NCBI RefSeq assembly: GCF_003568845.1
Contig: NZ_CP030126.1
Span: 1,019,001-1,083,000 of the forward strand
DNA from: Indioceanicola profundi
GTDB taxonomy: Bacteria; Pseudomonadota; Alphaproteobacteria; Azospirillales; Azospirillaceae
Reading direction: 5' to 3'
Length of the DNA stretch: 64,000 nt
Part shown: positions 1-64,000 of the stretch, piece by piece
How the letters are laid out: every line of letters begins with the position of its first letter
Position numbering within the stretch: the first letter of the stretch is position 1
Translations under genes and position numbers: made by a program
Notes under the pieces: generated by a model
The model's database searches: none
What the model was told of the DNA's origin: nothing
What the model saw: only the letters and a program-made list of their open reading frames with translations

Positions 1-765
1 GTCTGCGTTCAGCCACACCGCGCCGGCCGCGGTCTTGCCCATCTTGGCTCCGCTGGAGGTGGTCAGCAGCGGGCAGGTCAGGCCGAACAGGTCGGCATTG
101 GAAATGCGCCGTCCCAGGTCCACGCCGTTGACGATGTTGCCCCACTGGTCCGACCCGCCGGTCTGAAGCACGCAACCGTAGCGGCGGTTCAACTCCACGA
201 AGTCGTAGGCCTGGAGGATCATGTAGTTGAACTCCAGGAAGGTCAGCGGCTGCTCCCGGTCCAGGCGCAGTCGGACCGAGTCGAAGGTCAGCATGCGGTT
301 GATCGTGAAGTGCCGGCCGATATCCCGCAGGAACGGGATGTATTCCAGCTTGTCCAGCCAGTCGGCATTGTTGACCAGCGTGGCCTGTCCCGGCCCGTCG
401 CCGAAATTGAACAGCCGGTCGAAAACGGTCCGGATCTTGGCGATGTTCGCGTTGATCTGGTCGTTGGTGAGGAGCTGGCGCGTCTCGTCCCGGCCGGACG
501 GATCGCCGACCTTGGTGGTGCCGCCGCCCATCAGCAGCAGGGACCTGGCGCCGCACTTGGTCAGCCAGCGCTGGATCATGGTGGGAAGCAGATGGCCCAC
601 ATGCAGGCTGTCGGCCGTGGCATCGTAACCGTTGTAGGCCACGACGACGCCCTCGCTGAACTTCTTGTCCAGCGCCTCCACATCCGTGCACTGATGATAA
701 TAGCCGCGCTCCAGCATGGTGCGCAGGAACTCGGACTTCACCGTGCTGGGGACGGGGGTATTCAT
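1..765 (-). CDS. tyrS: Tyrosyl-tRNA synthetase, C-terminal part outside window
   Basis: Charges tRNA-Tyr with tyrosine in the cytoplasm. The reading frame is open from the ATG at 765-763 to the left edge, 255 codons, so the C-terminal part (anticodon-binding and S4-like regions) is not visible. The class I signature HVGH is seen in the segment [15 protein letters not shown], followed by a TyrRS-like Rossmann fold with the tyrosine-binding stretch [10 protein letters not shown]. The KMSKS loop appears as KMGKT near the truncated end. The gene is divergent from anmK with about 100 bp between the starts, an arrangement common in alphaproteobacteria. No anomaly is seen in the visible part. Confidence 0.95.
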
Positions 766-865
766 GATCGGAACCCTTGTTGTCTGGCCTGTGTGATGGA
801 TAGTTTGGGCGCCTCTCGTAGCACATCGCCCACGGCTGCGGCAGCCCGGTTCAGGAGGTCCACCC

Positions 866-1942
866 ATGCTCCGCGACGTCAAGACCGTCATCGGCCTGAT
901 GAGCGGCACCTCGATGGACGGCATCGACGCCGCCCTGGTGCGTACCGACGGCATCGACCGGGTGGAGACCCGCCGGTTCCTGTTCACGCCCTACGCGCCC
1001 GCCTTCCGGGAGCGGCTGCGCGCCGTGATGGGCGGAAGGGGCGATGTCACCCATGTGGAGCGGGAGCTCACCGACCTGCATGCGGAGGCCGTGCGCGCCC
1101 TGTTGGCGGAGGCTGGCCTGCCGCCGGGGCAGGTGGACCTGATCGGCTTCCACGGGCAGACCATCCTGCACGCGCCCGAGGAACGGATGACATGGCAGAT
1201 CGGGGACGGGGCCCGGCTGGCCATGCTGACGGGGATATCCGTGGTGAATGACTTCCGTACGGCGGATGTGGCGGCCGGCGGGCAGGGCGCGCCGCTGGTG
1301 CCGCTGTACCATCAGGCACTTGCGGCGGGGCTGGAGCGGCCCCTGGCCGTGCTGAATATCGGCGGGGTCGCCAACGTCACCTGGCTGGGGCGGACCGCGC
1401 TGGACGTGCTGGCCTTCGACACCGGGCCGGGTAATGCGCTGGTGGACGACTGGATGCTGGCGAAGACCGGACGGCCCATGGATTCCGGGGGCGAGCTGGC
1501 GGCCACGGGGCAGATGGACCATGCAAGCCTGTCCCGGCTGATCCAGAATCCCTACTTCGCGGCCCCGGCGCCGAAGTCGCTGGACCGTGATGCCTGGGAC
1601 CGTGGCATCGTGGCAGGACTGTCGCCGGCGGACGGGGCCGCCACGCTGACAGCCTTCACCGCCGCCTCGGTGGAGGCGGCGCTGCCGCACTTCCCGGAAC
1701 CGCCGGCGCGCTGGCTGGTCTGCGGCGGCGGCCGACTGAACGGCACGCTGATGGGCATGCTGCGGGAGCGGCTGCGGGTACCGGTGGACCCGGTTGAGGT
1801 GGTGGGCTGGGACGGTGATGCCCTGGAGGCACAGGCCTTTGCCTATCTGGCCGTGCGGTCGGTGCTGGGACTTCCGCTGTCGGTGCCAGGAACGACTGGC
1901 GTGCCGAAGCCGCTGACAGGAGGCCGGCTGCATCGAATATGA
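866..1942 (+). CDS. anmK: Anhydro-N-acetylmuramic acid kinase
   Basis: Converts 1,6-anhydro-N-acetylmuramic acid plus ATP to MurNAc-6-phosphate, the entry step for recycling the cell-wall sugar. The protein is 358 aa, the usual family length. The N-terminal ATP-binding signature [12 protein letters not shown] lies at residues 10-21, and the central motifs NIGGVANVT and [13 protein letters not shown] are typical of AnmK. The start ATG is preceded by a strong ribosome binding site (AGGAGG, 6 bases away). An AmpG-type permease and an amidase elsewhere in the window fit a complete recycling route. A palindromic repeat follows the stop codon. Confidence 0.96.
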
Positions 1943-1954
1943 GTGATGCCGCCT

Positions 1955-2035
1955 GTCGGCCACGCTTCCGCGTGACCGACCTACGCCTTCATGGTCATAG
2001 CAATACGTAAGTCGGTCACGCAAAGCGTGGCGGAC
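1955..2035. repeat. REP-like palindromic doublet, copy A
   Basis: Two hairpins lie in the gap between the convergent anmK and hydrolase genes. Unit 1 pairs GTCGGCCACGC (1955-1965) with GCGTGACCGAC (1970-1980) around a 4-base loop and is followed by CTACG. Unit 2 is preceded by CGTAA and pairs GTCGGTCACGC (2011-2021) with GCGTGGCGGAC (2025-2035). The GTCGG...CCGAC ends and the CGTAG-like tail resemble the copies at 31.0 and 62.1 kb, but the stem interior differs, so this is a related subfamily. It could also work as a bidirectional terminator, although there is no T tract. Confidence 0.7.
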
Positions 2036-2041
2036 TTCGCT

Positions 2042-2704
2042 TCACTCCGCAATGGCCTTCGCCGGCGTGCCAAGCGCCTGGTCGAGATAGTCGTCGACGA
2101 TCTTGGCAAGGTCGTCGGCCATGTTCAGGAAATAGTGATTGGCGCCGGGGACCTTGCGGTAGTCGATCTTGATGTCCTTCTGGCTGGACAGCTTGTTGAC
2201 CAGACGCGCCACGGACGGTTCCGGCACCACTTCGTCCCGGTCGCCATGCACCACAAGGCCGGAGGCCGGGCAGGGAGCCAGGAAGCCGAAATCGAACATG
2301 TTGGCCGGCGGGGCGATGGACAGGAACCCGTCGATCTCCGGCCGGCGCATCAGCAACTGCATGCCGATCCAGGCGCCGAAGCTGAACCCGCCGATCCAGC
2401 AGGCGCTGGCATTCGGATTGTAGGTCTGCAGCCAGTCCAGGGCGGAGGCGGCATCCGACAGCTCCCCCTCTCCACGGTCATAGGTGCCCTGGCTTCGCCC
2501 GACGCCGCGGAAATTGAAGCGCAGGGCAGAGAAACCGCGCTTCGTGAAGGCGTGGAACAGCGTATAGACGACGCGATTATTCATCGTCCCGCCATGCTGT
2601 GGATGCGGGTGCAGCAGCAAGGCGACAGGGGCGTTCGGCTGCTTGGAGTGGGTATAGCGTCCCTCGATCCGGCCAGCCGGCCCGTTGATGATCACGTCAG
2701 GCAT
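2042..2704 (-). CDS. Alpha/beta hydrolase (COG2945-like)
   Basis: A 220-aa serine hydrolase of the small alpha/beta family often annotated as a predicted esterase or dienelactone-hydrolase-like protein. The N-terminal LLHPHPQHGGTM segment supplies the oxyanion-hole region, the nucleophile elbow is GFSFGA, an acid appears in HGDRDEVVP, and the catalytic histidine is in GANHYFLN. No signal peptide is seen, so it is probably cytoplasmic. The substrate is unknown. It is convergent with anmK across a palindromic repeat and divergent from cysE. Members of this family often sit next to iron-sulfur or cysteine desulfurase genes in alphaproteobacteria, but a functional link is only inference. Confidence 0.88.
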   Translation of the reverse strand: MPDVIINGPAGRIEGRYTHSKQPNAPVALLLHPHPQHGGTMNNRVVYTLFHAFTKRGFSALRFNFRGVGRSQGTYDRGEGELSDAASALDWLQTYNPNASACWIGGFSFGAWIGMQLLMRRPEIDGFLSIAPPANMFDFGFLAPCPASGLVVHGDRDEVVPEPSVARLVNKLSSQKDIKIDYRKVPGANHYFLNMADDLAKIVDDYLDQALGTPAKAIAE

Positions 2705-2820
2705 ATGTCACCGGTCCCAGTGCATGATGTGCGGATTGCCGTCCCGGATGCTACGCCGCCCCCCGTCCGCGCCATCCGGGCGGGCCGCCGGACGTCGCCG
2801 GAAACTGGGGGGTGGAGTGC

Positions 2821-2849
2821 TTGACCGTGTATAGTGGTCATCTTATATC
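2821..2849 (+). promoter_or_regulatory. Sigma-70-type promoter of cysE
   Basis: TTGACC (2821-2826) and TATATC (2844-2849) are separated by exactly 17 bases. This is one of the best -35/-10 matches in this GC-rich window. Transcription would begin near 2856, giving a leader of about 118 nt to the GTG at 2974. A short GGCACC...GGTGCC inverted repeat lies inside that leader. Confidence 0.6.
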
Positions 2850-2973
2850 GCAGCCAATGGCACCCCGCACACCGTAAGTGGTGGCACCCGTGGGGTCACA
2901 AGGTGCCCGGCTGCCGCAGAAAAGCCCAAGGCAAGCCGGTCAGGGCGCGGACTATACCACAGCGGGAGCCTTT

Positions 2974-3711
2974 GTGTTCAAGCGTCTTCGCGAAGAGATA
3001 GATGCAGTCATCGCCCGTGACCCTGCCGCCCGCTCTCGGCTGGAGGTCGTTCTCTGCTATCCAGGCCTTCACGCCATTCTTCTGCACAGGCTTGCGCACC
3101 GTCTCTGGACGGGCGGCTGGCACCTGTCGGGGCGCTGGATATCGCATCTTGCCCGCTGGCTGACTGGAATCGAAATTCATCCCGGCGCCACGATCGGACG
3201 CAACTTCTTCATTGATCACGGCATGGGCGTCGTGATCGGGGAGACGGCGGTAATCGGCAGCAACGTGATGCTGTACCATCAGGTGACGCTGGGCGGCACC
3301 TCGCTGGAAAAGGGCAAGCGCCACCCGACCGTCGGGAATGACGTCATCATCGGCGCCGGGGCCAAAGTGCTGGGCAACATCACCATCGGAACGGGAGCCC
3401 GCGTCGGGTCGAACGCGGTCGTGGTGTCCGACGTTGCGCCGGGCGTCACCGTGGTCGGCATCCCAGCAAAGGTCGTGGTGCCGCGCGACCGGGTACAGGC
3501 GCAGCCCTTCATGGCGTATGGAACACCCTGCGGGGACTTGCCGGATCCAGTGGCAAGGGCCATGTCGGGCCTGCTGGATCAGGTGCATGCGCTCCGCCAG
3601 CGCGTGGAAGAACTGGAGCGGACCGGCAATCCTGTGGAGGGAAGCCCGGTCGCGCTCGAGAAGGGCGACGAAGATCGCCATATGCAAACAGAAACGACGG
3701 GAGCGGCCTGA
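2974..3711 (+). CDS. cysE: Serine O-acetyltransferase
   Basis: Acetylates L-serine with acetyl-CoA to O-acetylserine, the committed step of cysteine synthesis. The chosen GTG start gives 245 aa beginning [10 protein letters not shown] and has a GGGAG ribosome binding site. The frame is open upstream to a GTG at 2878, but that extension has no ribosome binding site and does not look like CysE. The N-terminal helical region is followed by left-handed beta-helix hexapeptide repeats ([36 protein letters not shown]). An extra C-terminal tail of about 60 residues is predicted helical. Its place directly before the iscR-like gene and the cysteine desulfurase puts cysteine supply beside sulfur mobilisation. 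Confidence 0.93.
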
Positions 3712-3774
3712 GGCCGCGGAAAATGGGCGCGCCGGGGGGCCGAGCCGGCGCCGCGCCAAGCAACGGAGGGCGTA

Positions 3775-4245
3775 TTGAGACTGAGCACGAAAGGCCGCTA
3801 TGCCGTCATGGCCATGGTCGACCTCGCGAGGCACAGCAACGGATATCCTGTTCCCCTGGGGGAGATCGCCGACCGGCAGGAGATTTCCCTGTCCTATCTT
3901 GAGCAGCTTTTCGCAAGGCTGCGCAGGAACGGGCTGGTGAGCAGCGTGCGCGGACCCGGCGGGGGCTATCTGCTGGCCCGGCCAGCGGAGGAGACCTGCA
4001 TCGCCGATATCGTCATGGCCGTGGACGGGCCGGTAGGCACCGCATCCTTTGGAACGGGCGCAATGGATGGCGCGCAGCCCATCAGGACCTGCCCTTTGAC
4101 CCATGATCTCTGGCTGGAACTGGACAATCAGGTCCACAGCTATCTCAGTTCCGTAACCCTGGCCGACGTCATCGAACGCCGTATCCTGGCCACCAATGCC
4201 ATGGTGGTGCAGGAGGAGACGCGGGTTGCAATGACGGCGGAGTGA
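3775..4245 (+). CDS. iscR: Rrf2/IscR-family regulator with atypical Fe-S ligands
   Basis: A 156-aa winged-helix regulator of the Rrf2 family, starting with TTG (3775) behind a GGAGG site. The N-terminus MRLSTKGRYAVMAMVDLA and the wing SSVRGPGGGYLLARP are typical of IscR, which represses Fe-S assembly genes when it carries a [2Fe-2S] cluster. E. coli IscR uses C92, C98 and C104 plus H107. Here the aligned segment keeps only the last cysteine (C106) and the histidine (H110 in PLTH); the first two positions are non-cysteine. Another cysteine, C75, lies just after the wing. The cluster is therefore either bound in a different way or absent. Its position before a cysteine desulfurase supports control of this block. 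Confidence 0.9.
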   Translation: MRLSTKGRYAVMAMVDLARHSNGYPVPLGEIADRQEISLSYLEQLFARLRRNGLVSSVRGPGGGYLLARPAEETCIADIVMAVDGPVGTASFGTGAMDGAQPIRTCPLTHDLWLELDNQVHSYLSSVTLADVIERRILATNAMVVQEETRVAMTAE

Positions 4246-4255
4246 TGGCCCGAAC

Positions 4256-5365
4256 GTGAACGGTATCTACCTGGACTGGAATGCGACGGCGCCGCTCCGG
4301 CCGGAGGCAAGGGCGGCGCTGATCGCTTGCATGGAGGAGGTCGGAAATCCGTCCTCCGTCCACGGCTTCGGCCGTGCCGCCCGCCGCCGGGTGGAGGATG
4401 CGCGCGAAGCAGTGGCGCGCCTTGCGGGAGCTACGTCTGCGGACGTGATATTCACCGGCAGCGGAACGGAGGCGAACAATCTGGCCCTGCGGGTAAAAGG
4501 CAGGGCGCGGTTGATCGTTTCGGCTACGGAACATGCCGCTGTTCTGGACGCCGCTTCGGATGCTGAGGTGGTTCCTGTCGGTCCCAAGGGGCTCGTCGAT
4601 CTGGAGGCGCTGGAGCGAGTGCTGGCGGCGGACAGCGGGCCGGCACTGGTCAGCATCCAGGCGGTAAACAACGAGACCGGCGTGATCCAGCCTCTGGCGG
4701 AGGTGGTGCGCATCGCCAAGGCCCAGGGCGCACTGGTGCATAGCGATGCCGTTCAGGCGGTGGGGCGCATTCCCTTCGACATGGGCGCTCTCGGCCTCGA
4801 TATGGCGACCCTGTCCGCCCACAAGATCGGCGGGCCGCAGGGCGTGGGCGCGCTGGTGGCGAGACCGGGGCTCATGCTGGACCCGCTCCTTCGTGGCGGT
4901 GGGCAGGAACGGCGAATACGCGCCGGGACGGAGAATGTGGCCGGTATCGCAGCCTTCGGGGCCGCCGCCGCCGCGGCGCTGGAGGGGTTGGATAATTATA
5001 CCCGACTGGCCGTGCTCCGCGACGGTCTGGAGGAACGGGTCCGCGAAGCCGCGCCGGATGCGGTGATCTTCGGGGCCGATGCCCCGCGGGTGGCGAATAC
5101 GAGCTGCATAGCGCTGCCGGGTCTGACGGCGGAGACCCAGCTGATGGCCTTCGATCTCGCCGGGATCGCGGTCAGCAGCGGTGCTGCCTGTTCCAGCGGA
5201 AAGGTGCGGGCATCCCATGTGCTGACCGCCATGGGCGCCCCGGTGGAACTGGCAGGATCGGCGATCCGGGTCAGCCTTGGCTGGAGCAGCACCTCGGAAG
5301 AGGTCGACCGCTTCATTCAGGCGTGGGTCCGGCAGTACGGCCGATCCCGAGATCGCCGCGCATGA
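4256..5365 (+). CDS. Cysteine desulfurase (NifS/IscS-like)
   Basis: A PLP enzyme that removes sulfur from cysteine as an enzyme persulfide for Fe-S cluster or thio-nucleoside synthesis. It has 369 aa with a GTG start 10 bp after the iscR-like stop, so the two are probably co-transcribed. The PLP lysine is K190 in LSAHKIGGPQG. The persulfide cysteine is C312 in SSGAACSSGK, in the longer loop typical of class I (IscS/NifS) enzymes. IscS proteins are usually about 400 aa, and this shorter form resembles the desulfurases found next to iscR in alphaproteobacteria. No scaffold gene (iscU or sufB) follows, so the sulfur acceptor is not shown here. Confidence 0.93.
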   Translation: MNGIYLDWNATAPLRPEARAALIACMEEVGNPSSVHGFGRAARRRVEDAREAVARLAGATSADVIFTGSGTEANNLALRVKGRARLIVSATEHAAVLDAASDAEVVPVGPKGLVDLEALERVLAADSGPALVSIQAVNNETGVIQPLAEVVRIAKAQGALVHSDAVQAVGRIPFDMGALGLDMATLSAHKIGGPQGVGALVARPGLMLDPLLRGGGQERRIRAGTENVAGIAAFGAAAAAALEGLDNYTRLAVLRDGLEERVREAAPDAVIFGADAPRVANTSCIALPGLTAETQLMAFDLAGIAVSSGAACSSGKVRASHVLTAMGAPVELAGSAIRVSLGWSSTSEEVDRFIQAWVRQYGRSRDRRA

Positions 5366-5479
5366 CTGCTTCCGGCGGGCGCGATGCGCAACCCTGTCGC
5401 CCGCGGGCGTTTATCAAAGGAAATCCGCCGCGCTTTGTCTCATGATCCGGCACGCATGCTTCAGCCTTGACCAGGTGCC

Positions 5480-6118
5480 ATGACCGACTCGAACGACACG
5501 AAATCCGGCCCCCGGCGGGGGGAAACGATCAGCGGAGGCATGAACAGCTGCTGGTTCTGCGCCAAACCGGTCAGCCCGCAGGCGCTGTTCTGCCATAGCT
5601 GCGGGAGTCTGCAGCCGCCGCCGGATGTGGATGCGTTCACCCGCCTGCGTCTGCCCGCCCGATTCGACATCGATCAGGCGGATCTGGAGCGGCAGGCGGC
5701 CGGCTTCACCCGTATCCTGGACCCGGCCCGTCTGGAAAAGCGCGGCACTATGGAAAGGACCATGGCCGAGCGGCATCGCGCCGCCATCGCCGACGCCCAT
5801 GCCGAGCTGCGCGATCCCTTGCGGCGGGCAAGATTGCTGCTGGAGAAAGCCGACCGGTATCTACCGGACATCGAAGCGGATGCCGGGCCATGGCGGGAGG
5901 AGTTCTCCCTGGCGCTGGACGCGACGGCCGTGGATCGCATCGCCGCCCGGTTGCAGGGCGAGATGGAGGCGGCCCTACGTGATCTCGCCGCTGCTTTCCG
6001 CGCCGACGATCTGGACCGCGCGGAGAAGCTTGTGCGGCATGTGGAGGCGCTGTCGCTGGCCGTCATGGAGGGGAGAGTACGCCGGAGCGAGTTGCTGGCC
6101 GGCAGTCCCGGCTTCTGA
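5480..6118 (+). CDS. HscB-like J-domain protein lacking the HPD motif
   Basis: A 212-aa protein with the architecture of HscB, the co-chaperone that brings IscU to the Hsp70 HscA. An N-terminal CxxC...CxxC knuckle is seen at C24/C27 and C38/C41, as in eukaryotic and some bacterial HscB. The J-like region begins at LPARFDID and has the HscB-type sequence [16 protein letters not shown], followed by a C-terminal helical domain. Ungapped alignment from the LPAR motif to E. coli HscB places D81-P82-A83 where HPD should be. HPD is needed to stimulate Hsp70 ATPase, so the canonical activity should be lost. No hscA follows; the ferredoxin gene is 110 bp downstream. Confidence 0.85.
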
Positions 6119-6228
6119 CCGGACGGGATCGACGCAAATGCTGGACTTGGACCGGGCAGGTCCGTAACAACATCGGCGGTCTGGCGCGGAAGAGTGCCGC
6201 CGCCGGGAAGCTTGGGAGTATTGGCAGC

Positions 6229-6543
6229 ATGCCGAAGATGGTTTTCGTTGAGACGGACGGTACCCGCCGTGAAGTGGACGCGCCCCTGGGTCTGTCGATC
6301 CTGGAAGTTGCGCGCCGGCATGACATCGATCTGGAAGGGGCGTGCGAGGGCTCGCTGGCCTGCTCCACCTGCCATGTGATCGTGGACCCGCAATGGTATG
6401 ACGTGCTGCCCGACGCCAGCGAGGATGAGGAGGACATGCTGGACCTGGCATTCGGCCTGACCAAGACCTCGCGCCTGGGCTGCCAGATCCGCATCACCGA
6501 GGAGATGGACGGCCTGACCGTGCGTCTGCCCGGCGGGGCCTGA
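6229..6543 (+). CDS. fdx: [2Fe-2S] ferredoxin, Isc/adrenodoxin type
   Basis: A 104-aa plant/adrenodoxin-fold ferredoxin that passes electrons in Fe-S assembly or other redox pathways. The four cluster ligands are C39, C45, C48 and C85, in the CX5CX2C...C spacing of the Isc/adrenodoxin group. The acidic stretch [13 protein letters not shown] before the last cysteine is the usual partner-docking region. It follows the HscB-like gene and precedes tenA by 3 bp. In standard isc operons fdx comes directly after hscA; here hscA is missing. Confidence 0.94.
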
Positions 6544-6546
6544 TCG

Positions 6547-7248
6547 ATGGGCGGCGCTCCGCTGCCGGATCTCGCTGTGCCGGGCGGCTTGTTCGCCCGG
6601 CTGCGGGACGGCGCGCGGGCGTCTTGGGACCGCTATGTGCGCCACCCCTTTGTGGTCGGGCTGGGCGATGGAACGCTGCCGGAGGCGGCGTTCCGGCATT
6701 ATCTGGTTCAGGATTACCTGTTCCTCATCCATTTCGCCCGCGCCTATGCGCTGGCCGCGTACAAGGCCGATGATCTCGCCGACATGCGGGCGGCCTCCCG
6801 CTCCATGTCCGCCATCTTGGACCTGGAGATGGGTCTGCATGTTAAGTACTGCGCCCGCTGGGGTGTGGGGGAAGGGGAGATGGCGGCTGCGCCAGAGGCG
6901 CAGGCCACGCTGGCCTACACCCGCTTCGTTCTGGAGCGCGGGATGGCCGGCGACCTGCTCGACCTTCATGTGGCGCTGGCGCCCTGTGTGATCGGCTATG
7001 CGGAGATCGCGGCCAATCTCCTGGCAGATCCGGCAACCCGGCTGGACGGCAATCCCTACCGCGACTGGATCGAGATGTATGCCGATCCCGCTTATCGGGA
7101 AGTGGCGCAGAGTCAGGTTGCGCTGCTGGAACGGTTGAGCGCGCGCCGCGGCGGCAATGCCCGTTTCGACTCGCTGCTGCGTGCCTTCGAGGCGGCCAGC
7201 CGGCTGGAAGCCGGGTTCTGGGACATGGGCCTGTCGCTCGCGGATTGA
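6547..7248 (+). CDS. tenA: TenA-family aminopyrimidine aminohydrolase
   Basis: A 233-aa haem-oxygenase-fold protein of the TenA/thiaminase II family, which salvages the pyrimidine part of degraded thiamine. Family motifs include RHPFVVGLGDGTLP, FRHYLVQDYLFL and the cysteine segment ALAPCVIGYAEI with the likely catalytic Cys. It starts 3 bp after the fdx stop, so it is translationally coupled to the Fe-S block. Thiamine pyrimidine synthesis itself depends on an Fe-S radical SAM enzyme, which may explain the grouping, but this is inference. No TPP riboswitch was seen upstream. A strong bidirectional terminator follows. Confidence 0.88.
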   Translation: MGGAPLPDLAVPGGLFARLRDGARASWDRYVRHPFVVGLGDGTLPEAAFRHYLVQDYLFLIHFARAYALAAYKADDLADMRAASRSMSAILDLEMGLHVKYCARWGVGEGEMAAAPEAQATLAYTRFVLERGMAGDLLDLHVALAPCVIGYAEIAANLLADPATRLDGNPYRDWIEMYADPAYREVAQSQVALLERLSARRGGNARFDSLLRAFEAASRLEAGFWDMGLSLAD

Positions 7249-7344
7249 AGCTGTCGGAACCTCAGGCGGGATCGAGCCCTGAACGGGCAGGGGCTGACAT
7301 TGGGCGGAGAACTCCGTCTGTCTCAATTCCGATCGGTCGAAGGC

Positions 7345-7386
7345 AATGAAAAATGGGGAGGCCTCGCGGCCTCCCCATTTTTCATT
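7345..7386. terminator. Bidirectional terminator between tenA and rne
   Basis: A perfect 19-bp inverted repeat (7345-7363 with 7368-7386) has a TCGC loop. Its outer part is A-rich on the left arm and T-rich on the right arm, so it would terminate transcription from both the tenA and the rne side. Confidence 0.85.
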
Positions 7387-7403
7387 TCAGCCCGGTATGG
7401 GCC

Positions 7404-10400
7404 TCAGTTCTTCACCAGTCGGCTCCACCAGCCCTTCTTGGGCTTTTCCACCGGCGGGTTCACCGTGATCGCCGGGTTGGCGGGTACATCCTCCGCAGAT
7501 GCGGCGGCAGGCGCATCGGTCGCTTCCGGAGCGGGCGCAGCCCCAGCGGCCGGAGTTGCCGACGCTTCGGCAGCAGGTGCTTCGGCGACAGGTGCTTCGG
7601 TGGCCGCAGCCTCCGGAGCAGCCTTCTTCCGGCTCCGCGTCGCGCGCTTCTTCGGCGCGGGCGCTTCGGCGGCTTCGGGCGCGGCGTCCTCAGTGGCCTT
7701 TTTCCGGCTACGGGTGGCGCGCTTCTTCGGAGCAGGAGCCTCCTGGGCCGGAGCTTCCTCGGTCACCGTTTCGCCCGGAGGGGCGACATCAGCGGTGGCC
7801 GCCATCGCCTCCGGCGTGGCGCTTTCCGCGGCGGGGACAGCATCAGCGGTCGTCACCTCGGGCGTGGTGATGTCCGACGCATCCGCCTCGGAGACGTCGG
7901 CAGCAGGCTGTGCACCGGCAATCCCGGCGGCGTCGCCTTCCGCCGTGTCGGCGGACTGCTGCATCTCCTCCTCACGCTGGCGGGCACGACGGCGACCGCC
8001 GCGCTTGCCACGGCGGCGCTTCCGGCGACTGTCGCCATTGGCATCGTGGCTGTTCTCGCCCTCGGCAGACTGCTGGCCTTCGGTCTCATCGCCTTCGTCG
8101 TCGTCCTCGCCTTCCTCGGCATCGAAGCCTTGAGCGACCTCCGCTTCGGGCTTGGATTGATCCTCGGCGGGACCGAAGGCCTGCTGCTCACCCTCGCCAC
8201 GGTCGGTATCACGGTCCCGGCCACGACGGCGACGGCGGCGACGGCGACGATCGCGGTCCCCATTGCCGTTCTGTTGGTGCCCGTTGGCGGCATCCCCATT
8301 GGCGGCCTCAGCCTCGACCTCCTCCGGATCGTCTTGCTCGACCTCGTCCAGGTCGGTGGCCTCGGCCTCCAGCGCGCGGTCGGTCTCGGCAAAGACGCGC
8401 TCCGCGGTGATGGCGGCCACAGGCGCATCCTCACCCGGAAGCTTGGCACGGATGCGCTCCAGCCGGTGGGCCGGCGGGATCAGGCTGTCGTCTGCGGATA
8501 GATACACCCGGAACCCGTAGCGCCGCTCGATGGCGTTGAGCATGTCGCGCTTCTGGTTGAGGATATAGAGCGTGATCTGAGTCGCCGCGGTGACGGTGAT
8601 CTCGCTCGAGCGGCGACGGATGCCTTCCTCCTCGATGGCACGCAGCACCGCAAGCGCGGCGCTCTCCAGCGAGCGGATATGCCCGGTGCCCTCGCAATGC
8701 GGGCAGCGCTCGAAGTTGATCTCCTGGAGGGAGGGGCGCAGGCGTTGCCGCGACAGCTCCAGCAGACCGAAGGAGCTGATCCGGCCGAGCTGGATGCGGG
8801 CGCGGTCGGCCTTCATGGCCTCCTTCAGGCGCTTCTCGACGGCCGCGTTGTTACGGCCTTCCTCCATGTCGATGAAGTCGATGACGATCAGACCGGCCAG
8901 ATCGCGGAGACGGAGCTGGCGTGCCACCTCGTCCGCCGCTTCCAGGTTGGTCTTCAGCGCCGTCTCCTCGATGTTCCGCTCCTTGGTGGAGCGGCCGGAG
9001 TTGACGTCGATGGCGACCAGCGCCTCGGTCTGGTTGATGACCAGATAGCCGCCCGACTTGAGCTGGACCACCGGGTTGAACATGGCGTCGATCTGGTCCT
9101 CCACCTGATAGCGGTGGAAGAGCGGGATCTCCTCCTGATAATGCTGGACCCTCCTGGTGTGGCTGGGCATCAGCATGCGCATGAATTCGCGCGCGGTGCG
9201 GTAGCCCTGCTCGCCCTCCACCCAGATATCATCCACATCCTGCGAATAGAGATCGCGGATGGAGCGCTTGATCAGGTTCGCTTCCTCATAGATCAGCGCC
9301 GGGGCAACGGACTGCAGCGTCTGCTCCCGGATATTGTCCCAGAGGCGCATCAGATATTCGAGGTCGCGCTTGATCTCCGGCTGGGAGCGCTCGATACCCG
9401 CCGTGCGCAGGATCACCGACATGCCGTCGGGAATATCCAGCCCCTCCAGCAGGTCCTTCAGGCGCTTGCGGTCGGCCGGGTTGGTGATCTTGCGGGAAAT
9501 GCCGCCGCCGCGCGGGGTGTTCGGCATCAGCACGCAGTAGCGGCCGGGCAGGGACAGGTAGGTGGTCAGCGCCGCACCCTTGTTGCCGCGCTCCTCCTTC
9601 GTCACCTGTACCAGCAGGATCTGCCGGCGCTTGATGACTTCTTGGATCTTGTAGCTCTTCAGCGGGCGGACGGAGCGGGGTTTGCGGACGTCCTCCACCT
9701 CCTCCTCGACCGACTCCGCCGGTTCGGCGGACATGGCAACGGTCTTGGGCTTGCGACGGCGGACCGGCTTCTTCTTCTCACCCTCGGCCGGAGCGGCTCC
9801 ATCGGCGGCCTGAGCCGCCTGATCGCCGGCATCCGCGCCCTCGGCAGGCGTCTCAGCGGCGGCTTCGCCCGCCTTCTCCGCCTTGGTCTTGCGGGGGCGA
9901 CGGGCCGTGGTGCGCTTCTTCGGCTTGGCCGGCTCTTCGGCGGGAGCCTCGGTCACCGTCTCGTCCGGGGCGGCGACGGTCTGTTCGGCCGGGGAGGCCA
10001 GGGGGCTTTCGCCCTCGGCGCCCTCCAGCGGGGCGATAGCATGCGCCTCGGAGGAAGGGCCGCTTTCGTCCGCGGCATCATCGCCATTTCCGGCGGGCAG
10101 GGCGGGGGCGGTGCCGCCGACCTCGTCCACCGGTTCATCGCCGGCGGGAACATCCTCGACGCCGCTGCCGCTCTCGGCTTCAGCCTCGGCCAGTTCGGGC
10201 GCGGAGGCTTCATCCTCTTCCCGCTCCTCGCGGGCGGCGCGCTCATATTCCCGCATCAGCGCTTCGCGGTCAGCGACCGGGATGCGGTAATAGTCGGGGT
10301 GGATTTCGGAGAAGGCGAGGAAACCGTGCCGGTTCCCGCCATACTCGACGAAGGCGGCCTGGAGCGACGGCTCCACCCGGATGACCTTCGCGAGATAGAT

Positions 10401-10523
10401 GTTGCCCTTGAGCTGCTTTCTGGAGGCGATTTCGAAATCGAGCTCTTCCAGCTTGTTCCCATTCACGACGACAACCCGGGTTTCCTCCGGATGCGTCGCG
10501 TCCACAAGCATACGCTTGGCCAT
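7404..10523 (-). CDS. rne: Ribonuclease E
   Basis: The endoribonuclease central to mRNA decay and rRNA/tRNA processing, here 1039 aa. The ATG at 10523 is chosen because MAKRMLVDATHPEE is the conserved alphaproteobacterial start; the frame is open further upstream without support. The S1 domain starts near residue 30 and is split by an acidic, Ala/Pro-rich insertion at about 90-285. The DNase I-like catalytic part carries AIDVNSG (about 504) and VIDFIDM (about 545), and the Zn-link is CPHCEGTG (about 604). The tail after about residue 690 is low-complexity with Arg-rich blocks. Two copies of APAPKKRATRSRKKA lie in the tail, and a related Lys/Arg block lies in the S1 insertion. The C-terminus KKGWWSRLVKN resembles the conserved partner-binding end in alphaproteobacteria. 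Confidence 0.96.
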   Translation of the reverse strand: MAKRMLVDATHPEETRVVVVNGNKLEELDFEIASRKQLKGNIYLAKVIRVEPSLQAAFVEYGGNRHGFLAFSEIHPDYYRIPVADREALMREYERAAREEREEDEASAPELAEAEAESGSGVEDVPAGDEPVDEVGGTAPALPAGNGDDAADESGPSSEAHAIAPLEGAEGESPLASPAEQTVAAPDETVTEAPAEEPAKPKKRTTARRPRKTKAEKAGEAAAETPAEGADAGDQAAQAADGAAPAEGEKKKPVRRRKPKTVAMSAEPAESVEEEVEDVRKPRSVRPLKSYKIQEVIKRRQILLVQVTKEERGNKGAALTTYLSLPGRYCVLMPNTPRGGGISRKITNPADRKRLKDLLEGLDIPDGMSVILRTAGIERSQPEIKRDLEYLMRLWDNIREQTLQSVAPALIYEEANLIKRSIRDLYSQDVDDIWVEGEQGYRTAREFMRMLMPSHTRRVQHYQEEIPLFHRYQVEDQIDAMFNPVVQLKSGGYLVINQTEALVAIDVNSGRSTKERNIEETALKTNLEAADEVARQLRLRDLAGLIVIDFIDMEEGRNNAAVEKRLKEAMKADRARIQLGRISSFGLLELSRQRLRPSLQEINFERCPHCEGTGHIRSLESAALAVLRAIEEEGIRRRSSEITVTAATQITLYILNQKRDMLNAIERRYGFRVYLSADDSLIPPAHRLERIRAKLPGEDAPVAAITAERVFAETDRALEAEATDLDEVEQDDPEEVEAEAANGDAANGHQQNGNGDRDRRRRRRRRRGRDRDTDRGEGEQQAFGPAEDQSKPEAEVAQGFDAEEGEDDDEGDETEGQQSAEGENSHDANGDSRRKRRRGKRGGRRRARQREEEMQQSADTAEGDAAGIAGAQPAADVSEADASDITTPEVTTADAVPAAESATPEAMAATADVAPPGETVTEEAPAQEAPAPKKRATRSRKKATEDAAPEAAEAPAPKKRATRSRKKAAPEAAATEAPVAEAPAAEASATPAAGAAPAPEATDAPAAASAEDVPANPAITVNPPVEKPKKGWWSRLVKN

Positions 10524-11048
10524 ATGTTTTCCCCATGGCTGCGCCAGTCCATCCGCGCGACCCACGGCGGGACAGGCGCGCCACCTGTCTGAGCGAAGCT
10601 GCTCGGCGCGGGCCCGATCTTCCCGCCGAACGGCGCTCATCCGAGGCTGCCAGGACGGGGAGGGCACCCTTGCCGGGCCTTCCGGAGGTTCAACTTCCGG
10701 AAAGCCAGCTTCGAGTTTCTACTTCACCGCTGATCCAGGAAGCGTCGCGATCCGCGGATGCGGGGCGGAAAGCGTTCGGCCTGCCGCGCAAGCCCGGGAG
10801 GCGACGCCCCACCCGCCAAAGGCGAGCGGTGCTGGATGCGGTTTGTCGCGACCGTGAAGATAAACACTCGCTACCCCGTTCCACAATGAAAGAATTGGTC
10901 CGTTGAATTTATTGGTCCCGCTTTCGGCAGTTTGGCTGGCGGACGGCAGCCTGATAAGATGGCGTCTCATCATCCGTCTTGAGTGCATTGATTCTTCTAG
11001 GGTACACAGAAGGGCAAGATTCGACGGCGGCGCGCAGGAGGGGGCGCG
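10524..11048. other. Intergenic region between rne and the amidase gene
   Basis: 525 bp between divergent genes. No credible coding sequence is seen. The rne-proximal 330 bp would be a long 5' untranslated region if the promoter at 10857-10886 is used; long rne leaders that allow autoregulation are known in other proteobacteria. The amidase side has TTGAGT and TTGATT elements near 10979-10994, but their spacing to a -10 element is poor. Confidence 0.6.
10857..10886 (-). promoter_or_regulatory. Candidate rne promoter
   Basis: On the minus strand TTGTGG (10886-10881) and TATCTT (10862-10857) are 18 bases apart, inside the most AT-rich part of the region. Transcription would start about 330 nt before the rne ATG. 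Confidence 0.35.
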
Positions 11049-12506
11049 GTGACGGTGAGACAATCCAGGGCACCAGGGCGAATCCAGCCCCGCCGCGGCC
11101 ACTGCCGGCTGCAGGCGGCAATCGGCGTTTGCGTCCGGGGGCTCTTCCTGTTGCTTCTCGCCATCGCAGGACTTTGCCCGGCACCCTCTGCCCTCGCGCA
11201 GCCGCAGGCGGTCCAGGCGGCTGCGCTGCCTGGGATCGGCGCTGCGCCGGTGGCGACCGAGATGCGGCTCGGCGTGCATCCCGACAAGACCCGCTTCGTT
11301 ATGGAGCTGAGTCGGGAAACGGCCTTCCGGCTGGTGACGGAGCGCGACCCCTGGCGCGTTGCAATCGACCTTCCCGAGATCGCGTTCATGCCGCCCGCCA
11401 TGCCCGCCGGCCGCGGCCTGATCGGGCGCTTGCGACGTGAACCGGCGTCCAGCGGGGTGCGGATCGTGTTGGATACCACATCTCCGGTACGCGTCGCCTG
11501 GGCCGAGGTGATTCCTCCCCGTGACGGCAAGCCGCCGCGCTTCGTTCTGGATCTGGTGCAGGTGGATGCGACGGGCTTCGTCGCTGCCGTTCTGCAAGGC
11601 GGGACCGCACAGTCTGCGCTGCCGGCCGTGGCTGCAACGCCGGACCTCCGGCAGGTACAGCCGCCGGCACGCAGCGCGGCTCCCGCGGCGAAGCCCCCGC
11701 CCGAACCGCAACTTGCCGCTTCTGTGGCCCTGACGTCCCGACTGGTGCCGGCTGCGGTGTCCGGCATGGGGGTGGCGGTGCCGGTGCCCCGCGCGAAGCC
11801 GACTCCGCCAAGCAAGCCTCTCATCGTTCTCGATCCCGGACATGGCGGCCAGGACCCCGGCGCTATCGCCGTGACCGGCGCCAAGGAGAAGGACATCACC
11901 CTGGCCGCCGCCCTTGAGCTGCGCCGCCAACTGCTCGCGACCGGGCGGTACCGGGTTGCCATGACCCGCGAAACGGATGTGTTCGTGCGGCTACGGGACC
12001 GCGTGGCGAATGCGCGGGCACTGGGCGCCGACCTTTTCATCTCGCTGCATGCCGACAGCATCGGCCGCAAGGAGGTGCGGGGGCTGTCAGTCTACACCTT
12101 GTCGGAGAAGGCCACCGACCGGGAGGCCGACATGCTTGCCCAACGCGAGAACCGGGCGGACGCCATCGTCGGCATGGATCTGTCGGGGGAGGCGGACGAG
12201 GTGGTCTCCATCCTCATCAACCTCGCCCAGCGGGATACCCGGAACCAGTCTCTCCGCCTTGCCTCACTGACCGTGCGGGAGGTGGGCAAGCAGGTGAAGC
12301 TGCTGCCGCATCCACAGCGATCCGCCGGATTTGCGGTGCTGACGGCGCCCGATGTGCCGTCGATACTGGTCGAAATGGGCTATCTCTCCCACCCCGCCGA
12401 CGCGAAGCTGTTGAGCAGCGCCGGCCACCGGCAGAAACTGGCTCGCGGTCTGGTCAGGGCCGTGGACGACTATTTCGGCGGGCAGATATTCGCCAGCCGG
12501 TCATAG
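11049..12506 (+). CDS. amiC: N-acetylmuramoyl-L-alanine amidase (AmiC-like)
   Basis: A periplasmic hydrolase that cuts the bond between MurNAc and L-alanine during septum splitting; 485 aa from a GTG behind GGAGG. A long signal peptide ends near SALAQPQ. An AMIN domain (about residues 70-190, RFVMELSRETAFRL to FVLDLVQV) targets the protein to peptidoglycan or the septum. After an Ala/Pro linker comes the Amidase_3 domain with the zinc ligands in LDPGHGGQDPGA, a second set in SLHADSI, and the catalytic Glu in VEMGYLSHP. PBP1A follows 109 bp downstream in the same direction, so a cell-wall operon is likely. Confidence 0.93.
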   Translation: MTVRQSRAPGRIQPRRGHCRLQAAIGVCVRGLFLLLLAIAGLCPAPSALAQPQAVQAAALPGIGAAPVATEMRLGVHPDKTRFVMELSRETAFRLVTERDPWRVAIDLPEIAFMPPAMPAGRGLIGRLRREPASSGVRIVLDTTSPVRVAWAEVIPPRDGKPPRFVLDLVQVDATGFVAAVLQGGTAQSALPAVAATPDLRQVQPPARSAAPAAKPPPEPQLAASVALTSRLVPAAVSGMGVAVPVPRAKPTPPSKPLIVLDPGHGGQDPGAIAVTGAKEKDITLAAALELRRQLLATGRYRVAMTRETDVFVRLRDRVANARALGADLFISLHADSIGRKEVRGLSVYTLSEKATDREADMLAQRENRADAIVGMDLSGEADEVVSILINLAQRDTRNQSLRLASLTVREVGKQVKLLPHPQRSAGFAVLTAPDVPSILVEMGYLSHPADAKLLSSAGHRQKLARGLVRAVDDYFGGQIFASRS

Positions 12507-12615
12507 GGGCGACATAATCGCACCTGATCTGTAGGATGTCCTGCCCGGCGAGGTCCGCCGGCAGTCCTGCCGCGTTCATTGGGCGGCCCTTCGATCACCT
12601 GGACCCGGTACTGCG

Positions 12616-15243
12616 ATGCGTATCCTACTCGGCCTGTTCTCCATCACGCTGCTGCTCGGTATCGCCGCGGCGGCGGCCTTCGTTTGGGGGCTGTGGCACT
12701 TCGGGCAGGGCCTGCCGGAGCATCGGCAGCTGGCGGACTACGATCCGCCGGTCTCCACCCGCATCCATGCCGGAGATGGACGCATGATCGCGGAGTTCGC
12801 GACGGAGCGGCGGGTGTTCGTACCGATCGAGGCGATTCCCAGGCGCGTCGCCCGCGCCTTCGTCTCGGCCGAGGACCAGAACTTTTTCGAGCATTCGGGC
12901 GTGGACTGGATCGCCGTGGCGCGAGCCGTGGCCCAGAACGTCCAGAATGTTGCCCAGGGCCGGCGGCTGATCGGCGCTTCGACGATCACCCAGCAGGTTG
13001 CTCGTAACTTCCTTCTTTCCAATGAGGTGAGCTGGGAGCGCAAGATCCGGGAGGCAATCCTGGCCCACCGGATCGAGCGGGCCATGGGCAAGGACCGCAT
13101 CCTCGAGCTGTATCTGAACGAGATTTTCCTTGGCAACCGCTCCTATGGCGTGGGTGCCGCGGCGCTGGCCTATTTCGACAAATCGCTGGATGAGCTGACC
13201 ATCGCGGAATCGGCGTTCCTGGCGTCCTTGCCCAAGGCGCCGGACCGGTATTACCGGGAGCGGTTCCGCGGCGCGGCCATTGCACGGCGCGACTACGTGA
13301 TCGGCCGCATGCTGGAGGATGACTACATCACGCCGGCGGAGGCCGAGGAGGCCCGGGCCGAGCCCCTGACCTTCCGGGCTGAGCGCGGCGTCCAGATGGT
13401 TCAGGCCGACTATTTCGTCGAGGAGGTCCGGCGCGAACTGCTGGGCGTTTATGGCGAGCAGAAGCTCTATGGGGGCGGTCTCTCCATCCGCACGACTTTG
13501 AACCCGGAAGTCCAGACCATCGCCCGGCGCGAACTGCGCGAGGGGCTGATGGCTTTTGACCGCCGCAAGGGCTGGCGCGGCCCGGTCACCCGGTTGGAGA
13601 ATTTCGATGGCTGGAAGGACCAGCTCGCCGCCGTCGACAAGCCCGCAGGAGCCGAAGAGTGGCAACTTGCCGTCGTGCTGGAGACCACGCCGGAGGAGGC
13701 GCAGGTCGGGCTCACCGACGGAAGCCGCGGGCGCATCCTGCTGGAACAGCTCAAATGGGCTCGGAAGGCATTGGACGGCGATAAGCTCGGCCCGGCCGTG
13801 AAGCAGCCTTCCGACGCCATCGTCACAGGCGACGTCGTTCTGGTGGAAAAGCTGGAGAAGGCGGTCGACCCGGCCGACGCCGCGGCTGCGGAACTTGGCG
13901 ACGAAGCCGTTGAGGGGGATGAGAATGCGCCCGCCGCGGCGGACAGCTATGCCCTGCGGCAGGTCCCGGAGGTTCAAGGCGCGCTGGTGGCGATGGACCC
14001 GCATACCGGCCGCGTGCTGGCCATGGTGGGCGGCTTCTCTGCCCGGATAAGCCAGTTCAACCGCGCCACCCAGGCCCACCGCCAGCCCGGCTCCGCCTTC
14101 AAGCCCTTCGTCTATCTGGCCGCCCTTCAGCAGGGTTTCACCCCCAGCTCGCTGATCCTGGATGCGCCCTTCGCGATGGATCAGGGTGCTGGTCTGGGCA
14201 AGTGGAAGCCGTCCAACTACACGGACCGGTTCTATGGCCCGACACCGCTGCGCGTCGGTATCGAAAAGTCGCGCAACGTGATGACCGTGCGGTTGGCCCA
14301 GTATGTCGGCATGGACCCGATCGTAAAGATCGCACGGGAGTTCGGAATTACCGAGAACCTGCCGCCCCATCTCTCCATGTCGCTGGGAGCGGGCGAGACG
14401 ACGGTCCTGAACCTGACATCCGCCTACGCGATGCTGGTCAATGGCGGCAAGAAGATCGAGCCGACCTTTATCGACCGTGTCCAGGACCGGACCGGCAAGA
14501 CGATCTACCGCCACGATCAGCGCCCTTGCCCCGGTTGCGAAGGGCTTGTCTGGCAGGATGTGGCGCCGACATTGGGCGGTGCGGCGAACGACAACGCGTC
14601 GTCGCCGGTCCGGGTGGCCGCTGCCGGCCCTGGATTGGTGTCCGTGCCGGAAGGCCAAGAGCCGCCGCGTCACGCCATGCCGGTGCCGAATATTCCGGAC
14701 GACCGGCCGCAGGTCGCCGATCCGCGTCACACCTACCAGATCGTCTCCATGCTGGAGGGCGTTGTCCAGCGCGGCACCGGTATCCGCATCCGGGAGGTCG
14801 GCAAACCGCTGGCTGGCAAGACCGGGACCACCAACGACAGCCTGGACGCCTGGTTCGTGGGCTTCTCCCCCGATCTGGCCGTCGGCATCTTTGTCGGCTA
14901 TGACCAGCCACGCTCCCTCGGCACCAGAGAAACAGGCTCCAGCATCGCGGTTCCGATCTTCCGCGACTTCATGGCAGCGGCACTGGAGGGGCAGCCGGCG
15001 ACCCCGTTCCGCATGCCGCCGGGACTCCGGCTCGTCCGGGTGGATGCGGAAACCGGCCGTCCGGCACGCCCCGGCGACCGCGGCGCGATCTGGGAGGCCT
15101 TCATCCCCGGCACCGAGCCGACTGGCGGAGAAGGGGTGCTGGACGGCAGCGATGACAGCTCCGTCTGGTTGTCGGAAGGCGCGGCCGCGCAGGGCCGTCC
15201 GCGCCAGCCCACCGTCGGCACCGGCACCGGCGGCGTGTACTAG
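12616..15243 (+). CDS. mrcA: Penicillin-binding protein 1A
   Basis: A bifunctional peptidoglycan synthase of 875 aa. An N-terminal membrane anchor (residues about 1-28) is followed by the GT51 glycosyltransferase domain, with catalytic Glu86 in AEDQNFFEHSG and the GASTITQQVARN signature. The transpeptidase domain has the active serine S493 in SAFK (493-496), the SRN motif, and KTGTT starting at K735. An OB-like insertion lies between the two catalytic parts, as in other class A PBPs of Gram-negative bacteria. It is in tandem with the amidase gene and lies in the inner membrane facing the periplasm. Confidence 0.96.
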   Translation: MRILLGLFSITLLLGIAAAAAFVWGLWHFGQGLPEHRQLADYDPPVSTRIHAGDGRMIAEFATERRVFVPIEAIPRRVARAFVSAEDQNFFEHSGVDWIAVARAVAQNVQNVAQGRRLIGASTITQQVARNFLLSNEVSWERKIREAILAHRIERAMGKDRILELYLNEIFLGNRSYGVGAAALAYFDKSLDELTIAESAFLASLPKAPDRYYRERFRGAAIARRDYVIGRMLEDDYITPAEAEEARAEPLTFRAERGVQMVQADYFVEEVRRELLGVYGEQKLYGGGLSIRTTLNPEVQTIARRELREGLMAFDRRKGWRGPVTRLENFDGWKDQLAAVDKPAGAEEWQLAVVLETTPEEAQVGLTDGSRGRILLEQLKWARKALDGDKLGPAVKQPSDAIVTGDVVLVEKLEKAVDPADAAAAELGDEAVEGDENAPAAADSYALRQVPEVQGALVAMDPHTGRVLAMVGGFSARISQFNRATQAHRQPGSAFKPFVYLAALQQGFTPSSLILDAPFAMDQGAGLGKWKPSNYTDRFYGPTPLRVGIEKSRNVMTVRLAQYVGMDPIVKIAREFGITENLPPHLSMSLGAGETTVLNLTSAYAMLVNGGKKIEPTFIDRVQDRTGKTIYRHDQRPCPGCEGLVWQDVAPTLGGAANDNASSPVRVAAAGPGLVSVPEGQEPPRHAMPVPNIPDDRPQVADPRHTYQIVSMLEGVVQRGTGIRIREVGKPLAGKTGTTNDSLDAWFVGFSPDLAVGIFVGYDQPRSLGTRETGSSIAVPIFRDFMAAALEGQPATPFRMPPGLRLVRVDAETGRPARPGDRGAIWEAFIPGTEPTGGEGVLDGSDDSSVWLSEGAAAQGRPRQPTVGTGTGGVY

Positions 15244-15626
15244 GCATTCGCCGGCCATGGTCGCGGATCAGCTGATCCAGGATCATGGCCGATTGCGAAA
15301 GCCTGCTGACACGAGCGTAGATATGTGGCGATCGGCAATCCTGCCGTCGCCTCGAATGCGTTCCAGCATAGGCGCTGCCATTCGTCCAGCTCCAAGCCGA
15401 TCTGAACCGCGCATCGTGTCCGCGCTATCGACCGCACGTCCACACAGGTCCGCCATGCATCCGCCGCCCATGTTGCCGACGGGTAACAGACGCGACTGGA
15501 CGATTTCCAATTGATCTACATCAGGGTCAAGTCTTCGCTGCCGGCCTAAAGCTCTCCTCACTTCACAAGAACAACATCGTGCGAATGCCGGAACGTTCGG
15601 CGACTGCATGATTAAGGAGAGCCAAC
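15244..15626. other. Intergenic region upstream of the OmpW gene
   Basis: 383 bp with no convincing gene. The PBP1A-proximal 250 bp show nothing recognisable. The last 120 bp hold the FNR/FixK-type box, a possible -10 element (TAAAGC, 15546-15551) and the AAGGAG ribosome binding site of the porin gene. Confidence 0.6.
15511..15524. promoter_or_regulatory. FNR/FixK-type binding site upstream of ompW
   Basis: TTGAT-CTAC-ATCAG matches the TTGAT-N4-ATCAA consensus of FNR/FixK regulators at all but the last base. If it is a class II site centred at -41.5, transcription starts near 15559 with TAAAGC as the -10 element, 68 nt before the ATG. E. coli ompW is known to be oxygen-controlled through FNR. 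Confidence 0.6.
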
Positions 15627-16286
15627 ATGTCTCGTCTTGCCACGCTTGCGACCGCAACCTGCGCCCTTGTGGCCGCTTCCGCTTTCATGCCGGCGACAGC
15701 GTCCGCCAAGGAAGCCGGGGATCTGCTGGTGCGCTTGCGCGGACTCTACGTCACGCCGAATGAGTCCAGCAGCCTTTCGGTCGGCGGCGCGGACATCACC
15801 GGGAAGGCCAAGGTGGACGACCAAGTCGTCCCCGAACTGGACTTCAGCTACTTCTTCACCGACAACATCGCGGCGGAATTGATCCTCGCCACGACCAACC
15901 ATGACGTGAAGGCGGACGGAACGCCGCTGGGCGCCTCGGTCGATCTGGGAGATGTCTGGCTGCTGCCGCCGACCCTCACGCTCCAGTACCACCTGAACCC
16001 CAAGGGTCAGGTCAGCCCCTATGTCGGCGCCGGCGTGAACTACACCATCTTCTACGGCGAGGATGCGGGTGCGGCGCAGAGCGTCTCCTACGATGACGGC
16101 TTCGGCTGGGCGCTCCAGGCGGGCGTGGATGTCGCGGTGACGGGCAACTGGTTTGTGAACCTGGACGTCAAGAAGCTGTGGCTGAACACCGACGTGAAGA
16201 TCACGGTGAACCCCACCACGGTGGTGGATGCGGACGTGGATCTCGATCCCTGGATCGTCGGTGTCGGCATCGGCTACCGGTTCTGA
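15627..16286 (+). CDS. ompW: OmpW-family outer membrane protein
   Basis: A 219-aa beta-barrel protein of the OmpW/AlkL family, small eight-stranded porins that pass hydrophobic compounds. The signal peptide runs to about residue 27 (ATASAKE). Family features are DLLVRLRGLYVTP at the mature N-terminus, PTLTLQYHLNPKGQVSPYVGAG in the middle (split here as two barrel strands), and the C-terminal GVGIGYRF, ending in Phe as barrel proteins do. The ribosome binding site AAGGAG is 8 bases before the ATG. An FNR/FixK-type box upstream suggests induction at low oxygen. Confidence 0.93.
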   Translation: MSRLATLATATCALVAASAFMPATASAKEAGDLLVRLRGLYVTPNESSSLSVGGADITGKAKVDDQVVPELDFSYFFTDNIAAELILATTNHDVKADGTPLGASVDLGDVWLLPPTLTLQYHLNPKGQVSPYVGAGVNYTIFYGEDAGAAQSVSYDDGFGWALQAGVDVAVTGNWFVNLDVKKLWLNTDVKITVNPTTVVDADVDLDPWIVGVGIGYRF

Positions 16287-16287
16287 T

Positions 16288-16340
16288 CCGCCCTGGAAAG
16301 GGCGGCGAGGGGGCGCGGGTCCAAAAGGGAGCCGCGCCCC
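16288..16340 (+). terminator. Double hairpin after ompW
   Basis: The first stem, CCGCCCT with AGGGCGG, begins right after the stop codon. The second is GGGGCGCGG (16310-16318) with CCGCGCCCC (16332-16340), followed by only a short T run. It lies between ompW and the prfB promoter. Confidence 0.5.
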
Positions 16341-16368
16341 TTCCATTTGGCGAAAGGGCAAAGAAGCC

Positions 16369-16397
16369 TTGGCCTGCGCGGTCATGGAGGCTACATA
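16369..16397 (+). promoter_or_regulatory. Sigma-70-type promoter of prfB
   Basis: TTGGCC (16369-16374) and TACATA (16392-16397) are 17 bases apart. Transcription would begin near 16404, about 50 nt before the prfB ATG. Confidence 0.5.
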
Positions 16398-16452
16398 AGC
16401 CCCTCGACAATTCTGTCGCTATCAGACCGGGTTTGTATCAAGGGGAACCGCC

Positions 16453-17578
16453 ATGCGGGCCGAGACACAAGCGGTCGTCGAGGCTGTACAACAGTCCTTG
16501 GCGCTGCTGAGGAGGCATCTTTGACTGGGAAAAATCCCTCTACCGCCTCGATGAACTGAACGCGCTGTCCGAGGACCCGAATCTCTGGAACGATTCGGAG
16601 CGGGCCCAGAAGATCATGCGTGAACGCAACCAGCTCGACAGCGCCATCAATGGATACAGGGCGCTGGAACAGGAGCTGAAGGACAATGTCGAACTGATCG
16701 AATTGGCCGAGGCCGATGGCGATCAGGAGATGATTGCGGAAGCTGAGAAGGCTCTGGTCGCGGTCCGGGAGCGTGCGGCCAAGCAGGAGCTGGAAAGCCT
16801 CCTGTCCGGCGAAGCGGATGCCAATGACTGCTTCGTGGAGGTGAACTCCGGCGCCGGCGGCACCGAGTCCCAGGACTGGGCGCTGATGCTGCTGCGCATG
16901 TACACACGTTGGGCGGAGCAGCACGGCTACAAGGTCGAGCTTCTGGACGAGACGCCGGGCGAAGAGGCCGGCATCAAGTCCGCCACCATCCAGGTGAAGG
17001 GGCACAACGCCTTCGGCTGGCTGAAGACGGAATCGGGCGTGCACCGGCTGGTGCGCATCAGCCCGTTCGACAGCCAGGCGCGGCGGCACACCTCCTTCTC
17101 CTCCGTCTCGGTCACGCCGGTGATCGATGACAAGATCGTGGTGGATATCCAGGAAAAGGATGTGCGCACGGACACCTACCGCGCTTCCGGCGCGGGCGGT
17201 CAGCACATCAACAAGACGGACTCGGCCGTGCGCCTGACGCACATTCCGACCGGCATCGTCGTCGCCTGCCAGCAGGAGCGGTCCCAGCACAAGAACCGGG
17301 CCAAGGCCTGGGACATGCTGCGCGCCCGCATCTATGAGATGGAGCTGCGCAAGCGCGAGGAAGAGGCGGAGAAGCTGGAAGCCCAGAAGACCGACATCGG
17401 TTGGGGCCACCAGCTCCGCTCCTACGTGCTGCAGCCCTATCAGATGGTAAAGGACCTCCGCACCGGCGTGGAGACATCCGACAGCCAGGGCGTGCTGGAC
17501 GGCGACATCGACCGTTTCCTGGAAGCAGCCCTCGCCAGCCGCATCAAGGGCAGCGCGGACGGGGAGGCGGCGGCCTGA
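16453..17578 (+). CDS. prfB: Peptide chain release factor 2, with programmed +1 frameshift
   Basis: Recognises UGA and UAA stop codons and releases the finished chain. The gene begins at the ATG at 16453 and reads 23 codons to an in-frame TGA at 16522. A +1 shift at CTT-TGA-C continues in the frame that ends at 17578, giving 374 aa. The protein after the shift starts [15 protein letters not shown], the usual RF2 N-terminus, and there is no good start in the second frame. RF2-specific SPF is in [12 protein letters not shown], and the hydrolysis motif GGQ is at 248-250. The signals for the shift are listed separately. Confidence 0.97.
16510..16525 (+). other. Programmed +1 frameshift site of prfB
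   Basis: AGGAGG (16510-16515) lies three bases before CTT TGA C (16519-16525), the same layout as the E. coli prfB site. The internal Shine-Dalgarno-like sequence and slow decoding of UGA when RF2 is scarce drive the shift, so RF2 controls its own synthesis. Confidence 0.97.
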
Positions 17579-17614
17579 GGGCTGCCTTCCGATCTGAGAG
17601 AGAAGCACCAAGCA

Positions 17615-17640
17615 AAAGGGGACGCCTCGGCGTCCCCTTT
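17615..17640. terminator. Bidirectional terminator between prfB and the DUF885 gene
   Basis: AAAGGGGACG pairs with CGTCCCCTTT around a six-base loop, with A and T residues at the outer ends. It serves the two convergent genes. Confidence 0.75.
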
Positions 17641-17653
17641 CGTCTGTCCGGCC

Positions 17654-19519
17654 TTACCCCGCCTGCCGCATCTTCGCGATCCAGCCGTCCACCAGCTCCT
17701 CAAGGATGGGCAGCGGCACGGCGCCGTTGGAAAGTACGGTGTCGTGGAAGCCGCGGATATCGAAGCGGGGGCCGAGTTCCGCCTCGGCCTTGGCGCGCAG
17801 CCGCTGGATTTCCAGCATGCCGACCTTGTAGGACAGCGCCTGGGCCGGCCAGTTCATGTAACGCTCCACCTCCCGCGTGTTGTCCACCACGGAGTTGGGC
17901 GTGTTCTCGTTCATGTAGTCGATGGCCTGTTCGCGGGTCCATTTCTTGGCGTGCAGCCCGGTGTCCACCACCAGCCGCACCGCGCGGAACAACTCCGCCC
18001 CCAGCCGGCCGGCATCGGAATAGGGATCGGTGAAGAAGCCCATCTGCTTGGCCAGATTCTCGGCATACAGCGCCCAGCCCTCGCCATAGGCGGAGGTGAA
18101 CCAGACCTTCCGGAACTCGGGCACGCCGGTCAGCTCCTGGGCGATGGCGAGCTGCATGTGATGGCCCGGAATGCCCTCATGATAGGCCAGAGTCTCCAGG
18201 TCCCATTTCGGCAGGCCCTTCATGTCCGCCATATTGGCGTAGAAGATCGCCGGCCGGGTGCCGTCCAGGGACGGCGACTCGTAGAAGGCGCCGGGGGCGG
18301 AGTTCTCACGGAACTTCTCCACCGGCCGAACCTCGATTGGGGCCTTCGGCTTCACGCCGAAATATTCGTCCAGCTTGCCGGACATGGTCTCGATGACCTT
18401 GGTGGCCTGGGCGAGATAGGCCTGCCGGCCTTCCTCCGTATCGGGGTAATAGAAGGACGGGTCCGTCTTCAGATGGTCGAAAAAGGCCTTCAGGTCGCCC
18501 TTGAAGCCCACCTGCCGCATGATGCCGCGCATTTCCTCCTGGATGCGGGCGACCTCGCGCAGGCCGAGATCATGAATCTTGTCCGCATCGAGGTGGTCGA
18601 CGGTGGTGTAGTGGCGGATGGCGTCGCGGTAGATTTCGGCGCCTTTTGGAACGGCCCAGATGCCGTGGTTTCCGGTAACGCCGCGCCCGATGGCCTCCAT
18701 CGCGTCGGCATAGGCGGTGTAGGCCGGCTTCACCTCTTTCAGGAGTGCGGCGCGGGCCGAGTCCAGAAGGCGCTTCTTCTCCGCCTCGTCAGCATCAAGC
18801 GCCGCGACCTTGCCCTTGAAGTCGGCCCAGAGCAGGCTGTCCGCGTCGGTGTCGTCAAAGGGGGCTCCCCTGACGACGGCGCGGGAACTCTCGGCAATAG
18901 GCGGGAAGTTGAAGGCCGGCGGAACCACTCCGGATTTCACCCGGCGCTGCATCGCCGCTTCCGCTTCGCGCAGCACCTGCGGCATGCCCTTCAGGCGGGA
19001 GATGTAGTCTTCCGCATCCTTGATACTGTTCACCGCATGCACGCTCGCCAGCAGCGTCGGCATGTTGGTATGCGGCCCGTCCAACCGGGTGAAGGGATAG
19101 GTGTCGTAGAGGTGCGAGGCCGCGCGCAGCCCATCCTCCGCCACATACTCGAACATGCGGTAATTCATCAGACCGGCGTCGGACAAGGCGTTCCGGTCGA
19201 TTTCGCGCCGCATGCGCTCCAGATCCTTGCGGGTCAGCTCCGCCGATTCCTCCGCGAATGCATCGGAGGCGGGAACCCATCTGCTGTGATCGCCGGCGAG
19301 GCCAAGCTGGGTCCGCAACGTCGGGAAACGGTCCAGATTCCGCTGCCATACCTCGTCCAGGAACGCAGACAGCTTGGCATCCTCGGCCGTTGCCTGTTCC
19401 GCCGCCACGGCGGACGTCGCCAGGAACGGGGCGGCGAAGGTCATGGCCGTACCGGACAACAGCGCGCCGACCGCCAGGGACAGGACTGCATGGCGGGAGC
19501 GGCGGGGAAGACGGATCAT
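17654..19519 (-). CDS. DUF885-family secreted metallopeptidase-like protein
   Basis: A 621-aa protein from the ATG at 19519; an ATG 21 bases upstream is also possible. A signal peptide ends near TSAVAAEQ, so the protein is exported. The DUF885 zinc-type motif [10 protein letters not shown] is present and is followed by a Glu-containing segment [15 protein letters not shown], the pattern expected of a gluzincin-like peptidase. The length is normal for the family. The substrate is unknown. It is the last gene of a minus-strand run with the DUF455 gene and a small membrane protein. Confidence 0.85.
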
Positions 19520-19623
19520 GGGCGGAGTCCTGGCTGACATATCGGAAGAGCCGCACTTTGGGCCAATGCGCATGCCGGGTCCAGAACCACTTGCCCGCGG
19601 GCGGGCAGCGCCAGACCGGGCGG

Positions 19624-20448
19624 TCAGCCCACGCCCAGAGGTTCGTACCAGTCGCGGGGAAAGTCAGCCCGGTCGCGGCTCGGATGGTTGAAGGGGCGCT
19701 TCAGGTCGCCCTTGAACCAAGTACGCACCAGCTCTTGCCAGAATTCCTGCGGATCGCGACCAAGGGCCTGGGCACAGGCGCCGAACCAACGGCGGCCGGA
19801 CGCCACATGTCCGATCTCATCGTCATGGATGATCTGAAGCACCTCCGCGCTGGCGTCGTCTCCGGCCTTGCGCAGGCTGTCCACCATCATGGGCGTCACG
19901 TCCAGGCCGCGGGCCTCCAGTACCATTGGGACGACTGCAAGCCGGGCGGGCAGATCGCCCGCGGTCATCTCGCTGGCCTGCCACAGCCCGTCATGGGCAG
20001 GCAGGTCGCCATAGACGGCCCCCAGCACGGCCAGTCGCTCCACCAGCAGCCCGTGATGCTTCGCCTCGTCATCGGCCACCGTGACCCAGTCATCATAGAA
20101 GGGGCGCGGCAGGGGCATTCCATCCGGCAGGGTGCGGAAGCGCGCCGCGATATCCCAGGCCAGATCGATGGCATTCAGCTCGATATGGGCAAGGGCGTGC
20201 AGCAGGGCGACGCGGCCGGCTGTGCTCTGCGCCTTGCGGCGCTTCGGCATGTCGCGGGGAAGGCGCAGCTCCGGCTTCTCCGGCCTTGCCGGCCGCGCCG
20301 GGGGATGGGCGTCGCCCAGCTCCGCTATCCGCCCATCGCGCCAGGCTGCGGCAAAGATCCTGCTCAGCCGCACTTTTTCCGCGGGGCTGGAGGTCGTCAG
20401 CACGGCGACGGCGGCATCGGACAGGGTATTGGGAAGCTGGTCGGTCAT
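19624..20448 (-). CDS. DUF455-family ferritin-like protein
   Basis: A 274-aa protein of the DUF455 family, which has a ferritin-like four-helix fold. Candidate di-metal ligands are seen in HALAHIELNAIDLAWD, ADDEAKHH and IIHDDEIGHVASG, with His/Glu residues at the spacing seen in di-iron proteins. The ATG at 20448 is chosen; a TTG-started extension of 15 residues is open but lacks support. The function is unknown; relatives have been linked to hydroxylase-like chemistry, but nothing here decides that. Confidence 0.85.
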   Translation of the reverse strand: MTDQLPNTLSDAAVAVLTTSSPAEKVRLSRIFAAAWRDGRIAELGDAHPPARPARPEKPELRLPRDMPKRRKAQSTAGRVALLHALAHIELNAIDLAWDIAARFRTLPDGMPLPRPFYDDWVTVADDEAKHHGLLVERLAVLGAVYGDLPAHDGLWQASEMTAGDLPARLAVVPMVLEARGLDVTPMMVDSLRKAGDDASAEVLQIIHDDEIGHVASGRRWFGACAQALGRDPQEFWQELVRTWFKGDLKRPFNHPSRDRADFPRDWYEPLGVG

Positions 20449-20511
20449 GGCCGGCAGGAAAGGGCCGGACGGCGGCGGAGTCAATCGCCGCAAAGCCGCA
20501 GCGGCGCGGGG

Positions 20512-20718
20512 TCAGCGCGCTGCGTGGTCCTTCTGGACATACCATTCGGCCGGCATCTTGGGCGTATAGTAGATGCCGGACTCCATCCGCTCCCGCTCGC
20601 GCTGATTCTCGATCAGGCCCAGGACGGGGAGGGACCAGGACATGCCCAGCAGCAGGGTCCAGAGTCCAACCGTGAACAGGCGGTCCTTGATGGTGGGGGA
20701 TGCGGTCGGCTGGTCCAT
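20512..20718 (-). CDS. Small single-pass membrane protein, unknown
   Basis: A 68-aa protein from the ATG at 20718. One hydrophobic helix (about residues 14-32, LFTVGLWTLLLGMSWSLPVL) is followed by a charged, soluble C-terminal part with ENQRERERME. The frame is open upstream but without features of a real protein. It precedes the DUF455 gene in the same direction, 63 bp away. I do not recognise the family. Confidence 0.6.
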   Translation of the reverse strand: MDQPTASPTIKDRLFTVGLWTLLLGMSWSLPVLGLIENQRERERMESGIYYTPKMPAEWYVQKDHAAR

Positions 20719-20774
20719 GGCTTCAACCCGGTCAGGTGATGCGCGGAACCTAGGTCCGAGTTGTTGCCAAAGGA

Positions 20775-20795
20775 TTTCCGGCCTGTGTCCGGAAA
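20775..20795 (-). terminator. Weak hairpin downstream of cysQ
   Basis: TTTCCGG and CCGGAAA are inverted around a 7-base loop, between cysQ and the small membrane protein gene. The T tract is poor. Confidence 0.3.
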
Positions 20796-20863
20796 GGATC
20801 ATTTCGCGGGCAAAACATGACGCGGCCGTCACAATTCTGGGCCGCGCTACCCCTTCATCGTTA

Positions 20864-21643
20864 TTACGCCCCACGGGCCAGGAAATTCCCGTTAAGGAAG
20901 CCGGACTTGCCGTAGGTGAACGGGCTCCCGTCCAGCTTCACCACCCGGCCGCCTGCGGCATCCAGCACTGCATGGCCGGCGGCCGTATCCCATTCCATGG
21001 TTGGGCCGAGGCGGGGATAGAGGTCGGCAAGTCCTTGGGCGATGCGGCAGAATTTCAGGGAGCTCCCGGCGACCACGCGCTCCGCCACCGGCCAGTCCTT
21101 GAGGAAACCCTCCAGCTTCTCCGTGTCCGCATGGGAGCGGCTGACCATGACGGTCAGTCCGGCATCGGGGGCGCGGCGCGCCTGGATGCTCTCCGCCGGG
21201 CCGGAGCCCAACTGGCGGGCGGCGGTACCGGGGCCGCAGCCGGTGAACATCTCACCCGTCACCGGCAGATAGACGACGCCGGCCAGCGGGCCGTCGCGCG
21301 TGACCAGCGCGATGTTCACCGTGAACTCGCCATTCCGCTTCAGGAACTCCTTCGTGCCGTCCAGCGGGTCGACCAGCCAGAACGGGCCGGTGGAGAGGTC
21401 GGGGATTTCTCCGCGGGAGAAAGCCTCCTCCGCAATGACGGGAATATCGGGAGCCAGGGCGCGCAGCGCGGGAGTGATCACGGCTTCCGCAGCGGTGTCG
21501 GCGGCGGTCACCGGGCTGCCATCCGCCTTCCGGCTCGGGTCAACCCCGGCTTCGTAGTGGTGCAGAATGGCGGCGCCGGCGGCACGGGCGGCTTCCGCCA
21601 TGCCGGGCAGAAGGGCGGCGGGATCGGAATATGCGGCTGTCAC
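20864..21643 (-). CDS. cysQ: 3'(2'),5'-bisphosphate nucleotidase
   Basis: Removes the 3'-phosphate of adenosine 3',5'-bisphosphate, the by-product of sulfate assimilation. The GTG at 21643, with GGGAG upstream, gives 259 aa; the frame is open far upstream but reads as noise. Metal-binding motifs of the inositol monophosphatase superfamily are visible: the Glu segment VIAEEAFS, the signature DPLDGTKEF, and EWDTAAGHAVL near the C-terminus. It complements cysE, because both act in cysteine/sulfur metabolism, although they are not adjacent. Confidence 0.93.
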   Translation of the reverse strand: MTAAYSDPAALLPGMAEAARAAGAAILHHYEAGVDPSRKADGSPVTAADTAAEAVITPALRALAPDIPVIAEEAFSRGEIPDLSTGPFWLVDPLDGTKEFLKRNGEFTVNIALVTRDGPLAGVVYLPVTGEMFTGCGPGTAARQLGSGPAESIQARRAPDAGLTVMVSRSHADTEKLEGFLKDWPVAERVVAGSSLKFCRIAQGLADLYPRLGPTMEWDTAAGHAVLDAAGGRVVKLDGSPFTYGKSGFLNGNFLARGA

Positions 21644-21803
21644 AGTGCGTTTCACTCCCCAAGGGGCGGCTTGCGGGCCGCCGGGATCATAGGAGCCGGA
21701 ATGATGAGCGCAACAGCCAGACGCGCGCGGCGGTCCTGTTTTCCCGGCAGGCCGGCTGCTGCTATCCTGGTCCGACGGATTCCAAGAAGCAGGCGGCGGC
21801 ATC

Positions 21804-22526
21804 ATGTGCGGACGATTCGTCCTGGCGTCCCCGGTAGCGGAAATCGGCCGCGTGTTCGGCGTTGCCGAACGGCCGAACCTGGAGGCGCGCTGGAATGTAG
21901 CCCCTACGCAGACCATCGCGACGATACGGGCCCGCTCCGCCGGTGAGGATGGCGAGGCTGCGGAGGGTGGGCGACAACTGGTGCCGATGCGCTGGGGACT
22001 TGTGCCCTTCTGGGCGAAGGATGCCGGGATCGGCTCCAAGATGATCAATGCCCGCGCGGATACGCTTGCTGAGAAGCCCGCTTTCCGGGAAGCGTTCCGG
22101 CGTCGCCGCGTACTGATCCCGGCGGACGGCTTCTATGAATGGCAGGCGGTGGGCGGCAAGAAGCAGCCCTATTACATCCGTCCGCGCAACGGCGGCATGC
22201 TGGCCTTTGCCGGGCTGTGGGAAAGCTGGCGCGGGCCGAAAGGGGAGCCGCCCTTGCCGGAGCCCCTGCTGACCGCCACCATTGTGACCACCGATACGAA
22301 CCGCGCCTTGTCGTTCCTGCATGATCGCATGCCGGTGATCCTTGATGCAGGGAACTGGGATGCCTGGCTGGACCCGGCGACCCCGCCGCAACGGCTTCAG
22401 GACCTCCTGCGGCCGGCTGCGGATGATCTGCTGGAAACGGTGCCGGTCTCCACCGCCGTCAATTCCGTTCGGAACGAGGGGGAAGAACTGATCCGCCCCA
22501 TGGAACAGGAACCGCGGCTGCTATGA
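21804..22526 (+). CDS. SRAP-domain protein (YedK/HMCES)
   Basis: Protects abasic sites in single-stranded DNA by forming a DNA-protein cross-link through its second residue. The protein is 240 aa and begins MCGRF, so Cys2 is available after removal of Met1. Other conserved residues are N32 in RWNVAPTQ, E112 in GFYEWQ and H173 in FLHDRMP. The gene overlaps the following thermonuclease gene by 4 bp (ATGA), so the two are translationally coupled. Confidence 0.95.
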   Translation: MCGRFVLASPVAEIGRVFGVAERPNLEARWNVAPTQTIATIRARSAGEDGEAAEGGRQLVPMRWGLVPFWAKDAGIGSKMINARADTLAEKPAFREAFRRRRVLIPADGFYEWQAVGGKKQPYYIRPRNGGMLAFAGLWESWRGPKGEPPLPEPLLTATIVTTDTNRALSFLHDRMPVILDAGNWDAWLDPATPPQRLQDLLRPAADDLLETVPVSTAVNSVRNEGEELIRPMEQEPRLL

Positions 22527-23017
22527 GAATGTGGGTAGCCGCAGCAGTCCTGTGGGGAATATTTGCAGCAGGGGCAGCGGCGCAGGACGTCCTGACCGGT
22601 CCAGCCATCGCGGTCGAAGGCGACCGGCTCACCATCGAAGGGCAGGAGATCCGCCTCTACGGCATTGACGCCCCCGACAGGGGACAGAAGTGCGTCTCGG
22701 GCCGCGGCGTGGAGTATGATTGCTTTGAGATGTCGCGGTTGGCGCTGGAACGTCTGCTCCAGGCCGGTTCGCCGACCTGTACCATGCTGCCGGGCGCCAA
22801 GGATGACGGGCGGCTGGCGCGCTGCACCGTCAATGGGCACGATATTGGCGCTTTCCAGGTCCTTGCCGGCTGGGCGATGTCCTATCGCCGCATTGCGCCG
22901 GACTACGCGAAACAGGAAGCATTGGCGATGTCGCGCCGCCGTGGCCTTTGGACCGGACGCGCGGAAGCCCCTTGGATCTGGCGGGATCGCCAGATCCAAG
23001 GGGGTGCGGGACTTTAA
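22523..23017 (+). CDS. Thermonuclease-family (SNase-like) exported protein
   Basis: A 164-aa protein with a signal peptide to about residue 20 (AGAAAQ) and a staphylococcal-nuclease OB fold. Residues matching the nuclease active site are R44 in IRLYGIDAPD, E64 in GVEYDC and R97 in DGRLARC, so activity is plausible. It is coupled to the SRAP gene by an ATGA overlap. The last 13 codons are formed from a perfect 16-bp palindrome that starts in the conserved PWIWR segment, so the C-terminal QIQGGAGL may be a recent addition. Confidence 0.87.
   Translation: MRMWVAAAVLWGIFAAGAAAQDVLTGPAIAVEGDRLTIEGQEIRLYGIDAPDRGQKCVSGRGVEYDCFEMSRLALERLLQAGSPTCTMLPGAKDDGRLARCTVNGHDIGAFQVLAGWAMSYRRIAPDYAKQEALAMSRRRGLWTGRAEAPWIWRDRQIQGGAGL
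22968..23003. repeat. Perfect 16-bp palindrome at the end of the thermonuclease gene
   Basis: CCCCTTGGATCTGGCG (22968-22983) is inverted exactly at 22988-23003 around GGAT. The palindrome is inside the coding frame. It could be a terminator without a T tract or a dispersed palindromic element. Confidence 0.8.
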
Positions 23018-23028
23018 CCTGATTGCGG

Positions 23029-23289
23029 TCAGGTATGAGTCCGGCGGCCGCCAGCGACCATCCGGTAGATGGCCAGCAGGATGATGGCGCCGACAATGGC
23101 CCCGATCAGTCCGGCTCCTTCGCCGGCCCGGTACCAGCCGACCGCCTGGCCGAGATAGGTAGCGACGAAAGCGCCGGCGATGCCCAGCAGAGTGGTAATG
23201 ATGAATCCGCCCGGATCACGGCCGGGCATCAGCAGCTTTGCTATGATGCCGGCGATGAGGCCGATGATCAGAGTCCAAAGGATTCCCAT
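23029..23289 (-). CDS. GlsB/YeaQ/YmgE-family membrane protein
   Basis: An 86-aa protein of the transglycosylase-associated (GlsB/YeaQ/YmgE) family, linked to general stress responses. Three hydrophobic helices are seen: residues about 3-21, 28-46 and 58-78. The family signature GLIAGIIAKLLMPGRDPGG is present. A GGGAG ribosome binding site is 6 bases before the ATG. It is convergent with the thermonuclease gene. Confidence 0.92.
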   Translation of the reverse strand: MGILWTLIIGLIAGIIAKLLMPGRDPGGFIITTLLGIAGAFVATYLGQAVGWYRAGEGAGLIGAIVGAIILLAIYRMVAGGRRTHT

Positions 23290-23449
23290 GGTTAGCTCCC
23301 CTCAAGGATTGCATTGGATGCCGCAATCAACCGGAGGAGGGGCCGGCAAGTTCCGTCATTCCGCAGTGCGATGGACAGGACGCTAATATAGCGGAACGGG
23401 CCGCATGAACGGCTGTCCAATCTCGCTGAACCATGTGAGGGGCAACGGA

Positions 23450-23524
23450 TGGTGGGCGCGGTAGGGATTGAACCTACGACCCCCGCCGTGTGAAGGCGAT
23501 GCTCTCCCGCTGAGCTACGCGCCC
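23450..23524 (-). tRNA. tRNA-Val, anticodon CAC
   Basis: The minus strand folds as a 75-nt tRNA with encoded CCA. The acceptor stem GGGCGCG pairs with CGCGCCC, the D arm is GCTC/GAGC, the anticodon loop TTCACAC gives CAC, and the T arm is GTAGG/CCTAC with loop TTCAATC. All stems pair. Confidence 0.95.
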
Positions 23525-23691
23525 ATCCGTCGTGGGCGGCGATATAGGCTGCCCGGACGGGGCTTGTCAACGGCCGAATTTCATTTCTGCATAAAAGCTT
23601 CATGAAGCCGCCGGAGGCGAACCGGGGAGATTGCGGAGCGGCGCGGCCTTCCTATCTTTGGAGGAGGACGCCGCCAGCCCCGGGAGTAACC

Positions 23692-24627
23692 ATGACCCAG
23701 TTCCGTGCGCCGCCCGTTCGATCCTCCGTATCCGTTGCGTTCCGCCGCGCTCTCCTTGGAGCTGTCATGTCCGCGGGGGTGCTGATGGCCGGAATGCCGT
23801 GCGTGTCGGCCCAATCGGCGGATCAGTTGCAGGCGGCGGACTGGCAGCTGACCTACCGGGTCTATGTTGGCGGGCTGCATGTGCTGGATGCCACGGGCTT
23901 TCTGGGCCTGGACGGGGACAGTTATCGCGTCGGCCTGCAGGCGGCCACGGACGGTTTTCTGGGGCGGTTGGCGAGCTGGAAGACGGATATCGTCACCACC
24001 GGCACCATTGCCGAGGATGGTGCGCCGCGGCCAGCCCTCTACCGCACTGTCGGCGCTTGGCGGGACGAGCCACGGAACACCACGCTGGATTATGATGCGG
24101 ACGGCACCCCCCGCCTGACCCTTGCGGAGCCGCCGCCGGAAGAGGACCGGGAGCCGGTGCCGGACAAGCTGAAGCCCGGAACCGTCGATCCCATGACGGC
24201 CATGCTCACCGCTGTGCAGGCCGTAGCAGCCGGGCGGGGCTGCGATGCCATGGCGAAGGTCTATGACGGACGCCAGCGCTACGATCTGACCTTCGTGCCG
24301 AAGGGGGCGGAGAAGATCGCGGCCACCGACCTCTCCGTCTTCTCCGGGGAGGCGCAGGTCTGCGGATTCGACTACAAGCAGCTCGCCGGGGCCTGGAAAG
24401 GCGACGACCGCCGCAGCCGCCGCGATGAGGAGGAGCGCCGCCGTCGCGACGACCGGGATGGAAAAGACCTGCTGATGTGGATGGCCTCCGCGGCACCCGG
24501 TGCACCGCCGGTGCCGGTCCGTGCCCAGGGAAGCAGCCCGCTGGGCACGGTCGTGGTCCATCTTGCGGAGATCGAGCGCGTAGGGGCGGGTGCGGACGGG
24601 CCGGCCGCAAAGCCTCCGACGCGCTGA
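23692..24627 (+). CDS. DUF3108 protein, first copy
   Basis: A 311-aa exported protein of the DUF3108 family. The ATG at 23692 starts a signal peptide ending near CVSAQSA. The family core is seen as LTYRVYVGGLHVLDA, GFLGRLASWKTDI and LKPGTVDPMTAMLTA, with a conserved Cys pair (GRGCDAM and AQVCGFD). A very Arg/Glu-rich insertion (RRSRRDEEERRRRDDRD, about 235-251) interrupts the C-terminal part and is absent from the second copy at 48.9-49.7 kb. Function is unknown; relatives are thought to be periplasmic or outer-membrane linked. Confidence 0.85.
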   Translation: MTQFRAPPVRSSVSVAFRRALLGAVMSAGVLMAGMPCVSAQSADQLQAADWQLTYRVYVGGLHVLDATGFLGLDGDSYRVGLQAATDGFLGRLASWKTDIVTTGTIAEDGAPRPALYRTVGAWRDEPRNTTLDYDADGTPRLTLAEPPPEEDREPVPDKLKPGTVDPMTAMLTAVQAVAAGRGCDAMAKVYDGRQRYDLTFVPKGAEKIAATDLSVFSGEAQVCGFDYKQLAGAWKGDDRRSRRDEEERRRRDDRDGKDLLMWMASAAPGAPPVPVRAQGSSPLGTVVVHLAEIERVGAGADGPAAKPPTR

Positions 24628-24633
24628 CCCCTG

Positions 24634-25314
24634 TCAGCCCGCCAGGGACTCCAGGGCGCCCGGCAGGTCGGCGAAGCGGTCGATCACCCTGTCGGCCCCG
24701 AGTTCGGACACCGGCATGCGTGGGTAACCGTAGCTGACCGCGACGATCGGGATGCCGGCGGCACGGGCAGCGGCCACGTCGTTGCCGTTGTCGCCCACCA
24801 TCACGGCCCCGTCCGGCGAAAAACCGAGGCCATGGATCGCGTGCAGCAGCGGTTCAGCTTGCGGCTTGCGCTGGGGCAGGGTATCGCCGCCCACCACGGC
24901 CGTGAACATGTCGGCCAAGCCGAGCCCGTCCAGCAGGTTGCGGCTGATCGATTCCGGCTTGTTGGTGCAGAGAGCAAGCTTGTGCCCGGCGTCGCGCAGC
25001 CGGCCAAGGGTCTCCTTCACGCCGGGATAGATCGTGTCCGGGTCGGCCGGCACGGTGGCGTAGATGGCGATATAGCGCTTGACCGCCTCTGCCAGTTCAT
25101 CGGCCGGCACGGGCCCGCCGGTGGCGGCGAAGCCGCGCTCTACAAGTCGGGAAGAACCGTCGCCGATGAAGGTGCGGACCTGATCGGCCGTGACCGGGGG
25201 CCGGTCGTATTCCTTCAGCAGCGCGTTCAGCGCCTGGGCGATTTCCGGCGCGCTGTCGATCAGCGTGCCGTCGAAGTCGAAGAGGATAGCTGGAAAGCGG
25301 GAAATCAGAGCCAT
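24634..25314 (-). CDS. gph: Phosphoglycolate phosphatase
   Basis: A 226-aa HAD-superfamily phosphatase that removes phosphate from 2-phosphoglycolate. The aspartates of motif I are D13 and D15 in LFDFDGTLIDS. Motif II is in LALCTNKPE, the motif III Lys is in PQRKPQAEP, and motif IV is MVGDNGNDVAAARAAG. The ATG at 25314 is chosen because the HAD N-terminus begins there; the frame runs open upstream as the antisense of glmU. It is divergent from glmU and convergent with the DUF3108 gene. Confidence 0.93.
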   Translation of the reverse strand: MALISRFPAILFDFDGTLIDSAPEIAQALNALLKEYDRPPVTADQVRTFIGDGSSRLVERGFAATGGPVPADELAEAVKRYIAIYATVPADPDTIYPGVKETLGRLRDAGHKLALCTNKPESISRNLLDGLGLADMFTAVVGGDTLPQRKPQAEPLLHAIHGLGFSPDGAVMVGDNGNDVAAARAAGIPIVAVSYGYPRMPVSELGADRVIDRFADLPGALESLAG

Positions 25315-25410
25315 GTTTGACCGCCGTCTCAAAAGTTGTCCTTGGGCCGGACGGGGACCTATGGCACCTAGAACCCCGACATCCCTCCCGGTTCTGACAA
25401 GCGTTCCGCC

Positions 25411-26775
25411 ATGACCCGACGTCCGCTCGCCTGTATTGTTCTTGCCGCCGGCAAGGGTACCCGGATGAAATCCGCCCTGCCGAAGGTGCTGCACCCCATC
25501 GGCGGCATGCCCATGCTGAAGCATGTGCTGGCCACGGCAGAGGCGCTCAATCCTGAACGTATCGTGGTTGTGGTTGGACCGGGCATGGACAATGTGGCGC
25601 AGGCAGCCGCCCCGCACGCCACCGTAGTGCAGGAGCGGCAGGCCGGCACCGGCGACGCCGTGGCCGCCGCCCGCCCCCTGCTGGAGGAGTTCGCCGGCGA
25701 CGTGCTGGTGCTGTACGGCGACACGCCGCTGATCCGGGCGGAGACGTTGGGGAGCATGGTGGAGGCGCGGGGCACCGCCGCCGACCCGGCGGTGGTGGTG
25801 ATGGGCATGCGCCCGGCCGATCCCGGCGCCTATGGTCGCCTGATCACCGGCGAGGGCGGGCTGGAGCGGATTGTGGAGTTCCTGGATGCCAGCCCGGAGG
25901 AGCGGGCCCTGGGGCTGTGCAACGCCGGCTTCATGGCCTTCGACGGTGCGCGCATGTGGGGCATCATCGAGGGCATCGGGAACGCCAATGCCAAGGGCGA
26001 ATATTACCTGACCGACGCCGTGGAGGTGGCCCGCGCCAAGGGCTGGAACTGCGCCGCGGTGGAGGGACCGGTCGAAGATGCGCTTGGCGTGAACTCCCGC
26101 GCGGAACTGGCGGCGCTGGAGAAGATCTTCCAGGGGCGCATGCGCCGGGCGGCTATGGAGAACGGTGCCACGCTGGTGGACCCGGACACGGTCTGGTTCA
26201 GCCCGGATACTGTGATCGGCCGCGACGTGCTGGTGGGGCCGAACGTGTTCTTCGGACCCGGCGTGGTGGTGGAGGATGGGGCTGAAATCCGCGCTTTCTG
26301 CCATTTCGAGGGTGCGCGGATCGGGGCCGGCGCACAGATCGGCCCCTATGCCCGCATGCGGCCCGGCACGGTGGTGGGCGAGGGCTGCCACATCGGCAAC
26401 TTCGTGGAACTGAAGAACACGGTGATGGCCAACGGGTCTAAGGCCAACCACCTCAGCTATCTGGGCGATGCCGACATCGGAAGCGGCACGAACATCGGCG
26501 CCGGCACCATCACCTGCAATTACGACGGCTTCCTGAAGCACCGCACCACCATCGGCGACGGCGTCTTCGTCGGCACCCATTCCACGCTGGTGGCGCCGGT
26601 GACGCTGGAAAGCGGTTCCTACGTGGCCGCGGCCACTGTCATCACCCGCACTGTCCCCGCCGATTCCCTGGCCGTTGCCCGCGCCCGGCAGGAAAACAAG
26701 GAAGGCTGGGCGCCGAGGTTCCGGGCGCGCAAGCTGGCGGAGAAGGCGGCCAAGGCCGCAGCCAAGAAGGGGTGA
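25411..26775 (+). CDS. glmU: Bifunctional UDP-GlcNAc pyrophosphorylase / GlcN-1-P acetyltransferase
   Basis: Makes UDP-GlcNAc from glucosamine-1-phosphate, acetyl-CoA and UTP for peptidoglycan and lipopolysaccharide. It has 454 aa, the full family length. The N-terminal nucleotidyltransferase domain starts with LAAGKGTRMKSALPKVLHP, and YGDTPLI supplies the metal aspartate. The C-terminal left-handed beta-helix (from about residue 250) contains GNFVELKNTVMANGSKANH and GAGTITCNYDG, typical of the acetyltransferase site. glmS, often next to glmU, is not adjacent. A short G/C hairpin (GGGGGA/TCCCCC) follows the stop. Confidence 0.97.
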   Translation: MTRRPLACIVLAAGKGTRMKSALPKVLHPIGGMPMLKHVLATAEALNPERIVVVVGPGMDNVAQAAAPHATVVQERQAGTGDAVAAARPLLEEFAGDVLVLYGDTPLIRAETLGSMVEARGTAADPAVVVMGMRPADPGAYGRLITGEGGLERIVEFLDASPEERALGLCNAGFMAFDGARMWGIIEGIGNANAKGEYYLTDAVEVARAKGWNCAAVEGPVEDALGVNSRAELAALEKIFQGRMRRAAMENGATLVDPDTVWFSPDTVIGRDVLVGPNVFFGPGVVVEDGAEIRAFCHFEGARIGAGAQIGPYARMRPGTVVGEGCHIGNFVELKNTVMANGSKANHLSYLGDADIGSGTNIGAGTITCNYDGFLKHRTTIGDGVFVGTHSTLVAPVTLESGSYVAAATVITRTVPADSLAVARARQENKEGWAPRFRARKLAEKAAKAAAKKG

Positions 26776-26872
26776 TCGGGGGAGCATTCCCCCAACCACC
26801 CCGTTCCATCCCCGGACGCGGCGCGCTAAGGTTCGCGCAAAATCCGAACAGCACCCTTGGGATGGAACCGCA

Positions 26873-28363
26873 ATGGACAGGCATATCAACGCCACCGCCA
26901 CCCGCATCGGCCTGAAGGACCCGGACCTGCTCCGGACCCAGGCCTATATCGACGGGAAGTGGGTGGACGCGGACAGCGGCAAGACGGTCCCCGTCACCAA
27001 CCCCGCCGATGGCAGCGAACTGGGCACCGTTCCCAACATGGGAGCCGAGGAGACGCGCCGGGCCATTGAAGCCGCGAACCGCGCATGGCCGGCTTGGCGC
27101 GCCAAGACCGCCAAGGAGCGCGCGGCCTTGATGCGCCGCTGGTTCGAGCTGATCATGCAGAACCAGGAGGATCTGGCCCGGCTGATGACGGCGGAGCAGG
27201 GCAAGCCGCTGGCCGAGGCGCGGGGCGAGATCGCCTATGCCGCCAACTTCATCGAATGGTTCGCGGAAGAGGGCAAGCGCGTCTATGGCGACGTCATCCC
27301 CACCTTCAAGGCGGATGCCCGGATCGTGGTGCAGAAGGAGCCGGTCGGCGTGGTGGGCGCCATCACGCCCTGGAACTTCCCGGCCGCCATGATCACCCGC
27401 AAGGCCGGCCCGGCGCTGGCAGCCGGCTGCCCCATCGTGATCAAGCCGGCCACCGCCACTCCCTTGAGCGCCTTCGCGCTGGCCGTGCTGGCGGAGCGGG
27501 CGGGCATTCCGGCGGGCGTGATCTCCGTCCTCACCGGCTCCGCCTCCGCCATCGGCGGGGAGATGACCTCCAACCCAATCGTCCGCAAGCTGTCCTTCAC
27601 CGGCTCCACCGAGATCGGCAAGAAGCTGATGGCGCAGTGCGCCGGCACCATGAAGAAGGTCAGCATGGAGCTGGGCGGCAACGCGCCCTTCATCGTGTTC
27701 GACGATGCCGACCTGGATGCGGCCGTGCAGGGCGCCCTGGCCTCCAAGTACCGCAATGCCGGCCAGACCTGCGTCTGCGCCAACCGCATCCTGGTGCAGG
27801 ACGGCGTCTACGAGGCCTTCACCAAGAAGCTGGGCGAAGCGGTGCGCGCCATGAAGGTGGGCGCCGGGATCGACGAAGGCGTGCTGCTGGGACCGCTGAT
27901 CGACAGTGCGGCGGTGGAGAAGGTGGAGGAGCATATCGAGGATGCCCTGTCCAAGGGTGCCAAGGTGGCGCTGGGCGGCAAGCGCCACGGGCTGGGCGGC
28001 ACCTTCTTCGAGCCCACCATCCTGGTGGACGTCACCACCGACATGAAGGTGGCGCGGGAGGAGACCTTCGGGCCCCTGGCCCCGCTGTTCCGCTTCAAGG
28101 ACGAGGATGAAGCCATCCGCATGGCCAACGACACCGAGTTCGGTCTGGCCGCCTATTTCTACACCCGCGATATCGGCCGGGTGTGGCGCGTGGCGGAGGG
28201 GCTGGAATACGGCATCGTCGGCATCAACGAAGGCATCATCTCCACCGAGGTGGCCCCGTTCGGCGGCGTCAAGGAAAGCGGCATGGGTCGCGAAGGCAGC
28301 AAGTACGGGATCGAGGATTATCTCGAGGTGAAGTACATGCTGATGGGCGGGTTGAAGAAGTAG
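26873..28363 (+). CDS. gabD: Succinate-semialdehyde dehydrogenase (NADP-type)
   Basis: Oxidises succinate semialdehyde to succinate in GABA breakdown. It has 496 aa from the ATG at 26873. Aldehyde dehydrogenase features are GAITPWNFPAAMITRK, the general base E266 in ELGGN, the nucleophile C300 in NAGQTCVCAN, and the EETFGPLAPL motif. GabD-type signatures are RKLSFTGSTEIGK and the C-terminal GGVKESGMGREGSKYGI (split by a short loop). The gabT aminotransferase is not adjacent. The start is about 100 bp after glmU in the same direction, so an own promoter is possible. Confidence 0.92.
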   Translation: MDRHINATATRIGLKDPDLLRTQAYIDGKWVDADSGKTVPVTNPADGSELGTVPNMGAEETRRAIEAANRAWPAWRAKTAKERAALMRRWFELIMQNQEDLARLMTAEQGKPLAEARGEIAYAANFIEWFAEEGKRVYGDVIPTFKADARIVVQKEPVGVVGAITPWNFPAAMITRKAGPALAAGCPIVIKPATATPLSAFALAVLAERAGIPAGVISVLTGSASAIGGEMTSNPIVRKLSFTGSTEIGKKLMAQCAGTMKKVSMELGGNAPFIVFDDADLDAAVQGALASKYRNAGQTCVCANRILVQDGVYEAFTKKLGEAVRAMKVGAGIDEGVLLGPLIDSAAVEKVEEHIEDALSKGAKVALGGKRHGLGGTFFEPTILVDVTTDMKVAREETFGPLAPLFRFKDEDEAIRMANDTEFGLAAYFYTRDIGRVWRVAEGLEYGIVGINEGIISTEVAPFGGVKESGMGREGSKYGIEDYLEVKYMLMGGLKK

Positions 28364-28398
28364 GGCATCCGGGCTGACAGTGGATGGCCGCCGTCGGT

Positions 28399-29217
28399 TC
28401 AAAGCCGGTTGCGCGTCATCCACTGGACGGCGAAGTCCACCATCTCCCGAACCGGCAGCAGTCGGGCGGTGCCGTATCCCGCAGGGCCGATGCGGGCCGT
28501 GGGGCAGGTGGCCTCGAAGGCGAGGCCCAGTTCCGGAAAATCTTCCGTGTTCAGGTCCAGATCCATGAAGGTGACCCAGCGCCGCCCGCCGCCGCGCATT
28601 ACCGGAGCGCCGTTCATCACCGTGACCTTGGAGGAGAAGATGGCCCGGTATTCCGCCAGATGCAGTATGGTGTTGCTGTAATGGGTAGCGCCCAACAGCA
28701 GGACATGCCCGCCCAGATCGTAGAGCCGGGCCAGGGGTGATCCTTCGCCCAGTCCGAACTCCAAACTGTGATTCGCGGTGATGAATTCCGCCCGGGGACC
28801 ACGGGCACAGAAACTGACCTGGGGATGGTTGCTGCGGGTCACGCCGGAGAGATGGCGGAAAGTCTCCGGCACCACTCCGACATAGTTGGTCGGGGTCAGG
28901 TCCGGGTCAAAGGCGGGCATCTGGGCGCGGATCAAAGCCCACCAATCCGGCGGCACGGCGGGGTTCTGCCAGAACTCGGGGTCCGACAGGTCTGCCGTAT
29001 GGGCGGGCATGATCAGCGTCCCGCTGTTGCCCAGCACATCCTCAAGCGCCCGGATCACCGTGATGGCCCCGCCTACCACCCAGCCGAGCTGGCCCATGGC
29101 GGTATGGACCAGGACGTTCATGCCCGGTCGTAGACCCAGTTCCGCCAGATCGCCGGCAAGGCCGGGCCGGGTGACCGGAAGGCCCGTGGTACGCGCATAG
29201 ATATCGGGGCGGGCCAT
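28399..29217 (-). CDS. AAC(3)-family N-acetyltransferase
   Basis: A 272-aa member of the AAC(3)/YokD acetyltransferase family, which uses acetyl-CoA and includes aminoglycoside 3-N-acetyltransferases. Conserved segments are [39 protein letters not shown] and the following [20 protein letters not shown] (20 residues, continuing as GGHVLLLG). A GTG start 48 bases upstream is also open. Housekeeping members of unknown substrate are common in environmental bacteria, so resistance cannot be assumed. It is divergent from the carboxyltransferase gene. Confidence 0.87.
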
Positions 29218-29356
29218 TTCTGCCGACCAAAGGGTTGCCAAGCCCTCTTCATACAACAGCGGCACCGCTTGCCCAATGGGAACCGCCCGTGCACATTGGC
29301 GTCCGTTTCAGACGAGACGATCCGGTGTGAAAACCGGACGATCAGGGGGAAGAAGC

Positions 29357-30964
29357 ATGCCGGTCCTGCCAACATCCATCGACACCCGCAGCCCCGCCTT
29401 CGCGGAGAATGAATCGGCGCTGCGGGCGCAGGTGGAGGATCTGAAGGCGACGGTCGCCGCGATCAAGCAAGGCGGGAGCGACAAGGCGCGGGAGAAGCAT
29501 TTAGGGCGCGGGAAGCTGCTTCCCCGCGACCGTGTACGCAGCCTGCTGGACCCCGGCACGCCCTATCTGGAGTTCAGCCAGCTTGCCGCCCATAAGGTCT
29601 ATGGCGATGACGTGCCGGCGGCCGGCATTCTGACCGGAATTGGGCGGGTCAGCGGCACGGAATGCGTGGTGGTCGCCAACGATGCCACGGTGAAGGGCGG
29701 CACCTACTATCCGCTGACGGTGAAGAAGCATCTGCGGGCGCAGGAGATCGCAAAGGAGAACAATCTTCCCTGCATCTACCTGGTGGACAGCGGCGGGGCC
29801 AACCTGCCGAACCAGGATGAGGTCTTTCCGGACAAGGAGCATTTCGGCCGCATCTTCTTCAACCAAGCCACCATGTCGGCGGCCGGCATACCCCAGATCG
29901 CGGCGGTGATGGGAAGCTGCACGGCGGGCGGCGCCTATGTGCCCGCCATGGCGGACGAATCGATCATCGTAAAGAACCAGGGCACCATCTTCCTGGGCGG
30001 CCCGCCGCTGGTGAAGGCGGCGACGGGGGAGGTGGTGAGTGCGGAGGATCTGGGCGGGGCGGATGTGCATTCCCGCACCAGCGGCGTCACCGACCATTAC
30101 GCCAATGACGACCGCCACGCCCTGGCCCTGGTGCGCCAGATCGTCGGCAACCTGAACCGGGTGAAGTCCCCGCAGGTGAAGCTGCGCGAACCTGTCGAGC
30201 CGCTCTATCCGGCGGAGGAGATCTATGGCGTGATCCCGAGCGACACCCGCAAGCCCTACGATGTGCGGGAGGTGATCGCGCGCATCGTGGACGGGTCGGA
30301 ATTCGACGAGTTCAAGGCGCTGTACGGCACCACGCTGGTCTGCGGCTTCGCCCATATCTGGGGCTATCCCGTCGGCATCATCGCCAACAACGGCATCCTG
30401 TTCAGCGAAAGCGCCCTGAAGGGCGCCCATTTCATCGAGCTGTGCTGCCAGCGCGGCATCCCGCTGGTATTCCTGCAGAACATCACCGGCTTCATGGTGG
30501 GCCGGAAGTACGAGAATGCCGGCATCGCCAAGGACGGGGCCAAGCTGGTGACGGCGGTGGCCTGCGCGTCGGTGCCGAAATTCACGGTCATCATCGGCGG
30601 CAGCTTCGGGGCCGGGAACTACGGCATGTGCGGCCGCGCCTTCGGTCCCCGCATGCTGTACATGTGGCCGAACGCCCGCATCTCCGTCATGGGCGGGGAG
30701 CAGGCGGCCAACGTGCTGGCCACCGTGCGCAGGGACGGGATCGAGGCGCGTGGCGGCTCCTGGGGAGCCGAGGAGGAGGAGGCCTTCAAGGCCCCGATCC
30801 GGGAGCAGTATGAGGTGCAGGGGCACCCCTATTACGCCTCTGCCCGGCTCTGGGACGACGGCATCATCGACCCGGCGGAGACACGGACGGTGCTGGGCCT
30901 GTCCATCAGCGCCAGCCTGAACGCGCCGGTGCCGCGGACGAATTTCGGCGTGTTCCGGATGTGA
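29357..30964 (+). CDS. mccB: Acyl-CoA carboxylase carboxyltransferase subunit (methylcrotonyl-CoA carboxylase beta type)
   Basis: A 535-aa biotin-dependent carboxyltransferase subunit. It moves CO2 from carboxybiotin to an acyl-CoA; sequence character points to 3-methylcrotonyl-CoA in leucine breakdown. Crotonase-fold signatures are [29 protein letters not shown], and the C-terminal [20 protein letters not shown] (exactly 20 residues). The ATG at 29357 follows a GGGGGAAGAAG ribosome binding site. The biotin-carrying alpha subunit and isovaleryl-CoA dehydrogenase, normally in the same operon, are absent. It ends at a palindromic repeat. Confidence 0.9.
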
Positions 30965-30966
30965 TT

Positions 30967-31060
30967 CGTAGGTCGGATCGAGCCCATGGCGATGATCCGA
31001 CACACCGTCATTGGTCCAAACCACCGTGTCGGATCGGCGCTCCGCTTGATCCGACCTACG
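30967..31060. repeat. REP-like palindromic doublet, copy B
   Basis: A 94-bp element fills the gap between the convergent mccB and psuG genes. Outer arms CGTAGGTCGGATC (30967-30979) and GATCCGACCTACG (31048-31060) are inverted. Inner arms GATCCGACAC (30994-31003) and GTGTCGGATC (31026-31035) are inverted too. Each half is its own hairpin with GTCGGATC/GATCCGAC ends. In reverse complement it aligns along its length with copy C at 62.04-62.13 kb. Confidence 0.85.
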
Positions 31061-31065
31061 GAACC

Positions 31066-32046
31066 CTAATAGGTCGGCCGCTTGTAGTTCGGCGGGGCCT
31101 TGCGGGGCGGAGCGTATTCGGCCTTCAGGCGGCAATAGGCCACGGCGATTCGGGCAGCGACCTCCGCATTGTTCAGCAGCAGGGCGCGGTTGGCGGCGAG
31201 GCTGGCCCCGCCGGTCAACTGCTCCATCCGGGAGAGCAGGAAGGGCGTTAGCTCCTTGCCGCGGATGTCCTTGTCGGCAGCCTCGGCCACCGCCTGCCGC
31301 ACCGCCTGTTCCACCGCCTCCGCATCCAGGGCGGCCTCCTCGGGGATGGGGACGGCGACGACCACGCCGCCGGTGAGGTTCAGGTTCCACTTGGCGCGCA
31401 GGACCTTGGCCACATCCTCCGGCTTGTCGCATCGGCCATCCACCGGCTGGCCGATGGAGCTGGTGTAGAAGGCGGGGAACAGGTCGGTCCCGAAGCCCAG
31501 GACCGGAACGCCCTTGGTTTCCAGATATTCCAGCGTCTTCGGCAGGTCGAGGATGGCCTTGGCCCCGGCGCAGACCACGGCCACGTCGGTGCGCGCCAGC
31601 TCCTCCAGATCGGCGGAGATGTCCAGCGTGGTCTCCACGCCCCGGTGGACGCCGCCGATTCCGCCGGTGGCGAAGATGGGGATGCCGGCCAGCCCGGCCG
31701 CGATCATGGTGGCGGCCACCGTGGTCGCCCCGTCCGCGCCCTGCGCCAGCACCAGGGGCAGGTCCCGCCGACTGACCTTGCGCACCCCCTTGGCGGACAG
31801 CCGCTCGAAATCCTCATCCACCAGCCCGACGCGTATTCGGCCGTCCAGCACCGCGATGGTCGCCGGCACGGCTCCCGCCTGACGTACCCTCTGCTCGATG
31901 GCCCGCGCCGTTTCGATGTTCGTCGGGTGCGGCAGGCCGTGGCTGATCAGGGTGGATTCCAGCGCCACCACGGGCCGGTTTTCCCGCAGGGCGGCGGCGA
32001 CTTCGGGGTGCAGGGACAAGGCTTCGTGGGGCTGGCTGTGCGGCAT
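31066..32046 (-). CDS. psuG: Pseudouridine-5'-phosphate glycosidase
   Basis: Splits pseudouridine 5'-phosphate into uracil and ribose 5-phosphate. It has 326 aa from the ATG at 32046. Family motifs are ALESTLISHGLPHPTN at the N-terminus, LALAQGADGATT-like (LVLAQGADGATTVAATM), IPIFATGGIGGVHRG, and VVCAGAKAILDLPKTLEYLE with the catalytic Lys. The C-terminus is about 15 residues longer than usual. The partner kinase psuK is not adjacent; the divergent neighbour is an AbgT-family transporter. Confidence 0.92.
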   Translation of the reverse strand: MPHSQPHEALSLHPEVAAALRENRPVVALESTLISHGLPHPTNIETARAIEQRVRQAGAVPATIAVLDGRIRVGLVDEDFERLSAKGVRKVSRRDLPLVLAQGADGATTVAATMIAAGLAGIPIFATGGIGGVHRGVETTLDISADLEELARTDVAVVCAGAKAILDLPKTLEYLETKGVPVLGFGTDLFPAFYTSSIGQPVDGRCDKPEDVAKVLRAKWNLNLTGGVVVAVPIPEEAALDAEAVEQAVRQAVAEAADKDIRGKELTPFLLSRMEQLTGGASLAANRALLLNNAEVAARIAVAYCRLKAEYAPPRKAPPNYKRPTY

Positions 32047-32216
32047 GGCGGCGGCCTGGGCTTTCGAGCGGGAGGCGCAGGATGCGCAACACCGGGGCCG
32101 GGTGCAAGCCGTACGGTGGAATGCCCGCCCTGTCCCTCTTTGCGTCGGCGATGCATGACAGTATGGTCCGGGCAAACCGTGGTGGAATGAACAGCCACAA
32201 GAACCCTGGGGGCTTC

Positions 32217-33761
32217 ATGAGTGAGCGTGTCGGCTTCGGCCAAAGAATGCTGGATGGGATCGAGCGGGCGGGCAACCGGCTGCCCGATCCGGTGACCCTG
32301 TTCCTGATTGCAATCGTCCTGGTCGTGTTCCTGTCCATGGTACTTGCCGCCACGGGCACGTCGGCGGTGCACCCCGGAACGGGCAAGGAGGTTGCGGCGA
32401 TCAGCTTGGCCGACGGCGCTAACATCCGGCGCTTCCTCACCGAACTCCCGACGGTGTTCACCAGCTTCCACCCGCTGGGGCTGGTGCTGGTGGTCATGCT
32501 GGGCGTCGGCGTGGCGGAGCGGACCGGCCTGATCGGCGTGTCGCTGGCGGCCCTGGTGCGGGCAGTGCCGGACCAGCTGCTGACCCTTACCGTGGTGTTC
32601 GCGGGCGTCCAGGCCAGCCTTGCGGCCGATGCCGGCTATGTGGTGCTGACGCCGCTGGCGGCAGCGCTCTTCTACAGCGTCGGCAGGCACCCGATTGCCG
32701 GGTTGGCGGCCGCCTTTGCCGGAGTGTCGGGCGGGTTCAGCGCAAATCTGCTGATCACCAGCCTGGACGCCCTGCTGGCCGGCATCACGACGGAAGCGGC
32801 GCGGCTCTATGACCCGCAGTATGAGGTGCTGGCGACCGCGAACTACTATCTGATGATCGCCCTGGTGCCGCTCTTCACCATTATCGGCGCGGTAGTCACC
32901 GACCGGGTGGTTGAGCCGCGGCTGAACCGGACCTCGCCCGTCGATTTGCCGGGCGGGCAGGAGACGGAGCCCACCGCCGCCCAGCGGGCGGCGGAGAAGC
33001 GGGGGCTGTCCTTCGCCGGGCTGACGCTCCTGGCCGTGGTGGCGGCCGTGCTGTTCCTGACCGTTCCGGAAGGGGCGATCCTGCGGGACGAGGCGGCGCG
33101 CGATCCGCTGACGCCCTTCTACGGCGCGATCGTCACGATCCTGTTCATCGCCTTCCTCCTGTGCGGCATCGCCTATGGCATCGGCGCGCGGGTGATCCGG
33201 AACGATCGCGACGTGGTCGGCATGATGAACGAGACCATGGGGACGATGGGCGGCTATCTCGTCCTGGCCTTCGCCGCATCCGTCTTCATCGCGCTCTTCA
33301 ACTGGTCGCAGCTCGGCACCATCCTTGCGATCAACGGCGCGGCCTTCCTGCAGTCCATCGGCATCACCGGCCTGCCGCTGATGCTCGCCATCGTGCTGGT
33401 GGCCTCGATGATCAACATCCTGATCGGCAGCGCATCCGCCAAGTGGGCCATCCTGGCGCCGGTCATGGTGCCGATGCTGATGGGCGTCGGCGTCGCGCCG
33501 GAAGCCAGCCAGGCCGCCTACCGCGTGGGCGATGCCTTCACCAACATCATCACCCCGCTGCTTCCCTACATGCCGCTGATCCTGATCATGTGTAAGCGGT
33601 ACGTGTCGAACTTCGGGCTCGGTTCGTTGATCGCGACAATGCTGCCCTATTCGATCTGGTTCGGCATCGGCTCCACCCTGCTGATGTGCATCTGGTACCT
33701 GTCCGGTCTGCCCTTCGGACCGGGCGCATACAGCACGATCCCGGTACCCGGAGCGGGCTGA
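32217..33761 (+). CDS. abgT: AbgT-family transporter
   Basis: An inner-membrane carrier of the AbgT family, 514 aa from the ATG at 32217 (an ATG 30 bases earlier is also open). E. coli AbgT imports p-aminobenzoyl-glutamate; other members export sulfonamides. About 11 hydrophobic segments are visible, plus the family-typical GNRLPDPVTLFLI at the N-terminus, GGFSANLLITSLDALLAGIT, and the C-terminal GDAFTNIITPLLPYMPLIL. No abgA/abgB hydrolase genes are nearby, so the substrate is open. A hairpin separates it from the exonuclease gene. Confidence 0.9.
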   Translation: MSERVGFGQRMLDGIERAGNRLPDPVTLFLIAIVLVVFLSMVLAATGTSAVHPGTGKEVAAISLADGANIRRFLTELPTVFTSFHPLGLVLVVMLGVGVAERTGLIGVSLAALVRAVPDQLLTLTVVFAGVQASLAADAGYVVLTPLAAALFYSVGRHPIAGLAAAFAGVSGGFSANLLITSLDALLAGITTEAARLYDPQYEVLATANYYLMIALVPLFTIIGAVVTDRVVEPRLNRTSPVDLPGGQETEPTAAQRAAEKRGLSFAGLTLLAVVAAVLFLTVPEGAILRDEAARDPLTPFYGAIVTILFIAFLLCGIAYGIGARVIRNDRDVVGMMNETMGTMGGYLVLAFAASVFIALFNWSQLGTILAINGAAFLQSIGITGLPLMLAIVLVASMINILIGSASAKWAILAPVMVPMLMGVGVAPEASQAAYRVGDAFTNIITPLLPYMPLILIMCKRYVSNFGLGSLIATMLPYSIWFGIGSTLLMCIWYLSGLPFGPGAYSTIPVPGAG

Positions 33762-33766
33762 GAATC

Positions 33767-33815
33767 GTTTCACAGCTTGGGCCGTATCCGCCGCTGCGGT
33801 CCCAGGCTGTGAAAC
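33767..33815. repeat. 15-bp inverted repeat before the exonuclease gene
   Basis: GTTTCACAGCTTGGG (33767-33781) and CCCAGGCTGTGAAAC (33801-33815) pair with one mismatch around a 19-base loop. The right arm ends 13 bases before the ATG of the exonuclease gene, next to its AAGG ribosome binding site. It can be a terminator for the transporter gene or a translational control hairpin. Confidence 0.75.
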
Positions 33816-33828
33816 ATAAGGTTCCCGC

Positions 33829-34860
33829 ATGCACATCGCCGCCCCCAAACCCGAAAGCTGGGTCTGTCCCTGTCCTGTGGAGAGGGGCGGCGGGCTCTGG
33901 GTCGAGCCCGGCGACTTCCATGTGGACCCGGTGCGGGCGGTCGAGCGCGCCGTGATCACCCACGGCCATTCCGACCATGCCCGGCCCGGCCATGCCAATG
34001 TGCTGGCCACACCGGGCACGCTGGACATCATGCGCGCCCGGATGGGCGGGCAGGCGGGGGAGAATCTCCAGCCGCTGGACTATCACGCGCCGATCACCAT
34101 CGGGGAGGTGACAGTGCGGCTGGTGCCCGCCGGCCATGTGCTGGGCAGCGCGCAGGTGGTGCTGGACTGGCGGGGCAGCCGGGTCGTGGCCTCCGGCGAC
34201 TACAAGCGCCGGCCCGATCCCACCTGCGCTCCGTTCGAGCCGGTTTCCTGCGATGCCTTCATCACCGAAGCCACCTTCGGTCTGCCTGTCTTCCGTCATC
34301 CGCCGGACGAGCATGAGGTCGGCAAGCTGCTGCACTCCCTGGCCCTGTTTCCGGAGCGGGCGCATGTCGTCGGCGTCTACGCACTGGGCAAGTGCCAGAG
34401 GCTGATCGCGCTGCTTCGGCAGGCCGGGTACGACCGGCCGATCTGGCTGCACGGAGCGCTCATCCCGATCTGCGAGCTGTACCAGGCCCACGGCATCGAT
34501 CTCGGGGAACTGCGTCCCGCCACGGGGTCGAAGAAGGACGAGATGAAGGGGCAGATCGTCCTGTCCACCCCTTCCGCCATCCAGGACCGCTGGTCCCGCC
34601 GCCTGCCCGATCCGGTGGTGGCCTATGCGTCGGGTTGGATGCGGGTGCGGCAGCGCGCCCGCCAGCGCGGCGTGGAACTGCCGCTGATCATCTCCGACCA
34701 TTGCGACTGGGACGAATTGATTGAGACAGTGCGCGACGTGAACCCGGGCGAGGTCTGGGTTACCCATGGGCGGGAGGAGGCGCTGGTCCATTGGTGCCGC
34801 ACCAACGGCTACCCGGCCCGCGCCCTGGCCCTGGTCGGGTTCGAGGAGGAGGATGTGTGA
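33829..34860 (+). CDS. DNA-ligase-associated exonuclease (metallo-beta-lactamase fold)
   Basis: A 343-aa member of the beta-lactamase/beta-CASP-type family found next to ATP-dependent DNA ligases. The metal motif is THGHSDHARPGH, with further ligands in VPAGHVLGSAQ and SGDYKRRPDP, and a C-terminal His segment is HGREEALVHW. It is expected to trim DNA ends or process nucleic acids for the ligase. The ligase gene begins 13 bp after its stop, so the two form an operon. The Lhr-type helicase and phosphoesterase usually present in this cluster are missing. Confidence 0.9.
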   Translation: MHIAAPKPESWVCPCPVERGGGLWVEPGDFHVDPVRAVERAVITHGHSDHARPGHANVLATPGTLDIMRARMGGQAGENLQPLDYHAPITIGEVTVRLVPAGHVLGSAQVVLDWRGSRVVASGDYKRRPDPTCAPFEPVSCDAFITEATFGLPVFRHPPDEHEVGKLLHSLALFPERAHVVGVYALGKCQRLIALLRQAGYDRPIWLHGALIPICELYQAHGIDLGELRPATGSKKDEMKGQIVLSTPSAIQDRWSRRLPDPVVAYASGWMRVRQRARQRGVELPLIISDHCDWDELIETVRDVNPGEVWVTHGREEALVHWCRTNGYPARALALVGFEEEDV

Positions 34861-34873
34861 GGCAGGCCATCCC

Positions 34874-36493
34874 ATGAACCGCTTCGCCGCCCTGATCGAT
34901 GCGCTGGTGTTCATGCCGTCCCGCAACGGCAAAATCCGCCTGATGCAAGACTACTTTGCCACCACGCCGGACCCGGAGCGGGGCTGGGCGCTGGCGGCGC
35001 TGACGGGCAGCCTGTCCTTCTCCGCCGCCAAGCCCGCGGCCATCCGCGGACTGGTCATGGAGCGGGTGGACCCGGAGCTGTTCGGCTGGTCCTACGACTT
35101 CGTCGGCGATCTGGCGGAGACGGTGGCGCTGATCTGGCCGGAGCGGGAAGGGGTGAACCGCCCGCCGCCAGGGCTGGCAGAGGTGGTGGGGGAGCTGGAG
35201 CAGGCCAGCAGGGCCGAGGTTCCGGCCCTGATCGCCGGCTGGCTGGATGCGCTGGACAGCACCGGGCGCTGGGCGTTGCTGAAGCTGATCACCGGGTCGC
35301 TGCGCATCGGCGTCTCGGCGCGGCTGGCAAAGACCGCCTTGGCCGATTGGGGAGCGCAGAACGGTGCCGCCAGCAGCGTCGACGAGATCGAGGAGCTGTG
35401 GCACGGGCTGCACCCGCCATATGCGGAGCTGTTCGCCTGGCTGGAGAACCGGACGGGCAAGCCCACCGTCACCGACACCGGCGGTTTCCGCCCCCTGATG
35501 CTGGCCCACCCGCTGGAGGAGCCGGACATCAAGGCGCTGGACCCCGCTTCCTACAGGGCGGAGTGGAAGTGGGACGGCATTCGGGTGCAACTGGTCGGCC
35601 GTACGCTGGGGGAGGGGCGCATCTACAGCCGCACCGGCGACGAAATCTCCACCACCTTTCCCGACGTGGCGCAGCGCCTGACCTTCGACGCCGTCCTGGA
35701 CGGGGAGCTGCTGGTGGTGCGGGACGGGCAGGTCGCCCCTTTCAACGACCTTCAGCAGCGGCTGAACCGTAAGCAGGTCACGGCGAAGATGCTGAAGGAC
35801 TTTCCGGCACATGTCCGCCTCTACGACATCCTGATGGACGGGGATGAGGATCTGCGGAGCCTGACCTTCGATGAGCGCCGGGCGCGGCTGGAGGCATGGT
35901 TCGACCGGGTCCGGCCGGGGCGGATGGACCTGTCGCCCGTGCTGTCCTTCGCGAGCTGGGAGGAGCTGGCGGAGCTGCGCGGCAGTGCCCGGCAGGCGGA
36001 GATCGAGAACGGGGCGATCGAAGGGCTGATGCTGAAGCGGAGCGATTCCGCCTATGTCGCCGGACGGCCGAAAGGACCCTGGTTCAAATGGAAGCGCGGA
36101 CCGCTGACCGTGGATTGCGTGCTGATGTACGCCCAGCGCGGGCACGGCAAGCGGTCCAGCTACTACAGCGACTACACCTTCGGCGCCTGGACGGCGGAGC
36201 CGTCGGAGGGCGGGCAGCTCGTGCCCGTGGGCAAGGCCTATTTCGGCTTCACGGATGAGGAGTTGGCCCAGCTCGACAAATGGGTGCGCAACAACACCAC
36301 CAACCGCTTCGGCCCGGTGCGGGAGGTGCGGCCGGGGCTGGTGCTGGAGGTGGCGTTCGACAGCGTCCACCGCTCCCCCCGGCATAAATCCGGCATCGCC
36401 ATGCGTTTCCCCCGCGTCAGCCGCATCCGCTGGGACAAGCCGGCCCAGGAGGCGGACCTTCTGGGAACGCTGGAGCGGATGGTGGCCGGCTAG
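34874..36493 (+). CDS. ATP-dependent DNA ligase
   Basis: A 539-aa ligase of the bacterial group that travels with an exonuclease and Lhr helicase. The domain order is N-terminal DNA-binding helical domain, adenylation domain with the lysine motif KWDGIRVQ, DGELLVV, the EGLMLKR segment, the KWKRGPLTVD motif, and an OB fold ending RRISRIR-like (RVSRIRWDKP). The ATG at 34874 follows a GGCAGG site. The stop TAG at 36491-36493 overlaps the stop of the convergent deacylase gene within CTAG. It is likely to act in DNA repair, as the main replicative ligase in bacteria is NAD-dependent. Confidence 0.93.
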   Translation: MNRFAALIDALVFMPSRNGKIRLMQDYFATTPDPERGWALAALTGSLSFSAAKPAAIRGLVMERVDPELFGWSYDFVGDLAETVALIWPEREGVNRPPPGLAEVVGELEQASRAEVPALIAGWLDALDSTGRWALLKLITGSLRIGVSARLAKTALADWGAQNGAASSVDEIEELWHGLHPPYAELFAWLENRTGKPTVTDTGGFRPLMLAHPLEEPDIKALDPASYRAEWKWDGIRVQLVGRTLGEGRIYSRTGDEISTTFPDVAQRLTFDAVLDGELLVVRDGQVAPFNDLQQRLNRKQVTAKMLKDFPAHVRLYDILMDGDEDLRSLTFDERRARLEAWFDRVRPGRMDLSPVLSFASWEELAELRGSARQAEIENGAIEGLMLKRSDSAYVAGRPKGPWFKWKRGPLTVDCVLMYAQRGHGKRSSYYSDYTFGAWTAEPSEGGQLVPVGKAYFGFTDEELAQLDKWVRNNTTNRFGPVREVRPGLVLEVAFDSVHRSPRHKSGIAMRFPRVSRIRWDKPAQEADLLGTLERMVAG

Positions 36494-37050
36494 AACCGCC
36501 AGCCGAGGCGGACGCCCAGATTGTCCATTCCGGGATTTGGGTCCGACAGATCGGCGTTGGACATATGGCTGAAGTACAGCCCGACCCAGCTTGGAGCCGC
36601 ACCGCCATCGGGGCCGAGACGTAGCCCCACCTCCACGGGGACATGGAACAGGACACGGCTGCCCAATTGACGGCGGCGCGCAGCGGCTGCCCGGTTTTCC
36701 AGATTGCCGCTGTGGATCAATCCGCCGATGCCCAGGCGCAGAAATGCCGCATCGCCTTCCAGCGTCCAGGTCAGCCCGGCGTAGGCGGTATCCAGTTCCC
36801 GGCCCGGCGCGAGCGTGCCGCCGACCATGGGGGCGATGTCGCCTCCAAGTACCCTGGCCACCGGATCGAAGCCCACCTCGGCCAGAATCGCCCAGGCCCG
36901 CTCCCGGTTCGTTCCGATGGCCCAGAGGCTGAAGGCATCCTGGCGCAGCAGTCCGCCGCGGAACTCCATCGCATCCGCCGGGGCGGCGGTGCCGGTCGCG
37001 GCAAGCAGCAGGGAAGCAAGGATTCCGCTACGGATACGCCGGTACGCCAT
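36490..37050 (-). CDS. PagL-like lipid A deacylase / acyloxyacyl hydrolase family
   Basis: A 186-aa outer-membrane beta-barrel protein from the ATG at 37050. The signal peptide runs to about residue 27 (TAAPADAME). The C-terminal region YFSHMSNADLSDPNPGMDNL carries the His-Ser pair of the PagL active site, and the protein ends GWRF with a terminal Phe as expected for barrel insertion. PagL removes the 3-O acyl chain of lipid A. The overall match is moderate, so the enzymatic assignment is by family only. Confidence 0.82.
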   Translation of the reverse strand: MAYRRIRSGILASLLLAATGTAAPADAMEFRGGLLRQDAFSLWAIGTNRERAWAILAEVGFDPVARVLGGDIAPMVGGTLAPGRELDTAYAGLTWTLEGDAAFLRLGIGGLIHSGNLENRAAAARRRQLGSRVLFHVPVEVGLRLGPDGGAAPSWVGLYFSHMSNADLSDPNPGMDNLGVRLGWRF

Positions 37051-37152
37051 GCCTTGACCTCTCCCTTGCCGCCGCACCACCGGCTCTACCCCTTGGGGGC
37101 CATCCCCACCTGCGCCGTTGTGCAACGCGGGTTCACCGGGTGCATTGGTTGG

Positions 37153-38187
37153 ATGACGCGCCGCCGCCCCCCCATGTTCCCGCGCCTTCTCCGCCCGGTC
37201 GCCGCGCTGTCGATGCTGGTCCTTGCCGCCGCCTGCGCCAAAGGGGACGAAGGACCCGATTCCGGCCGCCTTCAGGCGGAGGAGGTGGCGCTCGCCATCC
37301 CGGCTGCGCCGCTTGAGATGCCCTTCACGCTGGACCGGAACAGGATCGTGCTGGAGGTCAGCCTGAACGGACGTGATGGCTTTCCCTTCGTGCTCGACAC
37401 GGGCATGACGGACTACCACCTGCTCACCCGGGAGACGGCCGCAACGCTGGGGCTTGAGGCGCAACCCGCAGGGCATGGCTACGACTCCGCCGGCCGCCGT
37501 TTCGCGCTGGAGGAGGCGGTGCTTCCCAACCTGATCGTCGGCGGGCTGATGCTCATCGACGAGCCTGTCGCCATCATGACGCTGCCGCCGGCCGTGCTCA
37601 CCCTGGATGCCGGCCGCAGAATGGCCGGCGTGCTGGGCGACCGGCTGCTGGAGAATTTCGCCCTGACCCTGGACTTCGCGGCGATGAAAGTGGAGCTGTC
37701 AGCCGATCCGCCGCCGCTTCCCCCTGACGCCGTGGCCGTGCTGCCTCTGGTCTGGAGCGGCAACCTGCTGACCACCATCGTCTTGGTCAACGGACAGGCA
37801 GAGCTGGTCATGGTGGATACCGGCGACTTCCACACCTTGACGCTCTACGACGATGTGGCGGAGCGCCTCGGGCTTGTCGCCGGGGCGGAAGAGACCGGCG
37901 AGGCGGGCCATCTGCCTGTGCTGGGCGCCGCCGGTCCCTACATGCTCCGCAGCACGACGCTGGATCGGGTGGAGATGGCCGGGGTCGGGCTGGCCGAGGT
38001 GCCAGCCGCCATCGCCCCGCGGGGCACCGGCCTGCCGCCGCAGATCAGTGGAAGACTGGGAGTTGGATTGCTGTCGCTGTTCGGCGTGACGCTGGACCCG
38101 GCGAACCGCCGCATGGTGCTGGTGCCCAGGACGGACCAGCATATAGCCGACCTGACATCCGCCCCTCTTCAGGAAGCCGAGCGGTAG
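37153..38187 (+). CDS. Lipoprotein with two aspartyl-protease (retropepsin-like) domains
   Basis: A 344-aa protein from the ATG at 37153. An N-terminal hydrophobic stretch ends in LAAAC, a lipobox, so the protein is probably a lipoprotein. It contains two DTG motifs, FVLDTGMTD and VMVDTGDFH, each at the start of a retropepsin-like half of about 140 residues. This suggests an internal duplication in which both catalytic aspartates are in one chain, as in pepsin, rather than the usual homodimer of bacterial retropepsins. The frame is open far upstream, antisense to the deacylase, without support. Confidence 0.8.
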   Translation: MTRRRPPMFPRLLRPVAALSMLVLAAACAKGDEGPDSGRLQAEEVALAIPAAPLEMPFTLDRNRIVLEVSLNGRDGFPFVLDTGMTDYHLLTRETAATLGLEAQPAGHGYDSAGRRFALEEAVLPNLIVGGLMLIDEPVAIMTLPPAVLTLDAGRRMAGVLGDRLLENFALTLDFAAMKVELSADPPPLPPDAVAVLPLVWSGNLLTTIVLVNGQAELVMVDTGDFHTLTLYDDVAERLGLVAGAEETGEAGHLPVLGAAGPYMLRSTTLDRVEMAGVGLAEVPAAIAPRGTGLPPQISGRLGVGLLSLFGVTLDPANRRMVLVPRTDQHIADLTSAPLQEAER

Positions 38188-38520
38188 GGCAGGGCGGAGC
38201 TTATTCCGCCGCTCGATGGAAAGTGCCGAGAAGAAGAATCCGCGCTCCGCCGGCGGGGCTGCGCTCTGTACTGATCTCCACATCAGCCTGGGCGGCGAGG
38301 GTCTGCACCAGCGCCATGCCGGCCGATCCGCCGCAACCGTCACACGGGTACAGCGGACCAACCCGCTGGGCATCATCAGGAAGCCATATGACGGAGACGG
38401 TGTCGAACGGGCCGTCGCCCTTCTGCCCTGAACATCCGAAAGCAGGAGGGAGGGTCGGATACAAGAACAGCCGGTCGGGTCTTGGCCGCCGGCTGTTCGG
38501 TTCGCGATCCGCGAAAAACT
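38188..38520. other. Intergenic region between the DTG lipoprotein gene and tRNA(CAT)
   Basis: 333 bp without an intact gene. The minus strand shows a possible coding relic, listed separately. No terminator with a T tract is seen. Confidence 0.5.
38201..38416 (-). pseudogene. Possible relic of a histidine-kinase-type ATPase C-terminus
   Basis: A minus-strand frame reads VSVIWLPDDAQRVGP, then GGSAGMALVQTLAAQADVEI and ILLLGTF. The second segment resembles the G2-box and following helix of histidine kinase ATPase domains. The frame starts abruptly next to the tRNA and has no start or ribosome binding site. It may be a decayed gene end or chance. Confidence 0.22.
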
Positions 38521-38595
38521 TGGTAGCACCGGGGTGATTTGAACACCCGACCAAGGGCTTATGAGTCCCCTGCTCTACCACTGAGCTACGGTGCC
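38521..38595 (-). tRNA. tRNA with CAT anticodon (Met elongator or Ile2)
   Basis: 75 nt with encoded CCA. The acceptor arm GGCACCG/CGGTGCT has a G1-U72 wobble. The D arm is GCTC/GAGC, the anticodon loop CTCATAA gives CAT, and the T arm is GGGTG/CACCC. The stretch from the D stem through the variable loop resembles E. coli tRNA-Ile2, whose C34 is changed to lysidine, more than elongator tRNA-Met. Sequence alone does not settle the identity. Confidence 0.9.
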
Positions 38596-38771
38596 ACTTT
38601 GCTCTTTCGAGCCCCGCCGCGACCATCGTCGCGACGGGAGCCGTGATTTAGTCAAACCGATCCTCCCTGTCAAGCATTTGACGCGGGGTAAATCGTTGGA
38701 ACAACCCCGGCCGCTGGCGGTGAGACGACGATGGGTGCCGACCAGCCGCACCCTGCCGCGCTTGATGAGGT

Positions 38772-40151
38772 TCAGATGCTGCGCAACCGATCACGGCGGC
38801 GTGTTGCCCTGTCCAGGAACGCGCACAGGATCACCGCCGGGATGCCGATGGCTGCCGTGACCAGGAAGAAGAGGGCATAGGCCGTCATCAGATCGTAGGC
38901 CGAGGAGAGCCACTCCACAGCTCCCCCCGAGAAGCCCTTCAGAAGCTTGCCGAGCAGGGCATAGAAGGACGTCAGGAGCGCATATTGCGTGGCGGTGTAC
39001 CCGATGCTGGTGAGGGAGGACATGTAGGCCACCAGCGCCACGCCGGCGAATCCGGCCGAAAGATTGTCGATGGCCATGGCGGTGGCGAAGATGCCGATGT
39101 CCGGGCCGGTCCAGGCCATCACGGAAAACGCGATGTTCGATGCCGGCCCCAGAACGGCGCCCAAAATCAGCGTCGGGCCGAAGCCGAGCCTGACGGCGCT
39201 GATCCCGCCTAGGGCCACGCCGGCGACCGCGGCCCAGAGCCCGACGGTCGCGCGTACGGACCCCACGGCCTCCTTGGTCAGGCCGAGATCCACATAGAGC
39301 GGATTGGCCATCGGCCCCATCAGGAAGTCGGGAAGCCGGTAGAGGCTGATCGTGACCAACATCAGCAGCGCCAGTTCCCTGTGCGTGCGGAAGAAGGCGA
39401 TGAAGGGCCCCACCACCGCGTCGAAAAGGCCACGCAGGCTCCAGAGGGTCGGCGCACCCGCGACGGCCGCGAGTTCCGTCCGCGCTGGTTCCTTGGCCGC
39501 AAGCGTGGCGGCAAGGCCGATGCCCATGGCAATGCCGGCGGCCAGATAGGACCCGCTCCACCCGATGGCCGCGGCCAGGAACAGAATCAGCGCGTCGGTG
39601 GCCAGCAGGGCCGCGCGATATCCCAGTTGGTAGGCGGCCGAGAGAAGGCCCAACTCCTCATCGCTGGCGGCGCATTCGATGCGCCACGCATCGACCACCA
39701 CATCCTGTGTGGCGGAGGCGAAGGCGGCCAGCAGGGCAAAGACGGCCAGAAGGCCAAGACCGCCTTCCGGCCCGACAATGGACATTCCGACCAGTCCGGC
39801 CCCGATGGCGAGCTGGGACAGGGCCATCCATCCACGTCGCCGGCCCAGCATTCGGCCCAGGACCGGAGCGTCCACCTTGTCCACGATGGGCGCCCAGAGG
39901 AATTTCAGCGAGTAGGCGAGGCCGACCCATGAGAGAAAGCCAATGGTGGCAAGCTCGATCCCGCCTTCGCGCAGCCAGAACCCCAGCGTATTGCCGGTCA
40001 GAAGGAAGGGCAGGCCGGAGGAAAAGCCCAGCAGCAGCATGATGGAAACGCGGGGCCTGCCCAACGCCTTCAGCACGTCGCGCCAGCCGGTGGAGCGCCG
40101 CTCCGGCTGGTCTGCCGTGGTGGCGTTCGGGCTTGTCTCGCTGGTGGTCAT
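38772..40151 (-). CDS. ampG: AmpG-family muropeptide permease (MFS)
   Basis: A 459-aa major facilitator with about 12 membrane helices. AmpG imports GlcNAc-anhydroMurNAc peptides into the cytoplasm for recycling. AmpG-type features are LLLGFSSGLPFLLTGNTL in the first helix, WLREGGIELATIGFLSWVGL, YSLKFLWAPIVDKV and the DVVVDAWRIE motif. Its likely substrates, after processing, feed AnmK at the left end of the window. The sequence does not exclude other substrates of this subgroup. Confidence 0.88.
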   Translation of the reverse strand: MTTSETSPNATTADQPERRSTGWRDVLKALGRPRVSIMLLLGFSSGLPFLLTGNTLGFWLREGGIELATIGFLSWVGLAYSLKFLWAPIVDKVDAPVLGRMLGRRRGWMALSQLAIGAGLVGMSIVGPEGGLGLLAVFALLAAFASATQDVVVDAWRIECAASDEELGLLSAAYQLGYRAALLATDALILFLAAAIGWSGSYLAAGIAMGIGLAATLAAKEPARTELAAVAGAPTLWSLRGLFDAVVGPFIAFFRTHRELALLMLVTISLYRLPDFLMGPMANPLYVDLGLTKEAVGSVRATVGLWAAVAGVALGGISAVRLGFGPTLILGAVLGPASNIAFSVMAWTGPDIGIFATAMAIDNLSAGFAGVALVAYMSSLTSIGYTATQYALLTSFYALLGKLLKGFSGGAVEWLSSAYDLMTAYALFFLVTAAIGIPAVILCAFLDRATRRRDRLRSI

Positions 40152-40529
40152 GGCTGCTCCTGGAACTGCGCGGCGCGGGCCATCCTGACGCGGGAAAATG
40201 AACGGATCGTCTGCAAAGCTGCCGTCGGCGCACGGTATCTCAGAGCTTTATGGCGCTGTAGCGGTCGAAGCAGCAAGCCGGCGTGGCGCGCAGGGGCGGG
40301 ATGTGCGGGCGGCAGGTGTCGGCTCACGCGGGAGATGCCATCTCAGTTCTTCGGGATTTGCCCCGCCAGTATAGGCGGACCCGGCAGAATCGGGTACGAT
40401 CTTTGCGCAAACGGCAGGGTATAATGCCTGGAAATTTTCCGGGGCCGAGTTTAGAACAGCCATCCCGCCGCGGCGCGGCACTATGGAAAAGCGCGGATTC
40501 CGGCGGGTATTGATGAGATGAGGTTGACC
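40152..40529. other. Intergenic region between ampG and the DAHP synthase gene
   Basis: 378 bp between divergent genes. It contains the TATAAT element and a GGAAATTTTCC palindrome (40430-40440) at about the expected transcription start. No small gene is supported, and no leader peptide for attenuation was recognised. Confidence 0.6.
40420..40425 (+). promoter_or_regulatory. -10 element of the DAHP synthase promoter
   Basis: A perfect TATAAT in very GC-rich surroundings, about 105 bp before the ATG. No good -35 match sits 16-18 bases upstream (the closest, TTGCGC, is too near), so an activator may be needed. Confidence 0.45.
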
Positions 40530-41951
40530 ATGCCGACGGAAGTGAAGGGCCGGATGCCGTCCAAGGGCGCCAGCAATGGCTGGGCGCCGGATAGCTGGCG
40601 CGCCATGCCGATCCGGCAGGTGCCGACATATCCCGACACCGCCCGGCTGAACTCTGTCGAAGCCCAGCTCGCCAAGCACCCGCCGCTCGTCTTCGCGGGC
40701 GAGGCGCAGCGGCTGAAGGCGCATCTGGCCAAGGTCGCGGCCGGCAAGGCCTTCCTGCTCCAGGGCGGCGACTGTGCGGAAAGCTTCGCGGAGTTCCACC
40801 CGAACAACATCCGCGACACCTTCCGGGTGCTGCTGCAGATGGCCGTGGTGCTGACCTTCGGCGGGGCCACGCCGGTGGTGAAGATCGGCCGCATGGCCGG
40901 CCAGTTCGCCAAGCCGCGCAGCGCCGATACCGAGGTGATCGACGGGCAGGAGCTGCCCAGCTACCGTGGCGACATTATCAACGGATTCGACTTCACGTCG
41001 GAAGCCCGCATCCCCGATCCGGAGCGCATGCTGCACGCCTATAATCAGGCGACGGCCACGCTGAACCTGCTGCGCGCCTTCGCCCAGGGCGGCTATGCCG
41101 ACCTGCACAAGGTGCACCAGTGGAACCTGGGCTTTGTGGAGAACAGCCCGCAGGGCAACCGCTACAGCGATCTGGCCGGCCGGCTGGACGAGGCGCTGGA
41201 GTTCATGGCCGCCTGCGGCATCACCGGCAACACCACGCCCCAGCTCCGCGAGACGGAGTTCTTCACCAGCCACGAGGCGCTGCTGCTTCCCTATGAGGAG
41301 GCGCTGACCCGCTTCGACGAGACCACGGGGCAGTGGTACGACGGCTCCGCCCATATGCTGTGGATCGGCGACCGCACCCGCCAGTTGGACGGGGCGCATG
41401 TGGAATTCATGCGCGGCATCGCCAACCCGATCGGCCTGAAGTGCGGTCCCACCACTGACCCGGACGAGCTGATCCGCCTCATCGACATCCTGAACCCGGA
41501 GGATGAGCCCGGCCGCCTGACCCTGATCGTGCGCATGGGCCACGACAAGGCGGAGGACAAGCTGCCGCCCATCCTGCGCCGCGTGCTGAAGGAAGGGCGG
41601 AAGGTGGTCTGGTCGTGCGATCCCATGCACGGCAACACCATCAAATCCTCCACCGGCTACAAGACCCGTCCCTTCGACCGCATCCTGGCGGAGGTCAGCA
41701 GCTTCATGCAGGTCTGCCGGGAGGAGGGGGCCTATCCCGGCGGCGTGCATTTCGAGATGACCGGCCAGGACGTGACGGAGTGCACCGGCGGTGCCCAGGC
41801 CATCACCGACCATGCGCTGGCCTTGCGCTACCACACTGCCTGCGACCCGCGCCTGAATGCCAGCCAGGCCCTGGAGCTGGCCTTCCAGCTGGCCGCCCAG
41901 GTGAAGCGGGAAAGGAACGGCCAGCCCGCTCTCGAGCAGGCGGCGGAGTAA
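40530..41951 (+). CDS. 3-deoxy-7-phosphoheptulonate synthase, class II
   Basis: Condenses phosphoenolpyruvate and erythrose 4-phosphate, the first step of the shikimate pathway. It is a 473-aa class II (plant/Mycobacterium type) enzyme. Motifs are [25 protein letters not shown], the [13 protein letters not shown] segment, [20 protein letters not shown] (20 residues) and DPMHGNTI near the metal site. The ATG at 40530 is preferred because GAGG lies 7 bases upstream; an ATG 12 bases earlier is possible. It has no regulatory N-terminal extension beyond the usual one. Confidence 0.96.
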
Positions 41952-42016
41952 CCGGGGTCCTTCCCTCCACGGCGGGGGCGGCTATGATGCCGTCCCCACC
42001 GCCGGAGAAGGCCCTC

Positions 42017-43543
42017 ATGACCGCACATCCTGCCTACACCGCACTGGAACGCCGCTTCGCCCGCGTCTCCGCTCTGGGCGACGCCATCGGCATCCTGGAC
42101 TGGGACAGCCAGACCACCATGCCGGCAGGAGCCGCCGCAGGACGGGCGGAGCAGCTCGCCACATTGCGCGTCCTCTCCCACGAGACCATGACCGCCCCCG
42201 ACATGGGCGAGCTGATCGACCAGGCGGAGCGGGAAATGCAGGCGGCCGACGGTGATGCCGAAATCCGCCACTGGCAGCAGGCGAACCTGCGGGAGATGCG
42301 GCGGCAGTGGATACATGCCAATGCCGTGCCCTCCGATCTGGTCGAAGCCAGTTCTCGCGCCATCAGCGCCAGCGAGATGGCGTGGCGTACGGCGCGAGCG
42401 GAGAACGACTTCCCGGCCCTGCTTCCCTACCTGCGCGAGGTGCTGACCCTCCAGCGCCGGATCGCGGAGGCGAAGGCCGACCTGCTGGGCACCGGCCTCT
42501 ACGACGCCCTGCTCGACCAGTACGAGCCGGAAGGGCGGTCGGCGAAGATCGACCTTCTGTTCGCCGATCTGGCGGAGTTCCTGCCCGGCTTCATCCAATC
42601 CGTCCTGGACCATCAGGCCGCCCAGCCGCCGGTGATTGTGCCCGAGGGGCCGTTCCCGGTGGATACCCAACGCCGCATGGGCGAGGCTCTGATGAAGGCC
42701 ATCGGGTTCGATTTTACCCGCGGGCGGCTGGACGTGTCACTGCATCCCTTCTGCGGCGGGGCCACGGGCGATGTGCGGCTGACCACCCGGTATGAGGAGG
42801 GGGATTTCACCTCCGCCCTGATGGGCGTGCTGCATGAGACCGGGCACGCCATGTATGAGCTTGGCCGGCCGGCGGCATGGCTGACCCAACCGGTGGGGGC
42901 GGCCCGCGGCATGGCCCTGCATGAGAGCCAGAGCCTGATCGTCGAGATGCAGGCCTGCCGATCCCCGCACTTCCTGCGCTACGCCGCCCCGCTGCTGCGG
43001 GAGGCGTTCGGGGGCACCGGCCCGGCCTGGACGGAGGAGAACCTTTACCGCCTCTATACCCGTGTCGAGCGCGGTTTCATCCGGGTGGATGCGGACGAGG
43101 CTACGTACCCTGCCCATGTGATCCTGCGCTACCGGCTGGAAAAGGCGCTGATCGAGGGGGCCATGGATCTGGCTGATCTGCCGGACGCCTGGAACGAGGG
43201 TATGCGCGACCTGCTGGGGATCGTCCCGCCGGACGACCGCCGCGGCTGCCTCCAGGACATTCACTGGCCGAGCGGCGCCTGGGGCTATTTCCCGACTTAC
43301 ACCATGGGCGCTATCGCCGCCGCACAGCTTTTCGATTCCTGCCGTACGGCTGTGCCGAAGATGGAGGAGGGGCTGGCAAGGGGCGATTTCGGTCCGCTCA
43401 TCGGATGGCTCCGCGCCAATGTCCATAGCCTGGGCAGTGTGGACACGACCGATGGCATCCTGGCCCGTGCGACCGGCCGCGGTCTGGATGCGGAGGTCTA
43501 CAAACGCCATCTGCGCCGGCGCTATCTGCGCGCGGAGGAGTGA
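42017..43543 (+). CDS. Carboxypeptidase Taq (M32 metallopeptidase)
   Basis: A 508-aa zinc carboxypeptidase with broad specificity. The zinc motif HETGH is at 273-277, with the family segments HPFCGGATGDVRLTTRY before it and HESQSLIVEMQ after it, the latter giving the third metal ligand. The C-terminal IHWPSGAWGYFPTYTMGAI (19 residues) is also typical of M32. GGAGAAGG lies before the ATG at 42017. It starts 65 bp after the DAHP synthase gene in the same direction. Confidence 0.95.
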   Translation: MTAHPAYTALERRFARVSALGDAIGILDWDSQTTMPAGAAAGRAEQLATLRVLSHETMTAPDMGELIDQAEREMQAADGDAEIRHWQQANLREMRRQWIHANAVPSDLVEASSRAISASEMAWRTARAENDFPALLPYLREVLTLQRRIAEAKADLLGTGLYDALLDQYEPEGRSAKIDLLFADLAEFLPGFIQSVLDHQAAQPPVIVPEGPFPVDTQRRMGEALMKAIGFDFTRGRLDVSLHPFCGGATGDVRLTTRYEEGDFTSALMGVLHETGHAMYELGRPAAWLTQPVGAARGMALHESQSLIVEMQACRSPHFLRYAAPLLREAFGGTGPAWTEENLYRLYTRVERGFIRVDADEATYPAHVILRYRLEKALIEGAMDLADLPDAWNEGMRDLLGIVPPDDRRGCLQDIHWPSGAWGYFPTYTMGAIAAAQLFDSCRTAVPKMEEGLARGDFGPLIGWLRANVHSLGSVDTTDGILARATGRGLDAEVYKRHLRRRYLRAEE

Positions 43544-44071
43544 TCAGCCGGCTGCCGCCTGCGCCGCAGGGGCCGACGCGCCCTCTACCACTTTGAGAGC
43601 GGCGATACGGTAGCCCTGACTTTCCGGGAAGCGGCGCAGTGCCTTTGCCCGCGCCGCTTCCTCGTCCACCGCCCAGACCTGGAAGCGGCGCACGCCTGTC
43701 CAGGGTGCGCTCCGCCCGGCATCCCCCGCCGGGGCGGAGAGGTGCAGAAGCCAGGTCCGGTCGGATGGCATCCGTCGTTCATCCAGTACGAAAACCCGGT
43801 TTGCCGGTCGCGCGATGTGGCGGATTTCGGCTTCCAGCCGGTCACAATCCGCCATCAGGCCATCCCGTGTGGCGACGGTGTGGCGGTGCTCCCGCTTCAG
43901 ATAAAGCGTTTCCAGCGCCGATTTCTTCAGGCGGTCCACCTGGGCCTGACGCTTGGCCATCAGTGCCCGGTAGCGGCGCTTCGACTCGGCCACCTGCGCC
44001 ATCGCCCGTTCCAGACGCCAGCCGAAGACGGCGAGCGCGATCAGCAGCGCGAAGATCAGTCCTGCGGACAC
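43544..44071 (-). CDS. Unknown membrane-anchored coiled-coil protein, second of a pair
   Basis: A 175-aa protein. One N-terminal membrane helix (about residues 3-18) is followed by a long charged coiled coil (about 20-85, with RRYRALMAKRQAQVDRLKK). A small C-terminal domain contains FQVWAVDEEAARAKALRRF and IAALKVVE. The same layout and a similar VWA-x-EAR-type C-terminal motif are seen in the protein encoded 3 bp upstream, so the pair probably arose by duplication or acts as a heteromer. I do not recognise the family. Confidence 0.75.
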   Translation of the reverse strand: MSAGLIFALLIALAVFGWRLERAMAQVAESKRRYRALMAKRQAQVDRLKKSALETLYLKREHRHTVATRDGLMADCDRLEAEIRHIARPANRVFVLDERRMPSDRTWLLHLSAPAGDAGRSAPWTGVRRFQVWAVDEEAARAKALRRFPESQGYRIAALKVVEGASAPAAQAAAG

Positions 44072-44074
44072 CGT

Positions 44075-44623
44075 TCAGACCTCCTGCCCGTCCGAGCTGT
44101 CCAGACGCAGGTTCAGGATCGTGAAGCCGAGGGGAGGCGGATAGATGCGTTGGACCTCCCTGCGCGCCTCGCCCAGATTGTCGGCCCAGACTTCGACCAC
44201 CTGCGGCGAGGCCCAACTCTTGTCCAGGGATGGGTGCTGCTTTCCGTCCACGACGGCGGCCTGGACCTGCCGGTTGATCATCCAGGCACGGAAGCAGACG
44301 GGGGTGGAGCCTTCCCGGCCGACGACGCGAATGGGGGACTCCGCCTCCCGTCGCGTGTCCAGCAGCATCTTCTCCAGGGAGAACCGCTGGCGGCGCAGGG
44401 TCGTCATCTCCGACGACAGGCGCGCGATCTCCTGCTTCAGACCGGTGCTGCGCAGATCGAACTGCGCCTCCATGCGGGCCCGCAGGGGAATCACTTCTTC
44501 CGCTGCCTTGATCTGGGGCAGCCCCGCGATCCGCGCCTCGGCGAACCTCCCGATCAGCAGAGCCAGCAGGAATGCTGCTCCGGCGAACAGCGCGGATAGC
44601 AGGATCGTATCGAAGAAGCCCAT
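44075..44623 (-). CDS. Unknown membrane-anchored coiled-coil protein, first of a pair
   Basis: A 182-aa protein. The N-terminal membrane helix is at about 5-25 (ILLSALFAGAAFLLALLIG). A coiled coil follows (about 55-95, LKQEIARLSSEMTTLRRQRF). The C-terminal part contains VEVWADNLGEARREVQRIY and ends ILNLRLDSSDGQEV, comparable with the C-terminal domain of the next protein. The two genes are separated by 3 bp and are surely co-transcribed. A promoter with an A/T-rich upstream element lies before it. Function unknown. Confidence 0.75.
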   Translation of the reverse strand: MGFFDTILLSALFAGAAFLLALLIGRFAEARIAGLPQIKAAEEVIPLRARMEAQFDLRSTGLKQEIARLSSEMTTLRRQRFSLEKMLLDTRREAESPIRVVGREGSTPVCFRAWMINRQVQAAVVDGKQHPSLDKSWASPQVVEVWADNLGEARREVQRIYPPPLGFTILNLRLDSSDGQEV

Positions 44624-44653
44624 GGCTGTGCCCGGTCACCTGTCCCGTCGGGG

Positions 44654-44698
44654 ATCATAGCGCCGGCTCCAGGAATATGGCATTTTAAAAAAATATTA
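44654..44698 (-). promoter_or_regulatory. Candidate promoter with A/T-rich UP element
   Basis: On the minus strand a TATGAT -10 element (44659-44654) is preceded, some 25-40 bases upstream, by an A/T run at 44682-44698 that is the most AT-rich tract in the window. The -35 region is poor. The run begins at the stop codon of the gene upstream. Confidence 0.4.
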
Positions 44699-45331
44699 TC
44701 TGTTCATCTGGTGCGAGCTGTTCTTGCCCAGCGAGACGCCGACTCTCCGCGCTTCCAGCATGAAGGCGCGGGTCATCTGCATGATATCGTTCCGCCAGTA
44801 GAGCTGGGCCAGAGGGTTCACCAGGAAGTCCTGGGGCAACATGGCGTAGCAGTATGTTTCCACCATGTGCACGTCGTGCTCCCACGGGTCCACGGCATCG
44901 CGCCAGCCGATGGTCCATCCGGCGTGGGCGGCCCCGGTCTGCCATCGCTCAAAGCGCGGTGCCACCCCGGCCACGTCCACCAGATCATTGGAGGGAAGAG
45001 CATAGACGATGACGAAGCGCCAGACGTTGAGCTGCAGGCGCATGGTCAGGACATCGCCGAACGCCCGGATGCGGTAGAGCGCATCCGTGGCTCCGGGAAC
45101 GTGCCGGACTTCCACCTCGGCCCGGCCCACTTCATCCAGCCAGGTTTCCTGATCCAGGTTGATGGGCTCGGTGGTGAAGGCGGGCATGGGATGTTCCACG
45201 GCCCGCAAGGACTGCATCATCGGTCCGGTCAGGAAGGCGGAAGTGAGGCGTAGCGCCTGGTCCAGGTTCGGCAGAGCGGCGGCTGCGATCCCGGCCGGCA
45301 ACCCTCCGCCGGCGGAATAGATACGGTCCAT
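44696..45331 (-). CDS. Unknown protein
   Basis: A 211-aa protein from the ATG at 45331, with GGGAG 8 bases upstream. No membrane helix or signal peptide is obvious. The sequence is rich in aromatic and acidic residues (WRDAVDPWEHDVHMVETYCY, LYWRNDIMQMTRAF). I do not recognise a family. It lies upstream of the coiled-coil pair in the same direction, and divergent from thrC. Confidence 0.7.
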   Translation of the reverse strand: MDRIYSAGGGLPAGIAAAALPNLDQALRLTSAFLTGPMMQSLRAVEHPMPAFTTEPINLDQETWLDEVGRAEVEVRHVPGATDALYRIRAFGDVLTMRLQLNVWRFVIVYALPSNDLVDVAGVAPRFERWQTGAAHAGWTIGWRDAVDPWEHDVHMVETYCYAMLPQDFLVNPLAQLYWRNDIMQMTRAFMLEARRVGVSLGKNSSHQMNR

Positions 45332-45501
45332 GGGCGGTCTCCCTATGTCACTGCGCAGGCAACAGACCAGGACGGCCTCTTGTGCCCGAAGGCCCGCGCG
45401 GGTGTGCGGGTGGCGCATGGCGGGACTCGGGACGGGGGCGGTTGCGGGGCAGGGGGGCGGTGGCTAGTGTAGCCGCCCTGGAATCGGGCGGTGAGGATCA
45501 G

Positions 45502-46905
45502 GTGAGCTACATCAGCACGCGGGGCATGGCCCCCAGCCTGGGTTTTGACGATGTGCTGTTGACAGGTCTGGCGCGTGACGGCGGCCTGTATGTGCCGGAC
45601 GTCTGGCCGCAGTTGACCGACGACGACCTGCGCGCCCTGCGCGGCAAGCCCTACGAGGAGGTTGCCGTCCGCGTCATGACGCCCTTCCTCCAGGGCGCTA
45701 TCGGGGAGGAGGAGTTCGCCCGGCTGGTCCGCGACGCTTATTCTACCTTTACCCACCGCGCCATCACGCCGCTGATCCAGCTCGACCAGCGCAACTGGGT
45801 GGTGGAGCTGTTCCATGGGCCGACCCTGGCCTTCAAGGATGTGGCGCTGCAACTGCTCGGCCGTCTCTTCGACCATGTGCTGGCGAAGCGGGACAGCCGC
45901 ATCACCGTGGTCGGGGCCACCAGCGGGGATACCGGCTCCGCCGCCATCGAGGCCTGCCGCGACCGGGAGCGGGTGGATATCGTCATCCTGCACCCCTATG
46001 GCCGCACCAGCGAGGTACAGCGCCGGCAGATGACGAGCGTGCTCTCCTCCAACGTCCGGAACGTGGCGCTCCAGGGCACGTTCGACGATGCGCAGGACGC
46101 CGTGAAGGCGATGTTCAACGATCCGGAGTTCCGGGCCGAAGTGAACCTGTCCGCCGTGAATTCCATCAACTGGGCCCGCATCATGGCCCAGATCGTCTAT
46201 TACGTGACGGCCGCCGTGGCACTGGGCGCGCCGGACCGGGAAGTGGCCTTCGCCGTTCCGACCGGGAATTTCGGCAATGTCTACGCCGCCTATGCCGCCA
46301 AGGCGATGGGCGTGCCGATCGCCCGCCTGATCGTCGGCACCAACGAGAATGATATCCTGGCCCGCTTCTTCCAGCAGGGCGAGATGAAGACCTCGGTGGT
46401 CGTGCCTACCATCAGCCCCAGCATGGACATCCAGGTCTCCAGCAACTTCGAGCGGCTGCTGTTCGATCTGATGGACCGCGACGGCGCTGCCGTGGCCGCT
46501 ACCATGGACGAGTTCAAGCGCACCGGCCGCTTCCAGGTCTCCCAGGGGCAGCTCACCCGGGCCATCGAGCTTTTCGAGGGGCACCGTTGCGGCCAGGAGG
46601 AGACGCTTGAGGAAATGGCGCGCACCTACCGCGACGCCGGCTACATGCTGGACCCGCATACGGCGGTCGGCGTGAATGCGGCGCGAAAGGCCGATCTGGA
46701 CCCGTCCGTGCCCATCGTGTCGCTGGCCTGCGCCCATCCTGCCAAGTTCCCGGATGCGGTGGAGCGGGCAACCGGCATCCGTCCCGGACTGCCGCGGCAT
46801 CTCGCCGACCTGTTCGAGCGGCCCGAGCGTGTCCATGTACTTCCCAACGATATGGACGTGCTGAAGCGCTTCGTGCGGGAGCAGTCGCGGGCCGTCCGCG
46901 GCTGA
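45502..46905 (+). CDS. thrC: Threonine synthase
   Basis: Converts O-phosphohomoserine to threonine with PLP. It has 467 aa from the GTG at 45502, with GAGG upstream. Typical features of the longer threonine synthases are YISTRGMAPSLGFDDVLL, the PLP lysine in HGPTLAFKDVALQ, GATSGDTGSAAIEAC, and PTGNFGNVYAAYAAKAMG. The next genes, an M16 peptidase and a GNAT acetyltransferase, follow in the same order in many alphaproteobacteria. thrB lies 5 kb away at 52.0-53.0 kb on the other strand. Confidence 0.96.
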   Translation: MSYISTRGMAPSLGFDDVLLTGLARDGGLYVPDVWPQLTDDDLRALRGKPYEEVAVRVMTPFLQGAIGEEEFARLVRDAYSTFTHRAITPLIQLDQRNWVVELFHGPTLAFKDVALQLLGRLFDHVLAKRDSRITVVGATSGDTGSAAIEACRDRERVDIVILHPYGRTSEVQRRQMTSVLSSNVRNVALQGTFDDAQDAVKAMFNDPEFRAEVNLSAVNSINWARIMAQIVYYVTAAVALGAPDREVAFAVPTGNFGNVYAAYAAKAMGVPIARLIVGTNENDILARFFQQGEMKTSVVVPTISPSMDIQVSSNFERLLFDLMDRDGAAVAATMDEFKRTGRFQVSQGQLTRAIELFEGHRCGQEETLEEMARTYRDAGYMLDPHTAVGVNAARKADLDPSVPIVSLACAHPAKFPDAVERATGIRPGLPRHLADLFERPERVHVLPNDMDVLKRFVREQSRAVRG

Positions 46906-46972
46906 GGCCGCTTGGAAGTCGCGCCGAAGGGCTGTATCGGTACGGATTGCAGGTTTGCAGGAAAGCTGACGT

Positions 46973-48235
46973 ATGAGTGGAGTGAAGGTCACCACCCTGG
47001 CCAACGGCCTGCGGGTCGCCACCGACCCCATGCCGCATGTGGAGACGGTGACAACGGGCGTTTGGTTCGGTGTCGGCAGCCGGCATGAGCCGGAGGAGGC
47101 CAATGGCGTCGCTCATCTGGTGGAGCACATGCTGTTCAAGGGCACGCCCACCCGCGACGCCCTGCGCATCAGCACGGAGATCGAGGCTGTCGGCGGCCAC
47201 ATGAACGCCCATACCGGGCGCGAGCACACCGCCTATTACGCCAAGGTCCTGAAGGAGGATCTGGGAACCGCGCTGAACGTGCTGGCCGACATGGTGCAGC
47301 ACCCGCTGTTCGACCCGGCCGAGCTGGATCGCGAGCGGCAGGTGATTATCCAGGAGATCGGCCAGGCGGAGGATACGCCGGACGACATCATCAACGATCA
47401 CTTCCTGGCTACCTGCTTCCCCGGCCAGCGCCTCGGCCGCTCCACCCTCGGCACCGCGGAGGTGATTTCTTCCGTGCCGCGACAGGTTCTGGTCGATTAC
47501 GTCGGGCGCAACTACCGCCCCGGTTCGATGGTTGTGACCGCTGCCGGGAATGTGGAGCATGAGCGGGTGGTCGAGCTGGCGGAGCGGCTGTTCACCGATC
47601 TTGGGCGTGGCGAGGCCGAAGCCGGCGACCCCGGCTGCTATGAGGGCGGGGAGTTCCGGGAAGACCGCGACCTGGAGCAGTTGCACCTGATCCTGGGTTT
47701 CCAGGGCGTCGGCAGCCGCAGCCCGGACGTCCATACCGTCTCCGTCCTGTCCACCATCCTTGGCGGGGGCATGTCGTCCCGCCTGTTCCAGGAGGTGCGG
47801 GAGAAGCGGGGGCTGGTCTATTCGGTCGAGAGCTTCAACTGGTCCATGGTGGATGACGGCATATTCGGGATCTATGCCGGCACCGACCCCGACCGCGCCG
47901 GTGAACTGGTGCCGGTCGTCTGCGACGAGGTGCGGAAGCTGGCCGCGACCCTGACCGAGGAGGAGGTCACCCGCGCCCGCACGCAGCTCAAGGCCAGCCA
48001 GTTGATGGGGCTGGAGAGCACGACGAACAGGGCGGAACAGCTCGGCACCCAGCTTCTGGTCTTCGGCCGGCATCTGACGCCGGCGGAAATCTCGGCCCGC
48101 ATTGATGCCGTCGATCTTGCGGCGGTGCGGCGGTGCGCGGAGCAGGTGTTCGCCACCACCCCGACTTTGGCGGCCATCGGTCCCCTCGACAGGCTGGAAA
48201 CCTACCGGGGCATCCGCGCCCGGCTGGCCGGCTGA
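46973..48235 (+). CDS. M16-family zinc peptidase (processing-peptidase-like)
   Basis: A 420-aa member of the M16B family, related to mitochondrial processing peptidase beta. The inverted zinc motif HxxEH is H48-L-V-E51-H52, and the distal Glu is expected in the following helix region (NAHTGREHTAYY and beyond). The C-terminal half contains FQEVREKRGLVYSVES, the typical Arg/Tyr substrate-binding motif. No signal peptide is visible, so it is probably cytoplasmic. Confidence 0.93.
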   Translation: MSGVKVTTLANGLRVATDPMPHVETVTTGVWFGVGSRHEPEEANGVAHLVEHMLFKGTPTRDALRISTEIEAVGGHMNAHTGREHTAYYAKVLKEDLGTALNVLADMVQHPLFDPAELDRERQVIIQEIGQAEDTPDDIINDHFLATCFPGQRLGRSTLGTAEVISSVPRQVLVDYVGRNYRPGSMVVTAAGNVEHERVVELAERLFTDLGRGEAEAGDPGCYEGGEFREDRDLEQLHLILGFQGVGSRSPDVHTVSVLSTILGGGMSSRLFQEVREKRGLVYSVESFNWSMVDDGIFGIYAGTDPDRAGELVPVVCDEVRKLAATLTEEEVTRARTQLKASQLMGLESTTNRAEQLGTQLLVFGRHLTPAEISARIDAVDLAAVRRCAEQVFATTPTLAAIGPLDRLETYRGIRARLAG

Positions 48236-48240
48236 GGAGG

Positions 48241-48846
48241 GTGAGCCGCGCCGTGCCGATCCGCATCTTCCAGACGGGGCTGCTGTCCCCGCCGGCCATC
48301 CGGGTCGAGGGCGAAGGAGTCTTCATTCGCCCGGCCCAGGCCAAGGACTGGGAGGAGTGGGCGGCGCTGCGCGAGATCAGCCGGGATTTCCTTGTCCCGT
48401 GGGAGCCGACCTGGCCCGCCGATGCCCTGACCCGCACCGCCTTCCAGCGGCGGGTTCGCCGGCAGGCGGTGGAATGGCGGGAGGATGAGGCCTACAGCTT
48501 CCTGACCTTCGAACGGAGGTCGGGCCGGCTGGTGGGCGGTATCGGCCTGTCCAATGTCCGGCGCGGCGTGGCCCAGATGGGCACCATGGGCTATTGGGTG
48601 GGCAAACCCTTCGCCCGACGCGGCTACACGACGGAAAGCGCCAAGCTGCTGCTGAACTTCGCCTTCGGCCAGCTCGGCCTGCACCGGGTGGAGGCTGCGT
48701 GCCTGCCCACCAATATTCCGAGCCAGGGCGTACTGGAGAAAGCCGGTTTCACGCGGGAAGGCTATGCACGGGGCTATCTGCGGATCGATGGCCGCTGGGC
48801 CGACCATGTGCTCTACGCCGTGCTGAAGGACGATCTGGTCGGATAG
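48241..48846 (+). CDS. GNAT acetyltransferase, RimJ-like
   Basis: A 201-aa GNAT-fold N-acetyltransferase. The acetyl-CoA motif is GKPFARRGYTTES (Q/RxxGxG/A type), and LGLHRVEAACLPTNIPSQGV with VLEKAGFTREGYARGY is the RimI/RimJ-type C-terminal half. The GTG at 48241 overlaps the GAGGAGG signal; a GTG 12 bases later (48253) has better spacing. RimJ acetylates a ribosomal protein N-terminus, but the substrate here is not known. It is probably co-transcribed with the M16 gene. Confidence 0.88.
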   Translation: MSRAVPIRIFQTGLLSPPAIRVEGEGVFIRPAQAKDWEEWAALREISRDFLVPWEPTWPADALTRTAFQRRVRRQAVEWREDEAYSFLTFERRSGRLVGGIGLSNVRRGVAQMGTMGYWVGKPFARRGYTTESAKLLLNFAFGQLGLHRVEAACLPTNIPSQGVLEKAGFTREGYARGYLRIDGRWADHVLYAVLKDDLVG

Positions 48847-48874
48847 AAGCGCGTTCCGCTCCGCCCTCTAGGCG

Positions 48875-49696
48875 CTAGGGCGTGCCATCCACCGTCTCGA
48901 TGGTCGCCAGATGCCCGATGATGTCGGCATAGAAGAGTTCCCGCGCTTCCAGCCGTACGGGCACCAGGGGCCCGCCTTCTTGGGGGCGGCCGAGCCAAAG
49001 GTCGAAGCCGCGGCGGCTGCCGTCGCGGGGAATCGTCCAGAAATCGTCGTTGCCGCGGCGAGCCTGACGGAAACCTGCGACCGGATCGATTTCGATCCGG
49101 CAGCCGATGGCTTCCCCCTCATAAGCGTTGTAGCTGTTCTTCTTCAGCTGCCGGTTCTTGCCCGGTTCGGCCAGGACATCGTATCGGCGACGCCCATCGA
49201 ATACGGGGACGCGCGCCTCGCAGGATCCGCCCGAAGCCTCCGCCGACAGGGCGATGGCGACGGAGGCCGAGAGAAGGTCCACCGTGCCGGGGCGAAGTTC
49301 CGGCGGCACGGCGTTCTCATCCTCTTCGGACTGCGGCGGGGTCTGATGATGGGTGACGGTGTCGCCGGAATAGTCCAGAACGGCTTCCCACTTCCTGTTG
49401 CGGAGGGTGCGCAGGCTGGTGAAGCGGTCGGGCGCGACTCCGGCCGGGCCGGACAGGGCGCCATTGGCCTCCGCCGTGTAGGACCAGTGGACCAGCCGGT
49501 CCAGCAGGTCGTTGGCCCGTGCGCCGACGGCGACATGGTACCGGTCGTCGGCAAGTTCCGTCTCCAGCGTCATGCGGCCGAGGCTGATGCCGCCAACATA
49601 GACATCGTATCCGAGCCGCAACGTCTCCGCCGCGGCGGGCAGGGCGGAGAGGGTGAGCAAGGCGGCTGCAGCCGCCATGGTGCAGGAGGCTTTCAT
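48875..49696 (-). CDS. DUF3108 protein, second copy
   Basis: A 273-aa exported DUF3108 protein from the ATG at 49696. The signal peptide ends at about ALPAAAETL. The core LRLGYDVYVGGISLG, LLDRLVHWSYTAEA, LRPGTVDLLSASVAIA and the Cys pair (SGGSCEAR and AIGCRIE) match the copy at 23.7-24.6 kb, but the Arg/Glu insertion of that copy is absent. The upstream yqgE gene is in the same direction. Confidence 0.85.
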   Translation of the reverse strand: MKASCTMAAAAALLTLSALPAAAETLRLGYDVYVGGISLGRMTLETELADDRYHVAVGARANDLLDRLVHWSYTAEANGALSGPAGVAPDRFTSLRTLRNRKWEAVLDYSGDTVTHHQTPPQSEEDENAVPPELRPGTVDLLSASVAIALSAEASGGSCEARVPVFDGRRRYDVLAEPGKNRQLKKNSYNAYEGEAIGCRIEIDPVAGFRQARRGNDDFWTIPRDGSRRGFDLWLGRPQEGGPLVPVRLEARELFYADIIGHLATIETVDGTP

Positions 49697-49770
49697 GCCG
49701 GGCAGCATCCTGCCGGATTGTGTCGGCGATGGGGTCGGAACCGGGCGGAGGAGGGGCGTCCGGGGCGGTC

Positions 49771-50343
49771 TCAGGCGTGGCCGGCTTCGCCGGACAGCAT
49801 CGACAGGCTGACGCCCAGCTTCGCGATGGCCCGCTCCCACTTGGTATCCAGGTCGGCATCGAACAGGATGGCGGGATCGGCCGGCGCGTGCAGCCAGCCG
49901 TTGGACTGCATTTCCTGATCGAGCTGCCCGGCTCCCCAGCCGGCATAGCCCAGCGCCAGGATGCTCTTCTGTGGCCCCCGACCCTCCGCGATGGCGCGCA
50001 GCACGTCGACCGTGGCGGTCAGGGCCACGTCGTCATCGACCAGCAGCGTCGCCTCGCGCGTGTAGTCGGTGGTGTGCAGGACGAAGCCGCGGCCGGACTC
50101 GACCGGGCCGCCATAATGTACCCGCATGTCGCCGAGCTGCTGCTCCACCTCGATTCCGAGCTGCTCCAGCAAGTCAGTGAACCCGATTCCCGCAAAGGGC
50201 TTGTTCAGGACCAGACCCATCGCGCCGTCCGTCGTATGGGCGCAGACATAGATCACGGTCCTGGCGAAGCGCGGATCGGACATCTGCGGCATCGCGATGA
50301 GGAGCTGACCCGTCAGGTATTGGCGGATTTCCTTGTCCATCAT
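49771..50343 (-). CDS. YqgE/AlgH-family protein
   Basis: A 190-aa protein of the UPF0301 (YqgE/AlgH) family, starting MMDKE, so the true start is either of two ATGs. Signatures are GQLLIAMPQMSDPRFARTVI (20 residues), NKPFAGIGFTDLL, YGGPVESGRGFVLH and LGYAGWGAGQLDQEM. The family role is unclear; a regulatory link in Pseudomonas gave the AlgH name. Confidence 0.92.
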   Translation of the reverse strand: MMDKEIRQYLTGQLLIAMPQMSDPRFARTVIYVCAHTTDGAMGLVLNKPFAGIGFTDLLEQLGIEVEQQLGDMRVHYGGPVESGRGFVLHTTDYTREATLLVDDDVALTATVDVLRAIAEGRGPQKSILALGYAGWGAGQLDQEMQSNGWLHAPADPAILFDADLDTKWERAIAKLGVSLSMLSGEAGHA

Positions 50344-50665
50344 GGGCGGGCGCTCACCTGCTGCTGTCCAAAGGGCTGTCCGATCGGGTGGTCCTTGAGT
50401 CCGTTTCCCTGACCTGTCCGAAAGAGCGTAACACAGGTCCTGGCGGTGCTCCTATCGCATGCTAGGACGGGGAGCGTGGGCAACGAACCATCCCGGTGGT
50501 CGCTCAAGGAAAACCCGCTTCCGTGGCAAAGGTTGCCGGAGTGCCGGAAGAACACGGCCTCACCCTCCTGGGCGCTGCCAGCGACACCCTCTTGCCGCGA
50601 ACCGCGGGGCAGCCTAGAACCAGCTTCATTGCTCCGAACCCCAACCCGCCGGGAGGACAGTAAAG
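50344..50665. other. Intergenic region between yqgE and the peroxiredoxin gene
   Basis: 322 bp between divergent genes. A promoter for the peroxiredoxin gene lies near the right end. Nothing else is recognisable; short frames here lack ribosome binding sites. Confidence 0.6.
50592..50620 (+). promoter_or_regulatory. Candidate peroxiredoxin promoter
   Basis: TTGCCG (50592-50597) and TAGAAC (50615-50620) are 17 bases apart, about 45 bp before the ATG. Confidence 0.45.
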
Positions 50666-51148
50666 ATGAGCATCCAAGTCGGTGACCGCATTCCGTCCGT
50701 GACGCTGAAGCACCTTACAGAGGGCGGCATGCAGGAGATCTCCACGGACGAGATCTTCAAGGGCAAGAAGGTGGTGCTCTTCGCCGTTCCCGGCGCCTTC
50801 ACGCCAACCTGCTCGGCCAAGCATCTCCCTGGCTTCGTGGAGCATGCGGACGAGTTCAAGGCCAAGGGGGTGGACACGATCGTCTGCATGGCCGTGAACG
50901 ATCCCTTCGTCATGCAGGCCTGGGGCAAGTCCAACAATGTCGGCGACAAGCTGCTGATGCTTCCCGATGGCAACGGCGCGCTCACCCGCGAACTGGGGCT
51001 GGAGATGGACGGCACCGCCTACAATCTCGGTCTCCGCAGCCAGCGCTTCGCCCTGGTCGCCGAAGACGGCGTGGTAAAGAGCCTGCAGATCGAAAAGCCG
51101 GGCGCCTTCGAGGTCTCCTCGGCCGACTACATTCTGAAGCAGATCTGA
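50666..51148 (+). CDS. Peroxiredoxin, Prx5/AhpE-like type
   Basis: A 160-aa thiol peroxidase of the Prx5 group, which reduces hydrogen peroxide and alkyl hydroperoxides. The peroxidatic cysteine is C49 in VPGAFTPTCS, and the conserved Arg is in GLRSQRFALV. It matches members that use glutathione or glutaredoxin. GGGAGGA lies before the ATG. A strong terminator follows. Confidence 0.95.
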   Translation: MSIQVGDRIPSVTLKHLTEGGMQEISTDEIFKGKKVVLFAVPGAFTPTCSAKHLPGFVEHADEFKAKGVDTIVCMAVNDPFVMQAWGKSNNVGDKLLMLPDGNGALTRELGLEMDGTAYNLGLRSQRFALVAEDGVVKSLQIEKPGAFEVSSADYILKQI

Positions 51149-51172
51149 CGCGACGGGTCCTGCCGGATGTGC

Positions 51173-51200
51173 AAACGGCCGCCCCTCAGGGCGGCCGTTT
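51173..51200. terminator. Terminator after the peroxiredoxin gene
   Basis: AAACGGCCGCCC and GGGCGGCCGTTT form a perfect 12-bp stem with loop CTCA. The A/T ends let it work in both directions; the minus-strand operon ends close by. Confidence 0.85.
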
Positions 51201-51227
51201 CCGTTCGGCACGTCGGCGACGCCAGGA

Positions 51228-51575
51228 TCACTCGGGAGCGGCCGCTCGGTCCGTTACTGACTTCCTCGTGAGTTCCAATAGAAGACGTGTCCTATTGTGG
51301 ATGCCGCATTCCAGATTGCGGTAGTTCAGCAAAAGCCCGTCCAGCATCTGCGCCTTTACGGGTTCACTGTAACGGGTCGTGTCGACCAGCATGCGGATAC
51401 CATCGGCGATGGCGTCGCAGCCGGTCTCCGGGTCCTTGCGCCGGTTGATTGCAGGGACCGAGGATTCTTCGTCATTTCCGGCCAGCAGCTTCTCCGGCAC
51501 CCGGAACAGGCCGAGTCCGTAACCGATTCCGCCCGCCACCAGCACCAACAAGATCGTCTTCACTACCCTGCGCAT
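51228..51575 (-). CDS. Unknown small protein with N-terminal membrane helix
   Basis: A 115-aa protein. A hydrophobic helix at about 6-24 (KTILLVLVAGGIGYGLGLF) works as a signal anchor. The periplasmic part contains two cysteines (GCDAIADG and LECGIHN) that could form a disulfide. It is the last gene after thrB and rnhA, 12 bp from rnhA. I do not recognise the family. Confidence 0.7.
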   Translation of the reverse strand: MRRVVKTILLVLVAGGIGYGLGLFRVPEKLLAGNDEESSVPAINRRKDPETGCDAIADGIRMLVDTTRYSEPVKAQMLDGLLLNYRNLECGIHNRTRLLLELTRKSVTDRAAAPE

Positions 51576-51587
51576 CGCTCTCTCTCC

Positions 51588-52037
51588 TCACCCGCCCCGC
51601 GCGGAGCGGAGCCCTTCGCGGGCAAGCGCGTCGGCGCGTTCATTCTCCACATGGCCGGCATGGCCCTTGACCCAGTGGAACTGGACCTTGTTCCGGGTCA
51701 CCAGCTCATCCAGCCGTCGCCAGAGATCCTCGTTCTTGACCGGGTCCTTGCTGGCGGTCTTCCACCCGTTCTTCTTCCAGCCGTGAATCCACTGGGTGAT
51801 TCCGTTCTTTACGTACTGGCTGTCGGTGTGGAGATGGATTTCCACCGGGCGGGTTAATGCCTCCAGCGCCTTGATGGCCGCCATCAACTCCATCCGGTTG
51901 TTGGTGGTCTGCGGCTCGCCGCCCATCATCTCCTTCTCGACCTCGCCGTAGCGAAGCACGACGCCCCAGCCGCCGGGGCCGGGGTTGCCGCTGCAGGCCC
52001 CGTCGGTCCAGGCCTCCACCAATTTCTTGTCGCTCAT
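51588..52037 (-). CDS. rnhA: Ribonuclease HI
   Basis: Cuts the RNA strand of RNA-DNA hybrids. It has 149 aa. The four metal-binding acids are D12 (TDGAC), E50 (RMELM), D72 (HTDSQY) and D136 (ERADALA). The basic handle region [12 protein letters not shown] is present, as in E. coli RNase HI. It starts 10 bp after thrB, a gene pair conserved in alphaproteobacteria. Confidence 0.97.
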
Positions 52038-52047
52038 GGGAATCCGG

Positions 52048-53019
52048 TTAGTCGGTGAGGTCGAGGCCGTAATCGCCGATGCCCCGCACCTGCGCGTGGA
52101 AGCGCAGCTTGTGCAGATATTCCAGCGGGTCCTTCCGCTTCACCATGGCGCCTGCCGGCGTGTTCAGCCAGTCATAGAGGCGGGTTAGCAGGAAGCGCAT
52201 CGCCGCTCCCCGGCAGAGCAGGGGCAGGGCCGCCATTTCCTCCACCGCCAAGGGCCGGACGGCACGGTAGTTCGCCAGCAGCAGGCGGGCCTTGGTGATG
52301 TTGAACGATCCGTCCTGCTCGAAGCACCAGGCATTCAGGGAGATCGCTATGTCGTAGGCGAACAGGTCGGTGCAGGCGAAATAGAAGTCGATCAGACCCG
52401 ACAGTCTGCCGCTGCGGAAGAACACATTGTCCGGAAACAGATCGGCATGGATCACGCCGGAGGGCAGGCCGGTGGGCCAATCCCGCTCCAGCACGTCCAG
52501 CTCCGCCGCCAGCGTGCCGGCTAGACCGGGCTTCACCTCGTCGGCGCGGGCCCGGCTCGCCTCGAACAGAGGGCGCCAGCCAGCGACGGACAGGCTGTTG
52601 GCCCGCCACATGGGGAAGCTGGCCCCGGCAACGTGGAGCTGGGCAAGCGCACCGCCCAGGCCAGCGCAATGCTCCGGTAGGATACGGCGGGGCCACATGC
52701 CGGACAGGAAGGTGACGATCACCGCCGGCCGGCCGCACAGCTCCCGCAGCGCCACGCCATCCTTGCCCTTCACCGGCTGCGGGCATTCCACGCCATTGGC
52801 GGCCAGATGCTCCATCAGGTTCAGGAAGAAGGGCAGGTCGGCCGGGTCCACCCGCTTCTCATAGAGCGTCAGGATGAAGGACCCGCTTTCCGTCACCAGC
52901 AGGTAGTTGGAGTTCTCCACCCCTTCCGCGATGCCCTTGGCAGACAGCACCCCGCCCAGATCGTACTGGGCGACGAATGCGTGCAGATCCTCGTCGGAAA
53001 CTTCGGTGTAAACGGCCAT
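52048..53019 (-). CDS. thrB: Homoserine kinase
   Basis: Phosphorylates homoserine for threonine synthase. It has 323 aa of the aminoglycoside-phosphotransferase-like ThrB type found in alphaproteobacteria, not the GHMP type. Signatures are [12 protein letters not shown] at the start, the VENSNYLL segment, [13 protein letters not shown] with the catalytic Asp, and [15 protein letters not shown] for metal binding. The first enzyme of the alphaproteobacterial cluster, ispH, is not visible upstream; a sigma-54 promoter region is there instead. Confidence 0.95.
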
Positions 53020-53109
53020 GCCCCTTGGCTAGCGGGTTCCCGCGCCGGGGTCAATCGGCGGCGCTGTGAACAGGTTGGGAAATGGCGTTGCCTGAGCCGG
53101 TGGCAAAAG

Positions 53110-53156
53110 TGGCGATGCGGTGGCGAAGTCCGCCATTTTGTGGCGGCGTCGTGGCG
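53110..53156. promoter_or_regulatory. Candidate upstream activator sites of the psp operon
   Basis: TGGCG occurs at 53110, 53121, 53141 and 53152, with CGCCA at 53131. Spacings of 11, 20 and 11 bp keep the copies nearly on one face of the helix. They lie about 100-147 bp before the predicted start, where PspF-type enhancer sites are found. The identity of the binding protein is inferred. Confidence 0.45.
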
Positions 53157-53230
53157 CGCTCGTCGGGGCGGCGGTGTGTGCAAAAACGAAAATCCATCTA
53201 AAACAATAGGTTAGTGTCACCTCCAGCACT

Positions 53231-53246
53231 TGGCACGCCGGTTGCT
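53231..53246 (+). promoter_or_regulatory. Sigma-54 (-24/-12) promoter of the psp operon
   Basis: TGGCAC-N5-TTGCT matches the sigma-54 consensus with the invariant GG (53232-53233) and GC (53244-53245) at correct spacing, extended at the left by CT. Transcription would begin near 53257, about 45 nt before the small first gene. Confidence 0.85.
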
Positions 53247-53301
53247 GATAGGGAAGCAAGACCGCGAGGTCGACGCCAACCGCTTCCTGATGGAGACGAC
53301 G

Positions 53302-53499
53302 ATGACCGTAATCAGCTTCGCCAAGACGACCCGCAGGACGTCCGTGGCCCAGGCTCTCGCCGAAAGGGCGAAGGCCAAAGGGGCACAGGCTGAGCGGGAC
53401 TGGGTCGCCCGCATCCAGGACATGGTGCCGAACGCCGAGCTGGTGCCGGCGCTGGCCTCCGCGGCCGTGATGGTGCTCTGCCTGTCGCAGATCTTCTGA
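53302..53499 (+). CDS. Small tail-anchored protein in the pspB position
   Basis: A 65-aa protein from the ATG at 53302 (GGAGA upstream; an ATG 12 bases earlier is also open). The N-terminal half is basic and helical (TTRRTSVAQALAERAKAKG), and the last 19 residues (LVPALASAAVMVLCLSQIF) form one membrane helix. E. coli PspB is also small and single-pass, but its helix is N-terminal. No sequence likeness to PspB is seen. It is the first gene behind the sigma-54 promoter and precedes pspA by 61 bp. Confidence 0.7.
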   Translation: MTVISFAKTTRRTSVAQALAERAKAKGAQAERDWVARIQDMVPNAELVPALASAAVMVLCLSQIF

Positions 53500-53560
53500 T
53501 CCGCCGCAGCTCGCCCCTCCGCCAACCGACCGACGACCCCCGAGACCGAGGAATTTCCAA

Positions 53561-54223
53561 ATGGGCATCATCAACCGCATCGGCGACATCATCGACTCCA
53601 ACCTCTCCAGCGTGCTCGACCGTGCGGAGGACCCGGAGGTCGCCATCGGCTACGCCATCCGCAAGATGGAGGACGCTCTGACCGAGGCCCGCTCCGGCGC
53701 GGTCCGGCTGATGGCCGAGCGCAAGGGCTTCGAGGCGAGCTGGCGCGAGGCCGAGTTCGAGATGATGGAGTGGGAGCGGCGGGCCGAACTGGCCCTGTCC
53801 CATGGCCGTGAGGACCTGGCCCGCGCCGCCCTGACCGCCAAGGCCCGGATTGCCCAGGCGGCCAAGCCGGCCCATGACGAAATGGACGCCATCGATCAGG
53901 CCATTGCAAAGCTGAACGCCGATGCGCAGGCCTTGCAGGCAAAGCTGACCGAGGCGCATGCCCGCCGCCGCTCGATCGTCGCCCGCCACCGCGGCGCGGT
54001 GGATCGCCTCCGGGTCCGGGAGACCTTGTATGACGGCCGGCTGGATGAGGCCATGTCCCGCTACGACCAGCTGCACCGCCGGGTGGATCAGGTGGAGGCG
54101 CGGTCGGAGATGATGACGCCCCGCCGGCCCTTCACCCTGGCCGAGGAAATCGACGCCTTGGCGGCCGACGCCCGCGTGAGTGAGGAGCTGGCCGCCCTCA
54201 AGGCCAAGGTCGCGGCGCGCTGA
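53561..54223 (+). CDS. pspA: Phage shock protein A (PspA/IM30)
   Basis: A 220-aa, almost fully helical protein of the PspA/IM30 ESCRT-III-like family that protects the inner membrane and, in E. coli, holds PspF inactive. The amphipathic N-terminus MGIINRIGDIIDSNLSSVLD and EDPEVAIGYAIRKMEDAL are characteristic. Coiled-coil segments fill residues 30-190. The length fits. It is the second gene of the sigma-54-type operon, followed by pspC. Confidence 0.95.
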   Translation: MGIINRIGDIIDSNLSSVLDRAEDPEVAIGYAIRKMEDALTEARSGAVRLMAERKGFEASWREAEFEMMEWERRAELALSHGREDLARAALTAKARIAQAAKPAHDEMDAIDQAIAKLNADAQALQAKLTEAHARRRSIVARHRGAVDRLRVRETLYDGRLDEAMSRYDQLHRRVDQVEARSEMMTPRRPFTLAEEIDALAADARVSEELAALKAKVAAR

Positions 54224-54261
54224 CGCGCTGCCCGCGACCGACCTGACCGAACTCTTTCCCT

Positions 54262-54600
54262 ATGGAGACCGACGTGAACGCTTTCGACCGCATGCGCCAC
54301 ACTGCCCGGACGCGCAAGCTGTGCAAGGACAAGGTGAATGGCTGGATTTTCGGCATCTGCGCCGGAGTGGCCTGGTGGCTGGGCGTGAAGACCTGGTTCA
54401 TCCGCCTGCTGGCCGTCATCGCCCTGATCATGTGGCCCGAAGCCGTGATTCTGGCCTATGTGGTGGGCGCACTGGTCCTGAATCGCCGTCCCCGCGACAG
54501 CTATGACCGGACCGAGGATCGGTTCGGCCGCAAGAAGGATGAGGATCGCTACGGCCGCGACTGGCGGCGCGAGTGGGACCGGTTCGAGCGCGGCTACTGA
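54262..54600 (+). CDS. pspC: PspC-domain membrane protein
   Basis: A 112-aa protein with a PspC domain. Two hydrophobic helices lie at about 27-45 and 48-72, with GWIFGICAGVAWWLGVKTW as the family signature. The C-terminal tail is strongly charged (YGRDWRREWDRFERGY). An alternative GTG start lies 12 bases downstream. In E. coli PspC works with PspB as the membrane sensor that draws PspA away from PspF. Confidence 0.9.
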   Translation: METDVNAFDRMRHTARTRKLCKDKVNGWIFGICAGVAWWLGVKTWFIRLLAVIALIMWPEAVILAYVVGALVLNRRPRDSYDRTEDRFGRKKDEDRYGRDWRREWDRFERGY

Positions 54601-54651
54601 GCCGCTGACGCAATCGCCGGGGCGGCGGGCGGGCCCCCCGGCGGTAGAGGC

Positions 54652-54679
54652 CCCGCCCGGCACAAGGATGCCGGGCGGG
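54652..54679. terminator. GC hairpin after pspC
   Basis: CCCGCCCGGCA and TGCCGGGCGGG form an 11-bp stem with a 6-base loop. There is no T tract. It is the first of two hairpins behind the psp operon. Confidence 0.5.
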
Positions 54680-54755
54680 ACGCCTCGAACCCGAACCGCC
54701 CCGGGAATCCGGATATCCGCAATGCCGACGGGCGGGTCGGCGATGTGGATCGGAG

Positions 54756-54786
54756 CCCCGCCGGGTCACAAGACCCGGCGGGGTTT
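54756..54786 (+). terminator. Terminator after the psp operon
   Basis: CCCCGCCGGGT (54756-54766) pairs with ACCCGGCGGGG (54773-54783) and TTT follows. It lies just before the end of the convergent MocR gene. Confidence 0.8.
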
Positions 54787-54794
54787 CCCTTTGC

Positions 54795-56198
54795 TCAGAC
54801 CAGTGTCGTCATCACGGCAGTAGGTTCCGTCAGCAGGTTGGCGACGACGTGCAGGGCGGATTCCAATTGATCCTCCCGATCCACGGAACAGAGGCAGATA
54901 CGCACCGCATGGGGCGTGTCGCCGCGGGCTACGGTAAAGGCATCCGCCGGCGTCACTTTGATCCGCCGTGCCATCAACTCGCGCGCGAACTCCTCCCGCC
55001 GCCATGCCTCCGGCAGTGTCAGCCAGAGATGGGTGATACGCGGGTCGGAGCCCGCCGGCTCCTGCCCGAGCACCCGACGCGCCAGACCTTGCCGCTCCGC
55101 GACCAGGGCACGGCGGCGCGCCGCGATTCCGCCGGCTTCGCCGCTTTCAATGAGTTCCGCCGCCGCGATGGTGCCGAGATGGGCCGTGCTCAGCAGCGAG
55201 GCGCGCAGCATCGTCGCCGTCCGCTCCCACAGCGGCTCGGGCGGAACGATGAAGCCTGTGCGGAGACCGGGAAACAGGCTCTTGGACAGGCTCGTGACAT
55301 AGACGGTCACATCCGGACCGATTTCCGCCAGGGTCGCCAGAGGCTGCGGATTGAGGAAGCCGTAGACGTCATCCTCCACCAGCGTCAGGCCGATCCGCCG
55401 CGCGACCTCCACCAGCGCCTTCCGGCGTTCCAGCGGCATCGTCGCGGTGGTGGGGTTCTGGAGGGTAGGCATGCAATAGAGAGTGTGAGCACCGTGCTGG
55501 GCAGCCAATGCCCCAACCGCATCGGGCAACAGACCGTCCTTGTCCATCGGCACCGGAATCAGACGCAGCCCCAGCAGGGAGGCCAGCGCCTTCACGCCGG
55601 GATATGTCAGTTGCTCCACCAGCACGGCGTCGCCGGGGCGGGTCAGCGTGCTGAATGCCGCATGAAGACCACCCTGTCCGCCGGCGGTGATCAGGACCCT
55701 CTCGTCCGGAACAGAGAGAGCGGCGGTCTCCTCAATCCATACTGATGCCGCACGGCGGAGCCGGGTTGCGCCATTGGTGTGATTGTATCCCATCAATGCC
55801 GACAGGTCCGCCCGTGCAGCCACGCCGGCCAGGGCCTTGCGCAGGACCGGGGCGTCCGGCCAGACGGCGGAGGAGTTCACCGACAGATCGATGATGTCAG
55901 CGGCCGGCGGCGGCTCAAGAGGGGCGTTGGGCAGACGGCGAGGGTCCTGCACGAAGGTTCCGCGACCGACTTCCCCGCCGACCAGACCCTGACGCTCCGC
56001 TTCCTGATAGGCCCGGGTAATTGTTCCAACCGTGACCTTCAGCTTCCAGGCCAGATCCCGATGAGTCGGCAATCGGCTTCCGGGCGGCAGGCGTCCGGAC
56101 ACAACGTCATCATGCAAAGCCGCAGCGATGGCCCGGTAGACCGGGCCGGTACGCTGGCTGATATCCGGATGCCAATCAGCAATCGGGTAACTTGTCAT
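54795..56198 (-). CDS. MocR-family (GntR plus aminotransferase) regulator
   Basis: A 467-aa transcription factor with an N-terminal GntR winged helix (about 15-80, LPPGSRLPTHRDLAWKLKVT, a 20-residue recognition region) and a C-terminal class I aminotransferase domain. The PLP lysine is expected in VTSLSKSLFPGLRTGF. The ATG at 56198 is preferred over the ATG at 56225, because the predicted promoter would start the transcript at about 56227. It is divergent from the DUF1127-LysE-GNAT-PhzF-GNAT genes, and MocR proteins normally control such a divergent neighbour. Confidence 0.93.
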   Translation of the reverse strand: MTSYPIADWHPDISQRTGPVYRAIAAALHDDVVSGRLPPGSRLPTHRDLAWKLKVTVGTITRAYQEAERQGLVGGEVGRGTFVQDPRRLPNAPLEPPPAADIIDLSVNSSAVWPDAPVLRKALAGVAARADLSALMGYNHTNGATRLRRAASVWIEETAALSVPDERVLITAGGQGGLHAAFSTLTRPGDAVLVEQLTYPGVKALASLLGLRLIPVPMDKDGLLPDAVGALAAQHGAHTLYCMPTLQNPTTATMPLERRKALVEVARRIGLTLVEDDVYGFLNPQPLATLAEIGPDVTVYVTSLSKSLFPGLRTGFIVPPEPLWERTATMLRASLLSTAHLGTIAAAELIESGEAGGIAARRRALVAERQGLARRVLGQEPAGSDPRITHLWLTLPEAWRREEFARELMARRIKVTPADAFTVARGDTPHAVRICLCSVDREDQLESALHVVANLLTEPTAVMTTLV

Positions 56199-56233
56199 CG
56201 AGACAATGTCTCCATTGACCCTCATTTGAGAGG

Positions 56234-56262
56234 AGAATATCCCGATTGTGCCCGCTGTACAA
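56234..56262 (-). promoter_or_regulatory. Promoter of the MocR gene
   Basis: On the minus strand TTGTAC (56262-56257) and TATTCT (56239-56234) are 17 bases apart. The -35 element lies in the centre of the palindrome, so a bound protein would block it. Confidence 0.55.
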
Positions 56263-56273
56263 GGCGGACAATC
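56244..56273. promoter_or_regulatory. Candidate MocR operator
   Basis: GATTGT-N6-TGTACA-N6-ACAATC is a 30-bp palindrome with three symmetrical blocks, placed between the divergent MocR and DUF1127-LysE transcripts. Autoregulation with control of the divergent operon fits known MocR behaviour. Confidence 0.5.
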
Positions 56274-56303
56274 AGGCTCAATCGTCTGGATTGGGAGGGT
56301 TGT

Positions 56304-56555
56304 ATGGGTACAATGTCTTCGACACCATTGCCCGGCGGTGTGTCAGCCTACAAGGCGTCGGCGCTTCCGCCGGCTGGGGACCGGCTGGTCATTCCCGACC
56401 TTCTGGGTTCGCTCGTTGCCTGGGCCGCCCAGTTGCAGGCGCGCCGTCGTCAGCGCGCGGCCCTGCGCAAGTTGGATGAGCGCATGCTGCGCGACATTGG
56501 CGTAAGCGTTGCCGATGCGGAGATGGAAGCCGATAAATGGCCTTGGCAGCCCTGA
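56304..56555 (+). CDS. DUF1127 protein
   Basis: An 83-aa protein ending in a DUF1127 (YjiS-like) domain with RRRQRAALRKLDERMLRDIG and VSVADAEMEADKWPW. GGGAGGG lies 4 bases before the ATG at 56304. DUF1127 proteins of alphaproteobacteria have been linked to RNA binding and phosphate or stress responses. It is the first gene of the operon divergent from MocR and precedes the LysE gene by 9 bp. Confidence 0.88.
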   Translation: MGTMSSTPLPGGVSAYKASALPPAGDRLVIPDLLGSLVAWAAQLQARRRQRAALRKLDERMLRDIGVSVADAEMEADKWPWQP

Positions 56556-56564
56556 GGTAAGGCA

Positions 56565-57161
56565 ATGACCTCCATCGAGCCCGTCGTGGCCCTCGCGGCC
56601 TTTGCCTTCGCGGCATCGATCACGCCGGGACCGAACAACATGGTCCTGGCGGCATCCGGCGCCACCTTCGGGTTTCGCCGGACGGTGCCTTGCATGTTGG
56701 GCACCGGCGTGGGGTTCGCTGCGCTGATCCTGGCCGCCGGGATCGGCGGAGAATTGCTGTTGTCCGCCGTTCCCTGGCTGGAATCGGCACTCCGGTTCGT
56801 GGGCACGGCCTATCTGCTCTATCTGGCCTGGCGCATCGCCACGGCCGGCAGGGCGGAGGCGAAGGGCGGCACGCGTCCAGTGACCTTCTGGGAGGCCGCG
56901 GCATTCCAGTTCGTCAATCCCAAGGGGGTGGGCGTCGCCATAAGCGCCCATGCGGCGTTCCGCATTCCGGAACTGGGGGCCGCGGGAAGCGTGCTGACGG
57001 TTACGCTGGTTTTCGCGCTGGTCAGCATTCTTTCGATCTGCGCCTGGGCAGGGCTCGGCACAACGGCCGGCCGGTTCCTGCGATCCGACCGGGCGCTGAG
57101 GGCCTTCAATCTTGTCCTCGGCGGCTTGACAGCCGCCAGTGCCGCACTCCTGTTCCTGTAA
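56565..57161 (+). CDS. LysE-family amino-acid exporter
   Basis: A 198-aa inner-membrane exporter of the LysE/RhtB family with about 6 hydrophobic segments. The family signature SITPGPNNMVLAASGATFGF (20 residues) is near the N-terminus, and QFVNPKGVGVAISAH is in the middle. It is expected to expel an amino acid or a related compound. It lies between DUF1127 and a GNAT gene under likely MocR control. Confidence 0.92.
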   Translation: MTSIEPVVALAAFAFAASITPGPNNMVLAASGATFGFRRTVPCMLGTGVGFAALILAAGIGGELLLSAVPWLESALRFVGTAYLLYLAWRIATAGRAEAKGGTRPVTFWEAAAFQFVNPKGVGVAISAHAAFRIPELGAAGSVLTVTLVFALVSILSICAWAGLGTTAGRFLRSDRALRAFNLVLGGLTAASAALLFL

Positions 57162-57171
57162 GGGCCTTGCA

Positions 57172-57603
57172 ATGGAAATCCTGTACCGCGTCGAACCGGA
57201 CCTGACCCCGGCTGAGTTCGTGGATGTGCTGCACCGCTCGGGTCTTGCCGAGCGGCGGCCGGTGGATGAGCCGGAGCGGATCGAGCGCATGCTGCGCCAT
57301 GCGAACCTGACAGTGGGCGCGCGCACATCCGACGGGCTGCTGGTCGGTGTAGCGCGATCCGTCACCGACTTCAGCTTCTGCTGCTACATGTCCGATCTCG
57401 CGGTTGACCGGGAATGGCAGGGCAGGGGGATCGGCAAGCGGCTGATGCAGGCGACCCGCGACGAGGCCAATCGCGGGCTGGAGATTGCGCCGGACGGGCG
57501 GCCCCTGCGCTGCCTGCTGCTCTCCGCCCCTGGCGCCATGACCTATTACCCCCAGGCCGGGCTGGCCCGGCTGGATAACGCGTTCGACTTCACCGATCTC
57601 TGA
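57172..57603 (+). CDS. GNAT acetyltransferase, first of the cassette
   Basis: A 143-aa GNAT protein from the ATG at 57172. The acetyl-CoA motif is REWQGRGIGKRLMQ, preceded by CCYMSDLAVD. The C-terminal SAPGAMTYYPQAGLARLDNA is typical. The substrate is unknown. It starts 10 bp after the LysE gene, so it is co-transcribed. Confidence 0.9.
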   Translation: MEILYRVEPDLTPAEFVDVLHRSGLAERRPVDEPERIERMLRHANLTVGARTSDGLLVGVARSVTDFSFCCYMSDLAVDREWQGRGIGKRLMQATRDEANRGLEIAPDGRPLRCLLLSAPGAMTYYPQAGLARLDNAFDFTDL

Positions 57604-57614
57604 GGAGAGTTCCC

Positions 57615-58412
57615 ATGCGCCTGAGCATGTACCAGGTGGATGCCTTCACCAGCCGGATCTTCGGCGGCAATCCGGCCGCCGTGATCCCGCTCGAGGCGCC
57701 GATGCCGTCCGACCTCATGCAGGCCATCGCGGCGGAGAACAACCTCTCCGAAACGGCCTTTCTGGTGCCGGAAGGGGATCGGTGGGGCTTGCGCTGGTTC
57801 ACACCGGAGGTGGAGGTGGATCTCTGCGGCCACGCCACGCTGGCAAGCGCCTTCGTCATCGCCGAGGTGCTGCGCCCCGGTGCTGACCGCATGGTGTTCC
57901 GCACGGAACAGGCGGGCGAACTAACGGTGGAGCGCACCGGCGATATCTACACGCTGGACTTCCCGTCCCGTCCGCCGCAGCCGGCTATCCCGCCGGCCGA
58001 ACTGCTTCCAGGTCTGGGCGGCCCGGCCCCGGTGGAGGTTCGCAAGGCACGCGACTGGTTCGTGGTCTATGAGACGGCGCAGCAGGTGCTCGACCTGAAA
58101 CCAAATTTCGAGCGCCTCTCCGTCCTGCCGGACATGGCCATCGTCACCGCCCCTGGGCCGCTGGCCGGGGAGGAGGGCGTGGATTTCGTCAGCCGCTTCT
58201 TCGCCCCCGGCAAGGGCATCGCGGAGGACCCGGTGACGGGCTCCGCCCATTGCAGTCTGATCCCCTATTGGGCGGAGAAGCTGGGCAAGTCCACGCTCAA
58301 GGCCAGACAGGTCTCCCGCCGTGGTGGTGATCTCTCCTGCGCCCTTGTTGGCGACCGTGTGCGCATCGGCGGACAGGCGGTGATGTACATGGAAGGCAGC
58401 ATCCGTGTCTGA
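57615..58412 (+). CDS. PhzF-family epimerase/isomerase-like protein
   Basis: A 265-aa protein with the two-domain diaminopimelate-epimerase-like fold of the PhzF family. The catalytic Glu is E46 in NLSETAFLV, the second motif is CGHATLASAFV (in the sequence DLCGHATL), and the C-terminal motif is EDPVTGSAHC. Phenazine genes are absent, so the role is another isomerisation or detoxification step. It overlaps the next gene by 8 bp. Confidence 0.92.
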   Translation: MRLSMYQVDAFTSRIFGGNPAAVIPLEAPMPSDLMQAIAAENNLSETAFLVPEGDRWGLRWFTPEVEVDLCGHATLASAFVIAEVLRPGADRMVFRTEQAGELTVERTGDIYTLDFPSRPPQPAIPPAELLPGLGGPAPVEVRKARDWFVVYETAQQVLDLKPNFERLSVLPDMAIVTAPGPLAGEEGVDFVSRFFAPGKGIAEDPVTGSAHCSLIPYWAEKLGKSTLKARQVSRRGGDLSCALVGDRVRIGGQAVMYMEGSIRV

Positions 58413-58857
58413 TCCTGTTCCGCCCAAAAGCTGGGTCCGCGAGGACGGGTTCGTGTTGAGCACGGACCCGGGCCGCCTGAATTTCGCGGTCGTCCACGCC
58501 TACCTTACCCGCAGCTACTGGTCCCCCGGAGTGAGCCGGGAGAGGGTGGAACGGGCGGCACGGAATGCACTCTGCTACGGGCTCTATGGTCCCGACGGAG
58601 CGCAGGTCGGCTACGCCCGCGTGATCACCGACCGCGCCACCCTGGCCTATCTGGCCGATGTCTTCGTGCTGGAGGAGGTGCGCGGCAAGGGCCTGGGACG
58701 CTGGATGGTGGAGATTGTCGTGAACGACCCCGATCTGTCCGATCTTCGGCGCTGGATGCTGTTCACGCGGGACGCGCACGGCTTGTATGAGCGGTTCGGC
58801 TTCGGCCCTCTGCCGGCGCCGCAGACCGCCATGGTCCGTTCCGGCCCGGCGTCCTGA
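58405..58857 (+). CDS. GNAT acetyltransferase, second of the cassette
   Basis: A 150-aa GNAT protein starting with GTG inside the end of the PhzF gene. The motif DVFVLEEVRGKGLGRWMVE holds the acetyl-CoA loop, and FTRDAHGLYERFGFGPL is the typical C-terminal part. It is distinct in sequence from the first GNAT of the cassette. It is the last gene of the likely MocR-controlled operon. Confidence 0.9.
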   Translation: MSDPVPPKSWVREDGFVLSTDPGRLNFAVVHAYLTRSYWSPGVSRERVERAARNALCYGLYGPDGAQVGYARVITDRATLAYLADVFVLEEVRGKGLGRWMVEIVVNDPDLSDLRRWMLFTRDAHGLYERFGFGPLPAPQTAMVRSGPAS

Positions 58858-59006
58858 TGCAACGTGATCGGATTACGAGTGCGTCGTTTGCGCCACCATT
58901 GGTAATGGTTGTGGGTTTACCCCGAACGGATAATTGCGCAGAATAGACCTGTTGCGTCGACCGTCCCTTCCGCTGGGATGGAGGTCGGTCCGTATCCTGG
59001 GGTCGA

Positions 59007-60719
59007 GTGGTGGACAAGAAGCGTCTGGTCGGGGTGACCCGGACATCGTTCGAACTGCACAGCTTCCATGGCGACCAGTGGCTGCTCGTCAAGGACGGGG
59101 CTGAACTGCGCCAGATCGAACCCGCTGCCGCACTGCTGGTTCAGCGCAACGAGGTGGATGGCATTCGCCTTGTCCGCCGCACCGACTATCTCGACCATGA
59201 TTTTTCAGTCACCGTGACGATCCTGAAGCGCCTGCGCACCGGCGTTCAGGAAGCCGACCCGCTGCAGCGCGCCAATCCCGGCCGTGACGCCTCCTGGTGC
59301 GAGAAGCCGGAGGATTTTCTGGGGGACGTTCAGAGGCAGGTCATGCGTGGCCTGCTGGCCAAGTACCTGGATGAGCGTCGGCTGACCCCGCTGGAGATCC
59401 TTAACCACGAGCTCCATGCCAAGGCCCTTGACCAGGCCGGAACCACCGTTCAGGGCGCGTTGCAGCGTTTGGCGAGCCAGCAGGTCCGCGGCACCCAGCA
59501 GTCCGCCGTAGGGCGGATGAAGGAGTTGATCGCCCTGGCCGACGGCGTGCTGGCCGGTCTACTGAAGCAAGCCAAATCAGGGCCGATCCATCCGTTGAAG
59601 CCCGGCGGCTTCGCGGCGCTGGCCGGAAGCCTGAATGGCGGGCCGGCGGAGGTGACCGCTGCCCTTTACCGGTCCGTCGCCGCTCATCTCTCAGCAGCCA
59701 AAAGCTGGGTGGAGAAGCTGGACCTCCTGTTCCAGCTCTGGGAGCCGGACCTGACCGTGCGGGAGATGCGTATTCTCGACAGCATCGCGGCGGAAATCCT
59801 GGCCTCGCCGCTGGCGCTGAAGGAGCTTGCAGGCAAGGAGCGCAACCGGTTCGAGTTGGTCACGAACGCCATAGACCTTCATGCCGGCAACCTCGGCAAA
59901 GGGGAGGGGGAGTGGCCGGCGGGCGTTCGGGCGCTTTCGCTGCTGCTGGCGGAGGGCGTGCTGCCCCGGACCATGGCGGAACTGCGCACGGGCCTGCTCC
60001 GTCACCTCCATGCCCGTTTGCCGCTCCGCACCGGTTCCGGTCTGCGCGATGAGATGCGGGCTACGGCGGAGGTTCTGGAACACCTCAGGCTACATGCGCC
60101 GGCACTTGCCCGCGATGAGGAGGTGCTGGAGGCATTGGCGCTCCGCGCCGACCGTCTGATTCAGCCGGAGGCGATGGCGGAGATGATGGCGACGGCGCGC
60201 AGCCTCGCCGCACGGATCGACCTTGTGTTGACTCTCGTGGAAGAGGTGCCGGGCGATCCGCCCAAGGCCAAGCTCGCCCCCTATCTCCGCTCCCTGATCA
60301 GCCCGGAAGACATGATCCGGGAATGCGGCAACCGGGCGGAGGCGATCCGCAGCCTTTCCGATACTGCCCGGCGCATCCACGCCTCACGTCTGCCCGGCGC
60401 TGCGAAGCGGGACATGCTGGAGGTGTTGGATATGGCGGTCCATGACTGCATCCGGACGGAAATCCTGGGCAATGGGTCGGTGAACTTCACCGACCGCATT
60501 CTGATGCTGCTGCGCCTTTGCTCAGGATTGCCGGATGGGCGGGCGCGGCAGTTGGCAGGGGATACGCTGACTCAGGCGCTGCGGCGACCGGAATTCATCC
60601 TGAACTATCTGGAGCGGTTTCCCGGTGCCGGGGAACGTCGTGTCGCTTACCAGAAGCTCTGCGACGCCCTCGTCGAATCCGGTCTTGTGGATCGTGCGCT
60701 GGTGCCCAAAGCGGCCTGA
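59007..60719 (+). CDS. Large unknown protein
   Basis: A 570-aa protein with a GTG start. No signal peptide or membrane helix is seen, so it is probably cytoplasmic. The first 80 residues look beta-rich ([18 protein letters not shown], then a repeated [15 protein letters not shown]), and the rest is a long run of Leu-rich amphipathic helices, for example LLDSIA-type and [11 protein letters not shown] segments. No enzyme motif, nucleotide-binding loop or metal site was recognised. A short A/T-richer region upstream (near 58910-58950) could hold a promoter. Confidence 0.75.
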
Positions 60720-60874
60720 GTCGCGCACCATTATTTCGCCTGCGTGGCTCACATGGCCGGAATGTGTCCGGCACAGCGCTGACGGGTGTTGACCGCATCC
60801 GCTGGTTTCCCTACCTTCCGCGGCGGGACACGCCCCCCCAACGGGGCGCTACTATTCTGGAAGGAATAGCCATA

Positions 60875-62032
60875 ATGGCTCCGCCAATGCCCGAGATTCG
60901 CCCCGCGAATCCCCAGTTCTCTTCCGGCCCCTGCGCGAAGCGCCCTGGCTGGAGCCTCGATGCCCTGAAAGGGGCCCTGGTGGGACGCTCCCACCGGTCG
61001 AAGCCCGGCAAGGCCAAGCTGGCCAAGGTCATCGACCTCTCCCGCGAAATCCTGAACATCCCGGCCGACTACCGCATCGGCATCGTGCCCGCATCCGACA
61101 CCGGCGCCGTCGAAATGGCGCTCTGGTCGCTGCTGGGTGCGCGCGGCGTCGACATGCTGGCCTGGGAAAGCTTCGGCAAGGACTGGGTGACCGACGTCGC
61201 CAAGCAGCTCAAGCTGCCGGACGTTCGCACCTTCACCGCCCCCTATGGCGAGCTGCCGGACCTGACGCAGGTGGACTGGACCCGCGACGTGGTCTTCACC
61301 TGGAACGGCACCACCTCCGGCGTGCGCGTGCCGAACGGCGACTGGATCAGCGACAGCCGCGAAGGGCTGGCGATCTGCGACGCCACCTCCGCCACCTTCG
61401 CCATGGACCTGCCCTGGTCCAAACTGGATGTGGTCACCTGGTCCTGGCAGAAGGTCCTGGGCGGCGAGGCCGCGCACGGCATGCTGGTGCTGAGCCCCCG
61501 CGCCGTGGAGCGGCTGGAGAGCTACAAGCCGGCCTGGCCGCTGCCGAAAATCTTCCGCATGACCAAGGACGGAAAGATCGTCGAAGGCATCTTCAAGGGC
61601 GAGACGATCAACACCCCCTCCATGATCGCGGTGGAGGACGCCATCGACGGCCTCACCTGGGCCAAGGAGATCGGCGGCCTGCCGGCGCTGATCGGCCGGT
61701 CCCAGGCGAACTTGAAGGCCATCGCCGACTGGGCGGCCCGGACCGATTGGGTGGATTTCCTGCCCGTGAAGGCGGAGACCCGCTCCTGCACCTCCATCTG
61801 CCTGAAGATCGTCGATCCCTGGGCCACCGCCCAGCCGGCCGACGCGCAGGCTGAGATCGCGAAGAAGCTGGCCTCCCTGCTGGAGAAGGAGGGCGTAGCC
61901 CTCGACGCCGGCGCCTACCGCGACGCTCCTCCGGGCATCCGCATCTGGGGCGGCGCCACGGTCGAGACCGCCGATATCGAGGCGCTGCTGCCCTGGCTGG
62001 ACTGGGCCTATGCCACAGTGAAGGCGGGTTGA
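60875..62032 (+). CDS. serC: Phosphoserine aminotransferase
   Basis: Makes phosphoserine from 3-phosphohydroxypyruvate and glutamate. It has 385 aa from the ATG at 60875 (AAGGA upstream) and belongs to the alphaproteobacterial/archaeal type. The PLP lysine is in [15 protein letters not shown], and [19 protein letters not shown] is the N-terminal signature. The frame is open upstream without support. serA follows 513 bp downstream, with a palindromic repeat and a DUF486 gene between. Confidence 0.96.
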
Positions 62033-62038
62033 GTTTTC

Positions 62039-62133
62039 CGTACGTCGGATCAAGCGTAGCGCCGATCCGACGCAGTGGTGACAGTTCTGCACCGGTGTGT
62101 CGGATCATTGCCCAGGGCTCGATCCGACCTACG
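62039..62133. repeat. REP-like palindromic doublet, copy C
   Basis: CGTACGTCGGATC (62039-62051) pairs with GATCCGACCTACG (62121-62133), and GATCCGAC (62064-62071) with GTGTCGGATC (62097-62106). The order and loops match the reverse complement of copy B. It lies 7 bp after the serC stop, between serC and the DUF486 gene. Confidence 0.85.
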
Positions 62134-62166
62134 GACGCCATGGCCCTCGTTCCGGCGAGCCACGAA

Positions 62167-62517
62167 ATGCCCGTTTCCACCTATATCCTGCCTGTGCTGC
62201 TGCTGGTGGCGTCTAACGTCTTCATGACGTTCGCCTGGTACGGGCACCTGAAGTTCAAGGCGACGCCGCTGGCGCTGGTCATCCTGGCCAGTTGGGGCAT
62301 CGCCTTCTTCGAATACTGCCTGCAGGTTCCGGCCAACCGCATGGGTCATGCGGTCTATACGGCGCCTCAGCTCAAGATCATCCAGGAGGCCATCACCCTC
62401 CTGGTCTTCGCCGCCTTCTCCACCCTCTATCTCGGAGAGCATCTGCGCTGGAACGACTGGGTCGCCTTCGCGCTGGTCGCCGCAGCAGTCTTCTTCTCCG
62501 TCCACGATTGGCGCTGA
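62167..62517 (+). CDS. DUF486 (DMT-superfamily) membrane protein
   Basis: A 116-aa membrane protein of the DUF486 family, with four hydrophobic helices (about 5-25, 34-52, 68-86 and 95-112) and the family motif EYCLQVPANRMGH. An ATG 27 bases upstream (62140) is also open and would place the start next to the palindrome. The role is unknown; it lies between serC and serA. Confidence 0.88.
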   Translation: MPVSTYILPVLLLVASNVFMTFAWYGHLKFKATPLALVILASWGIAFFEYCLQVPANRMGHAVYTAPQLKIIQEAITLLVFAAFSTLYLGEHLRWNDWVAFALVAAAVFFSVHDWR

Positions 62518-62544
62518 GCGCCGCTGGAACCCAAGGAGTTTCCC

Positions 62545-64000
62545 ATGCCCAAGGTCCTGATTTCCGACAAGCTGTCGCCCGCCGCCGTCGAGATTTTCAA
62601 GCAGCGCGGCGTCGAGGTCGATGTGAAGACCGGCCTGAAGCCGGAAGAGCTGATGGCCATCATCGGCGAGTATGACGGCCTCGCCATCCGCTCGGCCACC
62701 AAGGTGACCAAGGACGTGCTGGCCGCCGCGACCAACCTGAAGGTCGTCGGCCGCGCCGGCATCGGCGTCGACAATGTGGACGTGCCGGCCGCCACCGCGC
62801 GCGGCGTCGTCGTGATGAACACGCCCTTCGGCAACTCCATCACCACGGCCGAGCATGCCATCGCCATGATGCTCTCGCTGGCCCGCGAAATCCCGGCCGC
62901 CAACGCCTCCACCCATGCCGGCAAGTGGGAGAAGAACCGCTTCATGGGCGTGGAGCTGTACGGCAAGGTTCTGGGCGTGATCGGCTGCGGCAACATCGGC
63001 GCCATCGTCGCCGACCGCGCCATCGGCCTGAAGATGCGCGTGGTCGCCTACGACCCCTTCCTGTCGCCGGAGCGCGCCCAGGACCTCGGCGTGGAGAAGG
63101 TGGAGCTGGAGGACCTGCTGCGCCGGGCCGACTTCATCACCCTGCACACGCCGCTGACCGAGCAGACCCGCAACATCCTGGACGCCAAGGCGCTGTCCAA
63201 GACCAAGCCGGGCGTGCGCATCATCAACTGCGCCCGCGGCGGCCTGATCGTGGAGGAGGCGCTGAAGGCCGCCATCGACGCCGGCCATGTGGCGGGTGCC
63301 GCGCTGGACGTGTTCGCGGAGGAGCCGGCCAAGGCCCATCCGCTGTTCGGCAACGACAAGGTCATCGCCACCCCGCACCTGGGCGCGTCCACCACGGAAG
63401 CGCAGGAGAATGTGGCGCTCCAGGTCGCCGAGCAGATGAGCGACTACCTGACCACCGGCGCCGTCACCAACGCGCTGAACATGCCGTCGGTCAGCGCCGA
63501 GGATGCGCCGAAGCTGCGCCCCTACATGAAGCTTGCCGAGCAGCTCGGCGGTTTCGCCGGCCAAATCACCGAGACCGGTCTGAAGGCCGTCACCATCGAG
63601 TATGAGGGCCAGGTATCCGAGCTGAACACACGTCCGCTGACGGCCGTGGTGCTGAAGGGCCTGCTGTCGCCGCTGATGGAATCGGTGAACATGGTCAACG
63701 CTCCGGTCATCGCGAAGGAGCGGGACATCAAGATTTCGGAGACCAAGCGGGACAGCGCCGGCGACTACCAGACCCTGGTGCGTGTCATCGTCACCACCGA
63801 GCGGCAGACCCGGACCCTGGCCGGCACCCTGTTCGGCGGCGACAAGCCCCGCATCGTCGAGATCGAGGAAGTGCCGGTCGAGGCGGAGGTCACGCCGCAC
63901 ATGCTGTTCATCCGCAACGAGGACAAGCCGGGCTTCATCGGCAAGCTGGGCACCACGCTGGGCGATGCCGGCGTGAACATCGCCACCTTCCATCTGGGCC
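62545..64000 (+). CDS. serA: D-3-phosphoglycerate dehydrogenase, cut by the right edge
   Basis: First enzyme of serine synthesis. 485 codons are visible. The NAD-binding motif is GVIGCGNIGAIVA. The catalytic Arg, Glu and His are in NCARGGLI, VFAEEPAK and TPHLGAST. An allosteric-substrate-binding (ASB) domain follows, and the C-terminal ACT domain has just begun (MLFIRNEDKPGFIG) when the window ends. AAGGAG lies 9 bases before the ATG. It pairs functionally with serC. Confidence 0.97.
   Translation, partial: MPKVLISDKLSPAAVEIFKQRGVEVDVKTGLKPEELMAIIGEYDGLAIRSATKVTKDVLAAATNLKVVGRAGIGVDNVDVPAATARGVVVMNTPFGNSITTAEHAIAMMLSLAREIPAANASTHAGKWEKNRFMGVELYGKVLGVIGCGNIGAIVADRAIGLKMRVVAYDPFLSPERAQDLGVEKVELEDLLRRADFITLHTPLTEQTRNILDAKALSKTKPGVRIINCARGGLIVEEALKAAIDAGHVAGAALDVFAEEPAKAHPLFGNDKVIATPHLGASTTEAQENVALQVAEQMSDYLTTGAVTNALNMPSVSAEDAPKLRPYMKLAEQLGGFAGQITETGLKAVTIEYEGQVSELNTRPLTAVVLKGLLSPLMESVNMVNAPVIAKERDIKISETKRDSAGDYQTLVRVIVTTERQTRTLAGTLFGGDKPRIVEIEEVPVEAEVTPHMLFIRNEDKPGFIGKLGTTLGDAGVNIATFHLG

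Follow-up and report, generated by a model that had tools for sequence, protein, structure and literature searches.

The HscB-like protein encoded in the 64,000-nucleotide stretch of Indioceanicola profundi DNA analyzed here (the window) carries D81-P82-A83 in place of HPD, a motif treated as invariant in J-domains (PMC9596805), and very probably it can no longer act as an Hsp70 co-chaperone for IscU. The explanation that we favor, and consider reasonably probable, is that it is a J-like protein uncoupled from both Hsp70 and IscU and repurposed after the SUF system replaced ISC. A search of one literature library, by title and opening of the abstract, returned no paper on HPD-less HscB in SUF-only alphaproteobacteria. 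The gene and its surroundings comprise the following features, with profile scores in parentheses:

2878..3711, + strand: serine O-acetyltransferase CysE, start uncertain (TIGR01172 243.4, above 210.65)
3775..4245, + strand: IscR/Rrf2-family regulator (Rrf2 121.7, above cut-off; IscR model 161.7, below 207.55)
4256..5365, + strand: NifS-like cysteine desulfurase, 369 residues (TIGR03402 337.8, below 530.75; Aminotran_5 204, above cut-off)
5480..6118, + strand: HPD-less HscB-like protein, 212 residues, ATG start (profile and structure matches)
5549..5602, + strand: four-cysteine module C24-x2-C27...C38-x2-C41 (Zn_ribbon_3 E 3.5e-5, 23.6 bits, below 27)
5720..5728, + strand: D81-P82-A83 at the HPD position (alignments)
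5885..5911, + strand: shortened first helix of the C-terminal domain (136-144), expected place of L92 and L96 (AlphaFold model, alignment)
6229..6543, + strand: [2Fe-2S] ferredoxin of ISC type, Fdx (TIGR02007 88, below 132.1; Fer2 51.6, above cut-off)
6547-7248, + strand: TenA-type thiaminase II, directly after Fdx (TIGR04306 143.3, above cut-off 130)

The HscB-like protein and its changed motif

Kinship with HscB is indicated by matches to the profiles NF003449 (E 8e-9) and NF002935 (E 2.8e-8), neither of which comes near its curated cut-off (35.9 against 189 bits and 34.5 against 198 bits); the TIGR00714 cut-off is likewise not reached (18.1 against 46.75 bits). HSCB_C gives 21.8 bits on the protein itself, against a cut-off of 22.1, and 24.3 bits, above the cut-off, in the genome-wide search, in which this is the sole HSCB_C match of the genome. 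The closest solved structure by sequence is human HSCB (3bvo, E 3.1e-11), and in the alignments to 3bvo, 4it5 and E. coli 1fpo the residues DPA lie under HPD, gap-free around the motif; a joint alignment sets D81-P82-A83 opposite H32-P33-D34 of E. coli HscB. A shifted, intact HPD is ruled out, because the tripeptide occurs nowhere in the full 212-residue translation.

The AlphaFold model of the protein (pLDDT 90.9, pTM 0.82) has the HscB fold, a J-like domain plus a C-terminal helical domain, and matches human HSCB 3bvo over 184 aligned residues in the span 22-207 (Z 19.4, rmsd 2.5; Foldseek E 8.1e-9) and E. coli 1fpo over 157 (Z 15.6, rmsd 2.2). Helix II of the model stops at residue 79, D81 being the second residue beyond it; in the model of an HPD-bearing homologue from Dongia helix II stops at 74 and H76-P77-D78, the invariant motif, begins at the equivalent place. 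Predicted model and alignment together give a J fold with a changed HPD, and on this point, as on the resulting loss of the Hsp70-stimulating motif, the earlier sequence-only reading of the window is borne out. It had also described the N-terminal cysteines and the rest of the J-like region as intact. Both pairs, C24-x2-C27 and C38-x2-C41, are indeed present, and the core of the J-like region is kept, but N104 and Q77, and in Azospirillaceae also Y73, are mostly replaced in HPD-less proteins (the usual residues occur in 97%, 92% and 94% of HPD proteins, respectively).

Distribution of HPD, hscA and iscU

The homologue search covered 99 relatives, 59 genomes of Azospirillaceae among them. A homologue is present in 54 of these 59 family genomes and HPD is missing in all 54 (53 were motif-scored in the locus table, and the 54th, L091, reads LAPARF); HPD loss is a family trait of the Azospirillaceae homologues. 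The commonest forms are DPE, APE, APA and DPA, with the proline mostly retained, and the genera concerned are Azospirillum (Azospirillum brasilense included), Nitrospirillum, Niveispirillum, Skermanella and Oleisolibacter. One stop codon is marked in each of three family matches (G022, G041 and G011), and the plasmid collection yielded no match. The homologues L057 (G011) and L059 (G050) are short forms of about 135 residues, which end near window residue 120, have no C-terminal domain and read AGD and TGD at the HPD position.

Outside the family, HPD is also missing in five genomes of four other families (G172, G275, G438, G158 and G363), and named metagenome-assembled genomes (MAGs), two of them titled Micavibrio, are placed beside those five in the tree, so that we speak below of two HPD-less lineages. 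L205, titled Roseomonas, is HPD-less as well. L256, a MAG titled Azospirillum sp., has HPD and a full isc operon, and both trees described below put it with other ISC records; its Azospirillum label is probably wrong. In the class sample 115 genomes had a match; the HPD counts leave aside 21 of these, all weak (none above 74.2 bits).

Scored over 143 loci, HPD occurs together with HscA in 79 and without HscA in the stretch in six, whereas the HPD-less form occurs with HscA in none and without HscA or IscU in 58. Split the other way, HPD is kept in 79 of the 79 loci that have hscA, and 58 of the 59 loci with neither hscA nor iscU are HPD-less, the one HPD-keeper (L160, from G379) having its hscA on another contig. 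Among 79 named loci, judged from the fetched stretch, 62 are HPD-less, all without HscA and IscU, and 17 have HPD, 16 of them with HscA. Some genomes belong to both sets (G032 and Oleisolibacter albus are one such case), so their counts are neither independent nor additive; the 143-locus set omits L091 and the named set, scoring 79 of 80, omits L227, the frames, each on a contig of 41,467 bases, being assigned to the fused NifS-like part. As for the six HPD loci without HscA in the stretch, three of the genomes (G359, G379 and G163) have an HscA above the cut-off on another contig and two (G077 and G064) have candidates under it; the sixth is G208. L248 has HPD and IscU, with no HscA within its 11.6-kb stretch. 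The expectation that in related species HPD loss coincides with loss of hscA was thus upheld, with HscA accompanying the HPD-less form in 0 of 58 and 0 of 62 loci of the overlapping sets.

The absence of hscA from the locus, which the sequence-only reading had remarked on, extends to whole genomes. The window genome has one full-length Hsp70, which is DnaK-like (929.6 bits, in a 641-residue frame) and reaches 631.6 bits against the HscA model TIGR01991, for which the cut-off is 708.55, and is therefore not a dedicated HscA by this measure. An HscA elsewhere in the genome is ruled out at this cut-off, the matches beside DnaK being short and at most 45 bits. Whole-genome searches found HscA above the curated cut-off in 0 of 59 Azospirillaceae genomes and in none of G172, G275, G438, G158 and G363, compared with 57 of the 385 genomes of the class sample. 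A second Hsp70, at about 350-410 bits to the HscA model and so far under its cut-off, is present in several Azospirillaceae (for example, G001, G008, G013 and G028). Nor was an IscU-type scaffold found in the window genome, where the sole NifU_N match (83.4 bits) lies inside the suf cluster, compared with about 170-185 bits for IscU-type matches in ISC genomes; four of the five genomes of other families have only NifU_N matches of 81-87 bits, and G158 has none.

The trees, built from sequence, fit a single origin of the HPD-less form. A quick HscB tree of 117 rows, computed after masking the letters of the HPD motif, unites the 41 HPD-less rows in a single clade (SH-aLRT 100); the masking was limited to those letters, and a relaxed constraint on the same contacts, if shared by these rows, could group them too. 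A free quick tree of the NifS-like proteins (115 rows) needs four changes; constraining the HPD-less rows to group yields a tree that gains 58 log units over it and is not rejected (p-AU 0.907). We accordingly make no claim of repeated independent HPD losses, given the better constrained NifS-like tree and the one clade of the HscB tree. On this evidence HPD and hscA were probably lost in one old event and not in many independent ones. In the Micavibrio-type records L244 and L245 the upstream order, judged from the first residues of the frames, is that of the window (a frame that starts like the AnmK of the window, a reverse-strand frame that starts like the 2042-2704 gene, and an IscR-like gene).

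IscU contact sites and constraints on the protein

A second proposal of the sequence-only reading, that the protein kept client binding, does not find support, because the IscU hot spots are deleted or replaced and the genome yielded no IscU-type scaffold. In E. coli HscB, replacement of L92, L96 or F153 by alanine is reported to weaken IscU binding more than 20-fold (PMC3040723). These columns are strongly conserved in HPD proteins (n = 102), with L in 96% at L92, M or L in 93% at L96, and Y or F in 95% at F153. In HPD-less rows the L92 column is gapped for 90% of Azospirillaceae (n = 53) and for 100% of the second group (n = 19), the L96 column holds mostly Ala, Thr, Asp, Gly, Lys or Gln, and the F153 column is mostly Arg in Azospirillaceae and Gly in the second group; the groups in these alignments were defined by the motif, so that the 100% against 0% at the His position is by construction, and rows with fewer than 110 aligned residues are left out. 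The window protein itself has a gap, G136 and A190 at the three places, and the helix that would carry L92 and L96 spans 136-144 in its model, as compared with 134-149 in that of the Dongia HPD homologue.

Other parts of the protein are well kept. The four cysteines of the two CxxC pairs are present in 72 of 72 HPD-less rows and in all 81 or 82 HPD rows that reach the module (the remaining 20 or 21 are gapped). Median dN/dS values are 0.29, 0.31, 0.09 and 0.24 in four groups of Azospirillaceae (36, 36, 10 and 6 pairs); five HPD groups, with 1 to 6 pairs apiece, give 0.12-0.27, and pair values in the second HPD-less lineage run from 0.06 to 0.37 (27 of 120 pairs, those with dS below 1.6; many have dS above 1, which makes the ratios rough). 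Constraint on the hscB-like gene is moderate, because in both Azospirillum groups its dN/dS (0.29 and 0.31) lies above that of the NifS-like gene (0.18 and 0.18) and of Fdx (0.12 and 0.07).

In 41 columns the same residue is found at 75% in both HPD-less lineages, and 25 of these fall below that level in HPD proteins, where lower conservation is partly expected, given rows from many families, one in five of them without the N-terminal part. Arginine occupies nine of these 41 columns, whereas the 41 conserved columns of HPD proteins include four Arg and one Lys. More telling than such counts are positions at which the HPD-less proteins have a residue different from the usual HPD one, namely R61 (86 and 84% in the two lineages; Ser in 21% of HPD proteins), Q72 (92 and 84%; Arg 28%), A74 (81 and 68%; Phe 61%) and R174 (86 and 100%; Ala 52%), although residues common to the two lineages could reflect common descent alone. 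Given purifying selection, the kept cysteines and these distinct conserved residues, the HPD-less protein has constraints of its own and is not simply a decaying copy.

This bears on the reading of the gene as a relic that is still being lost and has no function of its own, which we regard as improbable. Its absence from the five family genomes in which it was not found (one of which, G045, is an assembly of 860 contigs), its shortening in two others, the scatter of the His position over D, A, S, T, N, E and L, and a dN/dS above that of its neighbors in two of four groups would all suit such a relic; the low ratios just given (medians of 0.09-0.31), the invariant cysteines, the 41 columns conserved in both lineages and the retention of the gene by two well-separated lineages argue against it. 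Slightly less probable still is that the protein has stayed a partner of DnaK, perhaps a weak or inhibitory one of J-like type, by means of a loop that departs from the standard form. The loop does keep its PxR (P82 in 94 and 89%, R84 in 100 and 100% of the two lineages), and a DnaK-like Hsp70 is present in the window genome, but the H and D of the motif are gone, N104 and Q77 are mostly lost, and seven different residues at the His position argue against a new fixed contact.

Pam16 regulates Pam18 by pairing, and plastid J-like proteins are further examples with a changed HPD. Pam16 and trypanosome Pam18 share with the window protein a J fold, a changed HPD and a presumed inability to stimulate Hsp70 (PMC11349236), and, by the same account, some J-like proteins with changed HPD are thought to be Hsp70-independent. 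Pairing of the HPD-less protein with another J-protein to restrain it, after the manner of Pam16, would fit this precedent, but no other J-protein was identified in the stretches looked at, and we think this quite improbable and the least favored of the readings considered. The changed-HPD examples are eukaryotic, whereas the window protein derives from bacterial HscB and has a four-cysteine module, its loss of HPD being accompanied by that of its own Hsp70 and client.

Neighboring genes, the SUF background and candidate partners

The gene order cysE-iscR-nifS-like-hscB-like-fdx occurs in the window and in many relatives, others retaining fewer of these genes (Fdx, for example, is missing from the stretch in Niveispirillum and in most of the second HPD-less group), and HPD-less loci look like an isc operon from which iscS-iscU-iscA and hscA have been removed. 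Compared with four-cysteine HscB/Hsc20 proteins (human HSCB 3bvo and alphaproteobacterial HscB), the window protein has the same whole-length predicted fold, four-cysteine module, J-like core and C-terminal helices, and the same isc-derived operon place between desulfurase and Fdx; it differs in having neither HPD nor the IscU hot spots, and in belonging to a SUF genome in which no HscA or IscU-type scaffold was found. IscR binds a [2Fe-2S] cluster through three cysteines, two of which are missing from the window regulator at 3775-4245, the third being shifted by one. Degeneration of IscR is not a general part of the HPD-less pattern, as the full set of three is present in 64 of 69 HPD-less loci and in 78 of 78 HPD loci; the five exceptions are the window, the Micavibrio records L244 and L252, L238 and L245.

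SufB/D was found in all 18 genomes tested of the HPD-less lineages (13 Azospirillaceae, five of them without the hscB-like gene, and five other HPD-less genomes) and in neither of two ISC genomes; the window genome has a suf cluster with SufS-like, IscU-related and IscA-related frames. SUF is the sole shared Fe-S machinery among those tested (in these 18 genomes, with G439-G443 outside the set). Four of the five family genomes without the hscB-like gene have two SufB/D matches each; therefore, SUF does not need the HscB-like protein. That ISC is missing from most other Alphaproteobacteria with SUF has already been published, in a paper that, as described there, set HscB aside because it formed no clear group (PMC10631705).

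The neighboring NifS-like gene suggests another reading, in which the HscB-like protein would be a dedicated adaptor or brake of that desulfurase, much as in E. coli, where HscB is reported to attach to IscS, chiefly by its C-terminal stem and at the site of Fdx and frataxin, and to lower desulfuration (PMC5037179). The likeness lies in the position of HscB beside a desulfurase and Fdx; the difference is that the window encodes a NifS-like desulfurase in place of IscS, and that some carriers yielded no such gene. A NifS-like gene lies directly upstream in 105 of the 115 HPD-less loci with at least 1.3 kb of upstream DNA, and the single HPD-less clade of the HscB tree is not rejected by the NifS-like data. 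In one Niveispirillum MAG (L266 and L227, on a 41,467-base contig) NifS-like and HPD-less HscB parts are fused in one 679-residue frame, where comparison with relatives shows that a stop codon was lost and one base gained at the junction. G024 has neither the HscB-like gene nor a close NifS-like one, its best match resembling the IscS reference more closely and having IscU- and IscA-like frames next to it.

Against such a dedicated partner, all seven second-lineage genomes tested (G172, G275 and G439-G443) keep the HscB-like protein and none yielded a NifS-like desulfurase; their desulfurase matches are at most SufS-level (77-96 bits, with none in the possibly incomplete G443), as compared with 651, 456 and 440 bits for the NifS-like match in G000, G015 and G020 (in the last two it lies elsewhere in the genome, away from the HscB-like gene). 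Conversely, the family genomes G003, G008 and G010 keep NifS-like and Fdx without HscB-like, the residues reported to face IscS give no clear sign of specific conservation in HPD-less rows, and the fusion is confined to one MAG contig. These seven carriers speak against a universal tie to the NifS-like protein, and we consider the adaptor reading unlikely overall. The second-lineage loci L244, L245, L252, L224, L220 and L148 have an HPD-less HscB with no NifS-like or Fdx gene in the stretch. At L267 (G003) a second desulfurase lies between NifS-like and Fdx, in the slot of the HscB-like gene; it scores higher against the IscS reference (380 bits) than against NifS-like (182 bits).

Because the HscB-like protein persists without NifS-like and NifS-like without it, the NifS-like desulfurase is a less likely partner than something that all carriers have in common. 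Returning to a J-like protein uncoupled from Hsp70 and IscU, we infer an order of events in which SUF replaced ISC in an ancestor that would have lost iscU, iscA, iscS and hscA and kept HscB. Freed from HscA, the protein would have lost the H and D of HPD, and freed from IscU, its L92/L96/F153 grip. Its present role may be that of an Hsp70-independent binding protein, with the putative metal-holding four-cysteine module and the J-like core as the working surface and with a partner that most probably belongs to SUF-based handling of sulfur and clusters; the adjoining NifS-like desulfurase would be a likely extra or original partner in Azospirillaceae. More tentatively, we suggest as a possible fuller account that this HscB subfamily was freed from Hsp70 and client in one step at the transition from ISC to SUF, and was repurposed as a four-cysteine J-like protein with a new partner that has persisted in two lineages even without an adjoining desulfurase.

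The HPD-less proteins are a bacterial co-chaperone family that lost HPD together with its own Hsp70 and client and yet is under selection, and they offer a testable case of what a co-chaperone does once its chaperone is removed. An HPD-less HscB may also serve as a marker of the switch from ISC to SUF, and labeling such genes as HscB would leave a false trace of ISC in SUF genomes.
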